Source: Mariprofundus ferrooxydans PV-1 | Lineage (GTDB): Bacteria; Pseudomonadota; Zetaproteobacteria; Mariprofundales; Mariprofundaceae | Assembly: GCF_000153765.1 (NCBI RefSeq) | Contig: NZ_DS022295.1 | Span: forward strand, 566,887-630,886 | Direction of reading: 5' to 3' | Length of the DNA: 64,000 nt | In this document: positions 1-64,000 of the stretch, in pieces | Position numbering within the stretch: the first letter of the stretch is position 1 | Layout of the letters: each line of letters begins with the position of its first letter | The notes under the pieces: model-generated | Seen by the model: the letters and a program-made list of their open reading frames with translations, nothing else | What the model was told of the DNA's origin: nothing | Databases searched by the model: none | Program-made: the position numbers and the translations under genes

Positions 1-360
1 TCCTCATACGAGCCATTCACTACAGCCGCTGCATCCGCAGCTTGTTCCTGTAGTGAATAACTCTATTCGGCAAATCTATAAGGGGGAGTCCGAGGCGTTC
101 ACTTTTCAACTATCGTGCGGCGCTGGCCCGCCGCGCGATAGATATCGGTTCAAATATACCGGGGCAATTTTGATTCGGGCGTCCTGGCCCTCAGGGCTTA
201 CGCCCCGCCTGTTCAGGCGTCCAAATGACTCCTGCCATTTGTTTTGGTTCGTTCTTGTACGCACAAAGAATGAACAAATATCTCCCGTAACAATAGCAGG
301 ACAGGAAGCGTCACCAGCTCATCGTTACTAACGCCAGTTCCCGGACTACTTCCGCGATGA
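1..360. repeat. Non-coding stretch with a run of short inverted repeats
   Basis: I see no convincing gene here. Several inverted repeats follow one another: 15-25 with 48-58 (11 bp perfect, with an inner GCTGC/GCAGC pair at 28-32 and 37-41), 111-122 with 129-140 (12 bp, one mismatch), 177-182 with 200-205, and 247-256 with 266-275 (one mismatch). Such a run of hairpins suggests a structured RNA or a worn mobile-element end. Nothing in the sequence identifies which. An open frame at 53-331 has no ribosome site and no recognisable domain. Confidence 0.4.
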
Positions 361-366
361 ACCAAA

Positions 367-404
367 AAAATGGAGCCGGGTTAAAAGAAACCGGGCTCCA
401 TTTT
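367..404 (-). terminator. Rho-independent terminator of the alcohol dehydrogenase gene
   Basis: On the minus strand a GC-rich stem (GGAGCCCGG pairing with an imperfect CCGGCTCC arm) ends in a run of seven T residues. It begins about 20 bases after the stop codon of the dehydrogenase. Stem and U-run together fit an intrinsic terminator. Confidence 0.8.
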
Positions 405-423
405 AACGATGCCTCAACACTGT

Positions 424-1425
424 TTAGCTTTTTAAGACCACCCGATAGTGCGCTTTGCCGCTTCTTACGCGATCAAGTGCCTCGTTAATATCGGCAAACT
501 CATACATTTCGATCACAGGCTTGATGCTATGCAGTTTGGCAAACTCCAACATCTGCAACATGGTCGACGGGCTGCCTACCGGTGAACCTGAGATGGAGCG
601 CTGGCCGCCAATCAGACCAAATACGCCGATATCCAGAGGCTCCAGTGTGGCACCAACAAAGTGCAGTCTGCCTTTAGGTTGCAGGGTGCCGAGATATAAG
701 TTCCAATCCAGTTTCACGTTGACCGTCGAAATGATGAAATCAAAGCGACCGGCCGCACCGGCAATCGCATCTGCATCGCGGGAATTGAGTGTATCATGCG
801 CACCCATGCTCAGTGCTTCATCACGCTTGGCATCACTGGATGTAAATGCTGTTACCTCACAACCCCAGGCATTGAGAAACTGCAATGCCATGTGCCCCAA
901 ACCACCTATGCCGATCACTGCCACCTTGTCGGTGGGTTTAACATCAAATTGAACCAGTGGATTAAATACCGTCACACCACCGCAAAACAGAGGTCCGGCA
1001 GATTCCAGATCAATGCCGGCAGGGATTGCCACCACACTATTGGCTTTGGCCCGAACCTGTTCGGCAAAACCACCATAATGGCCTATGATGGTGGCAGTCG
1101 CAGTGCCACACAGATTGTTATCACCGCTCTGGCATGGGTGACAGGTGCCGCAATAACCCGCATGCCAGCCGAGTCCAACCACCTGACCGATTTTCAGATG
1201 ACTCACGCTGCTGCCTGTTTTTGCAATCTTGCCCACCACTTCATGACCGGCCACAACAGGGTAGGGCATTTCGCCCCATTCAGCGTCGATCACACTCACA
1301 TCAGAGTGGCAGATACCGCAATATGATACGTCTATTTCAACTTCATCATTAGCCAGTGGGCCGGGATCGTATTCAAACGGTTTGAGTTCGCCCTTCGGCT
1401 CGAATGCTGCATACGCTTTAATCAT
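424..1425 (-). CDS. Zinc-dependent alcohol dehydrogenase (cinnamyl-alcohol/YahK-like)
   Basis: Medium-chain Zn alcohol dehydrogenase, 333 aa, which interconverts alcohols and aldehydes with NAD(P). Catalytic zinc ligands are visible as Cys39 in CGICHSD, His61 in GHE and Cys148. The structural zinc lobe has Cys92, 95, 98 and 106. The Rossmann fold carries GIGGLG near residues 172-177. The start was set at the second ATG because AGGAG (1432-1436) lies 6 bases before it; the ATG at 1431 touches that site. The CGICHSD and GIGGLG pattern fits the YahK/Adh-C branch, which usually prefers NADPH and reduces aldehydes, but the substrate cannot be read from sequence. It stands alone, with a terminator right after it. 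Confidence 0.9.
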   Translation of the reverse strand: MIKAYAAFEPKGELKPFEYDPGPLANDEVEIDVSYCGICHSDVSVIDAEWGEMPYPVVAGHEVVGKIAKTGSSVSHLKIGQVVGLGWHAGYCGTCHPCQSGDNNLCGTATATIIGHYGGFAEQVRAKANSVVAIPAGIDLESAGPLFCGGVTVFNPLVQFDVKPTDKVAVIGIGGLGHMALQFLNAWGCEVTAFTSSDAKRDEALSMGAHDTLNSRDADAIAGAAGRFDFIISTVNVKLDWNLYLGTLQPKGRLHFVGATLEPLDIGVFGLIGGQRSISGSPVGSPSTMLQMLEFAKLHSIKPVIEMYEFADINEALDRVRSGKAHYRVVLKS

Positions 1426-1576
1426 GACCATCTCCTGATGTTGCTTTTATGCTTTCATCCTCTGCGGTTGTCGGACCAGCATGTGTTGCACATTTTGATA
1501 GTCGGATAAACATAAGTGTTCACCAGCTTCGTAGCAATCCCCGGGCGATAGCGAACCAGAGACATTGGGAGACATT

Positions 1577-1601
1577 GGGGTCAGGCATGAGTTATTGAGT
1601 T
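1577..1601 (+). repeat. Left 25-bp inverted repeat flanking the RAYT-type transposase gene
   Basis: The 25 bases starting GGGGTCAGGCATG are repeated exactly, in reverse complement, at 2568-2592. The 9-mer GACATTGGG also occurs twice just before it (1561-1569 and 1571-1579). Repeats of this kind beside a Y1 transposase gene are typical of REP/IS200-like elements. Confidence 0.8.
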
Positions 1602-1628
1602 ATTTCACCGGTAGTCTAAAATCATATC

Positions 1629-2588
1629 ATGGCACGCAAACCAAGGATTCATGTTTCAGGCGGATTGTATCATGTCATGCTTCGAGGCAATGGGGGACAG
1701 GATATATTCTTTGCCCCGGATGATCGTTACCAGCTGTATTTTCTGATCCAGGAGGGGATAGAGCGATTCGGCCATCGGGTGCATGCATTTTGCCTGATGA
1801 ATAATCATATCCACCTGGCAGTTCAAGTGTCCGATATTCCTCTTTCCAGAGTTATGCAAAACCTGGCTTTTCGCTATACACTATGGATCAATCGCCGTTA
1901 TCAGCGCATCGGGCATCTGTTTCAGGGGCGGTATAAGGCATTGCTGGTGGACGGGGATAGTTATCTGTTGGAGTTGGTCCGCTATATCCACCTTAATCCT
2001 GTTCGTTCGGAACTGGTTTCACGACCTGAGGATTACGAATGGAGTGGGCATCGGGCTTATATCGGTGATGACAATATTCCATGGCTGACATGTGATTCGG
2101 TCCTGGCTCAATTCGGCAGCACGATACATGTCGCAAGAGGTCGATATGTCAGTTTTGTCATGGATGGAGTGAGTGGAACACATCGTCCGGAATTTCATCA
2201 GGGCGATGATGACTCACGTATTCTTGGCGAAGATCTTTTTGTATCTCGGGTTATGACTCAGACCGAGGAACCTGCGCCAATCAGAATTTCTCTGGATGAG
2301 TTGCTTATCTCTGTAGCTCAGGCCTTTGGCATTGAAGATACAGACCTCTCCGGGCCGAGCAGGAAAAGGAGTTTTGCCGAGGCGCGCGGAGTGGCTGCAT
2401 GGCTTGCATCGGAGTTGGGTCTGCACCCATTAGCGGATTTGGCCCGTCGACTGAATCGTGATCCATCAGCATTAAGTTTGTTAACGAAAAAAACCAGAGA
2501 GCGCATGAAAAATGATCCCGAGTTTGAGTTGAAAGTAACCCGGGTAAAATTAAATCTGAGTTCAAACAACTCAATAACTCATGCCTGA
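1629..2588 (+). CDS. REP-associated tyrosine transposase (RAYT, IS200-like Y1 family)
   Basis: A 319-aa single-strand-DNA transposase-like protein. The HUH metal site is His60-x-His62 in NNHIHLAV, the likely nucleophile is Tyr119 in VRYIHLNP, and the family motif GHLFQGRYKA is at 95-104. Residues about 225-300 look like the DnaA C-terminal helix-turn-helix domain that some RAYT proteins carry. RAYTs are usually domesticated and act on REP repeats rather than moving as free elements. The gene lies inside perfect 25-bp inverted repeats, and the right repeat contains its last codons and stop. No strong ribosome site precedes the ATG, so expression may be low. Confidence 0.9.
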   Translation: MARKPRIHVSGGLYHVMLRGNGGQDIFFAPDDRYQLYFLIQEGIERFGHRVHAFCLMNNHIHLAVQVSDIPLSRVMQNLAFRYTLWINRRYQRIGHLFQGRYKALLVDGDSYLLELVRYIHLNPVRSELVSRPEDYEWSGHRAYIGDDNIPWLTCDSVLAQFGSTIHVARGRYVSFVMDGVSGTHRPEFHQGDDDSRILGEDLFVSRVMTQTEEPAPIRISLDELLISVAQAFGIEDTDLSGPSRKRSFAEARGVAAWLASELGLHPLADLARRLNRDPSALSLLTKKTRERMKNDPEFELKVTRVKLNLSSNNSITHA

Positions 2589-2592
2589 CCCC
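2568..2592 (-). repeat. Right 25-bp inverted repeat, overlapping the transposase stop codon
   Basis: Exact reverse complement of 1577-1601. The last residues of the transposase and its TGA stop (2586-2588) are encoded inside the repeat, so gene and repeat are one unit of about 1,016 bp (1577-2592). No target-site duplication is apparent just outside the repeats. Confidence 0.8.
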
Positions 2593-2715
2593 CGATTTTT
2601 CCATGCCTGATCCGCACTGACAACACTTGGGGGGCAAGGGTTGGAAGCGCAGGTTTACCATTAGACGGTATAAAACGTTACAGTTGGACGGGGCTGGTCG
2701 CCCAGAGGAGTGTGG

Positions 2716-3720
2716 ATGCTCTATCAGCAGATAGAACGGATGTGGTGGAGTAGCAGGCGAAAGCCGAACCTGTTGCTGCGTGCTCTGGCTGCTGTTTATG
2801 CACCGCTATCGAGATTCGAGCAGCAACAACGCCTGAAGCAGGTTGTGACACCACCGATTCCGATGATTTCTATCGGCAATATTACCGTCGGCGGCAGCGG
2901 TAAAACGCCGTTTGTCCTCTGGCTGGCAGCCGAGCTGAAGCAACGCGGTTTCAACCCGGTGCTGTTATCGCGCGGGGATGGGGCAAACAATCAGACGCCG
3001 CATCTGGTTTCCGAATACTCCAAAGCGCATGAAGTGGGCGATGAAGCGGTACTGCTGTTCCGGCTCAGCGGTTGCCCGGTGATTGCCGGGCGGGACCGCA
3101 TTGCCGGTGCCGGGCTTGCCGCAACATACGGCGATATCCTCATTCTCGATGACGGCTTCCAGTATCGTCAGTTGCAGCGCGTCTGCGATATTGTGCTGGT
3201 ACCTGCCGAAGGGGTGGGGAACGGCTCTCTGTTGCCTGCAGGGCCATTGCGTGAGCCTCTGTCGGCACTGGGGCGGGCCGATCTGGTTGTCAGGAGCGGG
3301 GCGGGTGAGTTTACGCCGTTATCGAATAAGAAAGAGTGGAGCTGGTCGGCACATGCCGGTTGGGTTCGGGACTGGAATAGTCGGGCGGATATCCTGCTGG
3401 AGGCGTCCCGGCCCATCCATGTCGTTACCGGCATCGCGCGTCCATGGCGTGTGCTGCGGGATCTGAATGCACTCGGCTTTGAAGTGGCCGACCATAGCTG
3501 TTTTGCCGATCACCATGAATATTCCAGAGAGGATATTCAGCTGCTGTTAGAAACGAAGAAATCCATTGTGACAACAGCCAAGGATGCGGTGAAGCTGATG
3601 CCGTTCTGGCCGCAGGAGCGGCCGTTGTGGGTGTTGGAGCAGCGTGCTGAAGCAGAGGCAGGCCTGGCCGAAAGCATCGTAAAAGTCATCGAACCGGGAG
3701 AGGCCCGGAGCTTGAATTAA
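2716..3720 (+). CDS. lpxK: Tetraacyldisaccharide 4'-kinase LpxK
   Basis: LpxK phosphorylates the 4' position of the lipid A disaccharide at the inner face of the cytoplasmic membrane, giving lipid IVA. The protein has 334 aa, the normal size. The P-loop VGGSGKTP is near residues 58-65 with Lys63, followed by the LLSRG segment and the family motif ILDDGFQYRQL. The start is the ATG at 2716, preceded by AGAGGAG (2704-2710) at 5 bases; the GTG at 2710 lies inside that site. This gene is direct evidence for a Gram-negative outer membrane. Its usual partners msbA and kdsB are not beside it. Confidence 0.95.
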   Translation: MLYQQIERMWWSSRRKPNLLLRALAAVYAPLSRFEQQQRLKQVVTPPIPMISIGNITVGGSGKTPFVLWLAAELKQRGFNPVLLSRGDGANNQTPHLVSEYSKAHEVGDEAVLLFRLSGCPVIAGRDRIAGAGLAATYGDILILDDGFQYRQLQRVCDIVLVPAEGVGNGSLLPAGPLREPLSALGRADLVVRSGAGEFTPLSNKKEWSWSAHAGWVRDWNSRADILLEASRPIHVVTGIARPWRVLRDLNALGFEVADHSCFADHHEYSREDIQLLLETKKSIVTTAKDAVKLMPFWPQERPLWVLEQRAEAEAGLAESIVKVIEPGEARSLN

Positions 3721-3843
3721 TGTTGCGCCGACAGACAGGACGGGTATCAATTGCTTCAATCGCGGCCGGCTATACACTCCTCCAGCCGCATAAAGTGACT
3801 TAAATCCTGTGGCGATTATGCTTTCCAACGACAAGAGGTATCC

Positions 3844-4605
3844 ATGGCCAAAAAGTATTATGTAGTATGGCAAGGCAGAGAGCCCGGCATTTTCAGCGAC
3901 TGGATCAGCTGCAAAAAGCAGATCGACAAGTTTGCCGGTGCCAGATACAAGTCGTTCACAACACTGGCCGAAGCCGAAGCGGCATTTCATGGCGGCAGCG
4001 TGAAGTCTGCCTCCGGCAGTCCGGTGAAAAAGCGATCATCGAATCAAACGGTTAAAACCTATGATGCAGCCGAGATTGCAGCGATGAAGATCGATACAAA
4101 AATATTCACCGACGGCGGCTGTGAACCGAATCCCGGCAAGGCCGGTTCCGGCGTCGCGATCTATCGAAATAATCAGGTTGATGAGCTTTGGTACGGCCTG
4201 TTTAACCCTATGGGCACCAATAACACGGCCGAATTAAATGCACTGCATCAGGCATTGATAATGGCCGGGGACGAAATCGGCAGTAACAGGTCGGTGGTGA
4301 TTTTTTGCGACTCCAAATATGCCATCCAGTGTATTACACAGTGGGCGGTAAACTGGCAGAAAAAGGGGTGGAAAAAAGCCGGTGGCGAGATCAGGAACCT
4401 GGAGCTGATCAAACAGATGTTTACCCTCTACCAGAGTCTGAAAGAGAAGCTGAAGATCCTGCATGTGAACGGCCATGTTGGAGTCGAGGGTAATGAGCTG
4501 GCCGACCGCATGTCGATTTTGGCCATTGAATCACGCAACAGAGATTTCACGCGTTATTCTGACAAGCTCGATATCGATGCACTGTTGGCCATGCGTGCCG
4601 GTTAA
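3844..4605 (+). CDS. Ribonuclease HI with N-terminal hybrid-binding domain
   Basis: A 253-aa RNase H1 that cuts the RNA strand of RNA-DNA hybrids, with the architecture common in eukaryotes and found in some bacteria. Residues about 4-50 form the hybrid-binding (viroplasmin-like) domain, with KYYVVWQGREPGIF and ARYKSF. After a linker of about 35 residues comes the RNase H domain, with catalytic Asp90 (TDGG), Glu130 (TAEL), Asp156 (CDSKYA), His211 and Asp221 (NELAD). All catalytic residues are present. An AAGAGGTATCC leader gives a plausible ribosome site. Next to an AT-rich gap with DnaA-like boxes, a role in R-loop or primer removal would fit, but that is speculative. Confidence 0.92.
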   Translation: MAKKYYVVWQGREPGIFSDWISCKKQIDKFAGARYKSFTTLAEAEAAFHGGSVKSASGSPVKKRSSNQTVKTYDAAEIAAMKIDTKIFTDGGCEPNPGKAGSGVAIYRNNQVDELWYGLFNPMGTNNTAELNALHQALIMAGDEIGSNRSVVIFCDSKYAIQCITQWAVNWQKKGWKKAGGEIRNLELIKQMFTLYQSLKEKLKILHVNGHVGVEGNELADRMSILAIESRNRDFTRYSDKLDIDALLAMRAG

Positions 4606-5162
4606 TCGATAGAGAGCCGGACATAGCAGCTCAAACGACCTGATTGGTGGAGAGGGTAGGGGGAGTTTTTCCTCCTTCCGCGCTGCATCAGGGCAGCTCC
4701 CTGAACGTGCTGTAAAATAAAGCATTTTTCATCTATCCACAAAATCTGTGGATAACTTTGTGGATGAGTTTGCAAACCCCCCTCGTTTCAACGCATTCAG
4801 CGCCGAGCGGTCAAAATGATCAAAATTTATGCATCGAATAAAAGCTATAAATATCAATAGGTTATATTCAACGGGTAGAAGCATTGCAGATATGGCAAGC
4901 GACTGTTTTCTGTAATGATAATCAGAATCACAAAGTGGATAAGAATCGTTGAAATGACACGGTTTCAGGCCATTTGGCAATCAAAAGCTGATTTTTATTT
5001 TTCCTGTAACGTAAGCGAAAATACGACCGCACAGAATCCTCTACAATCAATTTAAAGGCACCAATCCATATCATGACCCCGTATCCTACATGCAAAGGCT
5101 TAAAATCGAATTTTAGCTTCGATGGCCAAACAGCACGTCTACAGGCCTGTAACAACATCTAA
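4606..5162. other. AT-rich non-coding gap with a cluster of DnaA-box-like 9-mers
   Basis: No gene is supported in this stretch. TGTGGATAA at 4747-4755 is an exact reverse DnaA box. CTATCCACA (4733-4741), TGTGGATGA (4759-4767) and AGTGGATAA (4934-4942) each differ at one base. The interval from about 4810 to 5060 is clearly richer in A and T than the genes on either side. This is the make-up expected of a DnaA-binding region, either an origin or a DnaA-titrating or regulatory site. No dnaA, dnaN or gidA gene lies in the window to support an origin. Confidence 0.4.
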
Positions 5163-5255
5163 TTGTTGGTCTTTATGATAAACAGTACTACAATAGGGAC
5201 CAACACTGTTGTGCCGTCATATTGAACATATAGACCAACACCAAAAGAACCAACA
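5163..5255. repeat. Four copies of a (A)GACCAACA / AGAACCAACA motif upstream of the arm-domain gene
   Basis: The copies are TTGTTGGTCT at 5163-5172 (reverse), GGGACCAACA at 5196-5205, AGACCAACA at 5232-5240 and AGAACCAACA at 5246-5255. The first two face each other with starts 33 bp apart. Together with the matching copies at 5979-6050 they look like binding sites of one DNA-binding protein, most simply the product of the gene they surround. Confidence 0.6.
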
Positions 5256-5271
5256 AGCGGAGCAGTTCAGC

Positions 5272-5958
5272 ATGGCTTTATCTGATGAACAAGTGAATGA
5301 AGCGTCGATTCCCGAGGGTAAGAAGCAGCTGAAAATCAGCGATGGCGGGGGACTCTACCTGCTGGTAAAGCCATCCGGTCGCTACTGGAAGCTTGCTTAT
5401 CGCTTCGACGGGAAACAGAAGTCGCTGGCACTGGGGGTATATCCGGCTGTGAGCCTTGATGATGCACGCCAGAAGCGGGAGCAGGCCAAGTCTCTGCTGG
5501 CAGATGGCGTTGATCCGGGGGTTGTGAAACAACAGCAGAAACGCCGTGCGGTGGCGACCGAAACAGTGACAACTCAAACGTCTGTGGAGTCGCCAGAGCC
5601 AGAGCCGGTTCATGCAACCGGCCAGCTCGAGCTGGCACTGCATCAGCAGCCGGTTGCAACTCTCAGCCGTGAGGATCAGGCCCGTATAGAAGATCGGCGA
5701 CTGCGCATTCTGCAACTGCTGGTAAAGGAGAATGCATATACGGTGAACGAGCAGTTATTACAGCAATCGCTCGATGCACTCGGCCATAAAGTCTCATCTG
5801 ACCGGCTGCGTACCGATCTGGCATGGTTATATGAGCAACAGGTGCTACTGCTCGAAACCGACGGGCTGTGGATCGCTCTGTTAACCAGAAACGGCCTGGA
5901 AGTGGCCGAGGGCCGCATGTGGATACCCGGCATTAAACGTCCTGAACCACTGGCATAG
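5272..5958 (+). CDS. Integrase-type arm-binding domain fused to a phage-type winged helix, no recombinase domain
   Basis: A 228-aa protein. Residues 1-90 match the arm DNA-binding domain (DUF4102 type) at the N terminus of P4-like tyrosine integrases: the LKISDGGGLYLLV pattern, a YRFDGKQKSLALGVYP strand-turn and the DDARQKREQAK helix. The catalytic tyrosine-recombinase domain that should follow is absent. Instead a Pro/Thr/Glu-rich linker (about 95-125) leads to residues 140-226, which resemble the small winged-helix protein of Mu-like phages (VpaChn25_0724 type), with DRLRTDLAWLYEQ and the ending GLEVAEGRMWIPGIKRPEP. It is therefore probably a DNA-binding regulator or nucleoid factor, not a recombinase. 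Matching 10-mers flank the gene on both sides. The ribosome site (GCGGAG) is weak. The function is inferred. Confidence 0.7.
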   Translation: MALSDEQVNEASIPEGKKQLKISDGGGLYLLVKPSGRYWKLAYRFDGKQKSLALGVYPAVSLDDARQKREQAKSLLADGVDPGVVKQQQKRRAVATETVTTQTSVESPEPEPVHATGQLELALHQQPVATLSREDQARIEDRRLRILQLLVKENAYTVNEQLLQQSLDALGHKVSSDRLRTDLAWLYEQQVLLLETDGLWIALLTRNGLEVAEGRMWIPGIKRPEPLA

Positions 5959-5978
5959 TCGGTTTATCATGTTTCACA

Positions 5979-6050
5979 TGTTGGTTCTTATTGTAGGGTG
6001 AAGTGAAAAAGAACCAACACGGCGTACTATACATCTCTTTTAGACCGACA
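5979..6050. repeat. Three further copies of the AGAACCAACA motif downstream of the arm-domain gene
   Basis: TGTTGGTTCT at 5979-5988 (reverse) and AGAACCAACA at 6010-6019 form an inverted pair with starts 31 bp apart, and the variant AGACCGACA follows at 6042-6050. The 6010 and 5979 copies equal the 5246-5255 copy exactly. The region also separates the gene from recG, so binding here could affect recG expression. Confidence 0.6.
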
Positions 6051-6095
6051 TAGCCTGATATTGAGTGCGTTGCCGATATTCGTCACTATAGGGGG

Positions 6096-8111
6096 ATGAT
6101 GTATCAGACGATGGCATTGCCGTTATCGACGGTGAAGGGCGTGGGACCTGCGCTGGAAAAGCGCCTGCATCAGCGCGATATCCGTACGCTGGGCGATCTG
6201 CTGCTGCATCTGCCGAAGGATTATATCGATGACAGGCAGCTTAGCCCGATCGCGCAGCTTTGTGACGGCGTATCAGCCCGCATACAGGGACGCATCCTGA
6301 CAAAGGAGGCACGCGGTTACGGCAAGAAGCGGCAGGTTATCATTCTGCTGGCCGACGATTCGGGCCGGATTCGACTCAATTTCTTTCATTCCGGTTATAT
6401 GATGAGCGATGCGCGGCTGTCGGAGGGACGGGAGATTGCTGTGCGCGGCGTGGCCGAGCGATGGCAGGGACAGTGGCAGATGACTCATCCGGAGTGGTGT
6501 GTGTCCGAAGCGTTTCAACCGGGATACCAGCCTGTTTATCGTGCGCTGGCCGGCCTCTCCGGCAAACGCATTGCCACTCTTATCCGGCAGGCATTAACGC
6601 TGCTGCCGGTTGCCGCCTCCAGCCCGCTGGATGCAGTGCTGGCCGCTACAGCTTCACCCTTGCGGCAGGCACTCAGAGAGTTGCATCAACCGCATGATCT
6701 GGATTCAGAGGCGCTCAATCGTGCAGCCGTACGATTGAAATGTGAGGAGTTGATTCTCTATCTGCAACTGATGCGGGAGAAGAAGCGACAGGCTGATTGC
6801 CCTGCTGTCTCACTGCAGGCAGAAACGAGTAGCCGCCTGATGCATCAGAGTCTGCCGTTTGAGCTCACCGATGCGCAGGCTTCGGCCTGGTCCGATATCT
6901 CTACTGATTTAAACTCCGGCAAACGTATGCACAGGCTGTTGCAGGGGGATGTGGGAGCCGGTAAAACATGGGTGGCGGCACTGGCCATGATCAAGGCGGC
7001 CGGCTGCGGATATCAGGCTGCGCTGCTGGCGCCAACCGAGGTGCTGGCAAAGCAGCATGCAGAAACATTGCAGGCGCTGTTTGCCCCGCTTGGCTTCACA
7101 ATCAAACTGCTAACCGGCAGCACCCGAGCCAAAGAGCGGCGTGAATTGCTGGCGGAGCTTGGCAGCGGTGAATTAAAACTAATTGTCGGTACGCACGCGC
7201 TGCTGAGCGAGGATGTGGTATTCAATCATCTGGCGCTGGCGCTGGTCGATGAGCAGCACCGATTCGGCGTGCGTCAGCGCTGGGGTCTGGCCGATAAGAA
7301 ACGCGACGGCCATCAGGCGGTACACCTGCTCGGCATGACCGCAACCCCGATTCCGCGTACGCTGGCGCTGGCACTCTATGGCGATATGGATCTCTCGATC
7401 ATGCGCGGCATGCCGCCGGGGCGTAAACCGGTGGAAACGCGTGTTATCGCTTCGGATAAAATGAAATCTCTGATTGCCGGTATGCAGCGCATACTGGATG
7501 CAGAAGGGCGCATCTACTGGATCGTACCCCGCATTGATGAGGATGAAGACGGCCTCTCGGTCGATCAGCGGGTAGAGCTGCTCAAGCGCTATTTTCCCGA
7601 TGCCAATGTGCTCGGGCTGCACGGTCGCATGAAATCCGGCGATAAAAACGGTGCACTGGAAGCTTTTACAACCGGGGTATGTAAAATGCTTGTCTCCACC
7701 ACGGTGGTGGAAGTGGGTGTGAATGTACCCGAAGCGCGCCTGATCGTGATCGAAGAGGCTGAATCCTACGGTCTGGCCCAGCTGCATCAGTTGCGCGGGC
7801 GGGTAGGGCGCTCATCGGAGCAGGGGTATTGCATGCTGATTGCGGGCGATGCTGCATCTGAAGGCTCGCGGACACGATTAAACCAGATGGTAAACACGCA
7901 CGACGGACTGGAGCTGGCCGAAGCCGATCTGGCCCTGCGAGGCAGCGGTGATGCGGTCGGTACCCGTCAGCATGGTGATGCGGGCTTTCGCCTGCTCAAC
8001 ATGGCAGAGGATGCGACCCTGATTCGTTACTGGTTTGAAAACCTGCCCGATTTCGATCCCGGCGAAGAGATGCAGCGCTTCTGGCGTCCCTTCGCTGAAT
8101 CGACAGACTAA
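6096..8111 (+). CDS. recG: ATP-dependent DNA helicase RecG
   Basis: RecG remodels stalled replication forks and branch-migrates Holliday junctions and R-loops. The 671-aa protein has the N-terminal wedge/OB domain (about residues 1-180), then helicase motif I GDVGAGKT near 284-291, the DEQH box near 384-387, TATPIPRTLAL, and the late motifs with QLRGRVGRS. The length is slightly below the E. coli protein. AGGGGG (6090-6095) directly touches the first ATG; ATG at 6099 or 6111 are alternatives. It lies just downstream of the repeat-flanked arm-domain gene and upstream of an IS4 element. Confidence 0.96.
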   Translation: MMYQTMALPLSTVKGVGPALEKRLHQRDIRTLGDLLLHLPKDYIDDRQLSPIAQLCDGVSARIQGRILTKEARGYGKKRQVIILLADDSGRIRLNFFHSGYMMSDARLSEGREIAVRGVAERWQGQWQMTHPEWCVSEAFQPGYQPVYRALAGLSGKRIATLIRQALTLLPVAASSPLDAVLAATASPLRQALRELHQPHDLDSEALNRAAVRLKCEELILYLQLMREKKRQADCPAVSLQAETSSRLMHQSLPFELTDAQASAWSDISTDLNSGKRMHRLLQGDVGAGKTWVAALAMIKAAGCGYQAALLAPTEVLAKQHAETLQALFAPLGFTIKLLTGSTRAKERRELLAELGSGELKLIVGTHALLSEDVVFNHLALALVDEQHRFGVRQRWGLADKKRDGHQAVHLLGMTATPIPRTLALALYGDMDLSIMRGMPPGRKPVETRVIASDKMKSLIAGMQRILDAEGRIYWIVPRIDEDEDGLSVDQRVELLKRYFPDANVLGLHGRMKSGDKNGALEAFTTGVCKMLVSTTVVEVGVNVPEARLIVIEEAESYGLAQLHQLRGRVGRSSEQGYCMLIAGDAASEGSRTRLNQMVNTHDGLELAEADLALRGSGDAVGTRQHGDAGFRLLNMAEDATLIRYWFENLPDFDPGEEMQRFWRPFAESTD

Positions 8112-8144
8112 GGCCCATCTGCATCAGGCTTTCGCATACTCATC

Positions 8145-8153
8145 ATTTGCTTT
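8145..8153 (+). repeat. Left copy of 9-bp target-site duplication of the IS4 element
   Basis: ATTTGCTTT at 8145-8153 is repeated exactly at 9433-9441, on the outer edge of each terminal inverted repeat. Both copies sit at the same distance from the inner 12-bp perfect repeats, which fixes the ends of the element. Confidence 0.8.
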
Positions 8154-9432
8154 CACTGTTGTCCGGTTAAGCATTGATGAGGCACATTTGTCGCTGATTT
8201 ATGGCGAATCGTCGCTTTGGCGGCGGTGGGGAATCAGCCAGCAATTCGAGCAAGTTTCGTCGCTGCATGAGGTTGACGGAAACGAGTCTCGCCAGTTGTT
8301 GCATGGATCGGCTTGCAGGCAGGATCCTTCTTGCCATGTGCAGCAGCAGATAGGCGATCATGGCAATGATAATCTGGATTTTGACAGCGTTCTCGGATGT
8401 GCCGATGAAGCGTTTGATCTTCAGGTTCTGTTTAATCCACCTGAAGAACAGTTCAATTTGCCAGCGCTGTTTGTACAGGGCTGCGATGGCTCCGGCGGAG
8501 CGCTTCAGGTCATTGGTGATAAAGACAAGCTTCTTGCCATCTTCCTCATGCACGAAGCAGATGCGGCGCAGGATGGTCGGACATTCCTTCCTGCCTTTGG
8601 CCGATGACAGACGGATATGCTGGTCTTCCAATACACCGTCATCTGATACAGGGAGCGTTGCCACTACCTCGAATTCCGCGTTGCGCTTCATGCGGCTGAC
8701 GAAGCGGATATCCCTTTGTGTCAGGTCATGGAACCATGCGTAATCGTTGTAGGCCCTGTCGAACACATAAGTGGCGCCGGGCAACAGGGGCATGTGCTCC
8801 GCAGCCTTCTTGTCATGCTTTTTGGCTGCGGTGATGGAAAAGAAGGTGGGAACCTGCGCATCAGGGTCATACACCGTATGCACCTTCACGCCCGATTTGC
8901 CGGTGCGGAAGCTCGCCCATTCAAACTGATGCTTGCACAGGTCAATCGTCGTGGAGTCAATCAGCCGAACGGCATCCTTGCGGTGGATGCCCTTGCCGCG
9001 AAACTGATGCAAAAGCCAGTAAAACAGCTCCAGATACATGCCCGCAGAGCGCTTCACATTGGCATCAGCAAGCGTGGAACGCCTCACCGAGCCTGCTCCC
9101 AGGTGATAGTGCCTGCTGGCGTGACTTTCCCATGCCGAAACCACATCCCGCAGAGACTGCCGGGAGCAAAGCTGCGCATAGAGCATGACGCAAAACTGCG
9201 TCCAGCAGGACAAACTGCGGATACGCCTGTCACCATCATAACGCCTGACAACCTCCTCAAAACGGTGACGCGGAATCACTCTGAGCAATTGATGAAAAAC
9301 CGTGTTAGCATGCTTCATGGTCTGAATTCTCCGGGGCGTAGATTTGCTGTCTCAATCACAATAAATCTACCATATCCCTTGGGAATTCAGACCTTTTTTT
9401 ATCCCTCCGGATTCCTTAACCGGACAGCCGTG
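8154..9432 (-). mobile_element. Complete IS4-family insertion sequence, 1,279 bp
   Basis: The element has terminal inverted repeats at 8154-8171 and 9415-9432 that match at 16 of 18 positions, the inner 12 (TGTCCGGTTAAG) being perfect. It holds one full transposase gene on the minus strand, whose stop lies inside the left repeat. A 9-bp duplication flanks it. Intact ends, an intact gene and a perfect duplication suggest recent arrival. It landed between recG and arsS, about 66 bp before the arsS start, and may alter arsS transcription. Confidence 0.9.
8167..9318 (-). CDS. IS4-family DDE transposase
   Basis: A 383-aa transposase. The DDE triad is Asp121 (LIDSTTID), Asp187 (YVFDRAYNDY) and Glu289, within the IS4 signature Tyr282-Arg285-Glu289-Lys296 (YKQRWQIELFFRWIK). 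The N-terminal part (HxLLRVIPRHRFEEVVRRY) is the DUF4372-like domain of the ISPepr1 type subgroup. The frame is uninterrupted. The gene fills nearly the whole element, and the about 100 bp between its start and the right end hold the likely promoter. Confidence 0.95.
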   Translation of the reverse strand: MKHANTVFHQLLRVIPRHRFEEVVRRYDGDRRIRSLSCWTQFCVMLYAQLCSRQSLRDVVSAWESHASRHYHLGAGSVRRSTLADANVKRSAGMYLELFYWLLHQFRGKGIHRKDAVRLIDSTTIDLCKHQFEWASFRTGKSGVKVHTVYDPDAQVPTFFSITAAKKHDKKAAEHMPLLPGATYVFDRAYNDYAWFHDLTQRDIRFVSRMKRNAEFEVVATLPVSDDGVLEDQHIRLSSAKGRKECPTILRRICFVHEEDGKKLVFITNDLKRSAGAIAALYKQRWQIELFFRWIKQNLKIKRFIGTSENAVKIQIIIAMIAYLLLHMARRILPASRSMQQLARLVSVNLMQRRNLLELLADSPPPPKRRFAINQRQMCLINA

Positions 9433-9441
9433 ATTTGCTTT
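9433..9441 (+). repeat. Right copy of 9-bp target-site duplication
   Basis: Exact copy of 8145-8153 (ATTTGCTTT), directly next to the right end of the IS4 element. Confidence 0.8.
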
Positions 9442-9506
9442 GTAATAAAACGTGCAGCGGATCGACCTATGGGTGATTCCAATCCGTTTATCAGGAGAAC
9501 AGAGGC

Positions 9507-10472
9507 ATGCATGCCACATTACCCTTACTGACAGAGAGTGACTTTCCGCCCCTTCATCGGGGCAGGCTGGAGACGCTGCAGGTCAATCTCGGTTATCTGT
9601 GCAATCAGAGTTGTTTGCATTGCCACGTCAATGCAGGACCGCGGCGAACCGAAATCATGAGTGAGCAGACAGTACAGCAGGTGCTGGATTTTCTGGCGAC
9701 ACAGCAGATTACAACGCTCGATCTGACCGGCGGGGCACCGGAGATGAATCCTCACTTCCGCTATTTGATTGGCGAGGCAACAAAACTGGGTGTGCGGATT
9801 ATTGATCGTTGCAACCTGACGATTCTGGAAGAGCCGGGCTATGAGGATATGGCTGCCTTTCTTGCACAACACCGGGTTGAGGTGGTTGCATCATTGCCCT
9901 GCTACCTCAGTGATAATGTCGATGCCCAGCGCGGCAAGGGTGTATTCGAGACCAGTATAGCGGCACTGAAACAACTCAATGCCCTGGGCTATGGAATCGA
10001 AGGCTCCGGGCTGACGTTGACGCTGGTGTATAACCCGCAGGGAGCCTGCCTGCCGCCATCACAAGACGAGCTGCAAGCCGCTTACAAGCGAGAGCTGCGC
10101 CTGCGTTACGGCATTGAGTTCAACCAGCTGTTTACGATTACCAATATGCCGATAAAACGTTTTGGTAGCACATTGATTTCCCGTGGTGAATTCGCCAGTT
10201 ACATGCAGTTACTTAAAGAAGCATATAGTGAGGAAAACCTGTCCGGAGTCATGTGCAGAAGCCTGATCAGCGTCGATTGGCAGGGGTTTGTATATGACTG
10301 TGACTTCAACCAGATGCTGGAGCTGCCGCTTGCAGGCAAACATGGTAATAGTACGCATTTGTCTGAATTGATGCATGAGGATATGCAGGGGCGGCCGATT
10401 GTGGTGATGGATCATTGTTATGGCTGTACAGCAGGGCAGGGATCGAGTTGCGGAGGTGCACTCGATGCATAG
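9507..10472 (+). CDS. arsS: Arsenosugar biosynthesis radical SAM protein ArsS
   Basis: A 321-aa radical SAM enzyme of the ArsS family, which acts with ArsM to build the 5'-deoxyadenosyl-arsenic precursor of arsenosugars. The 4Fe-4S/SAM cluster motif is Cys32-x3-Cys36-x2-Cys39 (CNQSCLHC), followed by the TGGAPEMNP segment. The C-terminal domain (DUF3641-like) ends with CYGCTAGQGSSCGG, which may hold a further metal site. AGGAG at 9493-9497 and GAGG nearer the ATG give the ribosome site. arsM follows after 81 bp on the same strand, as in other arsenosugar loci. Confidence 0.9.
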   Translation: MHATLPLLTESDFPPLHRGRLETLQVNLGYLCNQSCLHCHVNAGPRRTEIMSEQTVQQVLDFLATQQITTLDLTGGAPEMNPHFRYLIGEATKLGVRIIDRCNLTILEEPGYEDMAAFLAQHRVEVVASLPCYLSDNVDAQRGKGVFETSIAALKQLNALGYGIEGSGLTLTLVYNPQGACLPPSQDELQAAYKRELRLRYGIEFNQLFTITNMPIKRFGSTLISRGEFASYMQLLKEAYSEENLSGVMCRSLISVDWQGFVYDCDFNQMLELPLAGKHGNSTHLSELMHEDMQGRPIVVMDHCYGCTAGQGSSCGGALDA

Positions 10473-10553
10473 AGCAGAATGGCTTTCTGATGATAGAGTA
10501 TGCACCGTGCTGCAAAACGATGAGAGACGATTGGAAAACAAGGAAGGTATTGC

Positions 10554-11366
10554 ATGAGTGTTCAGGCAGACAATGTGCGTCAGCACGTACGTAAATCATA
10601 TGCCGAAGTAGCCGAGGCCAGCAATGAAGGCGGCTGCTGTGGCGAGGTATCCAGCTGCTGCGGTGTGTCGGATGATGCGGCAATCAATACGCTGATCTCC
10701 ACCCGTCTGGGCTATTCGGAAGATGACCTTACCCGTGTACCGGAAGGCGCCGATATGGGATTGGGCTGCGGTAACCCGCGCGCAATTGCCAGCCTGAAGG
10801 CGGGTGAAGTGGTTATCGATCTCGGTAGCGGCGGCGGCTTCGATGCATTTTTGTCTGCGCATGAAGTAGGCGAGAGCGGTCACGTGATCGGTATCGATAT
10901 GACACCGACGATGCTATCGAAGGCTCGGGCCAATGCGGAGAAGGGACGCTTTACCAATGTGGAGTTCCGACTGGGCGAGATCGAACATCTGCCGGTTGCC
11001 GATAACACAGCCGATATCATTATCTCCAACTGTGTGATTAATCTCTCACCGGACAAACAGCAGGTTTTCCGGGATGCGTTCCGGGCACTGAAACCGGGAG
11101 GAAGACTGGCTATATCCGATGTAGTTGCTACAGCCGTGATGCCGGATGAGATGAAAAATGATCCGATTCTGCATGCCGGTTGTATGGCCGGCGCTTCGCT
11201 GATCGAAGAGCTGGAGTCGATGATGACGGAAGCCGGATTCACGGAGATTCGTATCGAGCCGAAAGATGAGTCCCGCACATTTATCCGTGACTGGGCTCCG
11301 GGGCGGGGCGTTGAGGATTATGTTGTGTCGGCCTACATCGAAGCGGTAAAGCCGGGCTGCTGCTAA
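10554..11366 (+). CDS. arsM: Arsenite S-adenosylmethionine methyltransferase ArsM
   Basis: This enzyme methylates trivalent arsenic with SAM. The 270-aa protein has the SAM site VIDLGSGGGFDAF (about 87-99) and the three conserved arsenic-binding cysteines Cys72 (GLGCGNP), Cys160 (ISNCVINLSP) and Cys210 (HAGCMAGA). Extra vicinal pairs Cys28-29 and Cys35-36 and a terminal Cys-Cys may help capture arsenite. AAGGAAGG before the ATG is a good ribosome site. It is presumably co-transcribed with arsS. Its stop codon overlaps that of the convergent gene at 11363. No ArsR-type regulator is present nearby. Confidence 0.93.
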   Translation: MSVQADNVRQHVRKSYAEVAEASNEGGCCGEVSSCCGVSDDAAINTLISTRLGYSEDDLTRVPEGADMGLGCGNPRAIASLKAGEVVIDLGSGGGFDAFLSAHEVGESGHVIGIDMTPTMLSKARANAEKGRFTNVEFRLGEIEHLPVADNTADIIISNCVINLSPDKQQVFRDAFRALKPGGRLAISDVVATAVMPDEMKNDPILHAGCMAGASLIEELESMMTEAGFTEIRIEPKDESRTFIRDWAPGRGVEDYVVSAYIEAVKPGCC

Positions 11367-13027
11367 CGGCTGCTGATATTCGTTGTATTGGCCAGAATAA
11401 TATGGCTGCGCGTGTAGTTTAGCGCGACTTCCTCTACATCACTGACCTTGAATGCCGCATGCCTCTCTCCCTGTGAGAGCATGAATATCATGCCTCTGTG
11501 AATACCCGGGTCAGGCAGAATCATGATGCGTTTGCGCTCCTGCTGACGGAGCAGGACCGGCCAGGTGCGCCTTGCTTCGGCATCAGACCCGCCACCGGGC
11601 ATTACGGCAACAGCCAGATGATAACCCTCGGCGAGAAATGCGATGCCTATCTGCTGCTCACCGGGTTTTACAACCTTGATCCAGCTTACCACCCCCAGCC
11701 GTTTCAGAGGAGGGATGCATTGGGGATTTTTCTGATCAAATGGCAGATCCGGTGCATCATGCTCGGGCAACAGCCACTGCAGACCGACCAGCGCACCGAC
11801 AATCAAGGGAATTGCTCCTGCATTCACCCGCTCCAGACACAGGCCGCTCGTATGCAGGTTGGCAATACGCCAGCTATGATCGCTATTTTCAGCCGCTGTC
11901 AGTTTCTTCTCTACACCGTCATCGCTGTGAAATGCATCGCGTATGGCTCTGGCTGCATCCAGCTGCAGCACTACCCGGGCATTTATCCGGTCACCGCGCT
12001 CCTCTTCACTTCTTTTTTCTCCGCTTAGCGCATTCAGTATAGCTCTGCAGCCGAGCAGGGTATTTTCCAGCTCGTGTTCGGTATGCAGTGTCTGTTTCTG
12101 CATATCGGGTTGATGCAGTACAGTGGATGCATGATGCGCCGCCATTTCCAGACGCTCTGTGAATGGGCCTGCCGGAATCATGATTGCATCAAAAGCGGGG
12201 GGCTCGTTGAGCTCTGTACAGGTGGTCGCCGGATCATTCGGACGATTCAGATTTGTCAGCAGCAGCGGGGCGGTGCAAGCGGCAGGAGGTGTAGATCCCT
12301 GCCGAAAAAAACAGGGTGTCAGCAGACCCACATGGTACTGCATCTCCAGCCAGATCCTCTGCTGCATCGCCGGGGTATGGGCAAACAGATCCAGCTTGCG
12401 CAACAGTTCATGATTGCAGATAGCCTTATACAAACGAGACACTGAATCTGCCGGCAGATCAACAGATGCGGCTGCTACATCCAGCCCCAGTCTGGCCAGA
12501 TCGAAAAACTGGCGTGTCGCCAGAATGGACTGGCCATGATACTGCTCTAGCGAAAGTCGCAACAGTTTTACCGACAACTCAATGGCATTGGCCACCATAT
12601 CGACCAGAACAGGGTAATAGTCCGGTGCGCTACGTGCTTTCTCCTGCACAAGCACCACACCGATTTTATGCGCATTCAGAACAGCGGCGGTCATCTCTCC
12701 GTCAAACAGGTCCAACTCCTGTTCAAAACGGTTTAATACCTTCAAGCGGAATTTCAGCGGGATATGGGGATTTGAGTTGAGTCGCCCCAGGTAGCTCTTC
12801 ATGCTCTTGCGCAAATTGTTTGCTTCCAGCGCATTGGCAGAGAACGCCAGCTGAGAGAGCCTGCCTTCAATATCAGTAAACGGGAGGATCAGTGCATCGG
12901 TCAGCAGCTCAGCCCTGCCCAATTCCAGCCGCTGCGGATGCAGACGAAGTTCTGCACTCAATTCCAGCGGCGGCGAAGAGGGCGGAGATGAAGGGTTGTG
13001 GTCAGTCACCAGTTGATATGCGCTCAA
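11363..13027 (-). CDS. Uncharacterised 554-aa protein, possible PilZ-like C-terminal region
   Basis: I do not recognise the family. The N-terminal half is helical and Leu/Ala-rich, without signal peptide or membrane segments. It has the pattern SYLGRLNSNPHIPLKFRLKVLNRFEQELDLF and a region resembling effector or scaffold helices. The last about 180 residues contain RIANLHTSGLCLER, GALVGL and WIKVVKPGEQQIGIAFL, which recall PilZ-type beta-barrel c-di-GMP-binding domains, but the canonical RxxxR motif is not clear. It overlaps the start of the upstream nitronate-monooxygenase-like gene by 26 bp, so the two are probably co-translated. Confidence 0.6.
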   Translation of the reverse strand: MSAYQLVTDHNPSSPPSSPPLELSAELRLHPQRLELGRAELLTDALILPFTDIEGRLSQLAFSANALEANNLRKSMKSYLGRLNSNPHIPLKFRLKVLNRFEQELDLFDGEMTAAVLNAHKIGVVLVQEKARSAPDYYPVLVDMVANAIELSVKLLRLSLEQYHGQSILATRQFFDLARLGLDVAAASVDLPADSVSRLYKAICNHELLRKLDLFAHTPAMQQRIWLEMQYHVGLLTPCFFRQGSTPPAACTAPLLLTNLNRPNDPATTCTELNEPPAFDAIMIPAGPFTERLEMAAHHASTVLHQPDMQKQTLHTEHELENTLLGCRAILNALSGEKRSEEERGDRINARVVLQLDAARAIRDAFHSDDGVEKKLTAAENSDHSWRIANLHTSGLCLERVNAGAIPLIVGALVGLQWLLPEHDAPDLPFDQKNPQCIPPLKRLGVVSWIKVVKPGEQQIGIAFLAEGYHLAVAVMPGGGSDAEARRTWPVLLRQQERKRIMILPDPGIHRGMIFMLSQGERHAAFKVSDVEEVALNYTRSHIILANTTNISSR

Positions 13028-14402
13028 CCAGCTGTTTTACCGTTGGAATAAAGCCATTGGCATAGAACGGGTCTTCAGCAAAACGGTAAGCTGCATGGCC
13101 GGCGAACATCAGCTGTCCGTCCGGATTGGCACCATGAGCGATCTCCTGCAATGTTTTCTGGATGCAGAAACTGCGCGGGTCGGCCTTATGTCCGGTCGTA
13201 CCCTGTTCATTGGCTGCCCAGTTGCTGAATTTACACTGGGACAGACAGCCCATGCACTCCAGCTGATCCTGTCTGATTTCACGCGCCTTATCAGGCGAAA
13301 CAAAGATCAGCGTTGAATCCGGTGTTGGCAGCGCTTTGGTGAAACCATCTTCAATATAACCCTGGACCAGCTTCAAATCGTGCTGGGTCAGGTAAACCTG
13401 TTTGTGACGGACGCCGAAGGTGAATTCGGCCACGTGGTCGCCGGCAGGATGATCAACAAATGCTACTTCACGATCGGAGCGCTCATACAGCTCATGCAGG
13501 AATGAGTTATACACTGCTGAGGAGTAAAAACCGGTAGGGGAGAAGCGATTCAGTTTGATATCACCCTCGCGCAGTTTGAGCAGGCGCTGTTTCCATGCGT
13601 CGGAAATAGGGCTCTCCTGCGTTAACAGCGGACGTGTGCCATACTGGAATGTGACAGGACCAACTTCAGGGTTGTTCAGCCAGTTTGCCCACTCGCGCAG
13701 AAACCATACACCGCCGGCCATAACAATCGGTGTGTTCTGCAGGCCGAACTCATTCATGGTTTTGCGCAGGGCGACAACACGCGGATATGGATCTTCCGGT
13801 TTATCAGGGCTCTCCGAATTGGACAGGCCGTTATGGCCGCCCGCAAGCCACGGATCCTCGTAAACAACACCGCCCAGCAGATCCGGCAACTTTCGATACG
13901 AGCGTAACCACAGCGCGCGAAATGCGCGCGCAGAAGAGATAATCGGGTAATAATGGACCTGGTGCTTGGCCGCCAGCGTAGCCAGACGGAAGGGCATGCC
14001 TGCACCACAGGTGATGCCGTGAATCAGACCTTTGGCACCCTCCATGACGCCTTCGAGCACCCGTTCAGCGCCACCCATTTCCCACAGTACATTCATGTGC
14101 AGGCGGCCTTCACCACCGGAGACTTCATGGGCAATACGCGCCTGGGTAATACCGCCGGCGATCGCCTGATTCACCAGCTCATCAAAACGTTGGATACGAC
14201 TTTTACCGTGATAAACGGTGCGGATGATCTGGCCATTTTCGTCAACACTATCAGCATTAACGGCTGAGAATGTACCGACGCCTCCGGCAGCAGCCCAGGC
14301 ACCGGAGCTCTCGCCGGTGGATACAGCTACACCCTTGCCACCCTCAATGAGAGGAAGAACCTCTTTGCCTGAAATCATGATCGGTTGAAGCTCAAATGCC
14401 AT
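13002..14402 (-). CDS. Nitronate monooxygenase-like FMN oxidoreductase with C-terminal cysteine cluster
   Basis: A 466-aa TIM-barrel flavoprotein of the 2-nitropropane dioxygenase/nitronate monooxygenase superfamily. Family features include ITCGAGMP near 130-137, the VVYEDPWLAGGHNG segment (178-192) and PIVMAGGVWF (225-234). It is about 100 residues longer than classical nitronate monooxygenases. The extension has Cys383, Cys386, Cys390 and Cys413 (CMGCLSQC plus one), a spacing that could bind an Fe-S cluster or zinc. The substrate is unknown; it could be a trans-2-enoyl reductase-like or other enzyme. The next gene (11363-13027) overlaps its end. Confidence 0.8.
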   Translation of the reverse strand: MAFELQPIMISGKEVLPLIEGGKGVAVSTGESSGAWAAAGGVGTFSAVNADSVDENGQIIRTVYHGKSRIQRFDELVNQAIAGGITQARIAHEVSGGEGRLHMNVLWEMGGAERVLEGVMEGAKGLIHGITCGAGMPFRLATLAAKHQVHYYPIISSARAFRALWLRSYRKLPDLLGGVVYEDPWLAGGHNGLSNSESPDKPEDPYPRVVALRKTMNEFGLQNTPIVMAGGVWFLREWANWLNNPEVGPVTFQYGTRPLLTQESPISDAWKQRLLKLREGDIKLNRFSPTGFYSSAVYNSFLHELYERSDREVAFVDHPAGDHVAEFTFGVRHKQVYLTQHDLKLVQGYIEDGFTKALPTPDSTLIFVSPDKAREIRQDQLECMGCLSQCKFSNWAANEQGTTGHKADPRSFCIQKTLQEIAHGANPDGQLMFAGHAAYRFAEDPFYANGFIPTVKQLVERISTGD

Positions 14403-14549
14403 GTCGAAGTCCTTTCCTGTCGGTCGTGCCGCCCTTTAGGGGCGACGCCGTAATTACACACCAGTCACTGTGATCCACCAGTGGCGACACTATCACCACT
14501 GATATTGATTTTCGAGCATGATGCCGCCAGTTTGTCATTTGCCGCTTGC

Positions 14550-14619
14550 GAGGGGGGATATATCCGCCTCGGGATCTGTTCTGAATATCCGCATTATATA
14601 ACGTCGCATAATGGATATT
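14550..14619. promoter_or_regulatory. Palindromic elements in the nitronate oxidase/mazG divergent promoter region
   Basis: The palindrome GGATATATCC (14556-14565) is followed by an inverted repeat that pairs AATATCC-ATTAT (14584-14597) with ATAATGGATATT (14608-14619). Both lie just before the mazG ribosome site at 14632. The shared GGATAT half-site suggests a regulator operator or a leader hairpin. Confidence 0.35.
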
Positions 14620-14641
14620 ATGTAAAGTTACAGGAGAAGGA

Positions 14642-15454
14642 ATGCCTGAGAGAATCACCAATAAAGATAACCATTACGATAAGTTATGTACGCTAATGAG
14701 CATTCTGCGCGCAGAATGTCCATGGGACCGCGAACAAACCCTGCTCTCACTGCGTCGATATACATTGGAAGAAGTACATGAGGTCATTGAAGCAATCGAT
14801 GCAGCCGATCAGAGCAATGACTGGTTGCCGCTCAAGGATGAACTTGGTGACCTCTTGCTCCAGGTTGTCTTCTACGCACAGATCGCTGAAGAAGCTGATG
14901 CATTTAACTTTGGCGATGTTATCGACGCGTTGATTAACAAAATGATTTACCGGCACCCTCACGTCTTTGATCAGACAGCGCAGATAAGTACGGATATCAA
15001 CCGGCAATGGGATCAACTCAAAGATGCCGAACAGCATGACCGAACCAGTCTGATGGATGGCATTCCACCGCTGCCTGCTCTGAAATATGCCCAGAAACAG
15101 CAACAGCGTGCGGCACGTGTCGGTTTCGACTGGCAACAGGCTGCCGATGTGATGACCAAAATGCGTGAGGAGATGGATGAATTGGAGCATGAAATCAACT
15201 CTCATGCCGATATAGAACGACTTGAGGACGAATTCGGCGATGTTCTGTTTACGCTGGCCAATCTCGCACGAAAGCTCGATCTGGATGCAGAGCTGTGCCT
15301 GATGCGAACCAATCGCAAGTTTGCCAGACGATTTCGCGGCATGGAAACCGAGGCAGTCGCCCTTTCTGTCCCGATGAATCAAATGGATCTCGATAGCCTT
15401 GAGCGTTTGTATCAGGCAGTGAAAGCCAAACAAGCTGATAATTCCGGGGCATAA
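14642..15454 (+). CDS. mazG: Nucleoside triphosphate pyrophosphohydrolase MazG
   Basis: MazG hydrolyses (d)NTPs, including damaged nucleotides, to monophosphates and pyrophosphate. The 270-aa protein has two tandem MazG domains: the first with WDREQTLLSLRRYTLEEVHEV, ELGDLLLQVVFYAQIAEE and KMIYRHPHVF, the second with REEMDELEHEI and EDEFGDVLFTLANLARKL. The metal-binding EExxE and ExxD motifs are present in both. AGGAGAAGGA directly before the ATG is a strong ribosome site. The stop is a few bases from an inverted fragment of a tRNA-Glu gene. Confidence 0.95.
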   Translation: MPERITNKDNHYDKLCTLMSILRAECPWDREQTLLSLRRYTLEEVHEVIEAIDAADQSNDWLPLKDELGDLLLQVVFYAQIAEEADAFNFGDVIDALINKMIYRHPHVFDQTAQISTDINRQWDQLKDAEQHDRTSLMDGIPPLPALKYAQKQQQRAARVGFDWQQAADVMTKMREEMDELEHEINSHADIERLEDEFGDVLFTLANLARKLDLDAELCLMRTNRKFARRFRGMETEAVALSVPMNQMDLDSLERLYQAVKAKQADNSGA

Positions 15455-15455
15455 A

Positions 15456-15497
15456 ATGGCTAAATTTGGCGTCCCAACCGGGTTCGAACCGGTGTTG
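15456..15497 (-). repeat. Inverted copy of the tRNA-Glu 3' end (tRNA fragment)
   Basis: On the minus strand these bases repeat the T arm, the 3' acceptor strand, the CCA and about 10 downstream bases of the tRNA-Glu gene at 16341-16382, with one substitution and one missing G. The 5' part of a tRNA is absent; no GTCCC-type acceptor strand lies upstream. A duplicated tRNA 3' end is the usual trace of integrase-mediated insertion, but such copies are normally direct, not inverted. Confidence 0.75.
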
Positions 15498-15575
15498 TGC
15501 AACGTCCTGCAGAAAAATATCGGCTGTGATTAAGCTTGTGGCGTGGCGATTATCCAGCCGACCACATCAGATCTC

Positions 15576-15587
15576 CCGACCGGTCGG
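15576..15587. promoter_or_regulatory. 12-bp perfect palindrome upstream of pgsA
   Basis: CCGACCGGTCGG is a perfect palindrome between the tRNA fragment and pgsA. A weaker pair AAAAGC/GCTTTT follows at about 15607-15627. Either could be an operator or a weak terminator; no regulator can be named. Confidence 0.3.
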
Positions 15588-15661
15588 TTTATACCTCTTA
15601 CTGAGGCAAAAGCGTATTAAGCTTTTACCAGACAACCACTTTCTGTGATACTCAGCGCATT

Positions 15662-16210
15662 ATGAAATGGACCATCTCCAATCAGTTAACAACAGGCCGG
15701 GTGGTTATCATACCGGTTTTTCTGCTCGTTTTTTATCTACCTGGAACCACCGGTTACTGGCTATCGGCCATACTGTTCACCTTTGCAGCTATAACCGACT
15801 GGCTGGATGGTTATCTGGCACGATCGCGCGGCGAAGTGACGCCATTTGGTCGATTTCTTGACCCGGTGGCGGATAAATTATTGGTTGCAACCGCACTGGT
15901 ATTGCTTGCATCCAGTGGTCAGGCGCCGGCGGTACTTGCGGTCATTATTATCGGCAGGGAGATCGCTATTGGCGCTTTGCGTGAATGGCTGGCGCAACGA
16001 TCCACTGTTGTACATGTATCGCAAATCGCAAAATGGAAAACTGCCATTCAGATGATTGCCATTGTTGCCCTGCTTCTGCACATCAGGATCGCCGGCATCT
16101 CCATGCATGAAGTTGGCCTGATACTATTGTGGATCGCTGCTGCACTGACCTTATGGTCTGGTTATGAATATATGCGCGATGCCTGGCCTGAACTGATTCA
16201 GTCTGAATGA
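15662..16210 (+). CDS. pgsA: CDP-diacylglycerol-glycerol-3-phosphate 3-phosphatidyltransferase PgsA
   Basis: PgsA makes phosphatidylglycerophosphate from CDP-diacylglycerol and glycerol 3-phosphate, the committed step to phosphatidylglycerol and cardiolipin, in the cytoplasmic membrane. The 182-aa protein carries the complete CDP-alcohol phosphotransferase signature DGYLAR-x8-G-x3-D-x3-D (spanning DWLDG to PVADK), and several hydrophobic helices. No clear ribosome site precedes the ATG. tRNA-Glu follows 85 bp downstream behind its own promoter. Confidence 0.95.
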   Translation: MKWTISNQLTTGRVVIIPVFLLVFYLPGTTGYWLSAILFTFAAITDWLDGYLARSRGEVTPFGRFLDPVADKLLVATALVLLASSGQAPAVLAVIIIGREIAIGALREWLAQRSTVVHVSQIAKWKTAIQMIAIVALLLHIRIAGISMHEVGLILLWIAAALTLWSGYEYMRDAWPELIQSE

Positions 16211-16219
16211 ACCCTGAAA

Positions 16220-16245
16220 TACCGTAACTCTGATTACGGTAAATC
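16220..16245 (+). terminator. Possible terminator after pgsA
   Basis: TACCGTAA (16220-16227) and TTACGGTA (16234-16241) form an 8-bp stem with a 6-base loop, followed by AATCTTTT. The stem is short and AT-rich, so termination may be weak. Confidence 0.5.
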
Positions 16246-16251
16246 TTTTGA

Positions 16252-16279
16252 TTGACGCAGCCGGGTCGTTCGTTAATCT
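16252..16279 (+). promoter_or_regulatory. Sigma-70-type promoter of tRNA-Glu
   Basis: A -35 box TTGACG (16252-16257) and a -10 box TAATCT (16274-16279) are 16 bp apart, and the tRNA begins 17 bases after the -10 box. Confidence 0.7.
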
Positions 16280-16295
16280 TCGCGGCGTCCAACAG

Positions 16296-16372
16296 GTCCC
16301 CATCGTCTAGTCGGCCTAGGACACCGCCCTTTCACGGCGGCAACACCGGTTCGAATCCGGTTGGGGACGCCA
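16296..16372 (+). tRNA. tRNA-Glu (anticodon TTC)
   Basis: A 77-base tRNA with encoded CCA. The acceptor stem GTCCCCA pairs with TGGGGAC, the anticodon arm is CCGCC-CTTTCAC-GGCGG with anticodon TTC, and the T arm is ACCGG-TTCGAAT-CCGGT. It closely resembles the E. coli tRNA-Glu. It has its own promoter and terminator. Its 3' end is duplicated in inverted orientation at 15456-15497. Confidence 0.97.
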
Positions 16373-16390
16373 AATTTAGCCAATAAAATC

Positions 16391-16422
16391 AAGGGGTTGT
16401 ATAAAATGCAGCTCCTTTTTTT
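16391..16422 (+). terminator. Terminator of tRNA-Glu
   Basis: AAGGGGTTGTAT (16391-16402) pairs with ATGCAGCTCCTT (16406-16417), using a few G-U pairs, across a 3-base loop and runs into a T-tract. This fits an intrinsic terminator 20 bases after the tRNA. Confidence 0.7.
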
Positions 16423-16555
16423 ATTTGTCAAAGAGGCGATAAGTAAAAAACGCGCGCCAGCCTGATATCGGAGCCACCTTACTGCCCCCCTACTTCTTTA
16501 TTGCTCTTGTTGTTGATCTGTTTGAACCTTGCACTTAATCATCTTCTGTTGCCCT

Positions 16556-19500
16556 TTAGAAAACCACCATCCCGTTTACGGCAGCCATCGGCAGTGACTT
16601 TGGCGCCTTGGCCCGGGGAACCAGATATTCAGCTTCAATCTCCTCTGTCGTAATCGTTGTCGCCCGTTTCTTCGTCCCTACCCTGATCCCCTCTTTCAGC
16701 GTAATCGGCGCTGCATCGCGCAGCCCTTTGGAACCTTTCTTCATTGCCACTGCAGTTAAACCTTTGCCTTTGCCCAGCAGAGGAAACTCATCTTTCAGGA
16801 TAACGGCCATACGTCCATAGGAGTCGATGAATGCAAATGCGTCATGGGCGGCTTCAATCTCCCTGATACAGAGCAGCCTGGAGCTTGCCGGGAAGTTGAT
16901 GAATGCCTTTCCTTTCTTGTTGGCTGATACCATATCACTGCCCATGGCACGGAATGCATGGCCGGCGGTGGTTGCCACGAGGTATTCGGCATCCGGTTTA
17001 ACCATGACCATGCGGGTCGGTGCTTCATTGATGCTGAATACGAAGTGTTTGGATACAGGCTCTCCATTACCGCGACCGCTCGGCAGATCTGCGGCAAGCA
17101 TGCTGAATGCACGCCCTGTCCTGCCGATCAGAATCAGCTGATCGGTGGTGTGGCCGGCGGCCGAGTCGAGCAATTTGTCGCTCTCCCTGAACCTGACGGA
17201 TGACACATCAATGCTTGAGCCGCGCATACCCTTGAGCCAGCCCTGTTTGGAGAGGATGGCGGTCACCGGCTCGCGCGATACGATCTGCTCGCGACTCATC
17301 GGCCTGGATTTTGGCGCATCCGGATCAACAATCGTCCTGCGCTCATCGCCGAATTTCTTCAGTGCATCCCTTAACTCGCCGGTAATATGTTTCCAGCGAT
17401 GCGCATCGTCATCGAGCACCTGATGCAGCCCGGCCGCTTCTTCACTCAGGCGGTCGTGCTCTCCCTGTAGCTTCATCTGCTCCAGCTTGCGCAGCTGGGA
17501 GAGGCGAATGGCAAGAATGGCATCGGTCTGGATTTCAGTGAGTGAATATTTCTCCATGATGATCGGACGCGGTTCATCGTTATCCAGAATGATCTCGACA
17601 ATTTCCCGAATATTCGGATATGCCAGCAGCAAGCCGTCGAGTATATGCAGTCGGGCTGTGATTTCGGCCAGGCGGACCTTTGCCCGGCTCATCACCAGCT
17701 CCTGTCTGTAGTCGAGGAATGAGCGGATCATTTTGTCGAGCGGAAACAGGCTCGGTAAGCGGTAGCGCTCGCCATTGGGCGTATCATGCCACTTCTCCAG
17801 CGCATAGGTGGCATACTGGATCGTGACCTGCAGATTGGTGGCCGAGAAGAGATGCAGCATGATCTGTTCCGGGTCGAGGTTTCTCGATTTGGGAAACAGG
17901 ACGATACGGATGCCATCTTCCGCGCTGGATTCATCGCGCAGATCATCAATCATCGGCAACTGACGTGATTCGGCGATGGTTTTATCCGAAATACGAGCCC
18001 CCATCTCAATCAGCAGCGGCGATTTCTCAATACCGTAAGGGATCTCGGTTACTACAATCTGCCACAATCCCTTCGGCAGGGTCTCAACATGCCATTTGGA
18101 GCGTAGCAGCATTTTGCCGTAACCCTTGGCATACATCGCTTCGAGCTCTTCATGCGTATTGGCAATGATACCGCCGCCGGGAAAATCAGGTGCGGTGATA
18201 TGCTTGCGTACGTCGCGGAAGTCCGTGGGCGACTCCATTGCTCCTGTTCTGCCCCGCTTTTTCGCCAGCGCAATACAGGCGCCGAGCAGCTCCGTCAGAT
18301 TGTGGGACGGGATCTCTGTTTTAAAACCGACCGCCGGGTTGCCGGTGGACGAGTTCATCATCACCAGCGGAAACGGTGCGGGAAGCACCATCGGCTCCTT
18401 GTCCTGATCATCGTAGTTCGGCTGATACATGGTAATGCCGTCTTTCAGATCACCGGAGAGTATGGCTTCGGCAATGGGCGTCATACGCGCTTCGGTATAA
18501 CGCATGGCTGCTGCTGAATCACCGTCAATCGAGCCGAAGTTACCCTGCCCGTCAATCAGCGGATAGCGCATCACCCAGGGCTGGGCCATACGCACCATAG
18601 CGCCATAAACGGCAGAATCGCCGTGCGGATGATATTTACCGATCACGTCACCGACCACACGCGCGGATTTCTTGGTTTTGGTATTCGAGCGGAGCTTGAG
18701 CATCTCCATCGCATAGAGAATCCGCCTGTGCACCGGTTTCATGCCGTCCCGCACATCGGGAATCGCCCGATCGCCGACGACCTTCAGGCCATAACTGCGG
18801 TATAGCTCGCGGAATACCGTTTCAAACGGGGCAATGGTGTTATTCCCCGAATCGTAGGGCTTGAAGCAGGCCACTGCATCCTCGGCATCGTCTGTCACAT
18901 CAAACGGATCGGTGACGAATTCCGCGTCCTCAATCTCCTTGCCCATCAGCAGATCCCTGCGCTGGCCGGCATCATCGCCCATCAGCTTGGTCATCAGCGC
19001 ATCCATGCGCCGGGCATCTTCCGGACTGACCTGAACCAGTACCCGGTTTTCGTAATCCATACAGGTCTCTTTCAGCTCCGGCGGATTCATTTCGCCCAGA
19101 CCTTTATAGCGGATATATTCGATCTTCTTGCCCTCGGCCAGAGCCATGGCCTTCAGGCCGTCGAGTTCATCCTCGCTCTGTGCATAGTGTTTCTGTTTAC
19201 CGATCGTTACACCATAGAGTGGCGGTTGCACGATATAGACGCGCCCGGCCTCCACCATCGGCCGCATCTGTCGCCAGAAGAAGGTGAAGAGCAGCGTCTG
19301 GATATGCGAACCGTCGATATCCGCATCGGTCATCACGACGATTTTCCCGTATCGGCGCTTTTCGATATCGCAGTGCTCACCGATGCCGGTGCCGATAGCG
19401 GTAATCAGATCTGCGACCGCTTCACTGTTGCTGGCATCCTCTGATGTGACGCCCTCGCAGTTGAGGATTTTACCCTTTAGCGGGAAGATCGCCTGCAGAT

Positions 19501-20812
19501 CGCGGTCATTGGCCTGTTTGGCAGAGCCACCGGCAGAATCACCCTCCACCAGATAGAGTTCCGTATGCTCAATATCGTTGCTGCGACAATCGAGCAGCTT
19601 CCCGGGCAGCGGCGTGCGGCCGGTAAAGGTTTTGCGGTCTACCTTTTTTGCCTTGCCGTTTTCGGCTGCAGCGCGGGCGGCGGCCCTGTCGATAATAAGT
19701 TTCACCCAGGCATCGGAGAGCTCCGCATCCCGATTCAGCCAGAGCGTGGCCGAATCATGGATAACGCCGCCGACAAACTTGCTCGCCTCTGCCGATGTAA
19801 GCTCCTGCTTGGTCTGCCCCTTGAACGAGATATCCTGAATATAGACCGAAAGACCCAGCTGCGAATTTGCCATTACATCGGACGGCGCTATGCGAGTCGA
19901 TCTGCCGAGTGCTTTTTTCAACTCCGGCCGCATATCGATGTATTCGCGAACGGCCTTGATCAACCCTGCCTGGAAACCCTTTTCATGTGTGCCGCCCAGC
20001 GGCGTCGGGATCGTGTTGGCGTATGATCTGACGTAAACAGGGATCGCTTCTTCAAAGGAGGCAAAGTGCCAGTGCACCTTTTCCATATCGCCGAGCTGGC
20101 CGGTGAACTCGAAGACCGGGGTACCCTCCATCTGACTCGTCATAAACTCGGAGAGTCCGTTTTTGAAGCAGAAGCGCTCATCTGCAAGCCCCGGCGCCTT
20201 GAAGATCACCTCCAGCCCCGGAATAAGAATGGCTTTATCCATCGCCTGCTGGCGGACCTGCTGTACACGGAATTTGGGTGATTCGTAATATTTGGGGTTG
20301 GGAGAGAAGCGAATCTGTGTGCCGTGCGTGCGCGGACCGACCGTGCCGACCTGCTTAAGCTTGTCAACGGCGCGCCCATTCTCAAAGCGCATGGTAAACT
20401 CGCCGCCATCGCGTTTGACCGTCGCCTCCAACCATGATGAGAGTGCATTGGTCACCGTGATGCCAACACCGTGCAGGCCGCCGGAGACCTTGTAGGCATC
20501 GTGATCAAACTTGCCGCCTGCCTTGTCCTTGCTCAGAACCAGCTCAACCCCGGACATCCCGGCTGCATTCTCCTTGACCGGAATGCCCCGCCCGTTATCG
20601 GTAATGCTGATGACATTATCAGACTCGAGCTCCACAACAATCCGGCTGCAGAAACCACCTATGGCCTCATCGCCACAGTTATCGAGCACCTCCTGTGCTA
20701 TATGATGGCAGCCAAGCTCCTTGCTTGTGTCGGAATACATATTGGGACGCAACTGGATATGGGCGATACCGTCCAGGTCCTTGATCGAGTCAATATCGTA
20801 GTCTGCACTCAT
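16556..20812 (-). CDS. Fused DNA topoisomerase IV: ParE and ParC in one polypeptide
   Basis: A 1,418-aa type IIA topoisomerase with both subunits in one uninterrupted frame. The ParE part covers about 1-635: GHKL ATPase with catalytic Glu41, TDNGRGIPV (71-79), GGLHGVG (111-117), the QTK loop (333-335), then TOPRIM with EGDSAGG (423-429) and DADIDGS (496-502). A short acidic linker (about 636-660) leads into Par[12 protein letters not shown] (692-702), the [10 protein letters not shown] segment and the DNA-cleaving Tyr772 ([11 protein letters not shown]). A ParC-like C-terminal region follows; no gyrase box (QRRGGKG) is seen, so topoisomerase IV is more likely than gyrase. The start at 20812 has AAGGA upstream; a longer frame to 20881 lacks a ribosome site. 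Decatenation of sister chromosomes is the expected role. Confidence 0.9.
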
Positions 20813-21005
20813 AGATAGAGTTCCTTTTTTGTAGTTTTCTGCTTTTGTCATCTGCCGGCAGATCGAACAAAATGCATGCATTTCAAAGAAAGAGCGGGCG
20901 CTTAAAACAATGCATCGCTACGGCTGCACTAATGTACAACAAAAGTGCCCGATATTACAAAGAAAATTTATCCAATTTGATATCATCCCCCCCGTTAGCA
21001 GGCTG

Positions 21006-21133
21006 CCAATCCGGCAAGTTCAACAGTGAAGAAAGCGGTAGAGCCGCAACCGCTTTTGAACTTGTTGGATTGGGAACCCGTCAGGGCGGCTGGTTTCGGG
21101 GCGCCAGGAAAGAACAAGCGAATGTATTCGCTT
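21006..21133. other. Strongly structured intergenic region upstream of the topoisomerase gene
   Basis: The 434 bp between alaS and the topoisomerase gene has no convincing gene. Bases 21006-21023 pair with 21056-21073 at 16 of 18 positions, and an inner stem pairs AAAGCGGT (21032-21039) with ACCGCTTT (21049-21056), giving a 68-base hairpin. A second hairpin pairs AAGCGAA with TTCGCTT at 21116-21133. It could be a small RNA or a leader element; it does not match tmRNA, 4.5S or RNase P RNA motifs that I know. The strand is uncertain. Confidence 0.4.
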
Positions 21134-21192
21134 GCAAGACAGGTCCCTCCCCTATTCAAGGCATGAATCCGTCCCGCGAGTTCACAATGAAT

Positions 21193-21227
21193 AAAAAAGC
21201 CCCCGCATTACTGCGGAGGCTCTTTTA
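21193..21227 (-). terminator. Rho-independent terminator of alaS
   Basis: On the minus strand AGCCTCCGCA and TGCGGGGGCT form a 10-bp stem with a 4-base loop and end in TTTTTT, about 20 bases after the alaS stop. Confidence 0.9.
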
Positions 21228-21246
21228 ATTTTCCCGATGATACCTG

Positions 21247-23862
21247 TTAGCCGCTAATCAGAGCGGCAACACCGGCCAGTGCCTGCTTCAGTTTGTCCGG
21301 CTCTGTTCCACCGGCCATCGCCATATCCGGCTTACCGCCGCCCTTACCGCCACAGATCATAGCCACCTCGCGCACAATATTACCGGCATGATAACTGCCC
21401 AGCAGATCCTGGGTAACACCGGCGATCAACTGTACTTTCGGTCCATTCTTCATACCGAATACCAATATACCCGATTTCAGCTTTCCCTTGGCCTTATCCA
21501 TAAAATCGCGCATATCCTTCACGCCGCTGACCTCGACAGCCAGCAGCTTCACGCCATTGACCTCTACAGCCTGCTTGATCAGGTCATCCAGCAGTCCGGT
21601 GGACTGTTTGGCGCGCAGCGAAGTGAGTTCTTTTTCGGCATCTTTCAGCTTGCCCTGCAGTGTCACAACCGCATCGGCTGCTTCAAACGGACGGACTTTC
21701 AGATGGCCTGCAGCCTCTTCGAGTGTATGAATATCGGCAACCAGGCTCTGGTACGCAGCCGACCCTGTTACGGCCTCAATACGACGAACGCCTGCAGCGA
21801 TACCGGCTTCCGAGACAATACGGAACGGGCCGATATCGCCGGTTGCGGAGACATGTGTGCCACCACACAGCTCGGTGGAGAAACCGGCTGAAACAACACG
21901 TACCTCATCGCCGTACTTTTCCCCGAACAGCGCCATCGCACCCGAAGCAACGGCCTCATCCTGTGACATCAGTTTTGTCTCAACCGGGTCGTTGGCCCAG
22001 ATTGCAGCATTCACTTCCGCCTCAATTACCTTACGTTCTTCTTCAGATACGGGCTTGAAGTGATTGAAATCAAAGCGCAATCTCTGTTCATTAACAAGAG
22101 AACCGGCCTGTTTTACATGCTCACCGAGCACCTTGCGCAGCACCGCATGCATCAGATGCGTTGCCGTATGATTACGACGAATCGCAGCGCGTCGATCTTC
22201 ATCGACGGCAAAGTGAACGACGCTACCGGCCTCGAATGAGCCCTTCACGACCTTGCCCGTGTGGACAAACAGATCCGACAGCATTTTTCTGGTATCGCTA
22301 ACCTCGAAAATCGCATCACCGATAGTAATTAGTCCGGTATCTCCCGCCTGACCGCCGGACTCGGCATAAAACGGTGTCTGATTGGCAATCAGCCAACCCT
22401 CTTCGCCCGCATGGAGCGTATCGACAGCCTCACCGTCACGAATCAGACCGGTAATCACCCCTTCTGAACTCAGTGTGTCGTAACCCAGAAACTCGGTTGG
22501 ACCATGATGTTCACGCAACTCAAACAGAGCCTTCGGCAGGGCTGATTCGCCGCTACCGCCCCACGCTGCGCGTGCGCGCGTGCGCTGCTCTTCCATGCAG
22601 CGCTCAAAGCCATCCATATCGAGACTGATGTCGGTACCCTTGAGGATATCGGCTGTCAGATCGGTCGGGAAGCCGAATGTATCATAGAGGGCAAACAGGG
22701 TTTCACCCGGGATAGTCCCCCCCTTCCCTGCACTGGCGGCAGCCTGTTCAACCAGCTTCAGCCCCTTATCCAGCGTTTTGATAAAGCGCTCTTCCTCAAT
22801 GCGAATCACCTGCTCGATGTTGCCCTGACTCTCTTTGAGTTCGGCAAAGTGATCGCCCATCTCCGCCACCAGTGCATCGACCAGCTTGTAGATGAAGGCT
22901 TCATACATGCCGAGCAGTCGCCCGTGACGGCATGCGCGGCGCAGAATACGGCGCAGTACAAAACCACGCCCCTCATTGCTCGGCAACACACCGTCAGCCA
23001 GCAGGAAGGAGACAGAGCGCAGGTGATCTGCCAGTACGCGCAACGACACATCGGAAACCGGATCATCGCCCATACGGACGCCGGTTAATGCACCGGCTGC
23101 ATCAATCAGTCTGGCAAACAGGTCGATATCATAATTATTATGCACGCCCTGCATAACAGCAGCCACGCGCTCGAGCCCCATACCTGTGTCGACACTCGGA
23201 TGCGGCAGCGGGGTCAGCGTACCGTCTTCATCGCGATCATACTGCATAAAGACCAGGTTCCAGATTTCGATATAGCGATCGCCATCCTCTTCCGCCGTGC
23301 CCGGAGGGCCACCCCATACATCCGCACCATGATCATAAAAAATTTCAGAGCAGGGACCGCAGGGACCGGTATCACCCATGGACCAGAAGTTATCCTTTGC
23401 ACCGATACGGGCGATTCTATCGGCAGGTATCCCCACCTCTTTCGTCCAGATATCATAAGCTTCATCATCTTCTTCAAATACGGTGATAAACAGGCGTGCG
23501 GGATCGAGTTTCAGCTCGCCGGTCAGAAACTGCCAGGCATAACGAATAGCATCGTGCTTGAAGTAGTCACCGAACGAGAAGTTGCCCAGCATCTCAAAAA
23601 AGGTGTGATGACGTGCCGTGTGACCGACATTTTCCAGATCATTATGTTTGCCGCCTGCACGCACGCACTTCTGACTGGTGGTCGCCGTGCGATATGGACG
23701 GGACTCGTTACCGAGAAAGACATGCTTGAATTGCACCATGCCTGCATTGGTAAACATCAGCGTCGGATCGCCATGCGGCACCAGTGAACTGGAGTCCACG
23801 ATGGTATGACCCTCGGCGGCAAAATAATCGAGAAACTTTTTACGAATTTCCGATGTTCTCAT
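21247..23862 (-). CDS. alaS: Alanyl-tRNA synthetase
   Basis: AlaRS charges tRNA-Ala. The 871-aa enzyme has the class II catalytic core (RKKFLDYF, AGMVQFKHVFLG, the HHTFFEMLGNFSFGDYF stretch in two parts), the editing domain with zinc-type residues HTATHLMH and CGGTHV, and a C-terminal domain ending in the Gly-rich segment GGKGGGKPDMAMAGG. The start at 23862 has GAGG 6-7 bases upstream; the ATG 12 bases earlier overlaps that site. The upstream gene recX on the same strand suggests the common recA-recX-alaS order. Confidence 0.97.
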   Translation of the reverse strand: MRTSEIRKKFLDYFAAEGHTIVDSSSLVPHGDPTLMFTNAGMVQFKHVFLGNESRPYRTATTSQKCVRAGGKHNDLENVGHTARHHTFFEMLGNFSFGDYFKHDAIRYAWQFLTGELKLDPARLFITVFEEDDEAYDIWTKEVGIPADRIARIGAKDNFWSMGDTGPCGPCSEIFYDHGADVWGGPPGTAEEDGDRYIEIWNLVFMQYDRDEDGTLTPLPHPSVDTGMGLERVAAVMQGVHNNYDIDLFARLIDAAGALTGVRMGDDPVSDVSLRVLADHLRSVSFLLADGVLPSNEGRGFVLRRILRRACRHGRLLGMYEAFIYKLVDALVAEMGDHFAELKESQGNIEQVIRIEEERFIKTLDKGLKLVEQAAASAGKGGTIPGETLFALYDTFGFPTDLTADILKGTDISLDMDGFERCMEEQRTRARAAWGGSGESALPKALFELREHHGPTEFLGYDTLSSEGVITGLIRDGEAVDTLHAGEEGWLIANQTPFYAESGGQAGDTGLITIGDAIFEVSDTRKMLSDLFVHTGKVVKGSFEAGSVVHFAVDEDRRAAIRRNHTATHLMHAVLRKVLGEHVKQAGSLVNEQRLRFDFNHFKPVSEEERKVIEAEVNAAIWANDPVETKLMSQDEAVASGAMALFGEKYGDEVRVVSAGFSTELCGGTHVSATGDIGPFRIVSEAGIAAGVRRIEAVTGSAAYQSLVADIHTLEEAAGHLKVRPFEAADAVVTLQGKLKDAEKELTSLRAKQSTGLLDDLIKQAVEVNGVKLLAVEVSGVKDMRDFMDKAKGKLKSGILVFGMKNGPKVQLIAGVTQDLLGSYHAGNIVREVAMICGGKGGGKPDMAMAGGTEPDKLKQALAGVAALISG

Positions 23863-23910
23863 GTTTTTCCTCATCCCGATCCGTTATCATCAAAATCATC
23901 TTTTTTATCA

Positions 23911-24342
23911 TCAGTCATCAAACTGATCATGCTTATCATCATTCATCACGCGCACTATCGTAGCTGCATCAAAGCCCTTGTTCTGCAAAAACCGCGCATG
24001 CTTTTGCCATAATCGCTCATCTCCGTGGCGCAGCCCCTGAGGATCACGCCGCTTGAGTATGGACCTGCACGCCTGATCACTGTCGAAGGAGGCTTCCGCC
24101 TCATCCAGTGCCAGTTGCAGCGCCGCTTCATCCACGCCCTTCTGACGCGCCTTCATCGCAGCCACCCGGGGTGTTTCCCCCTTACGCAAGCGGCTGCGCA
24201 AAAACGATTCGGCAAAACGCGACTCACTGAGATAACCGTCGTCCACCAGCCGTGCCAGCACAACCTCAATCACCCCGGTTGCATAGGCTCTGTCCGCCAG
24301 TTTCCTTCTTAATTCGACCGCACAGTGTTCACGCAGTGTCAA
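23911..24342 (-). CDS. recX: RecA regulatory protein RecX
   Basis: RecX binds RecA filaments and limits their activity. The frame given (143 aa) opens with a TTG. It has the three-helix RecX repeats: CAVELRRKLADR, GYLSESRFAESFLRSRLRKGETPR and ERLWQKHARFLQNKGFDAATIVRVM. The same frame stays open upstream and encodes the expected first helix (DELAAYHAAIRFLTLREH) back to a TGA inside recA. That part has no ATG, GTG or TTG except the internal TTG. A CTG at 24387, overlapping the recA stop and preceded by GGGGA, is a candidate true start. Translational coupling to recA is likely. Confidence 0.85.
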   Translation of the reverse strand: MTLREHCAVELRRKLADRAYATGVIEVVLARLVDDGYLSESRFAESFLRSRLRKGETPRVAAMKARQKGVDEAALQLALDEAEASFDSDQACRSILKRRDPQGLRHGDERLWQKHARFLQNKGFDAATIVRVMNDDKHDQFDD

Positions 24343-24379
24343 AAAGCGGATGGCGGCATGATAAGCCGCAAGCTCGTCC

Positions 24380-25390
24380 TTATTCAGTCGCGTCTTCCCC
24401 GTTCTTGATCAATCCCAGAGCTTCGCGCACACCGGTTTCAATCTCGGCCAGCATTTCGGGATGCTCCTTGAGATAGGTCATCGCATTGTCCCTGCCCTGC
24501 CCGATACGCTCGTTGCCACAGGCATACCAGGCACCGCTCTTGTTCACCAGTCCGTACTGCACGCCCATATCCAGCACTTCACCGGCATGAGATACGCCCT
24601 CACCATACATGATAGAGAACTGAGCCTGTTTGAATGGCGGCGCTACCTTGTTTTTCACCACTTTAACACGGGTGTCGTTGCCCATGACTTCATCGCCCTT
24701 CTTGATCGCACCGATACGGCGGACATCCAGTCGAACCGAGGCGTAAAATTTCAGGGCATTGCCGCCGGTTGTCGTTTCCGGATTGCCGAACATCACGCCG
24801 ATTTTCATGCGGATCTGATTGATAAAGATAATGATCGTATTGGAGCGGGCAATCGAACCGGTCAGTTTGCGCAGTGCCTGACTCATCAGACGCGCCTGCA
24901 GCCCCATGTGTGAATCACCCATGTCACCTTCAAGCTCGGCTTTCGGTGTCAGTGCCGCCACGGAATCCACCACGATAATGTCGACTCCGCCGGAGCGGGT
25001 CAGCATATCTACAATTTCCAGCGCCTGTTCACCCGAATCGGGCTGAGATACCAACAGGTTATCGACATCCACACCCAGCCGTTCTGCATAGCTCGGGTCC
25101 AGCGCATGCTCGGCGTCGACAAAAGCAGCCTGCCCGCCCAGTTTTTGTGCTTCTGCGATAGCGTGAAGCGCCATCGTGGTTTTACCGGATGATTCCGGCC
25201 CATAGATCTCAATTACACGGCCGCGCGGATAGCCGCCAACACCGAGTGCTGCATCCAGCGCCAGCGATCCGCTGGGAACGACCGATACCGGTACTTTTGC
25301 GTGATCGCCCAAACGCATCACCGTACCCTTGCCGAACTGGCGTTCAATCTGGCTTAAAGCTGTGTCCAAAGCCTTTGATTTATCTGACAT
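24380..25390 (-). CDS. recA: Recombinase RecA
   Basis: RecA catalyses homologous pairing and strand exchange and triggers SOS self-cleavage. The 336-aa protein has Walker [10 protein letters not shown] near residues 64-72, the [11 protein letters not shown] Walker B region, loop L2 ([22 protein letters not shown] in two parts) and an acidic tail. No LexA or SOS box was recognised in the short gap to thpR. recX overlaps or abuts its end. Confidence 0.98.
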
Positions 25391-25399
25391 CTTATCCCC

Positions 25400-25996
25400 T
25401 TACCCGGGTATGCGTTGCGCACCCCGACATTCAAATCTCTCCAACTGACGATACTGCGCTCCATCCGCGTGCAGAATGGACTGGAACAGGCACAGGTGAT
25501 CAGCCTGCCAGTTGAGCTCCGGAACCGGCGGCAGTGCCTGCAAATCAAGCAATGCAGGCAGATGACCGTTCGCCCGCGCCAGTGTGATATGGGCGCGAAA
25601 TGGAGCTTCTCTGGCAGTACGATTGCGAACCGTAACATGTCCTGCCCGCCTGCAACAACGGGCAAGATGCTTTAATGCGGGGTCGGCGGATAACGACTCT
25701 ACACCTGCCCAGAACGTGCGGGGTCGACTGGCTTGCGGAAAGATGCCGCAGCCGGTCAAACAGAGGTGCAGCCGTGGTGATGCATCTGCACAAACGGCAA
25801 GCATCTCGGCCAGATCATCTGCATCGCGGCCGCTGACATCTCCATAGAAGGCCAGTGTCATATGCCATTGATGCGGTAACACAGCCCGCCACAAGTCGGG
25901 ACCCAGCCGGGGGTATGCCAGCTGCCACCACGCATTGATTTCATATTTAATGGCTTCGGGCACTTCCAGGGCGGCAAACAATCGCATGCGGCTCAT
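25400..25996 (-). CDS. thpR: RNA 2',3'-cyclic phosphodiesterase (2H family)
   Basis: A 198-aa 2H phosphoesterase, the family once called 2'-5' RNA ligase. The two catalytic motifs are HMTLAFYG and HITLAR, both of the H-x-T form, and the RLFAALEVPE opening is typical. The start at 25996 is preceded by AGGAG; a GTG 18 bases upstream is less likely. It is 9 bp upstream of recA on the same strand, an arrangement seen in several bacteria (cinA/thpR-recA), and could share its transcript. The physiological substrate is not established from sequence. Confidence 0.9.
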   Translation of the reverse strand: MSRMRLFAALEVPEAIKYEINAWWQLAYPRLGPDLWRAVLPHQWHMTLAFYGDVSGRDADDLAEMLAVCADASPRLHLCLTGCGIFPQASRPRTFWAGVESLSADPALKHLARCCRRAGHVTVRNRTAREAPFRAHITLARANGHLPALLDLQALPPVPELNWQADHLCLFQSILHADGAQYRQLERFECRGAQRIPG

Positions 25997-26029
25997 GAGC
26001 TCCTGTCGGCCCACTCACTATATATGCAC

Positions 26030-27901
26030 TCATTCACCTGAAATCCCCGCGGCAATGGCTCGGCTCAGTTCAATCACATCCAGCGGTTTATTCAGCATCA
26101 ACTGATGTTCGGGCATCAGTTCACTGGTTATATCATGATCCCGGTCATACCCGCTGACAAAAATGATACGGGCCTCTTTGTTGAGAGCCATAATGCGTTT
26201 TGCCGCTGCCACGCCACCAAGCACAGGCATCACCACATCCATTAACACCAGTGCAATGCCATCGCCATGTTCGCGGTAGAGTCTGATCGCTTCAATACCG
26301 TTAACAGCCGTCATCACCCGATAACCCAGCTGTGTAAGCAGTGCCTCGTGAGCTTCCAGCAGTGCCCGGTCGTCATCGACCAGCAAAATCATCTCATCAT
26401 GCCCCTGTACGACCTGATCCGGCGGCATCGCAGTGGTAACATCCGACTCCTCTTCGTGAGCTAGCGGAAAATAGAGTGAAAAAGATGTGCCTTTGCCCGG
26501 TTGGCTGGTAACATCAATAACGCCGTGATGAGTTCGCATGGCACCATATATCATGGCAAGTCCCAGCCCCGTCCCTTTTCCCGCCTGCTTGGTTGTATAA
26601 AAGGGTTCGAAAATACGAGGCAGCATATCAGCCTGAATGCCCACACCGTTATCAGCAACCGTCAGTAGTGCATAGCTACGCAGTTCAGCCTGCGGGTGAG
26701 TGTTTACAAAAGATGCATCCGCCTGAAAATCGCTCAGCGCCACTCGAATCATCGGCGAGGATACTGTGGTCACTGCATCGCGGGCATTATTCATCAGGTT
26801 CATCAGCATCTGTTGAATCTGGGTGGCATTGCCATTGATATAGAGCGCCTTGTGACCCATGTGCTGCTCACAGTGGATATGCTCTTCGATCGATACCCTC
26901 GCCAGCTTATAGGCTTCGCCGAGAAAGCTGCGCAGATCAAACTGTGATAATTCAACGGAATCCCTGCGCGCAAAGGTAAGCAGTTGCTTGATCATATCTG
27001 CCGCATGCACCACCAGATCCCCGATTTTAGCGAGTCTTTGTTGAGCCTGCTCAGAGTGGACATCCCGTTGCATCAGATACAAATTGGCTGTAATGCCGGA
27101 AAGCATATTATTGAAATCGTGCGCAATGCCGCCAACCAGTGTACCGACCGCCTCCATGCGTTGTGCGTGTTCGAATTTTTTCTCGCTATTGCGCATGGCG
27201 GTCAGCGCTTTCTCTTTTTCCACCACCTCTTCACTCAGGCGGCTATTGGTCGCCTGCAACTGGCTGACACGCTCCCGTATGTCATTTTCCAGCCTTGCAT
27301 TGACTTCAGATAACTCCTGCTGACTCTCCTTAAGCTGCCTGTTCAATTGCTCCATCATCACGTACTGCTTCTCATTACGCACCTGCAGCACGCAGGCAAG
27401 CAGTGTGAAGTAGAGATACATAACCGGTGCAAGAACCAACGTATCACGGCTGTAGGGCAAGTGAATCAGCCCCATTGCATGCATCACAACAGACACAGCA
27501 ATCAGAAGTGCATAGGCGCCTAGCCAGATCCAGCCACTGCGTACGCCCATGATGAGAAAAGCCAGAAACGGGAAGCCGAGCGACCAGTAAATACCGACAC
27601 TGCCAATACCACCGGCCCATGTAAGAGAGGCGAACACCGAGATACAGAGCAGCATCAGTACTTCATGAATATAGGACAACATCTGACCACGTCGGGTCTG
27701 ATACCAATATATGGCCAGAATAATGACTGCGGTAAGCTGAATAATGGCCAGCTGCTCAAATCCGGCGATTGCATTGACGACTGTGAAAATAGCGGCAATG
27801 GGAATAGATATGCCGATCAACTGAATCATGGAGTCCCGATCCGCCTGTGGATGTTCATCCAGCGGGCGGTAACCGACAAGCAGCCTGCGCATGCTCGTCA
27901 T
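26030..27901 (-). CDS. Membrane-bound hybrid sensor histidine kinase with C-terminal receiver
   Basis: A 623-aa hybrid kinase. Six or so hydrophobic segments occupy residues 28-173, with no large periplasmic loop. A coiled coil runs from about 180 to 240. HisKA has His261 in GGIAHDFNNMLSG, and the ATPase domain has NNARDAV (371-377), DNGVGI (417-422) and GKGTGLGLAM. The receiver domain (about 503-620) has the acidic pair at 509-511 and phosphoacceptor Asp555 (LVLMDVVMP). It starts 12 bp after the AGCS symporter gene on the same strand. The output partner is not adjacent. Its signal is unknown; coupling to alanine or sodium uptake is only a guess. Confidence 0.9.
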   Translation of the reverse strand: MTSMRRLLVGYRPLDEHPQADRDSMIQLIGISIPIAAIFTVVNAIAGFEQLAIIQLTAVIILAIYWYQTRRGQMLSYIHEVLMLLCISVFASLTWAGGIGSVGIYWSLGFPFLAFLIMGVRSGWIWLGAYALLIAVSVVMHAMGLIHLPYSRDTLVLAPVMYLYFTLLACVLQVRNEKQYVMMEQLNRQLKESQQELSEVNARLENDIRERVSQLQATNSRLSEEVVEKEKALTAMRNSEKKFEHAQRMEAVGTLVGGIAHDFNNMLSGITANLYLMQRDVHSEQAQQRLAKIGDLVVHAADMIKQLLTFARRDSVELSQFDLRSFLGEAYKLARVSIEEHIHCEQHMGHKALYINGNATQIQQMLMNLMNNARDAVTTVSSPMIRVALSDFQADASFVNTHPQAELRSYALLTVADNGVGIQADMLPRIFEPFYTTKQAGKGTGLGLAMIYGAMRTHHGVIDVTSQPGKGTSFSLYFPLAHEEESDVTTAMPPDQVVQGHDEMILLVDDDRALLEAHEALLTQLGYRVMTAVNGIEAIRLYREHGDGIALVLMDVVMPVLGGVAAAKRIMALNKEARIIFVSGYDRDHDITSELMPEHQLMLNKPLDVIELSRAIAAGISGE

Positions 27902-27913
27902 GCCAGCTGAACC

Positions 27914-29446
27914 TTAAATCGCGTCACCATTGATGACCTCGCGGTCGAGTTCACCACTGCGCAGGCGCGCAAGGTAATCCTTCAGGGCAGCAGCCACTTT
28001 CCCCTGTAGCAGGTAAAGCGCCAGAAAGTTCGGAAAGGCCATACCCAGCAACAGCAGATCGGAAAAATCGAGAATATTGCCTGCACTGACCAGTGAGGCG
28101 AGCACGATAAACATCAGAAATATAATGCGGTATACCATCGAAAATCGTTCGCCGAACACATAGGTCCAGCAACGCTCGCCGTAATAGGACCAGGAGATCA
28201 TTGTCGAATAGGCAAACAGTACGACCGAGACGGAGAGAATGATCGGAAACCATGAAATGACCGAACCGAAAGCAACAGCCGTCAGCGCTGCACCCTTGCT
28301 GGCTTCAACCAGCGCATGATGCTCCGGTGCGTTGTAAACCCCGGTCAGTACAATCACCAGCGCTGTCATCGTACAGATAATAACGGTATCGATAAACGGC
28401 TCGTACAGGGCCACAAAACCCTGACGGATCGGATAGCGCACCGATGCGGCCGAATGGGCGATCGCAGCCGAACCGATGCCCGCCTCGCTGGAAAATGCCG
28501 CGCGCTTAAAACCCTGCACAATAACGCCCACCACACCGCCGGCCACGGCCGTCGGTGCAAATGCCCCTGTGATAATGCTCATTACTGCTGCCGGGATATC
28601 AGTAGCATGTGATATGATGATCCACAGGCAGGCCGAGAGATAAATAAAGACCATTGTCGGTACCACAGCTTCAGCTGCATGAGCGATACGCTTAATACCA
28701 CCGATAATGACCAGGCCGACAGCACCGGCCATAAATACACCGAACACCCAAGGATAGGTGGTGAAAAACGGCAGCTCATTCTGCACGGCCCCCAGCGCCT
28801 GAGACACCTGAAAGGCATTACCGCCGCCAAAGGATGCACCGACGCAGAGGACGGCGAAGAGGATAGCCAGCATCCGCCCAACTCCCGCCATACCTTTTTC
28901 GGCAAAACCCTTGGACAGGTACTCCATGGCGCCACCCATAATGCGGCCATCGCTGCGGAACTCGCGATACATCTGAGCCAGTGTCACTTCGGTAAACTTG
29001 GAGGTCATGCCGAAAAAACCGGCGATGATCATCCAGAAAGTTGCGCCGGGCCCGCCGATACTGACGGCAATCGCAACACCTGCGATATTGCCCAATCCAA
29101 CTGTGGCCGATAAAGCCGTAGTGAGTGCCTGAAACGGACTAACCTCGCCTCTGTCTTCTGGCGACTGATATTTACCGCGGATAACCCGGAGGGCATGGCC
29201 CATCATGCGCACATTGATAAAACCGAAGCGGCAGGTCAGATAGACGGCGCCGACCACCAGCCAGGCAACGATAAACGGTACCTCAGCCTCGCCAGGCATA
29301 ACATCATAAAACAGCACGCTGCCCAGATATCCGTTGAGGGAGCCGAAAAATGCATCAACGTCCGGTGCCGATTCAGCCTGTGCAAACGCCAGTTGTGCCG
29401 GCAGCAGCAACGATAACAGGATGATAGGCCTGAATAATTGTTTCAT
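27914..29446 (-). CDS. Sodium:alanine symporter (AGCS family)
   Basis: A 510-aa transporter of the alanine or glycine:cation symporter family, with about eleven membrane helices. The signatures GLGNIAGVAIAVSIGGPGATFW (in two parts near 115-138) and GSAAIAHSAA are present, and the N terminus carries a cleavable-looking leader (PAQLAFAQAES), seen in some members. GGGAG-like sequence precedes the ATG. It probably drives Na+-coupled amino-acid uptake. The hybrid kinase that follows may form an operon with it. Confidence 0.93.
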   Translation of the reverse strand: MKQLFRPIILLSLLLPAQLAFAQAESAPDVDAFFGSLNGYLGSVLFYDVMPGEAEVPFIVAWLVVGAVYLTCRFGFINVRMMGHALRVIRGKYQSPEDRGEVSPFQALTTALSATVGLGNIAGVAIAVSIGGPGATFWMIIAGFFGMTSKFTEVTLAQMYREFRSDGRIMGGAMEYLSKGFAEKGMAGVGRMLAILFAVLCVGASFGGGNAFQVSQALGAVQNELPFFTTYPWVFGVFMAGAVGLVIIGGIKRIAHAAEAVVPTMVFIYLSACLWIIISHATDIPAAVMSIITGAFAPTAVAGGVVGVIVQGFKRAAFSSEAGIGSAAIAHSAASVRYPIRQGFVALYEPFIDTVIICTMTALVIVLTGVYNAPEHHALVEASKGAALTAVAFGSVISWFPIILSVSVVLFAYSTMISWSYYGERCWTYVFGERFSMVYRIIFLMFIVLASLVSAGNILDFSDLLLLGMAFPNFLALYLLQGKVAAALKDYLARLRSGELDREVINGDAI

Positions 29447-29536
29447 ATAATGTTCTCCCGTCCAGCGTTAATCCTGCCGGAAAACAGGCACTTTCGCTAC
29501 GTCTGAGCCCCCCATTCGAGTTTACCTGTCTGACAA

Positions 29537-29953
29537 CTAGCGCATCTGGTGGTAATTCTGTTGCCCCCGTTGCACATCCGTTACCGGAGAGGCAACGGGT
29601 GCGAATGCCAGGAAAACCAGTGCTACGAGCCCTAATATGCCAATTGCTATTCTATAATTTTTTTCAGCCGAGGCTTTGCCTGTCACGACACTTTTAATGA
29701 ATTTCAGATGTGTAATCAAATGCGCAGACATCAGCATCAGGAAAGTAACTGACAGATAAAAATGTATATCACCCCAGTCATGCCGCGTCAGATACCATAC
29801 CTCATCCCCGCCACTTCTTGGTGGCAATGTGAATTTGAGCAACGTGCCGGTAGAGATCATCAGTGTTAATGCAGTAAATGAAAGCAGATCGACAACCTTT
29901 ATGAGCATTGAATGATTCATGATTTCAGCAACAAGGAAATGCGGATTTTGCAT
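29537..29953 (-). CDS. Small membrane protein, DUF4405/cytochrome-b-like
   Basis: A 138-aa protein with three hydrophobic segments (about 17-40, 68-84, 103-121). The pattern DWGDIHFYLSVTFLMLMSAHLITHLKF, with histidines on two helices, is that of DUF4405 cytochrome-b-type proteins, where paired histidines bind heme. The start is uncertain: ATG at 29953 or ATG at 29920, neither with a strong ribosome site. It is too short for a full cytochrome b561. A role in membrane electron transfer is inferred. Confidence 0.65.
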   Translation of the reverse strand: MQNPHFLVAEIMNHSMLIKVVDLLSFTALTLMISTGTLLKFTLPPRSGGDEVWYLTRHDWGDIHFYLSVTFLMLMSAHLITHLKFIKSVVTGKASAEKNYRIAIGILGLVALVFLAFAPVASPVTDVQRGQQNYHQMR

Positions 29954-30074
29954 AGGATTGGCATCATGTATTTCCCCCTGTAGTCATACGTTACCGTAGG
30001 TGATGCTCATTATCCAACATCACCCCGTTCTCACAAGCTATAGTGGTACGTCGTAGACAGAACGAATATATCAA

Positions 30075-30740
30075 TCAGGCCGCATACCAGAGAATCGCAA
30101 AGTAGTGACATGTGGTTCCACCGATAACAAAGAGATGCCAGGTCAGGTGCCCGTAGCGCAGCTTCGCATCTGTTGCAAAGAACACCACGCCTATGGTGTA
30201 AAGCAAGCCTCCGGCAACCAACCAGAGCTGCCCCGCTGCTGGCAGCCTGGCAAGCAACGGATTCACCGCAAGAACGATAATCCAGCCCATGAACAGATAG
30301 AGGCTGGTAGAGATAATGGGATGGGGCTTTTTTTCGAATACCTTCAGCGCAACTCCTGCACAGGCAAGGCCCCAGACGAGAGCGAACAATGTCCAGCCCC
30401 AGGCTCCCTTCAGTACCCCGAGAGTGAACGGAGTGTAAGTGCCTGCAATGAGAAGGAATATCGCGGAGTGCTCGATGACCCTGAAGAGATCCTTGGTCTT
30501 GCCCGGTGCAAGTGCGTGGTACACGGTGGATGAGAGATAAAGAAATATGGCCGTCGCGGAAAAGACACAGGTGCCGACTACCTGAGCTGTGCCTCCCTGC
30601 TGCACCGCATGCATGATGAGAAAAGGCGCCCCGACCAGCATGGCAACCAGCGCCATCCCGTGGCTGATACTGTTCGCGAGCTCTTCCCCTCGCGATTGCC
30701 CGCGTGAGGAGCCTGTCATATCAATCGTGCCTGATCCCAT
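30075..30740 (-). CDS. Hemolysin III family membrane protein (TrhA/YqfA-like)
   Basis: A 221-aa protein with seven membrane helices, of the HlyIII/PAQR superfamily. The conserved zinc-site residues are visible in NSISHGMA, SSTVYHAL and the C-terminal HLFVIGGTTCHYF. In other bacteria the YqfA/TrhA group affects membrane energetics and fatty-acid balance rather than lysing cells. The ATG at 30740 is chosen over a TTG nine bases upstream. It is a single gene. Confidence 0.88.
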   Translation of the reverse strand: MGSGTIDMTGSSRGQSRGEELANSISHGMALVAMLVGAPFLIMHAVQQGGTAQVVGTCVFSATAIFLYLSSTVYHALAPGKTKDLFRVIEHSAIFLLIAGTYTPFTLGVLKGAWGWTLFALVWGLACAGVALKVFEKKPHPIISTSLYLFMGWIIVLAVNPLLARLPAAGQLWLVAGGLLYTIGVVFFATDAKLRYGHLTWHLFVIGGTTCHYFAILWYAA

Positions 30741-30877
30741 TGATACCAATTCCCATAATTAACTCATCGGATTATCGTAGAATGGCGCAATCCAGCATAT
30801 TCGGCAATGGATTGATTGATATTCGGGGCTGACGAATTACTCCGGCTCAGGGTCTGTTCTTGTTGGAGAACTATCGC

Positions 30878-30910
30878 GCGAATAAAAGCCATACCATGGC
30901 TTTTATTCGC
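30878..30910. terminator. Perfect 15-bp hairpin at the end of the DinG-like gene
   Basis: 30878-30892 and 30896-30910 are perfect reverse complements around a 3-base loop. The stop codon of the helicase gene lies inside the stem. Without a long T-run it is not a textbook terminator. The AAAA/TTTT-rich arms could work in both directions. Confidence 0.55.
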
Positions 30911-32765
30911 TTGCTTCTTCGAAGAACCAGCGGACATCGGCGAGATCGTCGCGGATGGGGGCCGGCGGGAGATTATGTACCGCTTCGCGACCATAGGCTT
31001 TGTGGTAGAGGCGTGAATCGAGCAGTGCCATGACGCCGCGATCATCTTCGCTGCGAATCAGGCGACCGGCACCCTGTCTGAGGGTGGCGATGGCTTCGGG
31101 CAGCTGGATATCACGGAAACCGCTGCCCCCCTGCTCTTCACAGCGGCGGATACGCGCCTGCAGCAACGGATCATTGGGTGGTGCAAACGGCATTTTATCG
31201 ATGATCACCATGCTCAGCGATTCGCCCGGCACATCCACGCCCTCCCAGAAACTGCGCGTGCCGCACAACACTGAATGGGTATCGGCCCGGAAGGCATCGA
31301 GAATGGCATCGCGACTACCGGACTCACCCTGAATCAGCACGTCCCACGGCAGCCGGCGGGCCAGCTCCGGCGCGACCTGCTTGAGCATCGACCAGGCAGT
31401 GAACAGCACAAATGCGCGTCCGCGCGATGCACGCAGCAGCGTCTCGATCTCGTCGGTCATGGTGGCTACAGCACCCGGTGAGCGGGAATCCGGCATATGG
31501 CGCGGCAGGTAAATCATCGCCTGCTGTGCATAATCAAACGGCGACGGATGGAAGCACTCCTCGGCATCGGCAAGCCCCAGACGATTGCGTGCATAATCAA
31601 ATGAACCGGAGACACGCAACGTCGCGGAAAGTAAGATAAATGCCGCCTGACGACTCCACAGATGTTTGGCCAGAACGGGGCCTGTTTCTACCGGCGCAAC
31701 GGTATAGCGCGTAAGCTCACCCTCCCCTTCCGACCAGCCGACAAAACCATCGCCGGGCTTTTTCACCATGGCGATCTCTTCCGCCAGTTGTTCCGCCCGC
31801 TCGGCCAACCGCGTCAGCGGCTCACTACGCTCCCGGCGCAGATCTGACAGCTTGAGCATATCACCCCAGGCCTCTTCCAGTGCTTCCAGACCGCTCTCCA
31901 GCCAGGCCTCCAGCACTACCCGCCCCTGTTCAACGATATCTTTTTTCAGTGCCGGCTCATCACCCATCGCTTCGAGCTCAGCCTGCATATCATTCAGCCA
32001 CTGGATAAAGTTCATACGCGTTAACTGTATGCCGAAATGCTGGCCGGCCAGTTGCGGTAGCGAATGGGCTTCATCGAGCACATAGACATCGAAGGCCGGC
32101 AACACTTCACCGAAATCGCCGGATTTGAGTGCCGCATCGGCCAGCAGCAGACTGTGATTGGTCACCACAATGTCCGCACCCTGCGCCTTCTGCCTCGCCT
32201 TCATCAGCGGGCAGTGTTCAAACTCGGCGCATTTGGAACCGGCACACTGATCGGCCGTGGCCGTAATCATCGCACCGATACCTTTGGCAAACGGATCAAA
32301 CGGCAGAGCAGCCAGATCTCCGTCCTGCGTCTTGCGCGACCAGTCCAGCACCTTGAGCATGGTTTTCTGTGCCCACAGCTCCACCTGCGGACTGGATATA
32401 TGGGTTTTCAGCCGCTGCGGACAGAGGTAGTTGGAGCGTCCTTTCAGCAGCGCCACGCGTCGTTTGGCCCCCAGAGCCTTTTGTACGGCCGGCAGATCAC
32501 GATGCACCAGCTGATCCTGCAGGGAGCGGGTATGAGTGGATATCAATACCTTATCGGATGAGCGCAGCGCGGGGATCAGATAAGCCAGCGTTTTACCAGT
32601 GCCTGTTTCCGCCTCTGCCAACAGACGACTGCCACTTACGATACAGCCGGCAATTTCGCCGGCCAGTTTGATCTGCTCCTCTCGCCGGCCATAGCCCGGC
32701 AACTGCTCATCAAGCAGACCGCCGCGCTCAAAATCGCGGCTTACCCGCCGGCCCAGATCACCCAT
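30903..32765 (-). CDS. DinG/YoaA-type ATP-dependent DNA helicase (XPD-like)
   Basis: A 620-aa superfamily 2 5'-3' helicase of the DinG/YoaA branch, acting in DNA repair. Walker A is AETGTGKTLAYL near 50-61, and the DEAH box is VLDEAHSLP. Four cysteines (three clear in QCAGSKCAEFEHC and one more distant) may hold the 4Fe-4S cluster typical of XPD-like helicases. The late motifs include GTRSFWEGVDVPGE and QGAGRLIRSEDDRG. It starts 15 bp after oppF on the same strand, so it may be co-transcribed with the ABC ATPase genes. Confidence 0.92.
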   Translation of the reverse strand: MGDLGRRVSRDFERGGLLDEQLPGYGRREEQIKLAGEIAGCIVSGSRLLAEAETGTGKTLAYLIPALRSSDKVLISTHTRSLQDQLVHRDLPAVQKALGAKRRVALLKGRSNYLCPQRLKTHISSPQVELWAQKTMLKVLDWSRKTQDGDLAALPFDPFAKGIGAMITATADQCAGSKCAEFEHCPLMKARQKAQGADIVVTNHSLLLADAALKSGDFGEVLPAFDVYVLDEAHSLPQLAGQHFGIQLTRMNFIQWLNDMQAELEAMGDEPALKKDIVEQGRVVLEAWLESGLEALEEAWGDMLKLSDLRRERSEPLTRLAERAEQLAEEIAMVKKPGDGFVGWSEGEGELTRYTVAPVETGPVLAKHLWSRQAAFILLSATLRVSGSFDYARNRLGLADAEECFHPSPFDYAQQAMIYLPRHMPDSRSPGAVATMTDEIETLLRASRGRAFVLFTAWSMLKQVAPELARRLPWDVLIQGESGSRDAILDAFRADTHSVLCGTRSFWEGVDVPGESLSMVIIDKMPFAPPNDPLLQARIRRCEEQGGSGFRDIQLPEAIATLRQGAGRLIRSEDDRGVMALLDSRLYHKAYGREAVHNLPPAPIRDDLADVRWFFEEASE

Positions 32766-32780
32766 GCATCACCACCTTTT

Positions 32781-33731
32781 TCACCGACAGGGGTGCAAGC
32801 AGGCATAACCCTCTGCATTAAGGCGGCAGTCAAAGTTGGCGCAGTCGGCCTGCACCCGCGGACAACGCAGTTGAAACGGACAACCGGAACCAGCCACGCC
32901 TTCATCGGCAGCAACCGGTACGCTATCCAGCGCCCGTTCAGCAGGATGGGCAATGGGACGCGCATCCAGCAAGGCTTGCGTATAGGGATGCCGACAACGG
33001 CCAAACACCGTTTCTGCACTGCCTGTCTCAACAATGCGACCGGCAAACATGACAGCTACACGGTCGGCAATATGGCGCACCACCGACAGATCGTGCGAAA
33101 TAAACAGATAGGAGAGCCCGCGATCGCGCTGTAACTTGTTGAGCAGGTTCAGAATTTGCGCCTGCACCGATACATCCAACGCCGATACCGGCTCATCCAG
33201 CACCAGCACTTTCGGCTCCACGACCAGAGCGCGGGCTATGCCGATACGCTGACGCTGACCACCGGAAAACTGGTGCGGATAACGATCCATGCCCGAATCA
33301 TCCAGCCCGCACAGGGCCAGTGTTTCGGCTACCCGCTGGCGCCTCTGGCTGTGAGAGAGATCGCGGTGGTGCACCCTTAAGCCTTCAGCCACCGACTCCC
33401 ATATTTTCATGCGGGGATTGAGAGAAGCGAACGGGTCCTGAAAGACCATCTGGATAAAATGACGACGGGATCTCAGCGCACGCGCACTTAGGGATGAAAC
33501 ATCCTCGCCATCCCAGAGCATCTGCCCCGAATCGATTGGTAACAGACGCATTGCCATACGCGCCGTGGTAGACTTGCCGCTGCCCGATTCACCAACAATG
33601 GCCAGTGTTTCTCCGGCGGCCAGCTCAAATGAGGCATCAATCACCGCCCTCTTCTCGCCGGTGACGGCGCGAAACATGCCACCACCGGAGAAGCTTTTAT
33701 GCAGGTTGGCAGCGGTCAGTATTGGCGTCAT
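32781..33731 (-). CDS. Oligopeptide/dipeptide ABC transporter ATPase (OppF/DppF-like)
   Basis: A 316-aa ABC ATPase with Walker A GESGSGKST, the LSGGQ-type signature FSGGQRQR, Walker B VLVLDEPVSALD and the H-loop FISHDL. The C-terminal extension with a cysteine-rich CPFQLRCPRVQADC segment is typical of Opp/Dpp ATPases and may bind an Fe-S cluster. It overlaps the oppD-like gene by 4 bp (ATGA). No permease or binding protein genes are adjacent. Confidence 0.92.
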   Translation of the reverse strand: MTPILTAANLHKSFSGGGMFRAVTGEKRAVIDASFELAAGETLAIVGESGSGKSTTARMAMRLLPIDSGQMLWDGEDVSSLSARALRSRRHFIQMVFQDPFASLNPRMKIWESVAEGLRVHHRDLSHSQRRQRVAETLALCGLDDSGMDRYPHQFSGGQRQRIGIARALVVEPKVLVLDEPVSALDVSVQAQILNLLNKLQRDRGLSYLFISHDLSVVRHIADRVAVMFAGRIVETGSAETVFGRCRHPYTQALLDARPIAHPAERALDSVPVAADEGVAGSGCPFQLRCPRVQADCANFDCRLNAEGYACLHPCR

Positions 33732-34696
33732 TGTCCGACCTCCGGCACATGCAGGCAGCGGGCAATATGCTCTCCACTTCTCCAGGCCTTCGCGGCCACA
33801 GGCGCCTGACAGGCGTTATCAGCCAATGCACAGCGCGGGGCAAAATGACAACCGGCCGGCCAGCGACCCGGCGGTGGCACCTGCCCGCCAATCACAGGCA
33901 TCAACACTCCCGGTTCCGACACTTCCGGTCTGCAGCCCATCAGCGCACGCGTATATGGGTGCGCCGGATGATCGAAGATCTCTTTTACCGGCCCTGCTTC
34001 AACGATCTGGCCGGCATACATCACCGCCACCTGGTCACACATCTCCGCCACCAGCCCGAAATCATGCGTCACCAGTAACAGGCCGAGATTGCGCTTTTTC
34101 TGCAGGTTCAGCAGCAGCGCGATAATGCGTTTTTGAACCGATACATCGAGCGCCGTGGTCGGCTCATCGGCAATGATATAATCGGGATCGGCTGCCATCG
34201 CCATGGCAATAAGCACGCGCTGGCGCATACCGCCGGAGAGCGCATCCGGATACTGCGCCAGCAACTGCTCCGCATCCTGCATGCCGACATCCTGCAGCAG
34301 ACCAATCGCCCGTGCGCGGGCCTGTCGTTTATCCATATCCAGATGCAGGCGGATCACCTCAATCAGCTGGCTGCCGACAGAAAACACCGGATTGAGTGCC
34401 GTCATCGGCTCCTGGAATATCATCGCGATGCGACCGCCCCGTATGTGTCGCAGTGTTTCGTCATCCATACTGAACAGACTTTGTCTGTCAATCAGGATAT
34501 CACCGCCAGCTTTCGTCACGCCCTGATGTTCGCCCAGTCGCAACATGGCCTGGGCCGTCATCGATTTACCGCAGCCGGACTCCCCTACCAGACCCAGCAC
34601 AGACCCCGCCTTTAGTTTCAATGAAACCCCGGAGACCGCTTCAACGGATTCACCCTGAATGGATACAGAAAGAGAGAGATCGGACACTTCAAGCAT
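33728..34696 (-). CDS. Oligopeptide/dipeptide ABC transporter ATPase (OppD/DppD-like)
   Basis: A 322-aa ABC ATPase: Walker A GESGCGKSM, signature LSGGMRQR, Walker B YIIADEPTTALD, H-loop VTHDFG, and the oligo_HPY-type C-terminal part with HPYTRALMGCRPE. The Walker A has Met where Thr/Ser is followed by Thr in many homologues, which is common in this branch. With the following gene it forms the two ATPases of a peptide or nickel importer; the membrane subunits must be encoded elsewhere. Confidence 0.92.
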   Translation of the reverse strand: MLEVSDLSLSVSIQGESVEAVSGVSLKLKAGSVLGLVGESGCGKSMTAQAMLRLGEHQGVTKAGGDILIDRQSLFSMDDETLRHIRGGRIAMIFQEPMTALNPVFSVGSQLIEVIRLHLDMDKRQARARAIGLLQDVGMQDAEQLLAQYPDALSGGMRQRVLIAMAMAADPDYIIADEPTTALDVSVQKRIIALLLNLQKKRNLGLLLVTHDFGLVAEMCDQVAVMYAGQIVEAGPVKEIFDHPAHPYTRALMGCRPEVSEPGVLMPVIGGQVPPPGRWPAGCHFAPRCALADNACQAPVAAKAWRSGEHIARCLHVPEVGQ

Positions 34697-34794
34697 GGCG
34701 GCAGTGTGACCGATGCGCTACGCCCTTTCCAGCACAATCATGCAGGCACCCCGACAAGCTGCCTGCCACTTTCACCGCGATACAGTTTCAGCAT

Positions 34795-35280
34795 TCAGCC
34801 CGGGGGAAACTGCTCTGCCAGCCTGTCCGGAACCTCGCCCTTATTCACCAGCTGCAAAGCCCCCGCTTCAAACACGACGGTAACCATGACAGCCAGCAAC
34901 GTTGGTAACACGGCAATGCGCGAAATAGCTGTAAACATGATCTCAGCCATGCGGGCATCTGCGGCAGCCTGACTGATTAACCACCCTGCGAGCATCAGCA
35001 CGGCCGTGATGCCATAGCCCCCCATCAGCCACAGACAGCGCCTGAAAGAGAGGCGCCAATGCATATCGACAAACCACGCCGTCGTTTTTGTTGAGCGCAG
35101 ATATATGTAGACAATGACGGAGAGCGAACAAAACAGCGGTATCAGAAAACCGTACATGCCGACATTGAGCACGATAGCGGCCGGTGTCATCAACAGGTTG
35201 AAAAAGAATATGTTGAGCACAAACAGATTATGCGGAGTACGCGCCCGCTTCTTTTCCGCATCACTAACCTGATAATCCAT
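34795..35280 (-). CDS. Uncharacterised four-helix membrane protein
   Basis: A 161-aa protein I do not recognise. It has hydrophobic segments at about 18-36, 40-57, 83-105 and 118-145, a basic N terminus (AEKKRARTPHNLF) and no obvious active-site motif. The start at 35280 is set by GGGAG seven or so bases before it; a longer frame to 35316 has no ribosome site. It lies between fumC and the oppD-like gene on the same strand. Confidence 0.65.
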   Translation of the reverse strand: MDYQVSDAEKKRARTPHNLFVLNIFFFNLLMTPAAIVLNVGMYGFLIPLFCSLSVIVYIYLRSTKTTAWFVDMHWRLSFRRCLWLMGGYGITAVLMLAGWLISQAAADARMAEIMFTAISRIAVLPTLLAVMVTVVFEAGALQLVNKGEVPDRLAEQFPPG

Positions 35281-35410
35281 GCGCTCTCCCGGCCTGTGAC
35301 AGCCACAGGGCATCATTCATTGATTGCCTTGATCATTTAACCAACAGCATATATTCCCTTTTCGGCAGCCTGCCCAATGAAATCCGGCATCAAACGCCCG
35401 TGCTGAAACA

Positions 35411-36790
35411 TCAACGGTTGGGATGCAGCATTGTCGCCGGATCCAGCAGGCGTTTTAAATCTGCCAGTGGCATCACGTCCTGCTCTTCGCATAGCTGACG
35501 CACCGTCTTGCCTTCAGCCACGGCCTGCTTGGCAATCTTCGATGCCCTGTCATACCCGATCACAGGCGCAAGCGAGGTAACCATGCTCATGCTCCACTCG
35601 ATCTGTTCGGCACAACGCTCTGTATTTGCTGTTAAACCTTCAATGCACTTCTCTGCAAACATACGCGAGGCGGAAGCCAGTAATCTCTCCGATTCCAGCA
35701 GGTTATGCGCAATCACCGGCAGCATTACATTTAAATCCAGCAGGCCGGAAGCGCCGGCAAAGCTGATCGCCGCATCATTCCCGATCACCTGTGCACAGAC
35801 CTGCGCCAATGACTCGGCAATTACCGGATTAACCTTGCCGGGCATGATGGATGAGCCGGGCTGCACGGACGGCACCGTAATTTCTCCCAGCCCGCATCTG
35901 GGGCCGGCATTGAGCAATCGCACATCATTGGCAACCTTGACCAGACTCACAGCCACTGTTTTCAGCTGGCCGGAGAGTTCAACTGCCGCATCCTGTGCCG
36001 CCTGTGCCTCAAAATGGTTGGATGCTTCATTGAATTTGATGCCGTAATCACGGGAAAGCTGCATGGCAATGCGGGCGCCAAACTCGGCATGGGTGTTCAA
36101 ACCTGTGCCTACGGCGGTACCGCCCTGAGCAAGTTCGGTGATACGCGGCAGACAGCTCTCCAGTCGCTGGATGCCCAGCTCCACCTGTCTTGCCCAGCCG
36201 GAGATCTCCTGGCCGAGCGTAATCGGAGTGGCATCCATCAGGTGGGTGCGACCGATCTTGATAACTGTGTCGTTCGCCTTCGCTTTCTTTACCAGTTCCA
36301 CATGCAGCTGCTTCAGCGCAGGAATCAGGTCGGCGAGCAGCAGGTCGGTTGCGGCCAGATGGATAGCGGTTGGGATCACATCATTGGAGGACTGCCCCAT
36401 ATTGATATCGTCATTGGGGTGAACACTCACTTTACTGCTGAGTTGCGCGCAGCGGTGGGCAAGCACCTCATTGGCATTCATATTGGTGGATGTACCGGAA
36501 CCTGTCTGGAAAATATCCAGCACAAACTGGTCATCCCACTTACCCTCGATCATTTCGGCAGTCGCCTTGCGAATCAGCTCGGCCCGATTCTTGGGCAAGC
36601 GGCCCAGCCCCAGGTTGACCGATGCGGCAGCCTGCTTGATATGCCCCAGCGCCTTGATAAATTCCCGCGGGAATCGCAAGGTTGATACCGGAAAGTTTTC
36701 GACTGCACGCGCCGTTGATGCACCGTACATCGCCTCAGCCGGCACCTGCATCTGCCCCATCGAATCCGATTCCGTTCTATACTCGCTCAT
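35411..36790 (-). CDS. fumC: Class II fumarate hydratase
   Basis: FumC interconverts fumarate and malate in the TCA cycle without an Fe-S cluster, so it tolerates oxidants. The 459-aa protein has the fumarase/aspartase signature GSSIMPGKVNP, the TGSGTSTNMNANEV substrate segment and HPNDDINMGQSSND. AAGGAG before the ATG is a good ribosome site. Its start overlaps the stop of the phosphatase gene by 4 bp (ATGA), so translation is likely coupled. Confidence 0.97.
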   Translation of the reverse strand: MSEYRTESDSMGQMQVPAEAMYGASTARAVENFPVSTLRFPREFIKALGHIKQAAASVNLGLGRLPKNRAELIRKATAEMIEGKWDDQFVLDIFQTGSGTSTNMNANEVLAHRCAQLSSKVSVHPNDDINMGQSSNDVIPTAIHLAATDLLLADLIPALKQLHVELVKKAKANDTVIKIGRTHLMDATPITLGQEISGWARQVELGIQRLESCLPRITELAQGGTAVGTGLNTHAEFGARIAMQLSRDYGIKFNEASNHFEAQAAQDAAVELSGQLKTVAVSLVKVANDVRLLNAGPRCGLGEITVPSVQPGSSIMPGKVNPVIAESLAQVCAQVIGNDAAISFAGASGLLDLNVMLPVIAHNLLESERLLASASRMFAEKCIEGLTANTERCAEQIEWSMSMVTSLAPVIGYDRASKIAKQAVAEGKTVRQLCEEQDVMPLADLKRLLDPATMLHPNR

Positions 36791-38421
36791 ATTTGCTCCT
36801 TGTTTGCCTCACAATGACGCACGCATAACAGCGTCAGGTCATCATCATCATCGCTACGGCCATAATCGTTCAACCTGTTAAGCAGCGCTTCGGGCAGCTG
36901 CTTCAGGTCGGTAATATCCTTGTGTTCCAACAACCATTGCTTGAGTCGAGCCTCGCCAAAGCGTTCATGCCCGTTATGGCTGGAAGATTCGGTTACACCG
37001 TCGGTATAGCAGAACAGGGTATCGCCCTCATCAAGCTCCGTACGCGTCACCTCATAACTGATCCCCTTAACCAGACCGAGCGGCGGCGACAGCGCTGCAA
37101 GCTGCTCAACGCCATCATGACTGCGCAGCAGCAACGGTGGCACATGGCCGGCATTGATCCATATCAGAGAGTGTGACTGCGGCTGCAATTTACCCATAAA
37201 CAATGTCACAAAGCGCCCGCCGGTCAATGTCTCACACAGCGCTTCATTGAGATAGTTCGCAGCCTCTTCAATTGGCCAGTCCAGCGTAGCCAGACCTCGC
37301 AGCATGGCTTGCAGATTTGCCATGGTCAGTGCGGCCGGATAACCCTTACCGGAGACATCGGCAATCATCAGCCAGATACGCCCATCTTCCAGTTCGATAT
37401 AATCGTAATAATCACCGCCCACGGAAAAGCAGGTCTGCTGAAACCCGAGCAGTTGGTAAAACGGAATGACCGGTGCAAACTTAGGCAGCAACCCCTGCTG
37501 GATCTCGGCAGCTATGGCCAAAGAATCTTTCAGATCCTCCCGCTCGCGCAGGCCTCGCATGGCCGTATTCAGGCCAAGCGCCAAATCACCAAATTCATCA
37601 TCCATCAACACCGGCACACAGGCATCGAACTGCCCCTTAGCCAGTTTCTTCAGGCCGGATTCCAGTTCCTGGGTAACACGTTTAAGCGTATGGCTGATCG
37701 TCCACACCAGTATCATACTGGCTGAAACCGACATCATCAGCAGCACCAGCGCCTGCATCAGAATAAAGTGACGGCTGGATTCATCACCGCTCAGAGACAG
37801 ATAGACATAGGCGGAGAGAATCAGGGTCGGAACCAGGCCGGTAACCATAAATACCAGCCAGGGCCGATGTGTGGAGGACGTAAACTGTCGGAAAGAGTGC
37901 CCTTCATCCAGATGGCCCTGAAACAGACCATGTCCGGAGAGATGCAGGCGCAGATTGACGCTGAATACGATGGCATTGGCCACTGCCAGTGCCGGAGCCA
38001 GTACGCCGGCTCCAAAGCCGAAGTTCAGAAACAGGGAGATAAGCACACTAAGGGGCAGATCCCTCCCGCCGGCCAGTGCCGTCAGGGCGACAGCACCAAA
38101 CAGATACAAGGCAAAACTGACACCGGCAATGCTGAACAGCTTCAGAACACGCCAGGGAAAATCTGCCATGACTGTTTCGACTCTGCGCGCACTCCTTTCA
38201 GGGTTAGCAGATCTCAGACAACGGCTTAATGATCGGCAGGAGAGCCAGGCGGCTATGCCGAAGGTCAATACAAAAACCACCATATCGGCCAGTGACAGTA
38301 CCCATGTAATACCCAATGCTTCGGTATTGCCGGTCCAGCGCATGATGAACTGCCCCAGTGCGAAAACCAGTAACAGCGGCCAGAGATAAAGCGTAAATCG
38401 CGCGAATGGGTGTTGTAGCAT
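36787..38421 (-). CDS. Membrane PP2C/SpoIIE-type serine phosphatase with HAMP domain
   Basis: A 544-aa protein. The first 260 or so residues hold about six membrane helices. A HAMP-like linker follows (HTLKRVTQELESGLKKLA), then a PP2C/SpoIIE (RsbU-type) phosphatase domain with QQGLLP, VGGDYYDY, DVSGKGYPAAL and the late YTDGVTES motif; the metal-binding aspartates are all present. Such proteins dephosphorylate anti-sigma antagonists. No RsbV or RsbW partner lies nearby. The start at 38421 follows GGGG; a longer frame to 38532 would run through the preceding gene. It is translated just before fumC. Confidence 0.87.
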   Translation of the reverse strand: MLQHPFARFTLYLWPLLLVFALGQFIMRWTGNTEALGITWVLSLADMVVFVLTFGIAAWLSCRSLSRCLRSANPERSARRVETVMADFPWRVLKLFSIAGVSFALYLFGAVALTALAGGRDLPLSVLISLFLNFGFGAGVLAPALAVANAIVFSVNLRLHLSGHGLFQGHLDEGHSFRQFTSSTHRPWLVFMVTGLVPTLILSAYVYLSLSGDESSRHFILMQALVLLMMSVSASMILVWTISHTLKRVTQELESGLKKLAKGQFDACVPVLMDDEFGDLALGLNTAMRGLREREDLKDSLAIAAEIQQGLLPKFAPVIPFYQLLGFQQTCFSVGGDYYDYIELEDGRIWLMIADVSGKGYPAALTMANLQAMLRGLATLDWPIEEAANYLNEALCETLTGGRFVTLFMGKLQPQSHSLIWINAGHVPPLLLRSHDGVEQLAALSPPLGLVKGISYEVTRTELDEGDTLFCYTDGVTESSSHNGHERFGEARLKQWLLEHKDITDLKQLPEALLNRLNDYGRSDDDDDLTLLCVRHCEANKEQI

Positions 38422-38488
38422 TACCCCGACTCTAGGAGCCAGCCTCCGGCATGACAAATCCCAATTGGATCTGTTAATCCCGACCGGG

Positions 38489-39247
38489 CTAACGGGTTTC
38501 CAGCATGGCCAGTGAAGGTGATGCACCGACAAGGCGCAGTGAAATGCTGCCTGAGCCGGCCAGCGCCGGTCCGGAATAGGCGATGAACGGCAACCCCGCT
38601 TGTGACAGGGGCAGAACCAGCTGAACGCTTGGCGTCAGAGCAGATAACCATGAGTCCAGTTTTACCTCAATCAGTGCGCAACGCACCCGGCCGGCAGCCG
38701 TGGCTACCTGTCTGTATCCGGTCGGCATCGCCCGAAAATCATAGACTTTTCCGTCTGCGTAGTTCAGTGCGGAAAAACGAAAGACATCTCTGCCTGCGAG
38801 CGCAGGTATAAGCATGGCAGGTAGACCGCCCAGATCAAGCAGGCCATCCTGATCAATCCGCCGCTCAACGACACCAGTACCTGCATGGCGACGATAGAGG
38901 GTCGGCTCACCACGGTGCAGGCCGTAAATCACCTCCACCTCCTCATGCTTCTGCAGATCTTTCCGCAAGGCATAGAGGGGCTTTCCATCACTTTGCTGCA
39001 GCACGTGGCGGGCCTGCATACTGCCGCATTCCCAGACAACTTCACGCGCAGCTACCCCATGAAAATCAATCAGTCGAACCTGGTAATAAACCAGTTCATT
39101 GCCAGCATCACTACTGTAAACAAATGCTCCGCTACCCGGTGACGCCAGAGCTGTTCCGGTCATGGCGTATATCAATACCAGAAAACAGCAGAGCAGCTTC
39201 ACTTTGCTGGTAATCATATCGCCGAGGCCAGTTACCGAATTCAACAT
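38489..39247 (-). CDS. Exported protein of unknown function (DUF3108-like)
   Basis: A 252-aa protein with a signal peptide (KLLCCFLVLIYAMTGTALAS) and no membrane segment after it. The mature part is beta-rich and includes YYQVRLIDF, WECGSMQARHVLQQ, a segment on genes such as EVEVIYGL and GRVRCALIEVKLDSWLSALTPSVQL, which resembles the DUF3108 outer-membrane-associated family. The start could be ATG at 39247 or 39217; the latter gives a better signal peptide. Function unknown. Confidence 0.65.
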   Translation of the reverse strand: MLNSVTGLGDMITSKVKLLCCFLVLIYAMTGTALASPGSGAFVYSSDAGNELVYYQVRLIDFHGVAAREVVWECGSMQARHVLQQSDGKPLYALRKDLQKHEEVEVIYGLHRGEPTLYRRHAGTGVVERRIDQDGLLDLGGLPAMLIPALAGRDVFRFSALNYADGKVYDFRAMPTGYRQVATAAGRVRCALIEVKLDSWLSALTPSVQLVLPLSQAGLPFIAYSGPALAGSGSISLRLVGASPSLAMLETR

Positions 39248-39425
39248 ACCTGTAACAAAGCAATATACAGGCCACTATCGAAAACAGGGATATGAAAGAG
39301 CATAAAAGTATTATATATCAGCTCGTTGAGAAACTATAGTGATGCGACACTGTGGCCCCGGGATAACACCCCGGCACGGTTATTTTTACCGCATCGGAGA
39401 CAAAATTTCACGTCTGTGGCCCGAT

Positions 39426-40400
39426 TCAGGTAGTCCTGTCTACTGGCATCGCTTTGATCGCGGAGCGCAGAGCCAACACATAGGCCAGCAATGTAGGTGC
39501 CGCACGCAGACTACTGCGCACCACATCCGCAGGCCAGCGGGCACAATCATGTGCTGCGCTGCGCAACAACTCTGCTGCCGTGAATGAGGCTGCATCGAAC
39601 TGCTGCTGAAGCAGCGGATAAACCGGTGCAAGCAGAGTGCGCACAATCAGCGCATGCGGCACAATGCCCACATGCTGCCTGATCCACTCATCCACACGCC
39701 CGATATCGGCATGATCCAGCTGCGCAATCAACGCTTGCCATGCAAGCAGTGCATCAGCAATTTTTTTATCCTGCAGAGATGCGACCATACCCGGGCACCC
39801 CTCTGCCAATTCTACAGCCAGCTCCAGTGTGGCGACATCCGGCTTATTATCCCCCTCCATCAATGACGCATCGAGTATCCGGCGTACATCATGTTCGGCC
39901 AAAGGCATGCACTGTTGCAGCATGCAGCGGGAACGAATGGTCGCGGGCAGGCGTTCCAGGTCGGCACAAACCATCAGCAGCACACTTCCCGCTGATGGCT
40001 CCTCCAGCCCCTTCAGCAGGGCATTGGCAGCCTGATGATTCAATCGTTCCGCATCATCCAGGATCACCACTCGTCGCTCACCCTCGCTGCCGCTCAGGGA
40101 AAGAAAGCCGAGCATCTGACGTACCTGCTCGATATTCACATCGCGTTTGCCTTCAGCAAGCCCGACTCTGTACACATCCGGATGCGAACCAGCGGCAAGC
40201 ATCCTGCAACCATGGCACTCGCCGCAATCGTTATGGGAATCGCACATCAACAGGCCGGTCAGCCTCTCGGCCAGCATACGCTTGCCGATACCTTTCATGC
40301 CGTAGAGCAACCAGGCATGGTGCATACGCTGTTGTTTCAAAGCCTCTGTAAAACGCAGCTCAACCCGTTGGTGACCCAGCACCGGAGAATTGTGACTCAC
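39426..40400 (-). CDS. holB: DNA polymerase III subunit delta'
   Basis: Delta' is part of the clamp loader that places the beta clamp on primed DNA. The 324-aa protein has the AAA+ fold with a degenerate P-loop (GMKGIGKR), as usual for delta', a zinc module (CDSHNDCGECHGC), VVILDDAERLN and the SRC-type motif ATIRSRCM. Its start overlaps the stop of tmk by 4 bp. The tmk-holB order is widespread. Confidence 0.92.
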   Translation of the reverse strand: MSHNSPVLGHQRVELRFTEALKQQRMHHAWLLYGMKGIGKRMLAERLTGLLMCDSHNDCGECHGCRMLAAGSHPDVYRVGLAEGKRDVNIEQVRQMLGFLSLSGSEGERRVVILDDAERLNHQAANALLKGLEEPSAGSVLLMVCADLERLPATIRSRCMLQQCMPLAEHDVRRILDASLMEGDNKPDVATLELAVELAEGCPGMVASLQDKKIADALLAWQALIAQLDHADIGRVDEWIRQHVGIVPHALIVRTLLAPVYPLLQQQFDAASFTAAELLRSAAHDCARWPADVVRSSLRAAPTLLAYVLALRSAIKAMPVDRTT

Positions 40401-41032
40401 AGGGAGAAACGCGTCCGGATGATATGATGAACCTGCTGCTCAACGCTCTTGATATCACCGACAGCATCCACGCGCATCATCCGCCCCGGCTCCGCTTCAG
40501 CCTGACTGGCGAAGGCAGCTGTCACCCGCTGGTGAAAAGAGAGAGCCTCATCATCCAGACGGGTACTCTTCTCCCCCGCCTGTTGTCGCTGGCGCATCCG
40601 TTCCAGAGCCGCTGATACAGGCAGATCAAACCAGAGTGTCAGATCAGGCGTCACGCCGCATTCGGCAAATGTCAGCATCTGACGCAGGAGCTCATCAGCT
40701 GCGCCCAGCTTTCTGGCTGCCAGCTGATAGGCCAGTGTGGAATCACTGTAACGATCGCACAATACCCAGTCGCCCCGTTGCAGGGCCGGTTGCACAACTT
40801 CGCGCACATGCTGGGCGCGATCTGCCAGAAACAATAACATCTCACATTCAGGCACCGGCACATCCTCACCGGATAACAGCAGTTGACGAATCTTTGCACC
40901 CAACTGCGTATCACCCGGCTCGAAGGTGGTAATAATGCGCTTCCCGATTGATGTCAGCCAGTCGGCAGTCAAACGCAGTTGCGTGCTCTTGCCGCTACCA
41001 TCGCCACCTTCAAATGTGATCAACTTCCCCAT
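40397..41032 (-). CDS. tmk: Thymidylate kinase
   Basis: TMK phosphorylates dTMP to dTDP. The 211-aa protein has the P-loop FEGGDGSGKST right after the start, the TFEPGDTQLG segment, DRYSDSTLAYQ and the LID-region RMRQRQQAGEKSTRLDDE. The start at 41032 follows GGAG at 7 bases; the longer frame to 41269 is an upstream extension without homology. holB overlaps its end. Confidence 0.96.
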   Translation of the reverse strand: MGKLITFEGGDGSGKSTQLRLTADWLTSIGKRIITTFEPGDTQLGAKIRQLLLSGEDVPVPECEMLLFLADRAQHVREVVQPALQRGDWVLCDRYSDSTLAYQLAARKLGAADELLRQMLTFAECGVTPDLTLWFDLPVSAALERMRQRQQAGEKSTRLDDEALSFHQRVTAAFASQAEAEPGRMMRVDAVGDIKSVEQQVHHIIRTRFSL

Positions 41033-41117
41033 ACTCACGCTCCAGTCACCCCACCCTGCTCTTGGCAGTCGCTCAAGGCTGAAGAAACGCAGCCGCCACG
41101 TAAACCGGTGATTGACG

Positions 41118-41729
41118 CTACGGCCATTGCCAGCCACACTGCTTTGCCCGATCCACATCTTCCGGAAAATCAACATCGAAACCGGTATCCAACAGCGCCA
41201 CAGCGTCTCCCTGCCTCTCAATATTGACCAGCGTCTGTACCAATACTTTGCCCGATGACCACTGAACACCGGTAAATATTGATGCTAATAGCCTGCGCAT
41301 GGCTACCAGGTCATAGCCGCCATCTTCCACCGGACCAAGTACAATATCGTGATCCTGTAAGGCGTCGGCTGCCTGCAGCAAACGCTCATCCGGCATATGA
41401 GGCGAATCTGTACCAAGTAACAATACCGATCCGGCACGAGCTGCAAAGGCATACCGGGCCTGCAGCGCCATACGCTGCCCCAGATCTCCCTCTCCCTGTG
41501 CACGTAGCGGCAGATCAAAGCCGGCAAAGAACGGGTGTGTCACATCATCAGCGGCTATCACAACATCTGCAAACAGACGTGCAGCCCGCAAAATAACGGT
41601 TGTTGCCATGGCGGCATGCAGGGCCGCTGCCTGAGCCGGCGAATAACAGGAGGTCAGCCGCGTTTTCACACGCCCCGTGACCGGAGCCTTGCACATGATG
41701 ATGACCTGTATGCCTGTCACCTGCTGCAT
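41118..41729 (-). CDS. TIGR04282-type glycosyltransferase linked to arsenosugar loci
   Basis: A 203-aa GT-A fold protein (DUF2064/CofC-like) of the TIGR04282 family, found beside arsS/arsM-type genes in other genomes. Recognisable segments are IIMCKAPVTGRVKTRL, the nucleotide-binding GTDSPHMPDE and GPVEDGGYDLVAMR. It starts directly after the stop of the TIGR04283-type gene (TGAATG), so the two are translated together. A role in making sugar-arsenic compounds is inferred from the family name and from arsS/arsM elsewhere in the window. Confidence 0.85.
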   Translation of the reverse strand: MQQVTGIQVIIMCKAPVTGRVKTRLTSCYSPAQAAALHAAMATTVILRAARLFADVVIAADDVTHPFFAGFDLPLRAQGEGDLGQRMALQARYAFAARAGSVLLLGTDSPHMPDERLLQAADALQDHDIVLGPVEDGGYDLVAMRRLLASIFTGVQWSSGKVLVQTLVNIERQGDAVALLDTGFDVDFPEDVDRAKQCGWQWP

Positions 41730-42416
41730 TCAGCGCACCTGCCTGTACATGCTTGCCAGATCCCCTGCCGGGACACCGAAAAAATAGAGCAGGCGCAATC
41801 GCCACATCAACATCACGGTCTTGAGTATGCCATGTGTCTCCCAGCGGCGGCTGCTGGTGGTAACCTGCTCACGCAGGCAGGCGATATGCCCCTGTCGTTT
41901 CAACCGTTTGGTAAACTCGATATCTTCCATCAACGGCTGAGAAGGAAAACCTCCTGTCGCCTCAAAGTGTGAACGGCGGACAAACAGACACTGATCGCCG
42001 GTACTGATCAAAGTCAGGCGGGAGCGCGTATTGATAAACCATGCGATCATCCGCAGGAGCGGATGCCCGCCCGAGAATCGAATATCAAAACGACCGGCAA
42101 CTGTAGCAGCATCCTGCATGGCTCTTTTGACTGCCGTAAAACAGGATGAGTTAATCTCTGTATCCGAGTGAATAAACAACAGAATATCCGCATCTGTGAC
42201 AGAGGCGCCGGCATTCATCTGATTCGCCCTGCCTGCTGCACGACTGATCCAGCGGATGGTTGAGTTCTCCAGCATCTGACATGTGCCATCGGTTGAGCCG
42301 CCATCCACAATCACCACTTCATCGGCCGGCAGCGCATGCAACCGCTCGAGCAGCGCAGGCAGCAGAGCCTGCTCATTGAGGACAGGCACAACCACTGCGA
42401 TGCTGCATTCACGCAT
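41730..42416 (-). CDS. TIGR04283-type family 2 glycosyltransferase linked to arsenosugar loci
   Basis: A 228-aa GT2 glycosyltransferase of the TIGR04283 family: VVVPVLNEQ at the start, VDGGSTDGT, GRANQMNAGA and the acceptor region CLFVRRSHFEATGGFP, which is typical of this group. The metal-binding DxD position is FIHSDTE. It overlaps the end of the preceding ATP-grasp-like gene by 8 bp and runs into the TIGR04282-type gene. The three form one coupled unit. Confidence 0.88.
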   Translation of the reverse strand: MRECSIAVVVPVLNEQALLPALLERLHALPADEVVIVDGGSTDGTCQMLENSTIRWISRAAGRANQMNAGASVTDADILLFIHSDTEINSSCFTAVKRAMQDAATVAGRFDIRFSGGHPLLRMIAWFINTRSRLTLISTGDQCLFVRRSHFEATGGFPSQPLMEDIEFTKRLKRQGHIACLREQVTTSSRRWETHGILKTVMLMWRLRLLYFFGVPAGDLASMYRQVR

Positions 42417-43476
42417 CAATGCTTAAGGAGACCCAGCCACTGCCCGGCTCGCGAAAATTGGTCACCTGACCGCTCCATGCGCGACCGGCCAGCGCAATCA
42501 GGCTCTCACCATGCATATAAAGGCGTATATCCAGTTTCAGCTGCCGCCCCTCCACTTCCACTTCGGAAGCAGGCACCAGTTGTTGCACAATGGTCTCATC
42601 TACATCCATAGATTCCAGTCGCTTACGACTCATGGCTTTGCCGAGGATTACGCCCTTACCGCCGTGACGTGCCGCAGGCTTGAAGACCCACTGTTTGCGA
42701 TCGCGCCACATCGCCTGATGATCCATATCTGCCATTCTGTGCGTTTCCGGCGTGACAGCTCGGATCAGGTCGCACTGATTCATATCAACGCATGACTCCA
42801 GCAATCCCGGTTGCCACCAGTCCACCATGCGCCTTTTATCACCAATCAGTGCATAACTGCGCGGGTGTGGATTGATCACGACCTGCCCTGCCTCGTAGGC
42901 CGCACGCACATGAGCCAGTTCACGCTCCTCCAGATAAAAGTCCGTATGCCTGTTATAAATGGCATCAACACACTCATCCTTGTAGGTCAGTCGCCCACCT
43001 GTCGGTTGCAGATCCTGCGGAGAGACTACACAGGCGTGACGCCCGTCAGCACGCAGTAAATCGGCATAGGCACACATTTCCGGATACATGTATTGCGCAG
43101 TGACATCTTCGTCCATGATGGCGATATTCATCCACTGTTGCGGAAACATCGCGACCAGTCGCTCCGGCAACAGGCCGGGCAGATGTGCGTTAGCGGGCTG
43201 AGGTAACCAACGCCCGTCCCCGATATAGAGGCCGCCCGCATTATTATTGATCTCAATCAGCTTCGGGCCACTTGCAGTCAAATGAAAATCAAAACCCATC
43301 AGCACACTGGGCCATGCTGTAGCAATACGGGCAGTAGCAGGCAGCTCATCTTCCAGTGCTACCAGATAGGCGGGGTTATCTTTCAGGCGGAACACGGTGC
43401 GGGAAAAACGGAGCATCGTATCCAGATCAGAAGATGAGATAGGTACAGGGGTTTCGCTGGCCAGAGACGTCGTCAT
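42409..43476 (-). CDS. ATP-grasp-like protein of unknown substrate
   Basis: A 355-aa soluble protein. The segment KPAARHGGKGVILGKAMSRK with LKLDIRLYMHGES near the end matches the ATP-grasp fold (glutathione-synthetase-like), with acidic residues that could bind Mg-ATP. The N-terminal half (GFDFHLTASGPKLIEINNNAGG) recalls the peptide- or amine-binding domain of such ligases. The ligated substrates cannot be told. It is the first gene of the coupled unit with the two arsenosugar-associated glycosyltransferases. Confidence 0.65.
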   Translation of the reverse strand: MTTSLASETPVPISSSDLDTMLRFSRTVFRLKDNPAYLVALEDELPATARIATAWPSVLMGFDFHLTASGPKLIEINNNAGGLYIGDGRWLPQPANAHLPGLLPERLVAMFPQQWMNIAIMDEDVTAQYMYPEMCAYADLLRADGRHACVVSPQDLQPTGGRLTYKDECVDAIYNRHTDFYLEERELAHVRAAYEAGQVVINPHPRSYALIGDKRRMVDWWQPGLLESCVDMNQCDLIRAVTPETHRMADMDHQAMWRDRKQWVFKPAARHGGKGVILGKAMSRKRLESMDVDETIVQQLVPASEVEVEGRQLKLDIRLYMHGESLIALAGRAWSGQVTNFREPGSGWVSLSIDA

Positions 43477-43545
43477 GGGCAAAACCTAGAGGCTACGAAC
43501 GGAATTGCATCCATCAGATGATTGGCCTGCAGCAGCGTCATCTGT

Positions 43546-44130
43546 TCATCTCCGCCGACAGCTCCGGAAATGAGGCAAAAAAGCAGGTACGCTCCTGCGG
43601 TAAGCAGCATATTCCGGGTGATGTTCGAGCATCCTGCGCTCTTCCAGCCGGGATCCGATCAGAAAATAGAGTGCAACGGCCAGTGTCATACTCAGGCTGT
43701 TGATACTCTGAAGCGGGCTGGCAAGCAGCATCAGTATGACTCCGCTATACATCGGGTGGCGCATATAACGGTAGATACCGCTGATCACAAACGGATCGAC
43801 ATCGTGAGCCGACCGCCGAAACCCCAGAAAAGCCATGGTATCGATCGGTCTGAAGGCGGCGAAGATGATGATCGCACCGGTGATTTGCAGCATAACCAGC
43901 ATGTAGAACAACACACCCTCTGCACGAAACAGCTGTAGGTCCGGCAATGCGTGAATGCAGAACAGCCATATAGCTGTCAGCAATAGCGACACAATCGTAT
44001 AGAGTAGTCTGTAGCGCGGCTCATCCCATCCGTTTGATGCTGCCCATTGCTTGCAACGACGAGTGGCCAGCAGACTGTGGATGATGGCAAATACGAGCGT
44101 ACTCAGCCAGATGAGCAATATGCTCTGCAA
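43546..44130 (-). CDS. NnrU/isoprenylcysteine methyltransferase-like membrane protein
   Basis: A 194-aa protein with about five membrane helices and the ICMT/PEMT-type signature RYMRHPMYSG, then GSRLEERRMLEHHPEYAAYRRSVPAF. Members include membrane SAM-dependent methyltransferases and NnrU-like denitrification-linked proteins; the substrate is unknown. The frame opens with TTG at 44130, 6 bp after the stop of the previous gene, so the start is uncertain. Confidence 0.75.
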   Translation of the reverse strand: MQSILLIWLSTLVFAIIHSLLATRRCKQWAASNGWDEPRYRLLYTIVSLLLTAIWLFCIHALPDLQLFRAEGVLFYMLVMLQITGAIIIFAAFRPIDTMAFLGFRRSAHDVDPFVISGIYRYMRHPMYSGVILMLLASPLQSINSLSMTLAVALYFLIGSRLEERRMLEHHPEYAAYRRSVPAFLPHFRSCRRR

Positions 44131-44135
44131 CGGGG

Positions 44136-44723
44136 CTAATCTGTTATTCGTGTCAGGCGGTTGCAGTCTGTGTGGTGGAATATTCCCTCGACACCATGAA
44201 TCTGCAGATGGGTATCCTCATGGTAGGAAAAAGCGCCGTCCTCATGCAGTTCGACCGACAAATCATATCGCACCGTTCTGAAAGCCTGATCCAGAAACGG
44301 ATTGGAAAGGATGCCGAAGGTGGTTGACCCGAGCAGGGCTTGCATGGTGAATGCTGTCGCATCCGCAGATGCATCGCCTCCGGCATTGATGGTGACGCCG
44401 CGGGGCACCATAAAACAACGCATCACCTGCCCTGCTTTGGCATCCCACAACCAGTAACCGACCTCTTCATGGAACGGGTCGTCACAACCCAACGGCCATG
44501 CCGTGGTTGCGTAGCGTAACCCGTAAAGCAGCTGGGGACCGTTGACGACCGGCCCCAGCGGCTCAAACTGCAAGCGCTCACGATACGGCGTTTCCACCGG
44601 GCCATGGCGACCCGCTGCCACATCTATGCCTGCCTCTCCACTCCATGTGCCTGCAAGGCCGGAGAGTGGCCCGAGACAACTCACTATATCGGCACCACCT
44701 ACCGCCTTATCAAATACATCCAT
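44136..44723 (-). CDS. Nitrobindin-like heme-binding beta-barrel protein (FABP family)
   Basis: A 195-aa protein of the nitrobindin/THAP4-like group, a ten-strand barrel with heme in some members. The signature LAGTWSGEAG is near residues 23-32 and the end has YHEDTHLQIHGVEGIFHHTDCN. Homologues bind heme or scavenge nitric oxide and peroxynitrite. AAAGGAGAG before the ATG is a good ribosome site. It lies next to the peroxidase gene and upstream of the NnrU-like gene, which would fit an oxidative or nitrosative stress role. Confidence 0.8.
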   Translation of the reverse strand: MDVFDKAVGGADIVSCLGPLSGLAGTWSGEAGIDVAAGRHGPVETPYRERLQFEPLGPVVNGPQLLYGLRYATTAWPLGCDDPFHEEVGYWLWDAKAGQVMRCFMVPRGVTINAGGDASADATAFTMQALLGSTTFGILSNPFLDQAFRTVRYDLSVELHEDGAFSYHEDTHLQIHGVEGIFHHTDCNRLTRITD

Positions 44724-44836
44724 GATTCTCTCCTTTTACGACAAAGAGACACAGAGTCACGAAGAAACAATATCTGATAAAGATCGTAAATCTTCTTATG
44801 ACTCTGTTTCCCTGCCCACTGCGGTAACGGTTTTGA

Positions 44837-45835
44837 CTAATCCATCCAGTTCAGGGCGTGACCTGCCGGACGCGGAAAGACCGGATATGTAACGCTTGGA
44901 GGTGTACCGGTCAGTGTTTTCAGAAAGGCCACGATATCGGCCACATCGGCATCGGACAGCTTCGTGCCCAGTTGTACCCTGGCCATTATGCGTACTGCTT
45001 CGCTCAGTGTTTTCACCGAACCATCGTGAAAATACGGCGCCGTCATTGCTACATTACGCCAGGACTGCACGCGGAAGTAATGATCATCATCATGCTTGCC
45101 GGTCACAGCTTCGCGACCTGTATCAGTGCCATAGTTAAATTGCTGGAATGTATTATTGGTGAACAACGGACCCGAGTGGCAGGAAGTACAACCAATATCA
45201 TCCACCTTCTTCATACCGCGTTTGGCGGCAGCCGAAATATCGCCTTCTCCCCGCACATAGCGATCGAATGGCGCATCCGGAGTCAACAGCGTACGCTCGA
45301 ATGCACCAATGGCTTTGGCCATGTTATTGAAAGAGAGGCCGTTTTTACCGAACACCTTATCAAACTCAGGTCCGTAACCGGCTTCCTGCAAACGCGCGAC
45401 GAGCTGCGCCTCTGTGTCATCGGCCATTTCCACCGGGTTCATCGGCGGTCCCTTGGCCTGATCCTCCAGCTGTGGAGCGCGCCCGTCCCAGAACTGCGTT
45501 GACCAGAATGCAGCGTTAAATGAGGTCGGCGCATTACGGCCGCCTCTCTGCCATTTATGCCCAATCGAACGCACCTGATTATCCACACCCCATGAGCCAA
45601 GGTTGTGGCAGGAGTTGCAGGAAATATTTCCGCTCTTCGACAATGCAGGATCCAGGTACAGCTGCTTGCCCAACTCGACTTTTGCAGGGGTCATCGGATT
45701 ATCAGCTGGCACGGGTACGCTAGCCGGCAGTGCTCCCATGCCTTCAGGCACATCGGCCGGTCGCTCAGCTGCCTGAGCCAGTCCGACGGACGCAGTCATA
45801 AACGCTATGGCACAGTATGATATATATGTTTTCAT
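44837..45835 (-). CDS. Di-heme cytochrome c peroxidase
   Basis: A 332-aa periplasmic peroxidase with a signal peptide (MTASVGLAQAAE). The two heme sites are CNSCH and CTSCH. It reduces H2O2 to water with electrons from small cytochromes. AAGGGG gives the ribosome site for the ATG at 45835; the GTG two codons upstream is less likely. It is transcribed away from the Fur-family regulator at 45893 across a perfect 18-bp palindrome, so peroxide-responsive control is likely. Confidence 0.93.
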   Translation of the reverse strand: MKTYISYCAIAFMTASVGLAQAAERPADVPEGMGALPASVPVPADNPMTPAKVELGKQLYLDPALSKSGNISCNSCHNLGSWGVDNQVRSIGHKWQRGGRNAPTSFNAAFWSTQFWDGRAPQLEDQAKGPPMNPVEMADDTEAQLVARLQEAGYGPEFDKVFGKNGLSFNNMAKAIGAFERTLLTPDAPFDRYVRGEGDISAAAKRGMKKVDDIGCTSCHSGPLFTNNTFQQFNYGTDTGREAVTGKHDDDHYFRVQSWRNVAMTAPYFHDGSVKTLSEAVRIMARVQLGTKLSDADVADIVAFLKTLTGTPPSVTYPVFPRPAGHALNWMD

Positions 45836-45847
45836 ATTCACCCCTTT

Positions 45848-45877
45848 TTTAGGAATATTTACTATTTAGGAATAGTA
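45848..45877. promoter_or_regulatory. Fur/PerR-type operator between ccp and the regulator
   Basis: TTTAGGAATA occurs twice (45848-45857 and 45865-45874). TACTATT-TAGG-AATAGTA (45860-45877) is a perfect 7-4-7 palindrome. The position between two divergent start codons makes it a likely operator for the Fur-family protein encoded at 45893. Confidence 0.65.
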
Positions 45878-45892
45878 TGCAACCATACGCCC

Positions 45893-46315
45893 ATGTCAAC
45901 CAACCATGAAATCTCCACCCTGTTGCGCAGCCACGGCCTGCGCCTGACCCCACAACGTCTGGCCGTGGCCGGACTGGTTCTACCCAGACATACTCATGTC
46001 ACCGCGCGCAGCGTTTATCAGCAACTCAAGAATGAACATCCTGCCCTGTCGATGAATACGGTTTACCTGACGCTGGGCCAGCTAGAGTCCTGCAATCTTC
46101 TCAATCGCTTTGAAATCAATGGCAATGCAGTTTTTGACAGTAATACCCTGCCACACGATCACGCCTGTTGCAGTAAATGCGGCACCATTATCGATCTGCC
46201 CGGCGCACAGCCGGAATTACCACTGCTGCCCACAGCATTAAAGGAGTGGCAAATATACGGCGAACAACGCATCTGGATTGGGCTCTGCCCGGCTTGCATC
46301 GGTACCGACGGATGA
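45893..46315 (+). CDS. Fur-family transcriptional regulator, PerR-like
   Basis: A 140-aa Fur-family repressor: winged helix with RLTPQRLAV and NTVYLTLGQLESCNLL, the metal-binding region FDSNTLPHDHACCSKCG, and a second CxxC (CPACIG) that completes the structural zinc site. It lacks the long C-terminal His-rich tail of Fur. Adjacency to a peroxidase favours a PerR-type peroxide sensor over an iron regulator, but the metal ligand set should be checked. The 18-bp palindrome overlaps its promoter region, suggesting autoregulation. Confidence 0.85.
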   Translation: MSTNHEISTLLRSHGLRLTPQRLAVAGLVLPRHTHVTARSVYQQLKNEHPALSMNTVYLTLGQLESCNLLNRFEINGNAVFDSNTLPHDHACCSKCGTIIDLPGAQPELPLLPTALKEWQIYGEQRIWIGLCPACIGTDG

Positions 46316-46322
46316 GTGGCAC

Positions 46323-47564
46323 TCACTTGTGCGATTTTCCGGCCTGATCAATCATATAGTCCACAGCCGCTCTCACCCGGCCATTGGAACAGGCATCGCA
46401 TCCACCTTTGGCCGGCATATTGCCGTTACCACGAATGGCTATTTCATATAATTTTTCGCGTCCCTGATCCAGCAACACATCCCAAACATGTTTATCCGGG
46501 CCCGGCGCCCCCATCAGCTGACTGGCATGGCACATCTCGCAACTGGACTCATACAGCTTTTTACCATCATCCAGCGAGAATTTTCTGCCCATCTCCACTT
46601 CCACTGCGGGAGGCTGGCTCTTCACTGACTTCAGGAAACTGGCAATAGCCAGCATATCATTACGATTCAGATAGCGCAGGCTGTTATGTTCAACACCTTT
46701 CATCGGGCCGTCCAGCTCGGCATGTGTCGGCATTTCATTATGCAGAAAAATATTCGCGACATCCTTGTTGGCCAGATGCCGCAAACCTTGTGAGGTAATA
46801 TTCGGTGCATAATAGCCCTCCACAAATGCTCCGGCGAGATAATGATTTTGCTCGGGGACACCAAAATAATTCAATGTTGTATGACATAAAGCGCAATGAC
46901 CGGGGCCTTTTACTATAAACGCCCCCCTGTTCCTGGCTGCAGAGAGAGCCGGATTTGCCTTGAATTCCCCCTTGCGGAAGTTAAAGAAGAGCAGTCGCCA
47001 TCCAGCTTGCAGCACGCGGTAATTGAACGGCCACCTCATCTCCTGCTTATGATTTTTCTGCCGAACCGGAGGAACGGCATCCAGATACGCTTTGATATCC
47101 AGCACATCCTGACGACTCATCTTGTTAAAATAATTATATGGGAACACCGGATAATAATAGGAGCCGTCAGGTGCTATGCCCTGACGCACAGCCCGTACAA
47201 AGTCATCATCACTCCAGGTGCCAATGCCGGTATCTTTATCCGGTGTGATATTCGGTGCGTATAGTGAGCCGAATGGCGTTTTTATCTTCAGGCCACCGGC
47301 AAAAGGTTTGCCATGATCCGCCTCATTGGTATGGCAGGTAAAGCAATCCGCCATTTTGACCAGATATTCACCACGCCTGATTTGTTCGGCACTATGCCCG
47401 GATTGAGTGAGGTTGAGTGCCGGGTAGTTCGAATCACTGAACGCAATGGTACCTGGATCGGCATGCGCAGAATCTTGGAACCCGATCACCGGAATGAACC
47501 CCAGAAGCAAAGCAATCGTTAGCAGCAACCTGTTGTAATCGCTATCAGCAGATAACATAGTCAT
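46323..47564 (-). CDS. Triheme periplasmic cytochrome c with C-terminal cytochrome c5-like domain
   Basis: A 413-aa exported cytochrome with three heme motifs: CFTCH (74-78), CALCH (224-228) and CEMCH (342-346). The first two domains resemble the cytochrome subunit of membrane alcohol/gluconate-type dehydrogenases (the YLVKMADC and FIVKGPGHC patterns). The last has GNMPAKGGCDAC, typical of cytochrome c5. The start at 47564 follows the upstream stop by 4 bp and gives a good signal sequence. It is the last gene of the operon with the octaheme and b-type cytochromes and could hand electrons to or from a terminal oxidase. Confidence 0.85.
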   Translation of the reverse strand: MTMLSADSDYNRLLLTIALLLGFIPVIGFQDSAHADPGTIAFSDSNYPALNLTQSGHSAEQIRRGEYLVKMADCFTCHTNEADHGKPFAGGLKIKTPFGSLYAPNITPDKDTGIGTWSDDDFVRAVRQGIAPDGSYYYPVFPYNYFNKMSRQDVLDIKAYLDAVPPVRQKNHKQEMRWPFNYRVLQAGWRLLFFNFRKGEFKANPALSAARNRGAFIVKGPGHCALCHTTLNYFGVPEQNHYLAGAFVEGYYAPNITSQGLRHLANKDVANIFLHNEMPTHAELDGPMKGVEHNSLRYLNRNDMLAIASFLKSVKSQPPAVEVEMGRKFSLDDGKKLYESSCEMCHASQLMGAPGPDKHVWDVLLDQGREKLYEIAIRGNGNMPAKGGCDACSNGRVRAAVDYMIDQAGKSHK

Positions 47565-47568
47565 CAGA

Positions 47569-48237
47569 TTATCCGTCAGCATTATCTTTGATATGTCCCG
47601 GCTCATCTGCTTCCAGATAGGCCTCTTCAACAACAGACAGATCAACCTCATCAAAACCATCAATCATCGGTGTAACATGATGAATAAAGCCCTTGCCGAT
47701 TGTCAACATATACAGGTGAATCATCAGAAACAGGATCAGGGCAAAAGCTGCCAGCGTATGCACCAGCGCCACTGCCGGAGGAAAATTCACCAGCCCTGTC
47801 CATGTTCCGCCAAGCACAAGATAGAGGTAAATCAGCCCCGAAATCCATACCATCGGGAAAATCACTACCTTTACCCCCAAATATGCAGCTGCCTGCAAAG
47901 GATTGTGCTTGCGCCAGAAGGCCTTGCGGTATGGATGGTGCTCCCCCTGAAATATGCCATAGGAATAGAACCGGACGATGCGCCATAACCCCTGCCTTGT
48001 CGGCATATAATGTCTCCAGTTACCCGTGGTAAACAGCCAAAAGGTGGCAAAAGCCCACAGTACCAATAACCCTGTGGCTACTGCTGTATGGATATTTACC
48101 GCAGTTTCAAAGCTGATTAACGTATGAATGCCGTGAATTCTCAACCCGGTAAACAACAGGGTCAGAATGGCCCCCGCCTGCAACCAGTGCCATAACCGCT
48201 CAAAACGGGTGTAAATCATAATCCGGTGCATACTCAT
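47569..48237 (-). CDS. Cytochrome b561-type membrane subunit
   Basis: A 222-aa protein with four to five membrane helices. Histidines in ERLWHWLQAG, GIHTLISFE, NIHTAVATG and LIHLYMLTI are suited to bind two b hemes, as in hydrogenase- and formate-dehydrogenase-type gamma subunits. It starts with the ATG at 48237, overlapping the octaheme gene by 4 bp, and is followed at once by the triheme gene. It is presumably the quinone-facing membrane anchor of the complex. Confidence 0.85.
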   Translation of the reverse strand: MSMHRIMIYTRFERLWHWLQAGAILTLLFTGLRIHGIHTLISFETAVNIHTAVATGLLVLWAFATFWLFTTGNWRHYMPTRQGLWRIVRFYSYGIFQGEHHPYRKAFWRKHNPLQAAAYLGVKVVIFPMVWISGLIYLYLVLGGTWTGLVNFPPAVALVHTLAAFALILFLMIHLYMLTIGKGFIHHVTPMIDGFDEVDLSVVEEAYLEADEPGHIKDNADG

Positions 48238-49847
48238 GACTGTCTCCTCCTCGCTCCTGCGAACAGACGCATCAGCATATGAATCAGAATGGCCAAAGCC
48301 GTCAGGGCGATGGCAATCCATGCAGTCTTATCCAGCCATGGAAAGCGATCATGACTGGCCAGATATATACCACCGATCCCATCCAGACGCCCGCTGGCAC
48401 TGTGGCACTCCATACACGCCAGTGCATTCTCTTTCGGGGCAACCATGTGCGTGGTCGGCCAATAGGAGTAGGTTTTTATAAAGCCCACCTGACCGCTGAA
48501 GGGCAGGTTTGCATCCTTCATTCCGCGCGCCACAGCTTTGGTCAGGTTGAAGTTACCCCAGAACGATTCGTCGTCATTTCCCCACAGGTGTGTATAAACC
48601 AGATTGTTGTATTTTTTGTCGTATTGCAACCATGTCTCCATGCGTTTGAAGGGCCAGATGCGCGATGCCGAATCTTCGGATGATCCTTCCAGGTGGTTGA
48701 TATCAACAGGTTTGGTCGGATCAAAATGGGTGTCTACCGTGGTATAGATTGTTTCACCATTAAACCAGGCATAATAAGGCACGACATTTTCGCCATTTTT
48801 AAAATTGCCCTTGATTGACCAGTAAGTCTCCCGCTTTTCACCGTTACCCTGAGTATAATCCTCTTCCATAAACCCCTTACCGTTTTTTGTGCGGCCGGCT
48901 GTACGCCAGTCCCAGAACGTGCGGGTCGCTACACCACCACGGGCAAACGCCGGGATATGACAGGACTGACAGGCTACGCGTTTAACATGTGTGTTGAGCA
49001 TCAGGTGTTTCACCGAACCCTTCGGGTGCGGCGTTAGCCCGTGACAGGACTCGCATGATGTCGCCATACGCCGGAAGCCAGGTTTGCCGACACCTTTGGT
49101 ATCTTTCGCCAGCAACTGATAACGGCTGCCACTCCATAAATGGTTCCGGGTCATATGACAGGCCGTACAGGCAAAGTTCTGCCCGTCCGGAGACATGTGA
49201 ACGTCTACCGATTTCGGCGGATTTGCCATGATGGATGAGAGATCGCCATGTTTGACATTGTCACCGCCGCCGCCGTAAAAGTGGCAGGATCCGCAGTTTG
49301 CACGACCGGGCATGCCGACATTCTGGGCTACCTGCTTCCAGTCGATCGGTTTTTTTCCGGCAAACAGAATAGAGCATGCAGGACTACCCTTGGTGGGTGG
49401 CAACCGATAATAGCTCCCCGTTGTATCATGGCAGACAAGACAATCTATTTTATCCTGTGTCTTCGGTAACTTGAAGTTTTTAGCGCCATAGCTGATATGG
49501 CACTGAGCACACATGCCCTCGTTACCACGGGCATTGCTGCAGAAGTTATTGATAAGGTGTTCCTTGCCCAGTAACTGCCCTGTTTTCTTGTTATGATAAC
49601 TCCATGTCCAGTGGATGTTTTTCATAATTTGCTTGCCGGCCTGATTATGGCAGGAGAGGCAGGCTTCAGTCACCTCCGGGCCTGTCTTAAAATCTTTCTG
49701 CAATACCTTAAACTGCGAATGATCCGCGGTTGTGCTGATCGGATGCGCTGTTTTTTCTTCGGAATAACCGTATGCCGCCCATGTGATGGTGCCGGCAAAG
49801 CATGATAAAAGCAGAAGTATCTGTAGCAGTTGAACATATCGTTTCAT
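48234..49847 (-). CDS. Octaheme c-type cytochrome of the tetrathionate reductase family
   Basis: A 537-aa exported cytochrome with eight CxxCH motifs: 63-67, 113-117, 136-140, 185-189, 227-231, 265-269, 293-297 and 478-482. The signal sequence is at the N terminus and one membrane helix at about 503-528. The arrangement and length match octaheme tetrathionate reductase (OTR-like) proteins, whose active heme is held by a lysine; members can also reduce nitrite and hydroxylamine. GGGGAGG is the ribosome site. It heads an operon with a b-type and a triheme cytochrome. The true substrate (tetrathionate or nitrogen oxides) is not decided by sequence alone. Confidence 0.88.
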   Translation of the reverse strand: MKRYVQLLQILLLLSCFAGTITWAAYGYSEEKTAHPISTTADHSQFKVLQKDFKTGPEVTEACLSCHNQAGKQIMKNIHWTWSYHNKKTGQLLGKEHLINNFCSNARGNEGMCAQCHISYGAKNFKLPKTQDKIDCLVCHDTTGSYYRLPPTKGSPACSILFAGKKPIDWKQVAQNVGMPGRANCGSCHFYGGGGDNVKHGDLSSIMANPPKSVDVHMSPDGQNFACTACHMTRNHLWSGSRYQLLAKDTKGVGKPGFRRMATSCESCHGLTPHPKGSVKHLMLNTHVKRVACQSCHIPAFARGGVATRTFWDWRTAGRTKNGKGFMEEDYTQGNGEKRETYWSIKGNFKNGENVVPYYAWFNGETIYTTVDTHFDPTKPVDINHLEGSSEDSASRIWPFKRMETWLQYDKKYNNLVYTHLWGNDDESFWGNFNLTKAVARGMKDANLPFSGQVGFIKTYSYWPTTHMVAPKENALACMECHSASGRLDGIGGIYLASHDRFPWLDKTAWIAIALTALAILIHMLMRLFAGARRRQS

Positions 49848-49865
49848 AGCAGCCTCCCCCTGTTC

Positions 49866-50438
49866 TTATAAGCGCTTACTTAAACTGAAGGCGCCTCTGA
49901 CCTGCCCCAACTCATAACCTGTAGCCTGATCCTGCGGGTAATACTGTTTCAGTGCCGCAGTCACATCCGGACTAATAACCTTGCCATGACAGACAAGACA
50001 AACCGGTTCAACCACCTGAGCCTTCATAAAACGGTACTGACCCTTTTCGATATGGCTGGCAATCATCCCTGAGACCGGTTTACCCGCTGCCTGCTCTCGG
50101 TCAAACCGCCGGAGAACAGCACTCTCCCATGCATCGGGGATTGCCGTTTGTTGATTGCGAGGCTTCAGACTAACCCGTTTAATACTCCAGCCGGTTTCAT
50201 CGCCAAGTTGTACTGCCAGTGTCGGTGCGGTTTTCGAACAGACCGCAACAGCGTGTGCCGGTCCTCCTTCCTGCAGCGCTTTTTTGAGCTTCGGCTTAAG
50301 GGTTGCGACAAACTGCTGCACGATAGACGCCGCCTCTTTCTGTAAAGCAGCCTGTTGCTGTGCGTCCACTACCGGCTCACGCAGACAGCCGGTCAGCACC
50401 ATTGTTATAGATAAAAATAATAACGGCCTGAGCAACAT
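49866..50438 (-). CDS. DUF3365 heme-binding lipoprotein
   Basis: A 190-aa protein with a lipoprotein signal (LSITMVLTGC) and one heme motif CLVCH near the C terminus. The DUF3365/Tll0287-like domain is visible in AVAVCSKTAPTLA and the VEPVCLVCHGK segment. Such domains bind heme c and act as redox or gas sensors. GGAGGG sits before the ATG at 50438. It is 19 bp from the octaheme gene and on the same strand, so co-transcription is likely. Confidence 0.8.
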   Translation of the reverse strand: MLLRPLLFLSITMVLTGCLREPVVDAQQQAALQKEAASIVQQFVATLKPKLKKALQEGGPAHAVAVCSKTAPTLAVQLGDETGWSIKRVSLKPRNQQTAIPDAWESAVLRRFDREQAAGKPVSGMIASHIEKGQYRFMKAQVVEPVCLVCHGKVISPDVTAALKQYYPQDQATGYELGQVRGAFSLSKRL

Positions 50439-50676
50439 AAGCCCTCCATAAACCCTCAAAAACCATTATATCATGATAAGATGCTATAAATACGTCTGTG
50501 ACAAAGTCACCGTAAACGCAATGAACAGATGATAACGACTACCCACACCCCACGATGGAAGCCTCCCCTGTGCCACTCGTAAGTACGCGGAAATACTATA
50601 TACGTCATTTTTTCTTTATTTTACGGCTAATTGTTGATGCTCGGCCTGCCCTCTACTGTGTGCTTATCAGGCTAAT

Positions 50677-50719
50677 ATAAAATAATATTAATTGACAAAT
50701 TATTTTATTCTAATATGGT
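50677..50719 (+). promoter_or_regulatory. Promoter region of the cyd operon with an inverted repeat
   Basis: TTGACA at 50692-50697 serves as a -35 box with a possible -10 TATGGT at 50714-50719 (16-bp spacing). ATAAAATAAT (50677-50686) and ATTATTTTAT (50699-50708) are perfect reverse complements around the -35 element, the likely site of an AT-binding regulator. The remaining bases from 50439 to 50676 hold no gene. Confidence 0.5.
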
Positions 50720-50729
50720 GCTTCATGTT

Positions 50730-50909
50730 ATGAGAAATAAACTGACCCGCGAACTTGCTGCCGCCCTGGCAATCAAAGTGCTGTTCATCATACTAATATG
50801 GCAGACATTCTTTTCCGGCCCATCCCGGGAAATGAACACCAAAGAGCAGATCCTGGGCGGAATAAACAGGGCTACGGTTACTACAGGAATAAAAGGAGAG
50901 ACCCGATAA
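50730..50909 (+). CDS. cydP: Small cytochrome oxidase subunit CydP
   Basis: A 59-aa single-span membrane protein. MRNKLTRELAAALAIKVLFI and the IWQTFFSGP ending match the CydP-type small subunits found before cydA in several Proteobacteria. Residues about 10-31 form the membrane helix. The ATG at 50730 fits the family N terminus better than the one at 50715. Its TAA stop overlaps the ATG of cydA (TAATG), so it is translationally coupled. Confidence 0.75.
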   Translation: MRNKLTRELAAALAIKVLFIILIWQTFFSGPSREMNTKEQILGGINRATVTTGIKGETR

Positions 50910-52432
50910 TGGATTCGCTTGTTGAAATTTCGCGGATGCAATTTGCATTTACCGCGCTGGTTCATTTTGTATTTGTACCACTAACTCTGGGGCTCAGTTT
51001 TCTACTGGTCATTATGGAAACTGTCTATGTCATCACCGGCAATGAGATATATCGCTCGATGACACAGTTCTGGGGCAAGCTGTTCGGTATCAATTTTGCC
51101 ATGGGCGTCGCCACTGGCCTGACGATGGAGTTCCAGTTCGGCACCAACTGGGCCTATTACTCACACTATGTTGGCGATATTTTCGGCGTACCGCTGGCCA
51201 TCGAAGGCATGATGGCATTCTTTCTTGAGTCTACATTTGTCGGCCTGTTTTTTGTCGGGTGGAAGCGGCTAACCAAATATCAGCATCTGCTGGTTACCTT
51301 CCTCGTGGCGCTGGGCTCCAATATGTCTGCGCTGTGGATTCTGATTGCCAATGGCTGGATGCAGAACCCTGTCGGTGCTGCATTTAATGCCGAAACGATG
51401 CGTATGGAGTTAACCAGCTTTTCCGATCTGCTGTTTAACCCGGTCGCACAATCAAAATTCGTTCATACGGTGAGCGCCGGTTATGTCACCGGCAGCGTCT
51501 TTGTACTGGCGATCAGCGCGTGGTATCTGCTCAAGGGCAGACATATCGAATTTGCCAAACGTTCCTTTGCGATTGCAGCGGGCTTCGGACTGGCAGGCAT
51601 CGCTTCGGCAATCGTGCTGGGGGATGAGTCCGGTTACACCATCGGAGATGTGCAGAAAGCCAAAATGGCGGCTATCGAGGCGGAGTGGGAAACCCAGCCG
51701 GCCCCGGCCAGCTTCACCCTCATCGGCCTGCCGGATCAGGATGCCATGCAAACCCGTTATGCTATTCAGGTTCCCTATGCGTTGGGATTGATTGCTACCC
51801 GCTCGATCGATAAACCGGTCGAGGGGCTCAAAGAGATCATCACACACAACGAAGCGCGCATCAAAGACGGCATCATCGCTTATGGTGCACTACAGCAGAT
51901 GCACAAGGGACAAAAAGATGCAGCCACCATTGGGCTGTTGAAGGCGCATGAGGAAAATCTCGGTTATGCCCTGCTGCTGCGTAAATATACACCGAATGTG
52001 GTCGATGCCACAGATGCGCAGATTCATGAGGCAGCTATGCATTCCGTACCCAGAGTGGCACCGCTGTTTTTCACCTTCCGCATCATGGTAGCCACCGGCT
52101 TCATGTTGTTGCTGCTCTTCGTGTTATCCGCATGGGCAGTCTATAAAAATAATTTCATGGATAAACCATGGCTGCTCAAAATGGCAATGTGGTCGCTGCC
52201 ATTACCATGGATTGCGGCGGAGCTGGGGTGGTTTGTCGCTGAATACGGGCGTCAGCCGTGGACCATCAGCGGTATTTTACCGACGTGGCTATCCACATCG
52301 AGTCTCACTGCCGGTTCGGTCACCGCCAGCTTCATTGCCTTTGTGCTGTTCTATTCGGCACTAAGCATTGCCGAGATGTATCTAATGATTAAATACGCCC
52401 GCAAGGGCCCTGCACTACTGAATGCACATTGA
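50909..52432 (+). CDS. cydA: Cytochrome bd ubiquinol oxidase subunit I
   Basis: CydA carries hemes b558, b595 and d and the quinol site of the high-affinity bd oxidase. The 507-aa protein has the heme ligand His19 (LVHFVFVPLTLG), the GRQPW motif near the C terminus, and nine or so membrane helices. The Q-loop between (about 250-370) is of the short type. AGGAG lies 11 bases before the ATG. It is the second gene of cydP-cydA-cydB-cydX. Confidence 0.96.
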   Translation: MDSLVEISRMQFAFTALVHFVFVPLTLGLSFLLVIMETVYVITGNEIYRSMTQFWGKLFGINFAMGVATGLTMEFQFGTNWAYYSHYVGDIFGVPLAIEGMMAFFLESTFVGLFFVGWKRLTKYQHLLVTFLVALGSNMSALWILIANGWMQNPVGAAFNAETMRMELTSFSDLLFNPVAQSKFVHTVSAGYVTGSVFVLAISAWYLLKGRHIEFAKRSFAIAAGFGLAGIASAIVLGDESGYTIGDVQKAKMAAIEAEWETQPAPASFTLIGLPDQDAMQTRYAIQVPYALGLIATRSIDKPVEGLKEIITHNEARIKDGIIAYGALQQMHKGQKDAATIGLLKAHEENLGYALLLRKYTPNVVDATDAQIHEAAMHSVPRVAPLFFTFRIMVATGFMLLLLFVLSAWAVYKNNFMDKPWLLKMAMWSLPLPWIAAELGWFVAEYGRQPWTISGILPTWLSTSSLTAGSVTASFIAFVLFYSALSIAEMYLMIKYARKGPALLNAH

Positions 52433-52449
52433 TACAGGGAGAGTAAATC

Positions 52450-53583
52450 ATGTTCGATTATGAAACTTTAAAACTAATCTGGTGGGCTCTGGTCGGCGTA
52501 CTGCTGATCGGATTTGCACTAACCGATGGATTCGATCTGGGTGTGGGTGCCTTGCTGCGTATTGTCGGTAAAAATGACGATGAACGTCGCGTCATCATCA
52601 ATTGCGTCGGTCCGACATGGGATGGCAATCAGGTCTGGCTGATTCTGGGGGCAGGCGCAGTATTCGCCGCCTGGCCGGTAGTCTATGCCGTCTCATTTTC
52701 GGTACTCTATCCGGCCATGCTGGCTGCCCTGTTTGCACTCTTCTTCCGACCTACAGGGTTTGAATACCGGAGCAAGCTGACCTCACTACAATGGCGCGGA
52801 TTCTGGGACTGGGCCCTGACGGCTGGCGGTGCCCTGCCGGCCATCGTGTTCGGCGCAGCGTTTGGTTTGATGCTGACCGGCATTCCGTTCCACTTTGATG
52901 CGGAAATGCGCGTGGTGATGGATGGCGGTATTCTCGACACCCTCTCCCCGTTCGCCATTCTGGCCGGACTGGTTTCACTGGCCATGTTGATGATGCATGG
53001 CGCGGCCTTCCTGAATGTCAAAACCCGCGCTGCCGTACAAACACAGGCCAGACAGGCGCTGAGGTTCACTGCCATCGCATTTATCGTACTCTTCGCGCTC
53101 GCCGGCTATTGGGTGATCTATCACCTTCAGGGGTATCATGTCGCTACGATTGGCAACATGAATGCAGGCCTGGCACCTACGGATAAACACGTGGTTATGG
53201 CTGTCGGCGCATGGATGCAGAACTTTTATGATATGCCGTGGATGTGGATTGCACCGGCGATGGGATTTGTCGGGGCTCTGGCGGCTATCGTGCTATCTGC
53301 ATTACCCGTCACAGCGTTTCTGGCCACCGGCATCAGCGTAACCGGTGTAGTTCTGACTGCCGGCTTCGCCCTGTTTCCATTCATGCTGCCCTCCAGCAGC
53401 ATGGCTGATCATAGCCTGACGGTATGGGATTCGAGCTCCAGCGAACACTCACTCTGGCTGATGGTGGTTGCCGCAGTGATTTTTGTGCCATTGATTCTCG
53501 CCTATACAACCTGGGTGTACCGCGTGCTGCGTGGCCCGGTTCTGGTTGAGGATGTTCGCCGTGATGAATACGGCATGTATTAA
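52450..53583 (+). CDS. cydB: Cytochrome bd ubiquinol oxidase subunit II
   Basis: CydB is the partner membrane subunit of CydA and binds no heme of its own. The 377-aa protein has the N-terminal signature LTDGFDLGVGALL, the GPTWDGNQVWLI segment, and about eight helices. It begins 17 bp after cydA behind GGGAG. cydX starts 12 bases beyond its stop. Confidence 0.96.
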   Translation: MFDYETLKLIWWALVGVLLIGFALTDGFDLGVGALLRIVGKNDDERRVIINCVGPTWDGNQVWLILGAGAVFAAWPVVYAVSFSVLYPAMLAALFALFFRPTGFEYRSKLTSLQWRGFWDWALTAGGALPAIVFGAAFGLMLTGIPFHFDAEMRVVMDGGILDTLSPFAILAGLVSLAMLMMHGAAFLNVKTRAAVQTQARQALRFTAIAFIVLFALAGYWVIYHLQGYHVATIGNMNAGLAPTDKHVVMAVGAWMQNFYDMPWMWIAPAMGFVGALAAIVLSALPVTAFLATGISVTGVVLTAGFALFPFMLPSSSMADHSLTVWDSSSSEHSLWLMVVAAVIFVPLILAYTTWVYRVLRGPVLVEDVRRDEYGMY

Positions 53584-53595
53584 GGAGATATGACA

Positions 53596-53718
53596 ATGTG
53601 GTATTTTGCATGGATTCTGGGTGTATTGCTGGCTTGCGCGATGGGCGTCCTGGCAGCTGTATGGTTTGAGTTTCACAAAGATGATATAACACCTGATAAA
53701 GGTCTGAAGCACCGGTAA
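53596..53718 (+). CDS. cydX: Cytochrome bd oxidase small subunit CydX
   Basis: A 40-aa single-span protein starting MWYFAWILGVLLACA and continuing with the LAAVWFE stretch, which is the CydX/YbgT signature needed for stable bd oxidase. AGGAG at 53583-53587 is 8 bases before this ATG; another in-frame ATG two codons upstream is too close. It follows cydB within 12 bp. Confidence 0.92.
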   Translation: MWYFAWILGVLLACAMGVLAAVWFEFHKDDITPDKGLKHR

Positions 53719-53723
53719 AAAGC

Positions 53724-53769
53724 GAGTATGCGCGACTGAAAAGGCAGTTTATTTCAGTCGCGCATACTC
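53724..53769. terminator. Perfect 18-bp hairpin after cydX
   Basis: 53724-53741 and 53752-53769 are exact reverse complements around a 10-base loop, six bases after the cydX stop. The stem is strong, but no T-run follows on the plus strand. It may stop transcription or protect the transcript end, or act on the facing gene. Confidence 0.65.
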
Positions 53770-53803
53770 CACAAAACAGGGCTCTTCACAGCTAATCTAT
53801 ATT

Positions 53804-53826
53804 ATAGGATATGCATATTATCCTAT
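53804..53826. promoter_or_regulatory. AT-rich 8-bp inverted repeat between cydX and the cytochrome gene
   Basis: ATAGGATA (53804-53811) and TATCCTAT (53819-53826) are reverse complements with a 7-base spacer. They lie between two convergent genes, so the role is unclear. Confidence 0.3.
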
Positions 53827-53941
53827 TGAAATAAAAGATATAAACTGACTTATACATATCTGTTTGTCGCGCCGGATCTCAAAGCCAACAGCTTAGAGCA
53901 CCACTGTCTCTGGCAAGCTTGAAAATTGCACGAATGCTTTT

Positions 53942-54451
53942 TTACTGACGATAGGTTGCGTGGCACTGAATGCAGTAATTCATCGTATCACCAAGTGCAA
54001 TCAATGACTGCTTCGTATCACCTTTTTTCAGCACCTCAGCCAGGTGAGCAGCGCTCTGATGAAACGATTGAGCCAGAGACCTGAACGCCTCGTTTTTCAT
54101 GCCCTTGCACATTTTCCCCATTCGCTTTCCCATGCCCAGGTTTCGGGTTGCTGTATCCGATGCCTTATCAAAATCCCCCGCTGCAATGGCATCTATAATA
54201 TCTTTTACTGCTTCCAGGTGGATGCGCATTTTTGCCTTTTGCCTCACCTTCATCCGTTCCGGAATACCGGCTGATTCGCGTTCATCAACCATCGGCTGCA
54301 TGCCTTTTCCCATCATGCCGCCGCCCTGCCCCATCATCCGTCCCATCTGCATGCCCGGGCGCATCTCTGTTGCAGAATCTGCAGCCAATGCACTGACGGA
54401 GAGTGACGCACAAGCAATAATACCGCATGCTATCCATCTGTATGTTTTCAT
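53942..54451 (-). CDS. Met-rich exported cytochrome c (cytochrome c'-like)
   Basis: A 169-aa periplasmic protein with a signal peptide ending about SALA, a Met/Gly-rich segment (MRPGMQMGRMMGQGGGMM in residues about 30-50) and a C-terminal heme motif CIQCHATYR, as in class II cytochromes (cytochrome c', c-556). The four-helix part precedes the heme. Met-rich stretches can bind Cu(I). AGGAGG lies 5 bases before the ATG. It follows the permease and thioredoxin genes on the same strand, possibly one operon. Confidence 0.8.
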   Translation of the reverse strand: MKTYRWIACGIIACASLSVSALAADSATEMRPGMQMGRMMGQGGGMMGKGMQPMVDERESAGIPERMKVRQKAKMRIHLEAVKDIIDAIAAGDFDKASDTATRNLGMGKRMGKMCKGMKNEAFRSLAQSFHQSAAHLAEVLKKGDTKQSLIALGDTMNYCIQCHATYRQ

Positions 54452-54544
54452 TTTGACCTCCTGTTTGTGAACCACCCTGCCGGATGCTCCCTTGTGGCCC
54501 GATAACAGGCCTGCTTGATGACTGCTATGCTGTAACAAACCAGC

Positions 54545-54781
54545 TTACTGCGACAGCCATAAATCAATCTCCTTGCGACTCGGTAATCCACCGGCATGCA
54601 CCACTTCACCATCCACCACTATGCCCGGCGTAGACATCACGCCATAGGAGATAATCGCCTGCATATCTTCCACTTTCTCCAGTACAATTTTCACATTCTT
54701 CTCTTCAGCTGCAGCAGCAATCATCTCCATTGTTTTCCTGCAGCTGTTGCAACCACTGCCGAGCACCTTTATCTCTTTCAT
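54545..54781 (-). CDS. Small thioredoxin-fold protein (redox-active disulfide)
   Basis: A 78-aa thioredoxin/glutaredoxin-like protein (TM0996/MTH895 type) with the motif CNSC near residues 11-14 and a cis-Pro region STPGIVVDGEV. AGGAG is 6 bases before the ATG at 54781. It sits between a permease and the Met-rich cytochrome and matches the permease-thioredoxin pairs that occur in many genomes. It may reduce the permease's cysteine motif or its cargo. Confidence 0.85.
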   Translation of the reverse strand: MKEIKVLGSGCNSCRKTMEMIAAAAEEKNVKIVLEKVEDMQAIISYGVMSTPGIVVDGEVVHAGGLPSRKEIDLWLSQ

Positions 54782-54792
54782 CACCATCTCCT

Positions 54793-55857
54793 TTATAATA
54801 ACAGATTGAATATCAGACCGACTGTTAAAATACCGCCTGCCACTACACCAACAAACACGGCAATAAGCCGCATTTTCAGAACCTTGCGCAAGATCACCAT
54901 TTCAGGGAAAGAGAGTGCAATCACGCTCATCATAAACGCCAGCACCGTGCCCAGAGCCGCACCCTTGGCGAGCAAGGCTTCAACAACAGGAATAATACCG
55001 GCAGCGTTGGAATACATCGGCACACCGATCAGGATCGCGGCCGGCACAGACCACCATGCGGCATCCTTGCCCATAAGGCCGGCCATATAGTCCTGCGGCA
55101 CATAACCGTGAATGCCCGCACCAATGGCCACACCGATCACCACATAGAGCCAGACACGACCGACAATCTCTTTCACCGCGTTGAAACCGGCATGCAGTCG
55201 ATCAGCCATATTGATGGACACCGTTTTAACAGCAGGATCGACTTTTGCCATATCACGCACCCAATCTTCCAGATACGCTTCCATCTTCAGCCGGCCGATC
55301 ACCCAGCCGGCAACAATCGCAATTGATAGCCCCAACCCCAGATACAGCAGTGCGACTTTCCAACCCACCAGTGCAAACAACAGGGTGAGCGCCACTTCAT
55401 TGACCATGGGGGCTGCAACCAGAAATGAGAATGTGATGCCCAATGGCACACCGGCCTGCACAAAACCGATGAACAGGGGTACCGCCGAGCAGGAGCAGAA
55501 CGGCGTTACAATACCGAGCAGAGCAGCCATGATATTCCCCACGCCTTCTCGCTTGCCTGCCAACAGGCTGCGCGTACGCTCCGGCGTGAACCATGAGTTA
55601 ATCATGCCCATCACCATCACAACAGCAGTGAGTAACATCAGTACTTTGGGGGCTTCATAAATCAGGAATTGCAGGCTGCCTGCCAGGTGACTCTGTTGAT
55701 CCACCGGCAACAGAGCCGTTAATGCTGCAGCACCGCCGGCCAGATTGGCGTAGATAACACCCCATAACAGAGCAGCTATCAACAAAAACAGCCTCGGGTA
55801 GCGATCGGGCACCATTTTCAGAGCGCTTAGCGAAGCAGATTGAACTGCATGTGACAT
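54793..55857 (-). CDS. Permease of the DUF318/ArsP-YraQ family
   Basis: A 354-aa membrane protein with about eight to ten helices. The family motif TPFCSCSAVPLFIGF is near residues 117-131, and MSVIALSFPEM near 307-320. ArsP members export trivalent methylarsenicals and other members move unknown solutes. The cysteine pair suits soft-metal or thiol ligands. A small thioredoxin follows it, and the ECF sigma factor precedes it. ArsP-like activity is attractive given arsM in the window but not proved. Confidence 0.75.
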   Translation of the reverse strand: MSHAVQSASLSALKMVPDRYPRLFLLIAALLWGVIYANLAGGAAALTALLPVDQQSHLAGSLQFLIYEAPKVLMLLTAVVMVMGMINSWFTPERTRSLLAGKREGVGNIMAALLGIVTPFCSCSAVPLFIGFVQAGVPLGITFSFLVAAPMVNEVALTLLFALVGWKVALLYLGLGLSIAIVAGWVIGRLKMEAYLEDWVRDMAKVDPAVKTVSINMADRLHAGFNAVKEIVGRVWLYVVIGVAIGAGIHGYVPQDYMAGLMGKDAAWWSVPAAILIGVPMYSNAAGIIPVVEALLAKGAALGTVLAFMMSVIALSFPEMVILRKVLKMRLIAVFVGVVAGGILTVGLIFNLLL

Positions 55858-55921
55858 CTCAATACCTCTTTCTTATAGCATCATAACAGAAGACGAACGA
55901 AGCTGTAAAAAGATGCAGGTA

Positions 55922-56455
55922 TTATTTCAAGGGTGGTCTGGGCACAAAACTGCAGACATGGCCGCTTTCATCAAGGCGAACCTGACAATTCTCCTCCAGT
56001 GTTTGACGCAGGCGCCGCCGCGCCCGTTGAATGCGGGATTTTACTGCCGGCAGGCTTAAGCCCTTTAAGCTCGCAAACTGTTGCTGCGACATACCGTTAA
56101 TATCGCAGCAGTTAATCACCTCTCTGTCACCTGCAGACAGTTCGGAGAGGACACGTGGAATACATTCGGAGAGGTTATCTACCGTTTCAGTCTCCGGTAG
56201 GTCTGCCGCAATGTCATCAGGCAATTCGACCAGCTCGCGTGTAAGTCGGTAACGGTCAATCAAGGCATTGCGGGTTACCCGATAGAGCCACGCGCGCGCA
56301 TTCTCAACCGTACAGAAGCGCTCTCCCTGTAACATCGCCTTCTCGAACACATCCTGTAACAGATCATCAGCATCTGCCGCATTATCCAGCCGACTGATGA
56401 GCCAGCCGCGCAATTCTGCCTCATGATTATGCCACGCCCTGATCAGACACTTCAA
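55922..56455 (-). CDS. ECF sigma factor, SigZ-like
   Basis: A 177-aa ECF sigma factor. Region 2 has DADDLLQDVFEKAM and the WLYRVTRNALIDRYR segment, region 4 has MSQQQFASLKGLSLPAVKSRIQRAR. The C-terminal CQVRLDESGHVCSFVPRP tail, with two Cys, is known from SigZ-type proteins. The start is TTG at 56455. No anti-sigma gene is adjacent. The permease, thioredoxin and cytochrome genes downstream are likely targets or co-transcribed. Confidence 0.85.
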   Translation of the reverse strand: MKCLIRAWHNHEAELRGWLISRLDNAADADDLLQDVFEKAMLQGERFCTVENARAWLYRVTRNALIDRYRLTRELVELPDDIAADLPETETVDNLSECIPRVLSELSAGDREVINCCDINGMSQQQFASLKGLSLPAVKSRIQRARRRLRQTLEENCQVRLDESGHVCSFVPRPPLK

Positions 56456-56515
56456 ACCAATACCCCTGTTTTATCCGCTGCTGACCCCACTACCTCTGCC
56501 GGATCACAAGCGTAT

Positions 56516-57424
56516 CTATTCATCTTTGGCATCCATAAGACGCTTCTTGACATACGGAATGATAAAATCGGCAAAAATATGTGCTACAGGTGAAGCATGC
56601 GCCGGCATCAACAGACTCATCGGCCGAACCAGCTGCGGTGTAAACGGGCGTGTTGTCAAAATGCTTTCACCCGTAGGCAAGCAGAATTGCGATACCACAC
56701 CGATTCCAAGCCCCTGGCGCACGGCCTCCAGTACTGCCGATACGCCGCCCAGACAGAGATGTACTTCCGGCCGTCGGCCTGTTTCCGTCATCATGGCCTG
56801 CTCCAGCACATCCCGCGTTCCTGACCCGGCCTCGCGCCAGATGAGTGGATACATTGCCAGCTCACTCAGCTCGATTGCCGGTTGGGCAGCCAGCGGATGG
56901 TCAGGTCGCATCACGGCGACAATCCTGTCATGTCCAAGCAGCTCTACACTGCAGCAATCAGGCACAGCCGTCGGCAACAGACTCTCGACCAACCCAAGAT
57001 CATGTGTGTCCATACGGTCAAACACCTGTTGACTATTGGCACTATCGACAAAAATCTCAATTTCAGGATATAACTGATTAAATAGTACCAGAGCCGCCGG
57101 CAGAAAAGAGCCGGCAATCGTCTGGCTGGCAGCCAGACGAACGCGTCCGGCAGTCAGCCCCTGCAACCCATCGGCAAACAGCTCTGTCTGCTGCAAACTA
57201 TGCTGTACCTGCAAAGCATGGCGATAAAATATCTCGCCTGTTGAGGTCAGAACCACGCCGCGCCCCTGCCGACGATATAGCGGTACACCGACACTGTCCT
57301 GCAAGCGCTTTAACTGGTTGGATATGGCCGGTTGAGTCAGGTGGCGCGCTGCTGCAGCCATACTGACACTGCCGGTCTGAGCCAGAGCGACGAAGCTGAG
57401 TAATTGATCAGGGTTGAGACGCAT
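56516..57424 (-). CDS. LysR-family transcriptional regulator
   Basis: A 302-aa LysR regulator with the N-terminal helix-turn-helix (SVSMAAAARHLTQPAISNQLKRL) and the substrate-binding domain with GRVRLAASQTIAGSFLP. It is divergent from the YeiH-type exporter with a 19-bp perfect palindrome between them. This arrangement usually means it controls that gene. The inducer is unknown; related regulators sense sulfur or nitrogen compounds. Confidence 0.9.
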   Translation of the reverse strand: MRLNPDQLLSFVALAQTGSVSMAAAARHLTQPAISNQLKRLQDSVGVPLYRRQGRGVVLTSTGEIFYRHALQVQHSLQQTELFADGLQGLTAGRVRLAASQTIAGSFLPAALVLFNQLYPEIEIFVDSANSQQVFDRMDTHDLGLVESLLPTAVPDCCSVELLGHDRIVAVMRPDHPLAAQPAIELSELAMYPLIWREAGSGTRDVLEQAMMTETGRRPEVHLCLGGVSAVLEAVRQGLGIGVVSQFCLPTGESILTTRPFTPQLVRPMSLLMPAHASPVAHIFADFIIPYVKKRLMDAKDE

Positions 57425-57433
57425 CGGCCTATG

Positions 57434-57452
57434 ATATCACTGACAGTGATAT
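57434..57452. promoter_or_regulatory. LysR-type operator palindrome
   Basis: ATATCACTG-A-CAGTGATAT is a perfect 9-1-9 palindrome directly upstream of the LysR gene, within the gap to the exporter gene. Its length and symmetry fit a LysR recognition site. Confidence 0.7.
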
Positions 57453-57529
57453 GTTTCATTACAAACCATCATTATTAATCACCAATATCTGTTTATAAGA
57501 TTTGCCACCGTATTTTCAGGAGGTGATGC

Positions 57530-58558
57530 TTGTTCAGTCCCAATAAACGCGCAGATACAATCAATGGCATTCTGTTTGTCTCACTATTTGCACTGGCCGC
57601 AATACAAATCAGCCAGTGGTCCTGGATAAAGCACGCGGGAATCAGCCCACTGATTGTCGGCATTTTGCTGGGCATTCTGTATGCCAATACGCTGCATCAC
57701 CGGCTGCCTGAAGAGTGGTTGCCAGGCATCAGTTTTTCAGCCCGAAAAATACTGCGACTGGCTGTCATTCTCTATGGTTTTTATATCTCCATTCAGGAGG
57801 TGCTGGCCATTGGCTGGGCAGGTGCCGGCACTGCTGCCATTATGATGAGCAGCACATTGTTACTGGCTTACTGGCTGGGCGTATATCTATTGGGTATGGA
57901 CAAACAAACAGCCCTGTTAACCGGTGCCGGCAGTGCAATATGTGGCGCTGCAGCCATTCTGGCTTTTGAACCGGTCATCAAGGCCAAAGGCCACCAGACA
58001 GCGGCGGCAGTCGCGACTGTAGTCTTGTTCGGCACAATCTCCATGTTGCTCTATCCGATGTTGTTTGATCTGGGAATACTTAACCTGAGCAGCAGCGGTT
58101 GGGGCATTTATATCGGCGCAACCGTACATGAAGTCGCGCAGGTGGTTGGTGCAGCCAGTGATATAGGGCAAACGGTGTGCGATGATGCTGTCATTGTAAA
58201 AATGACACGGGTGATGCTGATTGTACCCACACTATTATTGGTCGGCTGGTGGTGGGCCAGGCAACAAATAGTAGAGACAAGCAATAAGCGCGCGCCGCTG
58301 ACCATACCCTGGTTCGCACTGGGATTTCTCGGCGTCGTGTTATTTAACTCACTGCACCTGTTGCCTGCATCCCGGGTGGAGCAGTTACAGCAGGTCGATC
58401 AGTTTCTGCTGACCATGGCCATGACGGCACTGGGTATGGAAACCAGTGTGAAAAAGCTAAAGGGAGTCGGTATTAAACCGTTTGTATTAGCCGCTCTGCT
58501 ATTTATCTGGCTGATCGGAGGCGGCTATACAATGACCTATCTGCTGACCTGGAGATAA
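57530..58558 (+). CDS. YeiH-family putative membrane exporter
   Basis: A 342-aa membrane protein of the YeiH/UPF0324 family, sometimes annotated as putative sulfate exporter, with about nine to ten helices. Typical segments are LYGFYISIQEVLAIG, GAGSAICGAAAI and GATVHEVAQVVGA. Translation starts with TTG at 57530, preceded by a full AGGAGGTGA Shine-Dalgarno. The divergent LysR gene with its palindrome suggests induction by a small molecule. The transported compound is unknown. Confidence 0.87.
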   Translation: MFSPNKRADTINGILFVSLFALAAIQISQWSWIKHAGISPLIVGILLGILYANTLHHRLPEEWLPGISFSARKILRLAVILYGFYISIQEVLAIGWAGAGTAAIMMSSTLLLAYWLGVYLLGMDKQTALLTGAGSAICGAAAILAFEPVIKAKGHQTAAAVATVVLFGTISMLLYPMLFDLGILNLSSSGWGIYIGATVHEVAQVVGAASDIGQTVCDDAVIVKMTRVMLIVPTLLLVGWWWARQQIVETSNKRAPLTIPWFALGFLGVVLFNSLHLLPASRVEQLQQVDQFLLTMAMTALGMETSVKKLKGVGIKPFVLAALLFIWLIGGGYTMTYLLTWR

Positions 58559-58650
58559 GTAGAGCTGCTCAAGCCCTTGCCATCATCAAAACAATGCTGT
58601 CTTGTCAGATTGCCGGCAAAGGAGGGTGCCATTAGCGAATGCTCAGGTAT

Positions 58651-59124
58651 TCAGGAAACCGGCCTTGGTTTTTCATCACCCTTGATCAGACGCACCAGCA
58701 TCAGCGCCATCAGTGCCAGCCCGATCATGGAAAATGCGCCCAATCCTTTTGATTTCAACCACTGGCAGAAAAACACCCATGCAGCCAGGGAGAGAAATAC
58801 TGCAATACCGCCCACCATTTGCAGGATAAACTCAGTGACGCCGCCGGCTCGTTTACCCGCCGCAAAAATCGCCTTAAACGGTGCTTTCAGTATTGCTTCC
58901 AGTTTCAGAAAATAATGCGGACGCTTGAACAACAGCCAGCCAAAACCGACCAGCATCAGTGCAAAGATAGCATAATCAACCAGTAACAGGCTGAGATCCA
59001 CATTGTCCATCCATTCCGGCGGTGTCTGCCGGGTGGTATAGGCTTCGCCTGTATCCAGCGGGTCCGCCAGTGCGCTCGTCGGAATCATCATAGCGGTCGC
59101 CGCCATCCATCGCATGGTTTTCAT
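58651..59124 (-). CDS. Exported small membrane protein of unknown function
   Basis: A 157-aa protein with an N-terminal signal (AATAMMIPTSALAD) and hydrophobic segments at about 44-61 and 98-118 plus one near the end. No family recognised. AGAGGG lies 8 bases before the ATG at 59124, which overlaps the stop of the previous gene by 4 bp. It is the last gene of a three-gene unit. Confidence 0.65.
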   Translation of the reverse strand: MKTMRWMAATAMMIPTSALADPLDTGEAYTTRQTPPEWMDNVDLSLLLVDYAIFALMLVGFGWLLFKRPHYFLKLEAILKAPFKAIFAAGKRAGGVTEFILQMVGGIAVFLSLAAWVFFCQWLKSKGLGAFSMIGLALMALMLVRLIKGDEKPRPVS

Positions 59125-59429
59125 AAGGCATCCCTCTCTTTTTGTCGTTCTTCCGCGCTGCGCATGGCTTCCAGTCCAAGCGTCATGGCAAACAACATAC
59201 CACCGGCAGCCGTAGCATGCCATTCATGGGCATTAAGCCAGTGACATAATAACAGCCATCCAACCACGGTCGGCCCGAACACAAGCAGCTGCCGGCCAGG
59301 CCCCCTGCCCCGGCAAAGACGCCACAACAGGTATGGAGTCATGCAAAACCAGGTCTGGCGATAGTGATACCCGTACCAGCACGCCCCTCCAATCAGCAGA
59401 AACAGAAAAAAATCAATGGCCGTGTTCAT
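59121..59429 (-). CDS. Small membrane protein of unknown function
   Basis: A 102-aa protein with hydrophobic segments near 5-18, 24-38 and 47-68 and the basic ending RSAEERQKERDAL. The start is ATG at 59429, overlapping the previous gene by 17 bp. It is the middle gene of the three-gene unit. No family recognised. Confidence 0.6.
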   Translation of the reverse strand: MNTAIDFFLFLLIGGACWYGYHYRQTWFCMTPYLLWRLCRGRGPGRQLLVFGPTVVGWLLLCHWLNAHEWHATAAGGMLFAMTLGLEAMRSAEERQKERDAL

Positions 59430-59682
59430 TTGGTATCCTGCAACTGGTTTCAGCACCCGGAGTGAGCAAGCGCAATACTATCCATAAAATCGGCCAGCCA
59501 TGCCAGAACAGATCAAAAATATCTACCGGTTTGACCAGTGTCCCGTCAAACAGCATGCGTACTTTTTGCAGCAGATGCGGTTCAGGGAAGACCGGCATTA
59601 CGCCCAGCAATATTGCTGCAAAAACCAGCATGGTCATGGACGGGCAATGCAACCAGTTCAGCATTCGCATTTTAATACTCAT
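59413..59682 (-). CDS. Small membrane protein with conserved LRMLF-type motif
   Basis: An 89-aa protein with two hydrophobic segments and PEPHLLQKVRMLFDGTLVKP followed by DIFDLFWHGWPILW. Proteins with this pattern are often annotated as RND-transporter-associated small proteins, but no function is known. It is the first gene of the unit 59682-58651, all overlapping. Confidence 0.6.
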   Translation of the reverse strand: MSIKMRMLNWLHCPSMTMLVFAAILLGVMPVFPEPHLLQKVRMLFDGTLVKPVDIFDLFWHGWPILWIVLRLLTPGAETSCRIPNEHGH

Positions 59683-59821
59683 CGCTCAATTCTCCTCTGA
59701 CATCATTCTGTTTAGCCGGCGGGATAACCATATCCACACACAATCCGGATACAGACTGCAACGAACAGAAGCAGACTGAGCTGTCGCTGCCAACATCAAC
59801 AACGACACGTTGATATATGAC

Positions 59822-60259
59822 TTATGAAAGCCAGGGCTGCAATCGCTGAGCCAATGCCGCAGCAGGCATGGCTCCATTCAGGGTATCCACCACTTTGCCA
59901 TCTCTCACCACCAACATCGTCGGAACTGAACGAATAGCATAGCGATCGGCCAACGCGGGGTTTTTGTCAATATCGACCTTCACTACCCTGACTTTGCCTG
60001 CAAAGCTTGTCGCCAGCTTCTCCAGCTCCGGAGCCAGCATCTTGCACGGGCCGCACCACGCAGCCCAGAAATCCACCAATACCGGGATGGGAGAGCTCAA
60101 CACCGTTTCTGCAAAATCTGATTCGTTACAATGCATAACCGGATTAACAGGCAGGTCAGCACCGCAACGACCGCAGCGTACCTGCTGAGTCTTGCCGAGA
60201 ACCGGTATGCGATTGCGTACGCCGCAATGCGGGCAATCGATAAACCCTGATTGAGTCAT
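59822..60259 (-). CDS. trxC: Thioredoxin TrxC (thioredoxin 2)
   Basis: A 145-aa thioredoxin with an N-terminal zinc ribbon (CPHCG ... CGRCG) and the active site WCGPC. TrxC resists oxidative inactivation and is usually peroxide-inducible. GGAG lies 5 bases before the ATG at 60259; the GTG two codons upstream is an alternative. No neighbours on the same strand. Confidence 0.93.
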   Translation of the reverse strand: MTQSGFIDCPHCGVRNRIPVLGKTQQVRCGRCGADLPVNPVMHCNESDFAETVLSSPIPVLVDFWAAWCGPCKMLAPELEKLATSFAGKVRVVKVDIDKNPALADRYAIRSVPTMLVVRDGKVVDTLNGAMPAAALAQRLQPWLS

Positions 60260-60419
60260 ATCCACTCCGTCATGCGCCCCATTTTAAATAAGTTCATTAT
60301 ATTATTCAAGGTTAATACAAACCCTCTTTGACGGCTAACCCCTTTGTATTGCAGCAAAGTCATTTCCTGCATATCGCGAAGTTCGTGATTTCCCAATTCA
60401 ACAATCGTAGGCTGCCATC

Positions 60420-61982
60420 ATGTTAGCCCGATTACACAGCGCATCCCTGAGAGGACTGGATGCGGAACATGTGGATGTAGAGGTGGACCTCTCCAGAGGC
60501 CTGCCCTGCTGGACGCTGGTAGGGCTTGGTGAGGCAGCGGTAAGGGAGGCGCGGGACCGGGTGCGCGCAGCCGTCGTCAATTCCGGGTTTGAATTTCCAC
60601 TCAGGCGCATCACGGTCAACCTCTCCCCTGCCGACAGACGCAAGGATGGATCGCATTTCGACCTGCCCATCGCCATCGGTCTCCTCATGGCTTCCGGGCA
60701 ACTCAATCGCCAGGAAAAACTCGCCCTGACTGCAGAGCCTCATCAGTCGTATCAACAACAAGCGGATATGCCATTTCTGATCGGAGAACTGGCGCTGGAT
60801 GGACGACTGAACCCGGTATCCGGCGTATTGCCGCTGGTTCTCTTCGCCCGCAAGCACGGCTTTCACCATGTCATCGTACCTGCCGGCAATGAACAGGAGG
60901 CGGCGGCCATTGATGGTATGCATGTATATCCCGCCCCGAACCTGTTAGCGGTTGTACGTCACATCGAGGGCAGCGCAATGCTTCCGCCTGCCAGCATCAC
61001 TCCTGACACAGCCTTGCTGCCCGCATTATCTGCCGATATGGCAGATGTACGCGGCCAGCAGCAGGCACGCCGTGTACTGGAGATTGCTGCAAGCGGAGGG
61101 CATCATTTACTGATGACCGGCAGCCCCGGTGTAGGCAAGAGCATGCTTGCACAGCGACTGCCCGGCATTATGCCGCCCCTGACGCGCGAACAGGCGCTGG
61201 AGGTCACACGTATCTACAGTATTTCCGGCGATACCAGTCGTCCTCCGATGAACCTGCAGCCACCGCTCAGGCAGCCGCACCACTCTGCATCCGACGTGGC
61301 CATCATCGGCGGAGGCGGCAATCCGCGACCCGGTGAGATATCCAAAGCCCATTTCGGCATCCTGTTTCTCGATGAGTTAGCCGAGCATAAACGCATTGTG
61401 CTGGAGACACTGCGGCAACCGCTGGAAGAGGGAAAAGTACGTATCGCGCGGGCCGCTGATTCCGTTGTCTTCCCTGCCCGCTTTCAGCTGATCGCCGCCA
61501 TGAACCCCTGTCCGTGTGGCTATCTTGGCCACCCTGCCAAAGCATGCCGTTGCAGCCCGTCAGAGATCAGACGCTACATCAGCCGGATCTCAGGCCCTCT
61601 GCTGGATCGTTTTGACCTGCGCATCCATATCCCTCCGGTTGATCGTGAAGAGCTTTCCGGCATGCAGGCGGGAGAGAATTCTGCATCCATCCGCAAGCGC
61701 GTGCTGAACGCACGACATATTCAATACCACAGACTCGGAGAGGGTTGCGTTAATGCACGCATGACTACCCGTGACATTGAGCGATACGCCCGACCGGATG
61801 CGGCAGCTGCCAAACTGCTTGATGAAGCAATGAACCGTTTTTCCCTGTCAGCACGGAGCTATCACCGTATCCTGAAGGTGGCACGCACCATCGCTGATCT
61901 GGCTGCCGCAGAACAGATTGACAGCAGCCATATTGCAGAAGCACTGCAATATCGTGGCGAAGAGCTGTTCGACAGTGCTTGA
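60420..61982 (+). CDS. comM: Magnesium-chelatase-like protein ComM/YifB
   Basis: A 520-aa AAA+ helicase-like protein. The N-terminal ChlI domain covers about 20-145, Walker A GSPGVGKS is at 234-241 and the Walker B LFLDEL near 320; a C-terminal domain follows. In naturally competent bacteria ComM promotes branch migration during transformation. Its TGA overlaps the TTG of the next gene (sigma factor) by 4 bp. The ribosome site is weak. Confidence 0.92.
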   Translation: MLARLHSASLRGLDAEHVDVEVDLSRGLPCWTLVGLGEAAVREARDRVRAAVVNSGFEFPLRRITVNLSPADRRKDGSHFDLPIAIGLLMASGQLNRQEKLALTAEPHQSYQQQADMPFLIGELALDGRLNPVSGVLPLVLFARKHGFHHVIVPAGNEQEAAAIDGMHVYPAPNLLAVVRHIEGSAMLPPASITPDTALLPALSADMADVRGQQQARRVLEIAASGGHHLLMTGSPGVGKSMLAQRLPGIMPPLTREQALEVTRIYSISGDTSRPPMNLQPPLRQPHHSASDVAIIGGGGNPRPGEISKAHFGILFLDELAEHKRIVLETLRQPLEEGKVRIARAADSVVFPARFQLIAAMNPCPCGYLGHPAKACRCSPSEIRRYISRISGPLLDRFDLRIHIPPVDREELSGMQAGENSASIRKRVLNARHIQYHRLGEGCVNARMTTRDIERYARPDAAAAKLLDEAMNRFSLSARSYHRILKVARTIADLAAAEQIDSSHIAEALQYRGEELFDSA

Positions 61983-62566
61983 AGGCTGATATCACTGTGA
62001 CCGACAACAATAATCCGCACAACTGGCTGAACGATCACGGCGACTACCTCTATCGCTATGCCATGTCCCGGCTGCATGATGAGGAGCTGGCATCCGACCT
62101 GCTGCAGGAGACACTACTGGCCGGCTGGAAAGGACATGCAGGATTTTCCGGCAGCTCATCGGTTCGCACCTGGCTGGTTGGCATCATGAAACACAAGATT
62201 ATCGATCATATCCGTAAAGAGATTCGCGAGCGCAATCTGGTGGAAAGCGTGGAGTCGGACCCTACCTCAGCCTATTTCGATGCTGATGGCAGCTGGCATG
62301 AAGCGCCGCAGGCCTGGCATGAAAACCCCGAAGCACTGTGCGCCAGCGGACAGTTCCATACTGTACTGGATCGATGTATCGAAAAGTTACCCGAGAAGCA
62401 GCAGCTGGTATTCCGTATGCGCGATGTCAGCGGAGAAGAGAGTGAGGCCGTATGTAATACCTGCGACATCAGCGCGACTCACCTGCACGTACTACTGCAT
62501 CGGGCGCGTATGGCGTTGCGTTACTGCCTGCAACACCACTGGTTCAATCAGGAGGAGAAGTCATGA
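61979..62566 (+). CDS. ECF sigma factor coupled to a zinc-finger anti-sigma
   Basis: A 195-aa ECF-type sigma factor. Region 2 is ASDLLQETLLAGWKG with the GIMKHKIIDHIRKE helix, region 4 has SATHLHVLLHRARMALR. A middle segment with SWHEAPQAWHENPE is longer than usual. The start is TTG at 61979, overlapping comM, or GTG at 61997. Its stop overlaps the anti-sigma start (ATGA), so both are controlled together. It is a good candidate for stress-dependent regulation of its own operon. Confidence 0.88.
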   Translation: MKADITVTDNNNPHNWLNDHGDYLYRYAMSRLHDEELASDLLQETLLAGWKGHAGFSGSSSVRTWLVGIMKHKIIDHIRKEIRERNLVESVESDPTSAYFDADGSWHEAPQAWHENPEALCASGQFHTVLDRCIEKLPEKQQLVFRMRDVSGEESEAVCNTCDISATHLHVLLHRARMALRYCLQHHWFNQEEKS

Positions 62567-62814
62567 AGCATGCATGCCAGGAGGTCAGCAGGCTGGCATC
62601 CGACAGTCTGGATCGCCCACTCTCCCTGTTGGAGAAGTTGCGTTTTCACATCCATTTGTCGGTGTGCGGAAATTGCCGGAACTACACTGAAAACATGCAC
62701 CTGATCCATAAGGCAACCGAGATGATGCAACAAACCAATTACGGTCACATCCGGCTGAGCCGGGAGCAGCAGCAGCGACTGCATGACATCCTGCACAGGG
62801 AAACCGGCGTCTGA
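62563..62814 (+). CDS. Zinc-binding anti-sigma factor (ZAS type)
   Basis: An 83-aa soluble protein with the zinc motif His-x3-Cys-x2-Cys in HLSVCGNC plus Cys5. This is the ZAS fold, in which oxidation of the cysteines or metal loss releases the sigma factor. It starts inside the sigma gene's stop (ATGA). It has no membrane helix. Confidence 0.85.
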   Translation: MKHACQEVSRLASDSLDRPLSLLEKLRFHIHLSVCGNCRNYTENMHLIHKATEMMQQTNYGHIRLSREQQQRLHDILHRETGV

Positions 62815-62864
62815 TACCCACAACGCTCACTCCAGCGCCAGGAGATAGTTCTCCGGCTACGGGC

Positions 62865-63773
62865 TTATTTGTCTTTCAAATCCCACACCCCGTCCCAGTC
62901 TGATGCAGGCGGGTGTTGAGATAACTGGTCACAGCGATCAGCCATCACACGCCCTATACCCAGGCCGAAGTCACGGTATACTTTTAAAAACAGCGCTTTT
63001 GCAGCAACCCACTCGCGCTTGCAGAATAAGTCGTAGGCTTCTGAGTAGTAAGGGATAGAGTTCATTTTTTTGTCAAATCTCGGGTCATTATCAACGAGAA
63101 GCTCATACAGAGCTACCGGCTCGCGAAAGTTTTTCAATCGTACCCGGTCAATGAATCGCCAGGAAAATCTCGCATCGCCTTTGATATATACTTCAGCACT
63201 GTTGAAAAAACTCTCTGAAATCAGAATCCTGGCATCATAGAACTTGGACATCCCCTCTATTCGGGCTGCTTCATGTACACCGATGCCGATCGGGTGATTG
63301 CGTTGATCCAGATAGTAATAGACCAGCGCTATATCCCCGACTGTAATGCCAAAACCGACATCAATATTCGGCCGGGTCACGCCTGCATCCGTTGATTCAT
63401 TATACACACGCATACGTCCGGTCAGGCGATAAATATTTTCCAGGATGTATTTGGTATTATCTTCGGGGAAGATGGCCATCAATCCGTCGCCATAAATTTC
63501 CGTGTGCGTTTTATTGTGTCCCAGATACAGGTATTCATAAGAGGTCTTATGCACATCGAGAATGAATTTATCGTATGTGAATTCCTGTTCTTGGCTGTCA
63601 CTGTTATTTCGGTACATACCCTGCTCAAAATTCAGCAGAATATCAGTGGAGTCCCGCAGATCGCAGAACATAATGATTCGTTTCGATTTTTCAGCGGCGG
63701 GTTGATCACTGCATGCAACAGCTGCCTGTTCAGCCCCTGATATTGCCTTATCAGGTCTATTTGTGCTTACCAA
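62865..63773 (-). CDS. Class III adenylate/guanylate cyclase-like protein
   Basis: A 302-aa soluble protein with a class III nucleotidyl cyclase domain. Metal-binding aspartates are Asp38 (FCDLRDSTD) and Asp96 (YGDGLMAIF). The later FGITVGDIALVY strand and HEAARIEGMSKFYDARI helix fit the family. The C-terminal part (about 240-300) is helical and of unknown role. The start is TTG at 63773 with AAGGAG ten bases before it. It follows the partial TolB-like gene on the same strand. Confidence 0.82.
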   Translation of the reverse strand: MVSTNRPDKAISGAEQAAVACSDQPAAEKSKRIIMFCDLRDSTDILLNFEQGMYRNNSDSQEQEFTYDKFILDVHKTSYEYLYLGHNKTHTEIYGDGLMAIFPEDNTKYILENIYRLTGRMRVYNESTDAGVTRPNIDVGFGITVGDIALVYYYLDQRNHPIGIGVHEAARIEGMSKFYDARILISESFFNSAEVYIKGDARFSWRFIDRVRLKNFREPVALYELLVDNDPRFDKKMNSIPYYSEAYDLFCKREWVAAKALFLKVYRDFGLGIGRVMADRCDQLSQHPPASDWDGVWDLKDK

Positions 63774-63842
63774 GAGATCTTGCTCCTTCGTGTAAGCATG
63801 CAGCGGACGAATCTCTCTGACCAGTCATACAGGAGTAAAAAC

Positions 63843-64000
63843 TCAACTGACTTTTGCGGGCAGGAGAATCGTCCAGATATGGAAGCCGGACGTTCTTCCG
63901 CGTACCTGGTGGCTTTTACTCTCTTCACGACTGACCTTGCGGTCCGAATGGAAATAGATTCTGCCATTATTGGCAAAGCTGGGCGCGCCGTCGCTGGCCT
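63843..64000 (-). CDS. C-terminal part of a TolB-like beta-propeller protein (cut by window edge)
   Basis: The last 52 codons of a gene that begins beyond the window. DGAPSFANNGRIYFHSDR is the PD40/TolB-type propeller repeat, and the end has GFHIWTILLPAKVS. It precedes the cyclase-like gene by 69 bp on the same strand, so the two may be co-transcribed. Confidence 0.65.
   Translation of the reverse strand, partial: ASDGAPSFANNGRIYFHSDRKVSREESKSHQVRGRTSGFHIWTILLPAKVS

Follow-up and report, generated by a model that had tools for sequence, protein, structure and literature searches.

Tyrosine integrases of the P4 type, represented by the proteins of HAI7 (3JU0) and HPI (3JTZ) and presumably by IntS of ICEMlSymR7A (PMC11963761), combine a catalytic domain with an N-terminal arm-binding domain (PF13356). 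Upstream of the integrase gene lie ACCAACA sites, some direct and some inverted, one of them just before the start codon, and the core att site is usually found at a tRNA, together with a flanking element. Autorepression through arm sites is established for integrases in the case of intS of prophage KplE1, in which the arm-binding protein is expressed from a promoter that its own arm-type sites overlap (PMC2951348). The gp26 protein of phage Mu (phrog_436, NF050184) is a stand-alone protein encoded just before the terminase genes. MatP/matS and MaoP/maoS, finally, represent DNA-binding proteins that act in a special region of the chromosome (PMC3330122, PMC5023128), and maoP has its site beside its own gene.

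The locus analysed here, in a 64 kb window (the whole stretch of DNA studied) at 566887-630886 of contig C3 of the Mariprofundus ferrooxydans PV-1 genome, combines features of these systems in a 228-residue fusion protein and its gene. The arm domain and the arrangement of upstream ACCAACA sites are shared with the P4-type integrases, from which the fusion differs in having a Mu gp26-type winged helix where the integrase has its catalytic domain, A or G where the integrases have T before ACCAACA, and a location near dif; reading of the sequence revealed neither a core att site at a tRNA nor the flanking element. The overlap of arm-type sites with a putative promoter would parallel KplE1 intS, which, however, has a working integrase and attL whereas the fusion has no recombinase, and whose arm sites share a TAAA motif as opposed to ACCAACA. 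The likeness to Mu gp26 involves the C-terminal ~90 residues. From the sequence comparisons made in this study, we give a chance of roughly three in four to the reading that the fusion is a domesticated, catalysis-less remnant of a P4-type integrase, repressing itself via its former arm sites. The gene product is thus probably a self-controlled DNA-binding protein recycled from mobile DNA. Our literature search for a fusion of arm domain and Mu gp26 found no report.

The fusion protein and its distribution

Residues 3-89 of the protein constitute an integrase arm DNA-binding domain (PF13356, E=7.4e-24, 84.1 bits at a cut-off of 27). The protein matches PDB entry 3ju0 (E=3.9e-25) and likewise 3JTZ, and structural comparison of the arm domain with 3JU0 gives 55% identity. 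Residues ~136-226 form the winged helix, 47.8% identical to Mu gp26 (E=1e-14) and recognized by the NF050184 profile at 93.2 bits (cut-off 65); phrog_3423 and phrog_436 are both matched, the latter at 3.4e-28. Both this C-terminal domain and the linkage to dif were absent from the earlier note on this DNA. Domain searches revealed no tyrosine recombinase catalytic domain in the fusion protein or in any orthologue, each of which (~218-235 residues) has the same two domains. The MatP domain (PF06303) has no match in the fusion protein. The AlphaFold model comprises two folded domains and a linker (residues ~96-129, pLDDT below 50), with a domain-to-domain arrangement that is unreliable (pTM 0.46). 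Phages AchV4, PBC5 and S1 have arm-domain proteins that were considered as stand-alone forms; being integrase-sized, these were ruled out.

The full fusion is present in 16 of 78 Zetaproteobacteria genomes, 15 in the genus of the window and one (G025) in another genus. A search of 398 genomes from the phylum (E<=1e-38) found it nowhere outside the Zetaproteobacteria. The viral contigs examined contain no fusion, and have integrases or truncated arm-domain frames instead. Distances between the fusion proteins correlate with those of mazG (Mantel r 0.67, 0 of 2000 permutations), and descent of the fusion looks vertical from these sequences. In the same PV-1 genome, a gp26 homologue precedes a pair of frames that by eye appear terminase-like (contig C3, 460711-464022); the region resembles a portion of a Mu-like prophage, hence a donor kind of element is present.

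The site array and the arm sites of integrases

Sites were scored with a position weight matrix of 15 columns, built from 110 sites beside the 16 orthologues (the window's own sites, 6 at most, included). The matrix was scanned over the 64 kb window, and exact and one-mismatch patterns over the genome. Exactly six strong matches were found in the window, all adjoining the fusion gene (Table 1), the best score outside the array being 11.0 and the maximum in the reversed-window control 12.0.

Table 1. Coordinates of the fusion gene and associated features in the 64 kb window
Feature	Position	Strand	Matrix 15-mer start	Bits	Remark
Putative weak promoter TTGGTC-17-TACAAT	5166..5194	+			By eye and from relatives; between sites 1 and 2
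Site 1 AAAGACCAACA	5164..5174	-	5162	19.0	Overlaps putative -35 (5166-5171)
Site 2 AGGGACCAACA	5195..5205	+	5193	16.1	Right after -10, over expected transcription start
Site 3 ATAGACCAACA	5230..5240	+	5228	13.4	Weaker
Site 4, exact AAGAACCAACA	5245..5255	+	5243	23.7	Ends 16 bp 5' of start codon
Fusion gene, 228 aa product	5272..5958	+			Arm domain, linker, Mu gp26-type winged helix
Site 5, exact AAGAACCAACA	5979..5989	-	5977	22.2	3' of gene
Site 6, exact AAGAACCAACA	6009..6019	+	6007	22.8	Forms inverted pair with site 5; recG 76 bp downstream
XerCD dif CGCATAATGGATATTATGTAAA	14605..14626	+			Single genome-wide match; 8.65 kb downstream of gene, directly before mazG

The 2.99 Mb genome contains exact AAGAACCAACA only three times, each time beside the fusion gene. 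Written as (A)AGAACCAACA, the motif has three exact copies, the only ones genome-wide, against none of the reversed 11-mer; GAACCAACA was observed 3 times for 0.46 expected, a count reached in no shuffle. One-mismatch copies of the 11-mer are scattered over the genome (26, compared to 33 for the reversed control). A genome-wide regulon is rejected on these counts: exact 11-mers are found at the gene only and one-mismatch copies are no commoner than the reversed control.

The earlier note had described seven phased copies, three of them exact and several ~31-35 bp apart, with inverted pairs flanking the gene on both sides. The exact copies and the pairs (5164-/5195+ and 5979-/6009+) stand, and so do copies 1-6 by the matrix; the seventh, at 6042, reads AGACCGACA (ACCGACA) and falls under the 3-bit local cut-off. 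Phasing has to be given up, since the spacings are 31, 35, 15 and 30 in the window and 12, 16, 19, 22-25, 29 and 33 in relatives, and a test of the site positions for 10-11 bp periodicity was negative (R 0.07-0.19).

Sites are found beside the fusion gene in every carrier genome (16/16, with 4-11 sites each). At least three exact 11-mers are present at the gene in 13 of 15 relatives, near-matches taking their place in G047 (one exact copy) and G051 (none). Same-genus genomes lacking the fusion contain no exact AAGAACCAACA in seven cases out of eight and a single copy in the eighth. Motif and gene therefore co-occur, as the earlier note had proposed to check. The sites, mostly within 350 bp upstream, were kept even though the orthologous proteins are only 50-60% identical to that of the window. 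Within the genus, almost every genome with the gene has paired sites at it, and few other pairs are convincing. The site repeat is real, local and conserved.

Two side observations concern individual relatives. In G051 (locus L129, contig C117), a second close site pair at ~14487-14520, with 18-19 bits and ~2.8 kb before dif, possibly lies inside a coding region. In G063, the end of L133 and the contig L132 share a near-identical array and diverge after it, the gene being absent there in one of the two; the divergence may reflect strain mixture or an insertion.

The sites were compared with those of 67 ordinary integrases that have related arm domains and come from many Proteobacteria and phages. 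ACCAACA is present within 200 bp upstream of 53 of them, in 121 copies where 1.7 are expected, and TACCAAC is the most enriched 7-mer. The arm consensus published for IntS of ICEMlSymR7A, TGKTGGTATC, is the reverse complement of GATACCAMCA (PMC11963761), and Mesorhizobium integrases of the comparison set (e.g., L063 and L064) carry the same sites. Based on the upstream copies and the published consensus, the array is best read as arm-type sites. That the arm domain binds the flanking sites, as the earlier note had supposed, gains strong support from co-occurrence, conserved arrays and the integrase ACCAACA sites, and we regard binding to (A/G)ACCAACA as very likely on these comparative grounds.

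The fusion sites are distinguished from those of the integrases by one base. Immediately 5' of ACCAACA, T is found in 114 of 121 integrase sites and in none of 100 fusion-array sites, which have A (84), G (15) or C (1). All 16 arm domains of the fusions group in a single clade (support 0.96), whose sister is a group of Zetaproteobacterial integrases (support 0.90) with mostly TACCAACA as upstream sites. In several of these integrases, L108 and similarly L119 among them, such sites occur at ~-88, -66 and -24 (positions of L108), close to the -85, -56 and -23 of the fusion sites in several relatives. Residue 40 is Lys in 16/16 fusions as opposed to Arg in 46/48 integrases; K40 together with K33 are candidate residues behind the change in the recognized base. 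As a separate observation, ACCAACATAAATACCAACA tandem sites occur in G054 (C1:127785-127803) and G056 (C36:107308-107326), where the G054 copy immediately precedes an ordinary integrase of that genome, the position that arm sites should have.

Putative promoter and autoregulation

A generic promoter scanner called no promoter at the fusion gene. The predicted TTGGTC-17-TACAAT element and the leader following it are overlapped by sites of the array. G051 has the plan of the window, a weak promoter between two sites; many relatives have a TTGCCA-like/TACAAT-like pair with sites directly after it, and in most orthologues sites follow immediately on a -10-like box. A site starting ~23-35 bp 5' of the start codon is present in every orthologue.

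The mechanism we propose is an extension of that of the full integrases. An arm-binding N-terminal domain and promoter-overlapping arm-type sites would have been kept from a P4-type tyrosine integrase, the catalytic part having been lost and a Mu gp26-type winged helix having come in its place. Occupancy of the sites over the -35/-10 elements, the transcription start and the ribosome-binding region would repress the gene's own promoter. Such repression via former arm sites appears probable from the site positions and the integrase analogy. More speculatively, the winged helix could contact a second DNA sequence or join neighbouring copies, and the array could then act as a nucleoprotein node anchored close to dif, in the region of the replication terminus.

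Autoregulation alone may not explain the whole array. In G051 and G062, downstream sites are located between convergent genes, hence some sites of the arrays are no promoter operators. Pure autorepression, if the sites exist only at the protein's own gene, leaves the protein without another target. It is an incomplete story for a repressor, and the winged helix and the terminus location thus merit attention.

The dif setting and competing explanations

The terminus setting of the window is evident from a sign change of the GC skew at dif and from the KOPS motif GGGNAGGG, which occurs 4 times on the plus and once on the minus strand to the left of dif, and 0 and 11 times, respectively, to the right. 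Wherever any dif-like site was found (two mismatches allowed), there is one per genome; across the class, mazG comes after it in almost every region examined, the upstream neighbours being variable. Gene and dif share a contig in 12 genomes, and in 12/12 the gene lies to the same side of dif and is oriented towards it. The distances (208, 227, 245, 253, 263, 574 and 741 bp; ~2.0, 8.7, 9.0, 9.5 and 27 kb) are below 10 kb in 11 genomes and below 0.75 kb in seven; for the fusion gene, dif is context and not a proven part of the unit. In the complete genomes G046 and G048 (dnaA at ~1.2 kb), the fusion gene is located at 50.8% and 48.5% of the chromosome from dnaA. For G056, G062, G063 and G025, no linkage to dif is seen on the contigs available.

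The position suggests a terminus role. By analogy with MatP/matS or MaoP/maoS, the array could serve as a nucleoprotein anchor close to dif that constrains or positions the terminus, with autoregulation secondary. The consistent orientation and proximity to dif, the mid-chromosome location in the two complete genomes and the sites between convergent genes are consistent with it; neither MatP nor Tus (the protein of the Tus-Ter fork trap) was detected in the class, and maoS is the precedent for a single-locus organizer beside its own gene (PMC5023128). However, the gene-dif distance spans 0.2 to 27 kb, the gene is not close to dif on the available contigs of G056, G062 and G063, and eight same-genus genomes do without it. 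Furthermore, the fusion protein is unrelated to MatP, and neither the exact genome scan nor the matrix scan of the 64 kb showed a dispersed, matS-like set of sites. Because descent looks vertical, the shared near-dif position represents one origin rather than twelve independent events and is perhaps inherited, not selected; for this reason we consider the terminus organizer rather unlikely. A related idea has the integrase turned into a terminus-anchoring protein that retains an integrase's two-handed plan and links the terminus with other DNA or with further copies of the protein, the arm domain on the array near dif serving as the first hand and the swapped-in Mu winged helix as the second. 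This would be a doubtful proposition. A search for papers on terminus biology of the lineage found nothing.

Use of the array as an accessory sequence for XerCD recombination at dif, with the protein as accessory factor as at plasmid cer, would accord with the gap of 208-263 bp between gene and dif in five genomes. In those same genomes, however, the sites precede the gene and are ~0.9-1.2 kb away from dif, compared to an action range of ~200 bp for the accessory sequences of cer. Given also the 9-27 kb distances in other genomes and the many relatives having dif and lacking the gene, such a function is very improbable. The repeats might instead act as RNA, the inverted pair forming a leader hairpin over the ribosome-binding site. 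The hairpin is strong in three relatives (z -3.3 to -5.0), but its absence in the window and in L012 (z 0.5 and -0.9) rules it out as a common feature, and it would leave unexplained the direct repeats, the downstream copies and the fact that the sites are identical to arm sites of integrases; we give it very little credence. A mobile element still present, the gene being cargo or the decayed integrase of an integrative or Xer-exploiting element at dif, is barely credible: both domains derive from mobile DNA and IS and transposase genes are nearby, yet elements exploiting XerCD have two flanking dif sites where each genome here has one at two mismatches, every orthologue lacks the recombinase domain, and in 16 genomes the frame has stayed open and conserved, its descent resembling that of mazG.

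Of the surroundings invoked in the earlier note, recG indeed adjoins the array. A DnaA box is present as one exact copy (4747), but none is found upstream of other orthologues, so that boxes as part of the unit are unsupported; they look incidental. The term partition-like does not hold either, as plasmid partition units have a centromere array with an adjacent ParA/ParM ATPase and the fusion gene, with lpxK, RNase H and recG for neighbours, adjoins no such partner.

Several genes of the window deserve mention in their own right. At 1629-2588 (+), ~2 kb from the exact DnaA box, an IS200-like Y1 transposase carries a fused C-terminal DNA-binding domain of DnaA. Downstream of recG, a DDE transposase of the DUF4372 type (8167-9318, -) represents an insertion that accounts for part of the gene-dif separation in PV-1. 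The stretch 9507-11366 (+) encodes a radical SAM/DUF3641 protein and then a methyltransferase, a pair that appears to be arsenic-related. On the far side of dif, at a distance of ~2 kb, a single 1441-residue protein (16556-20881, -) has a ParE-like part and then a ParC part, thus both topoisomerase IV subunits in one chain.

Lastly, the idea of a self-contained DNA-organizing unit put forward in the earlier note is possible, and it becomes more interesting given the location by the terminus and dif. The preferred reading, an integrase remnant controlling itself, would make the locus a clean example of how an integrase is domesticated: catalysis was lost, and the protein domain stayed together with its DNA sites. 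A visible change in the recognition sequence sets the fusion apart from integrases of the same lineage, providing a ready-made system for how arm domains choose their sites. The locus also places a dedicated DNA-binding protein near dif in a group of bacteria where searches detected no MatP and no Tus.
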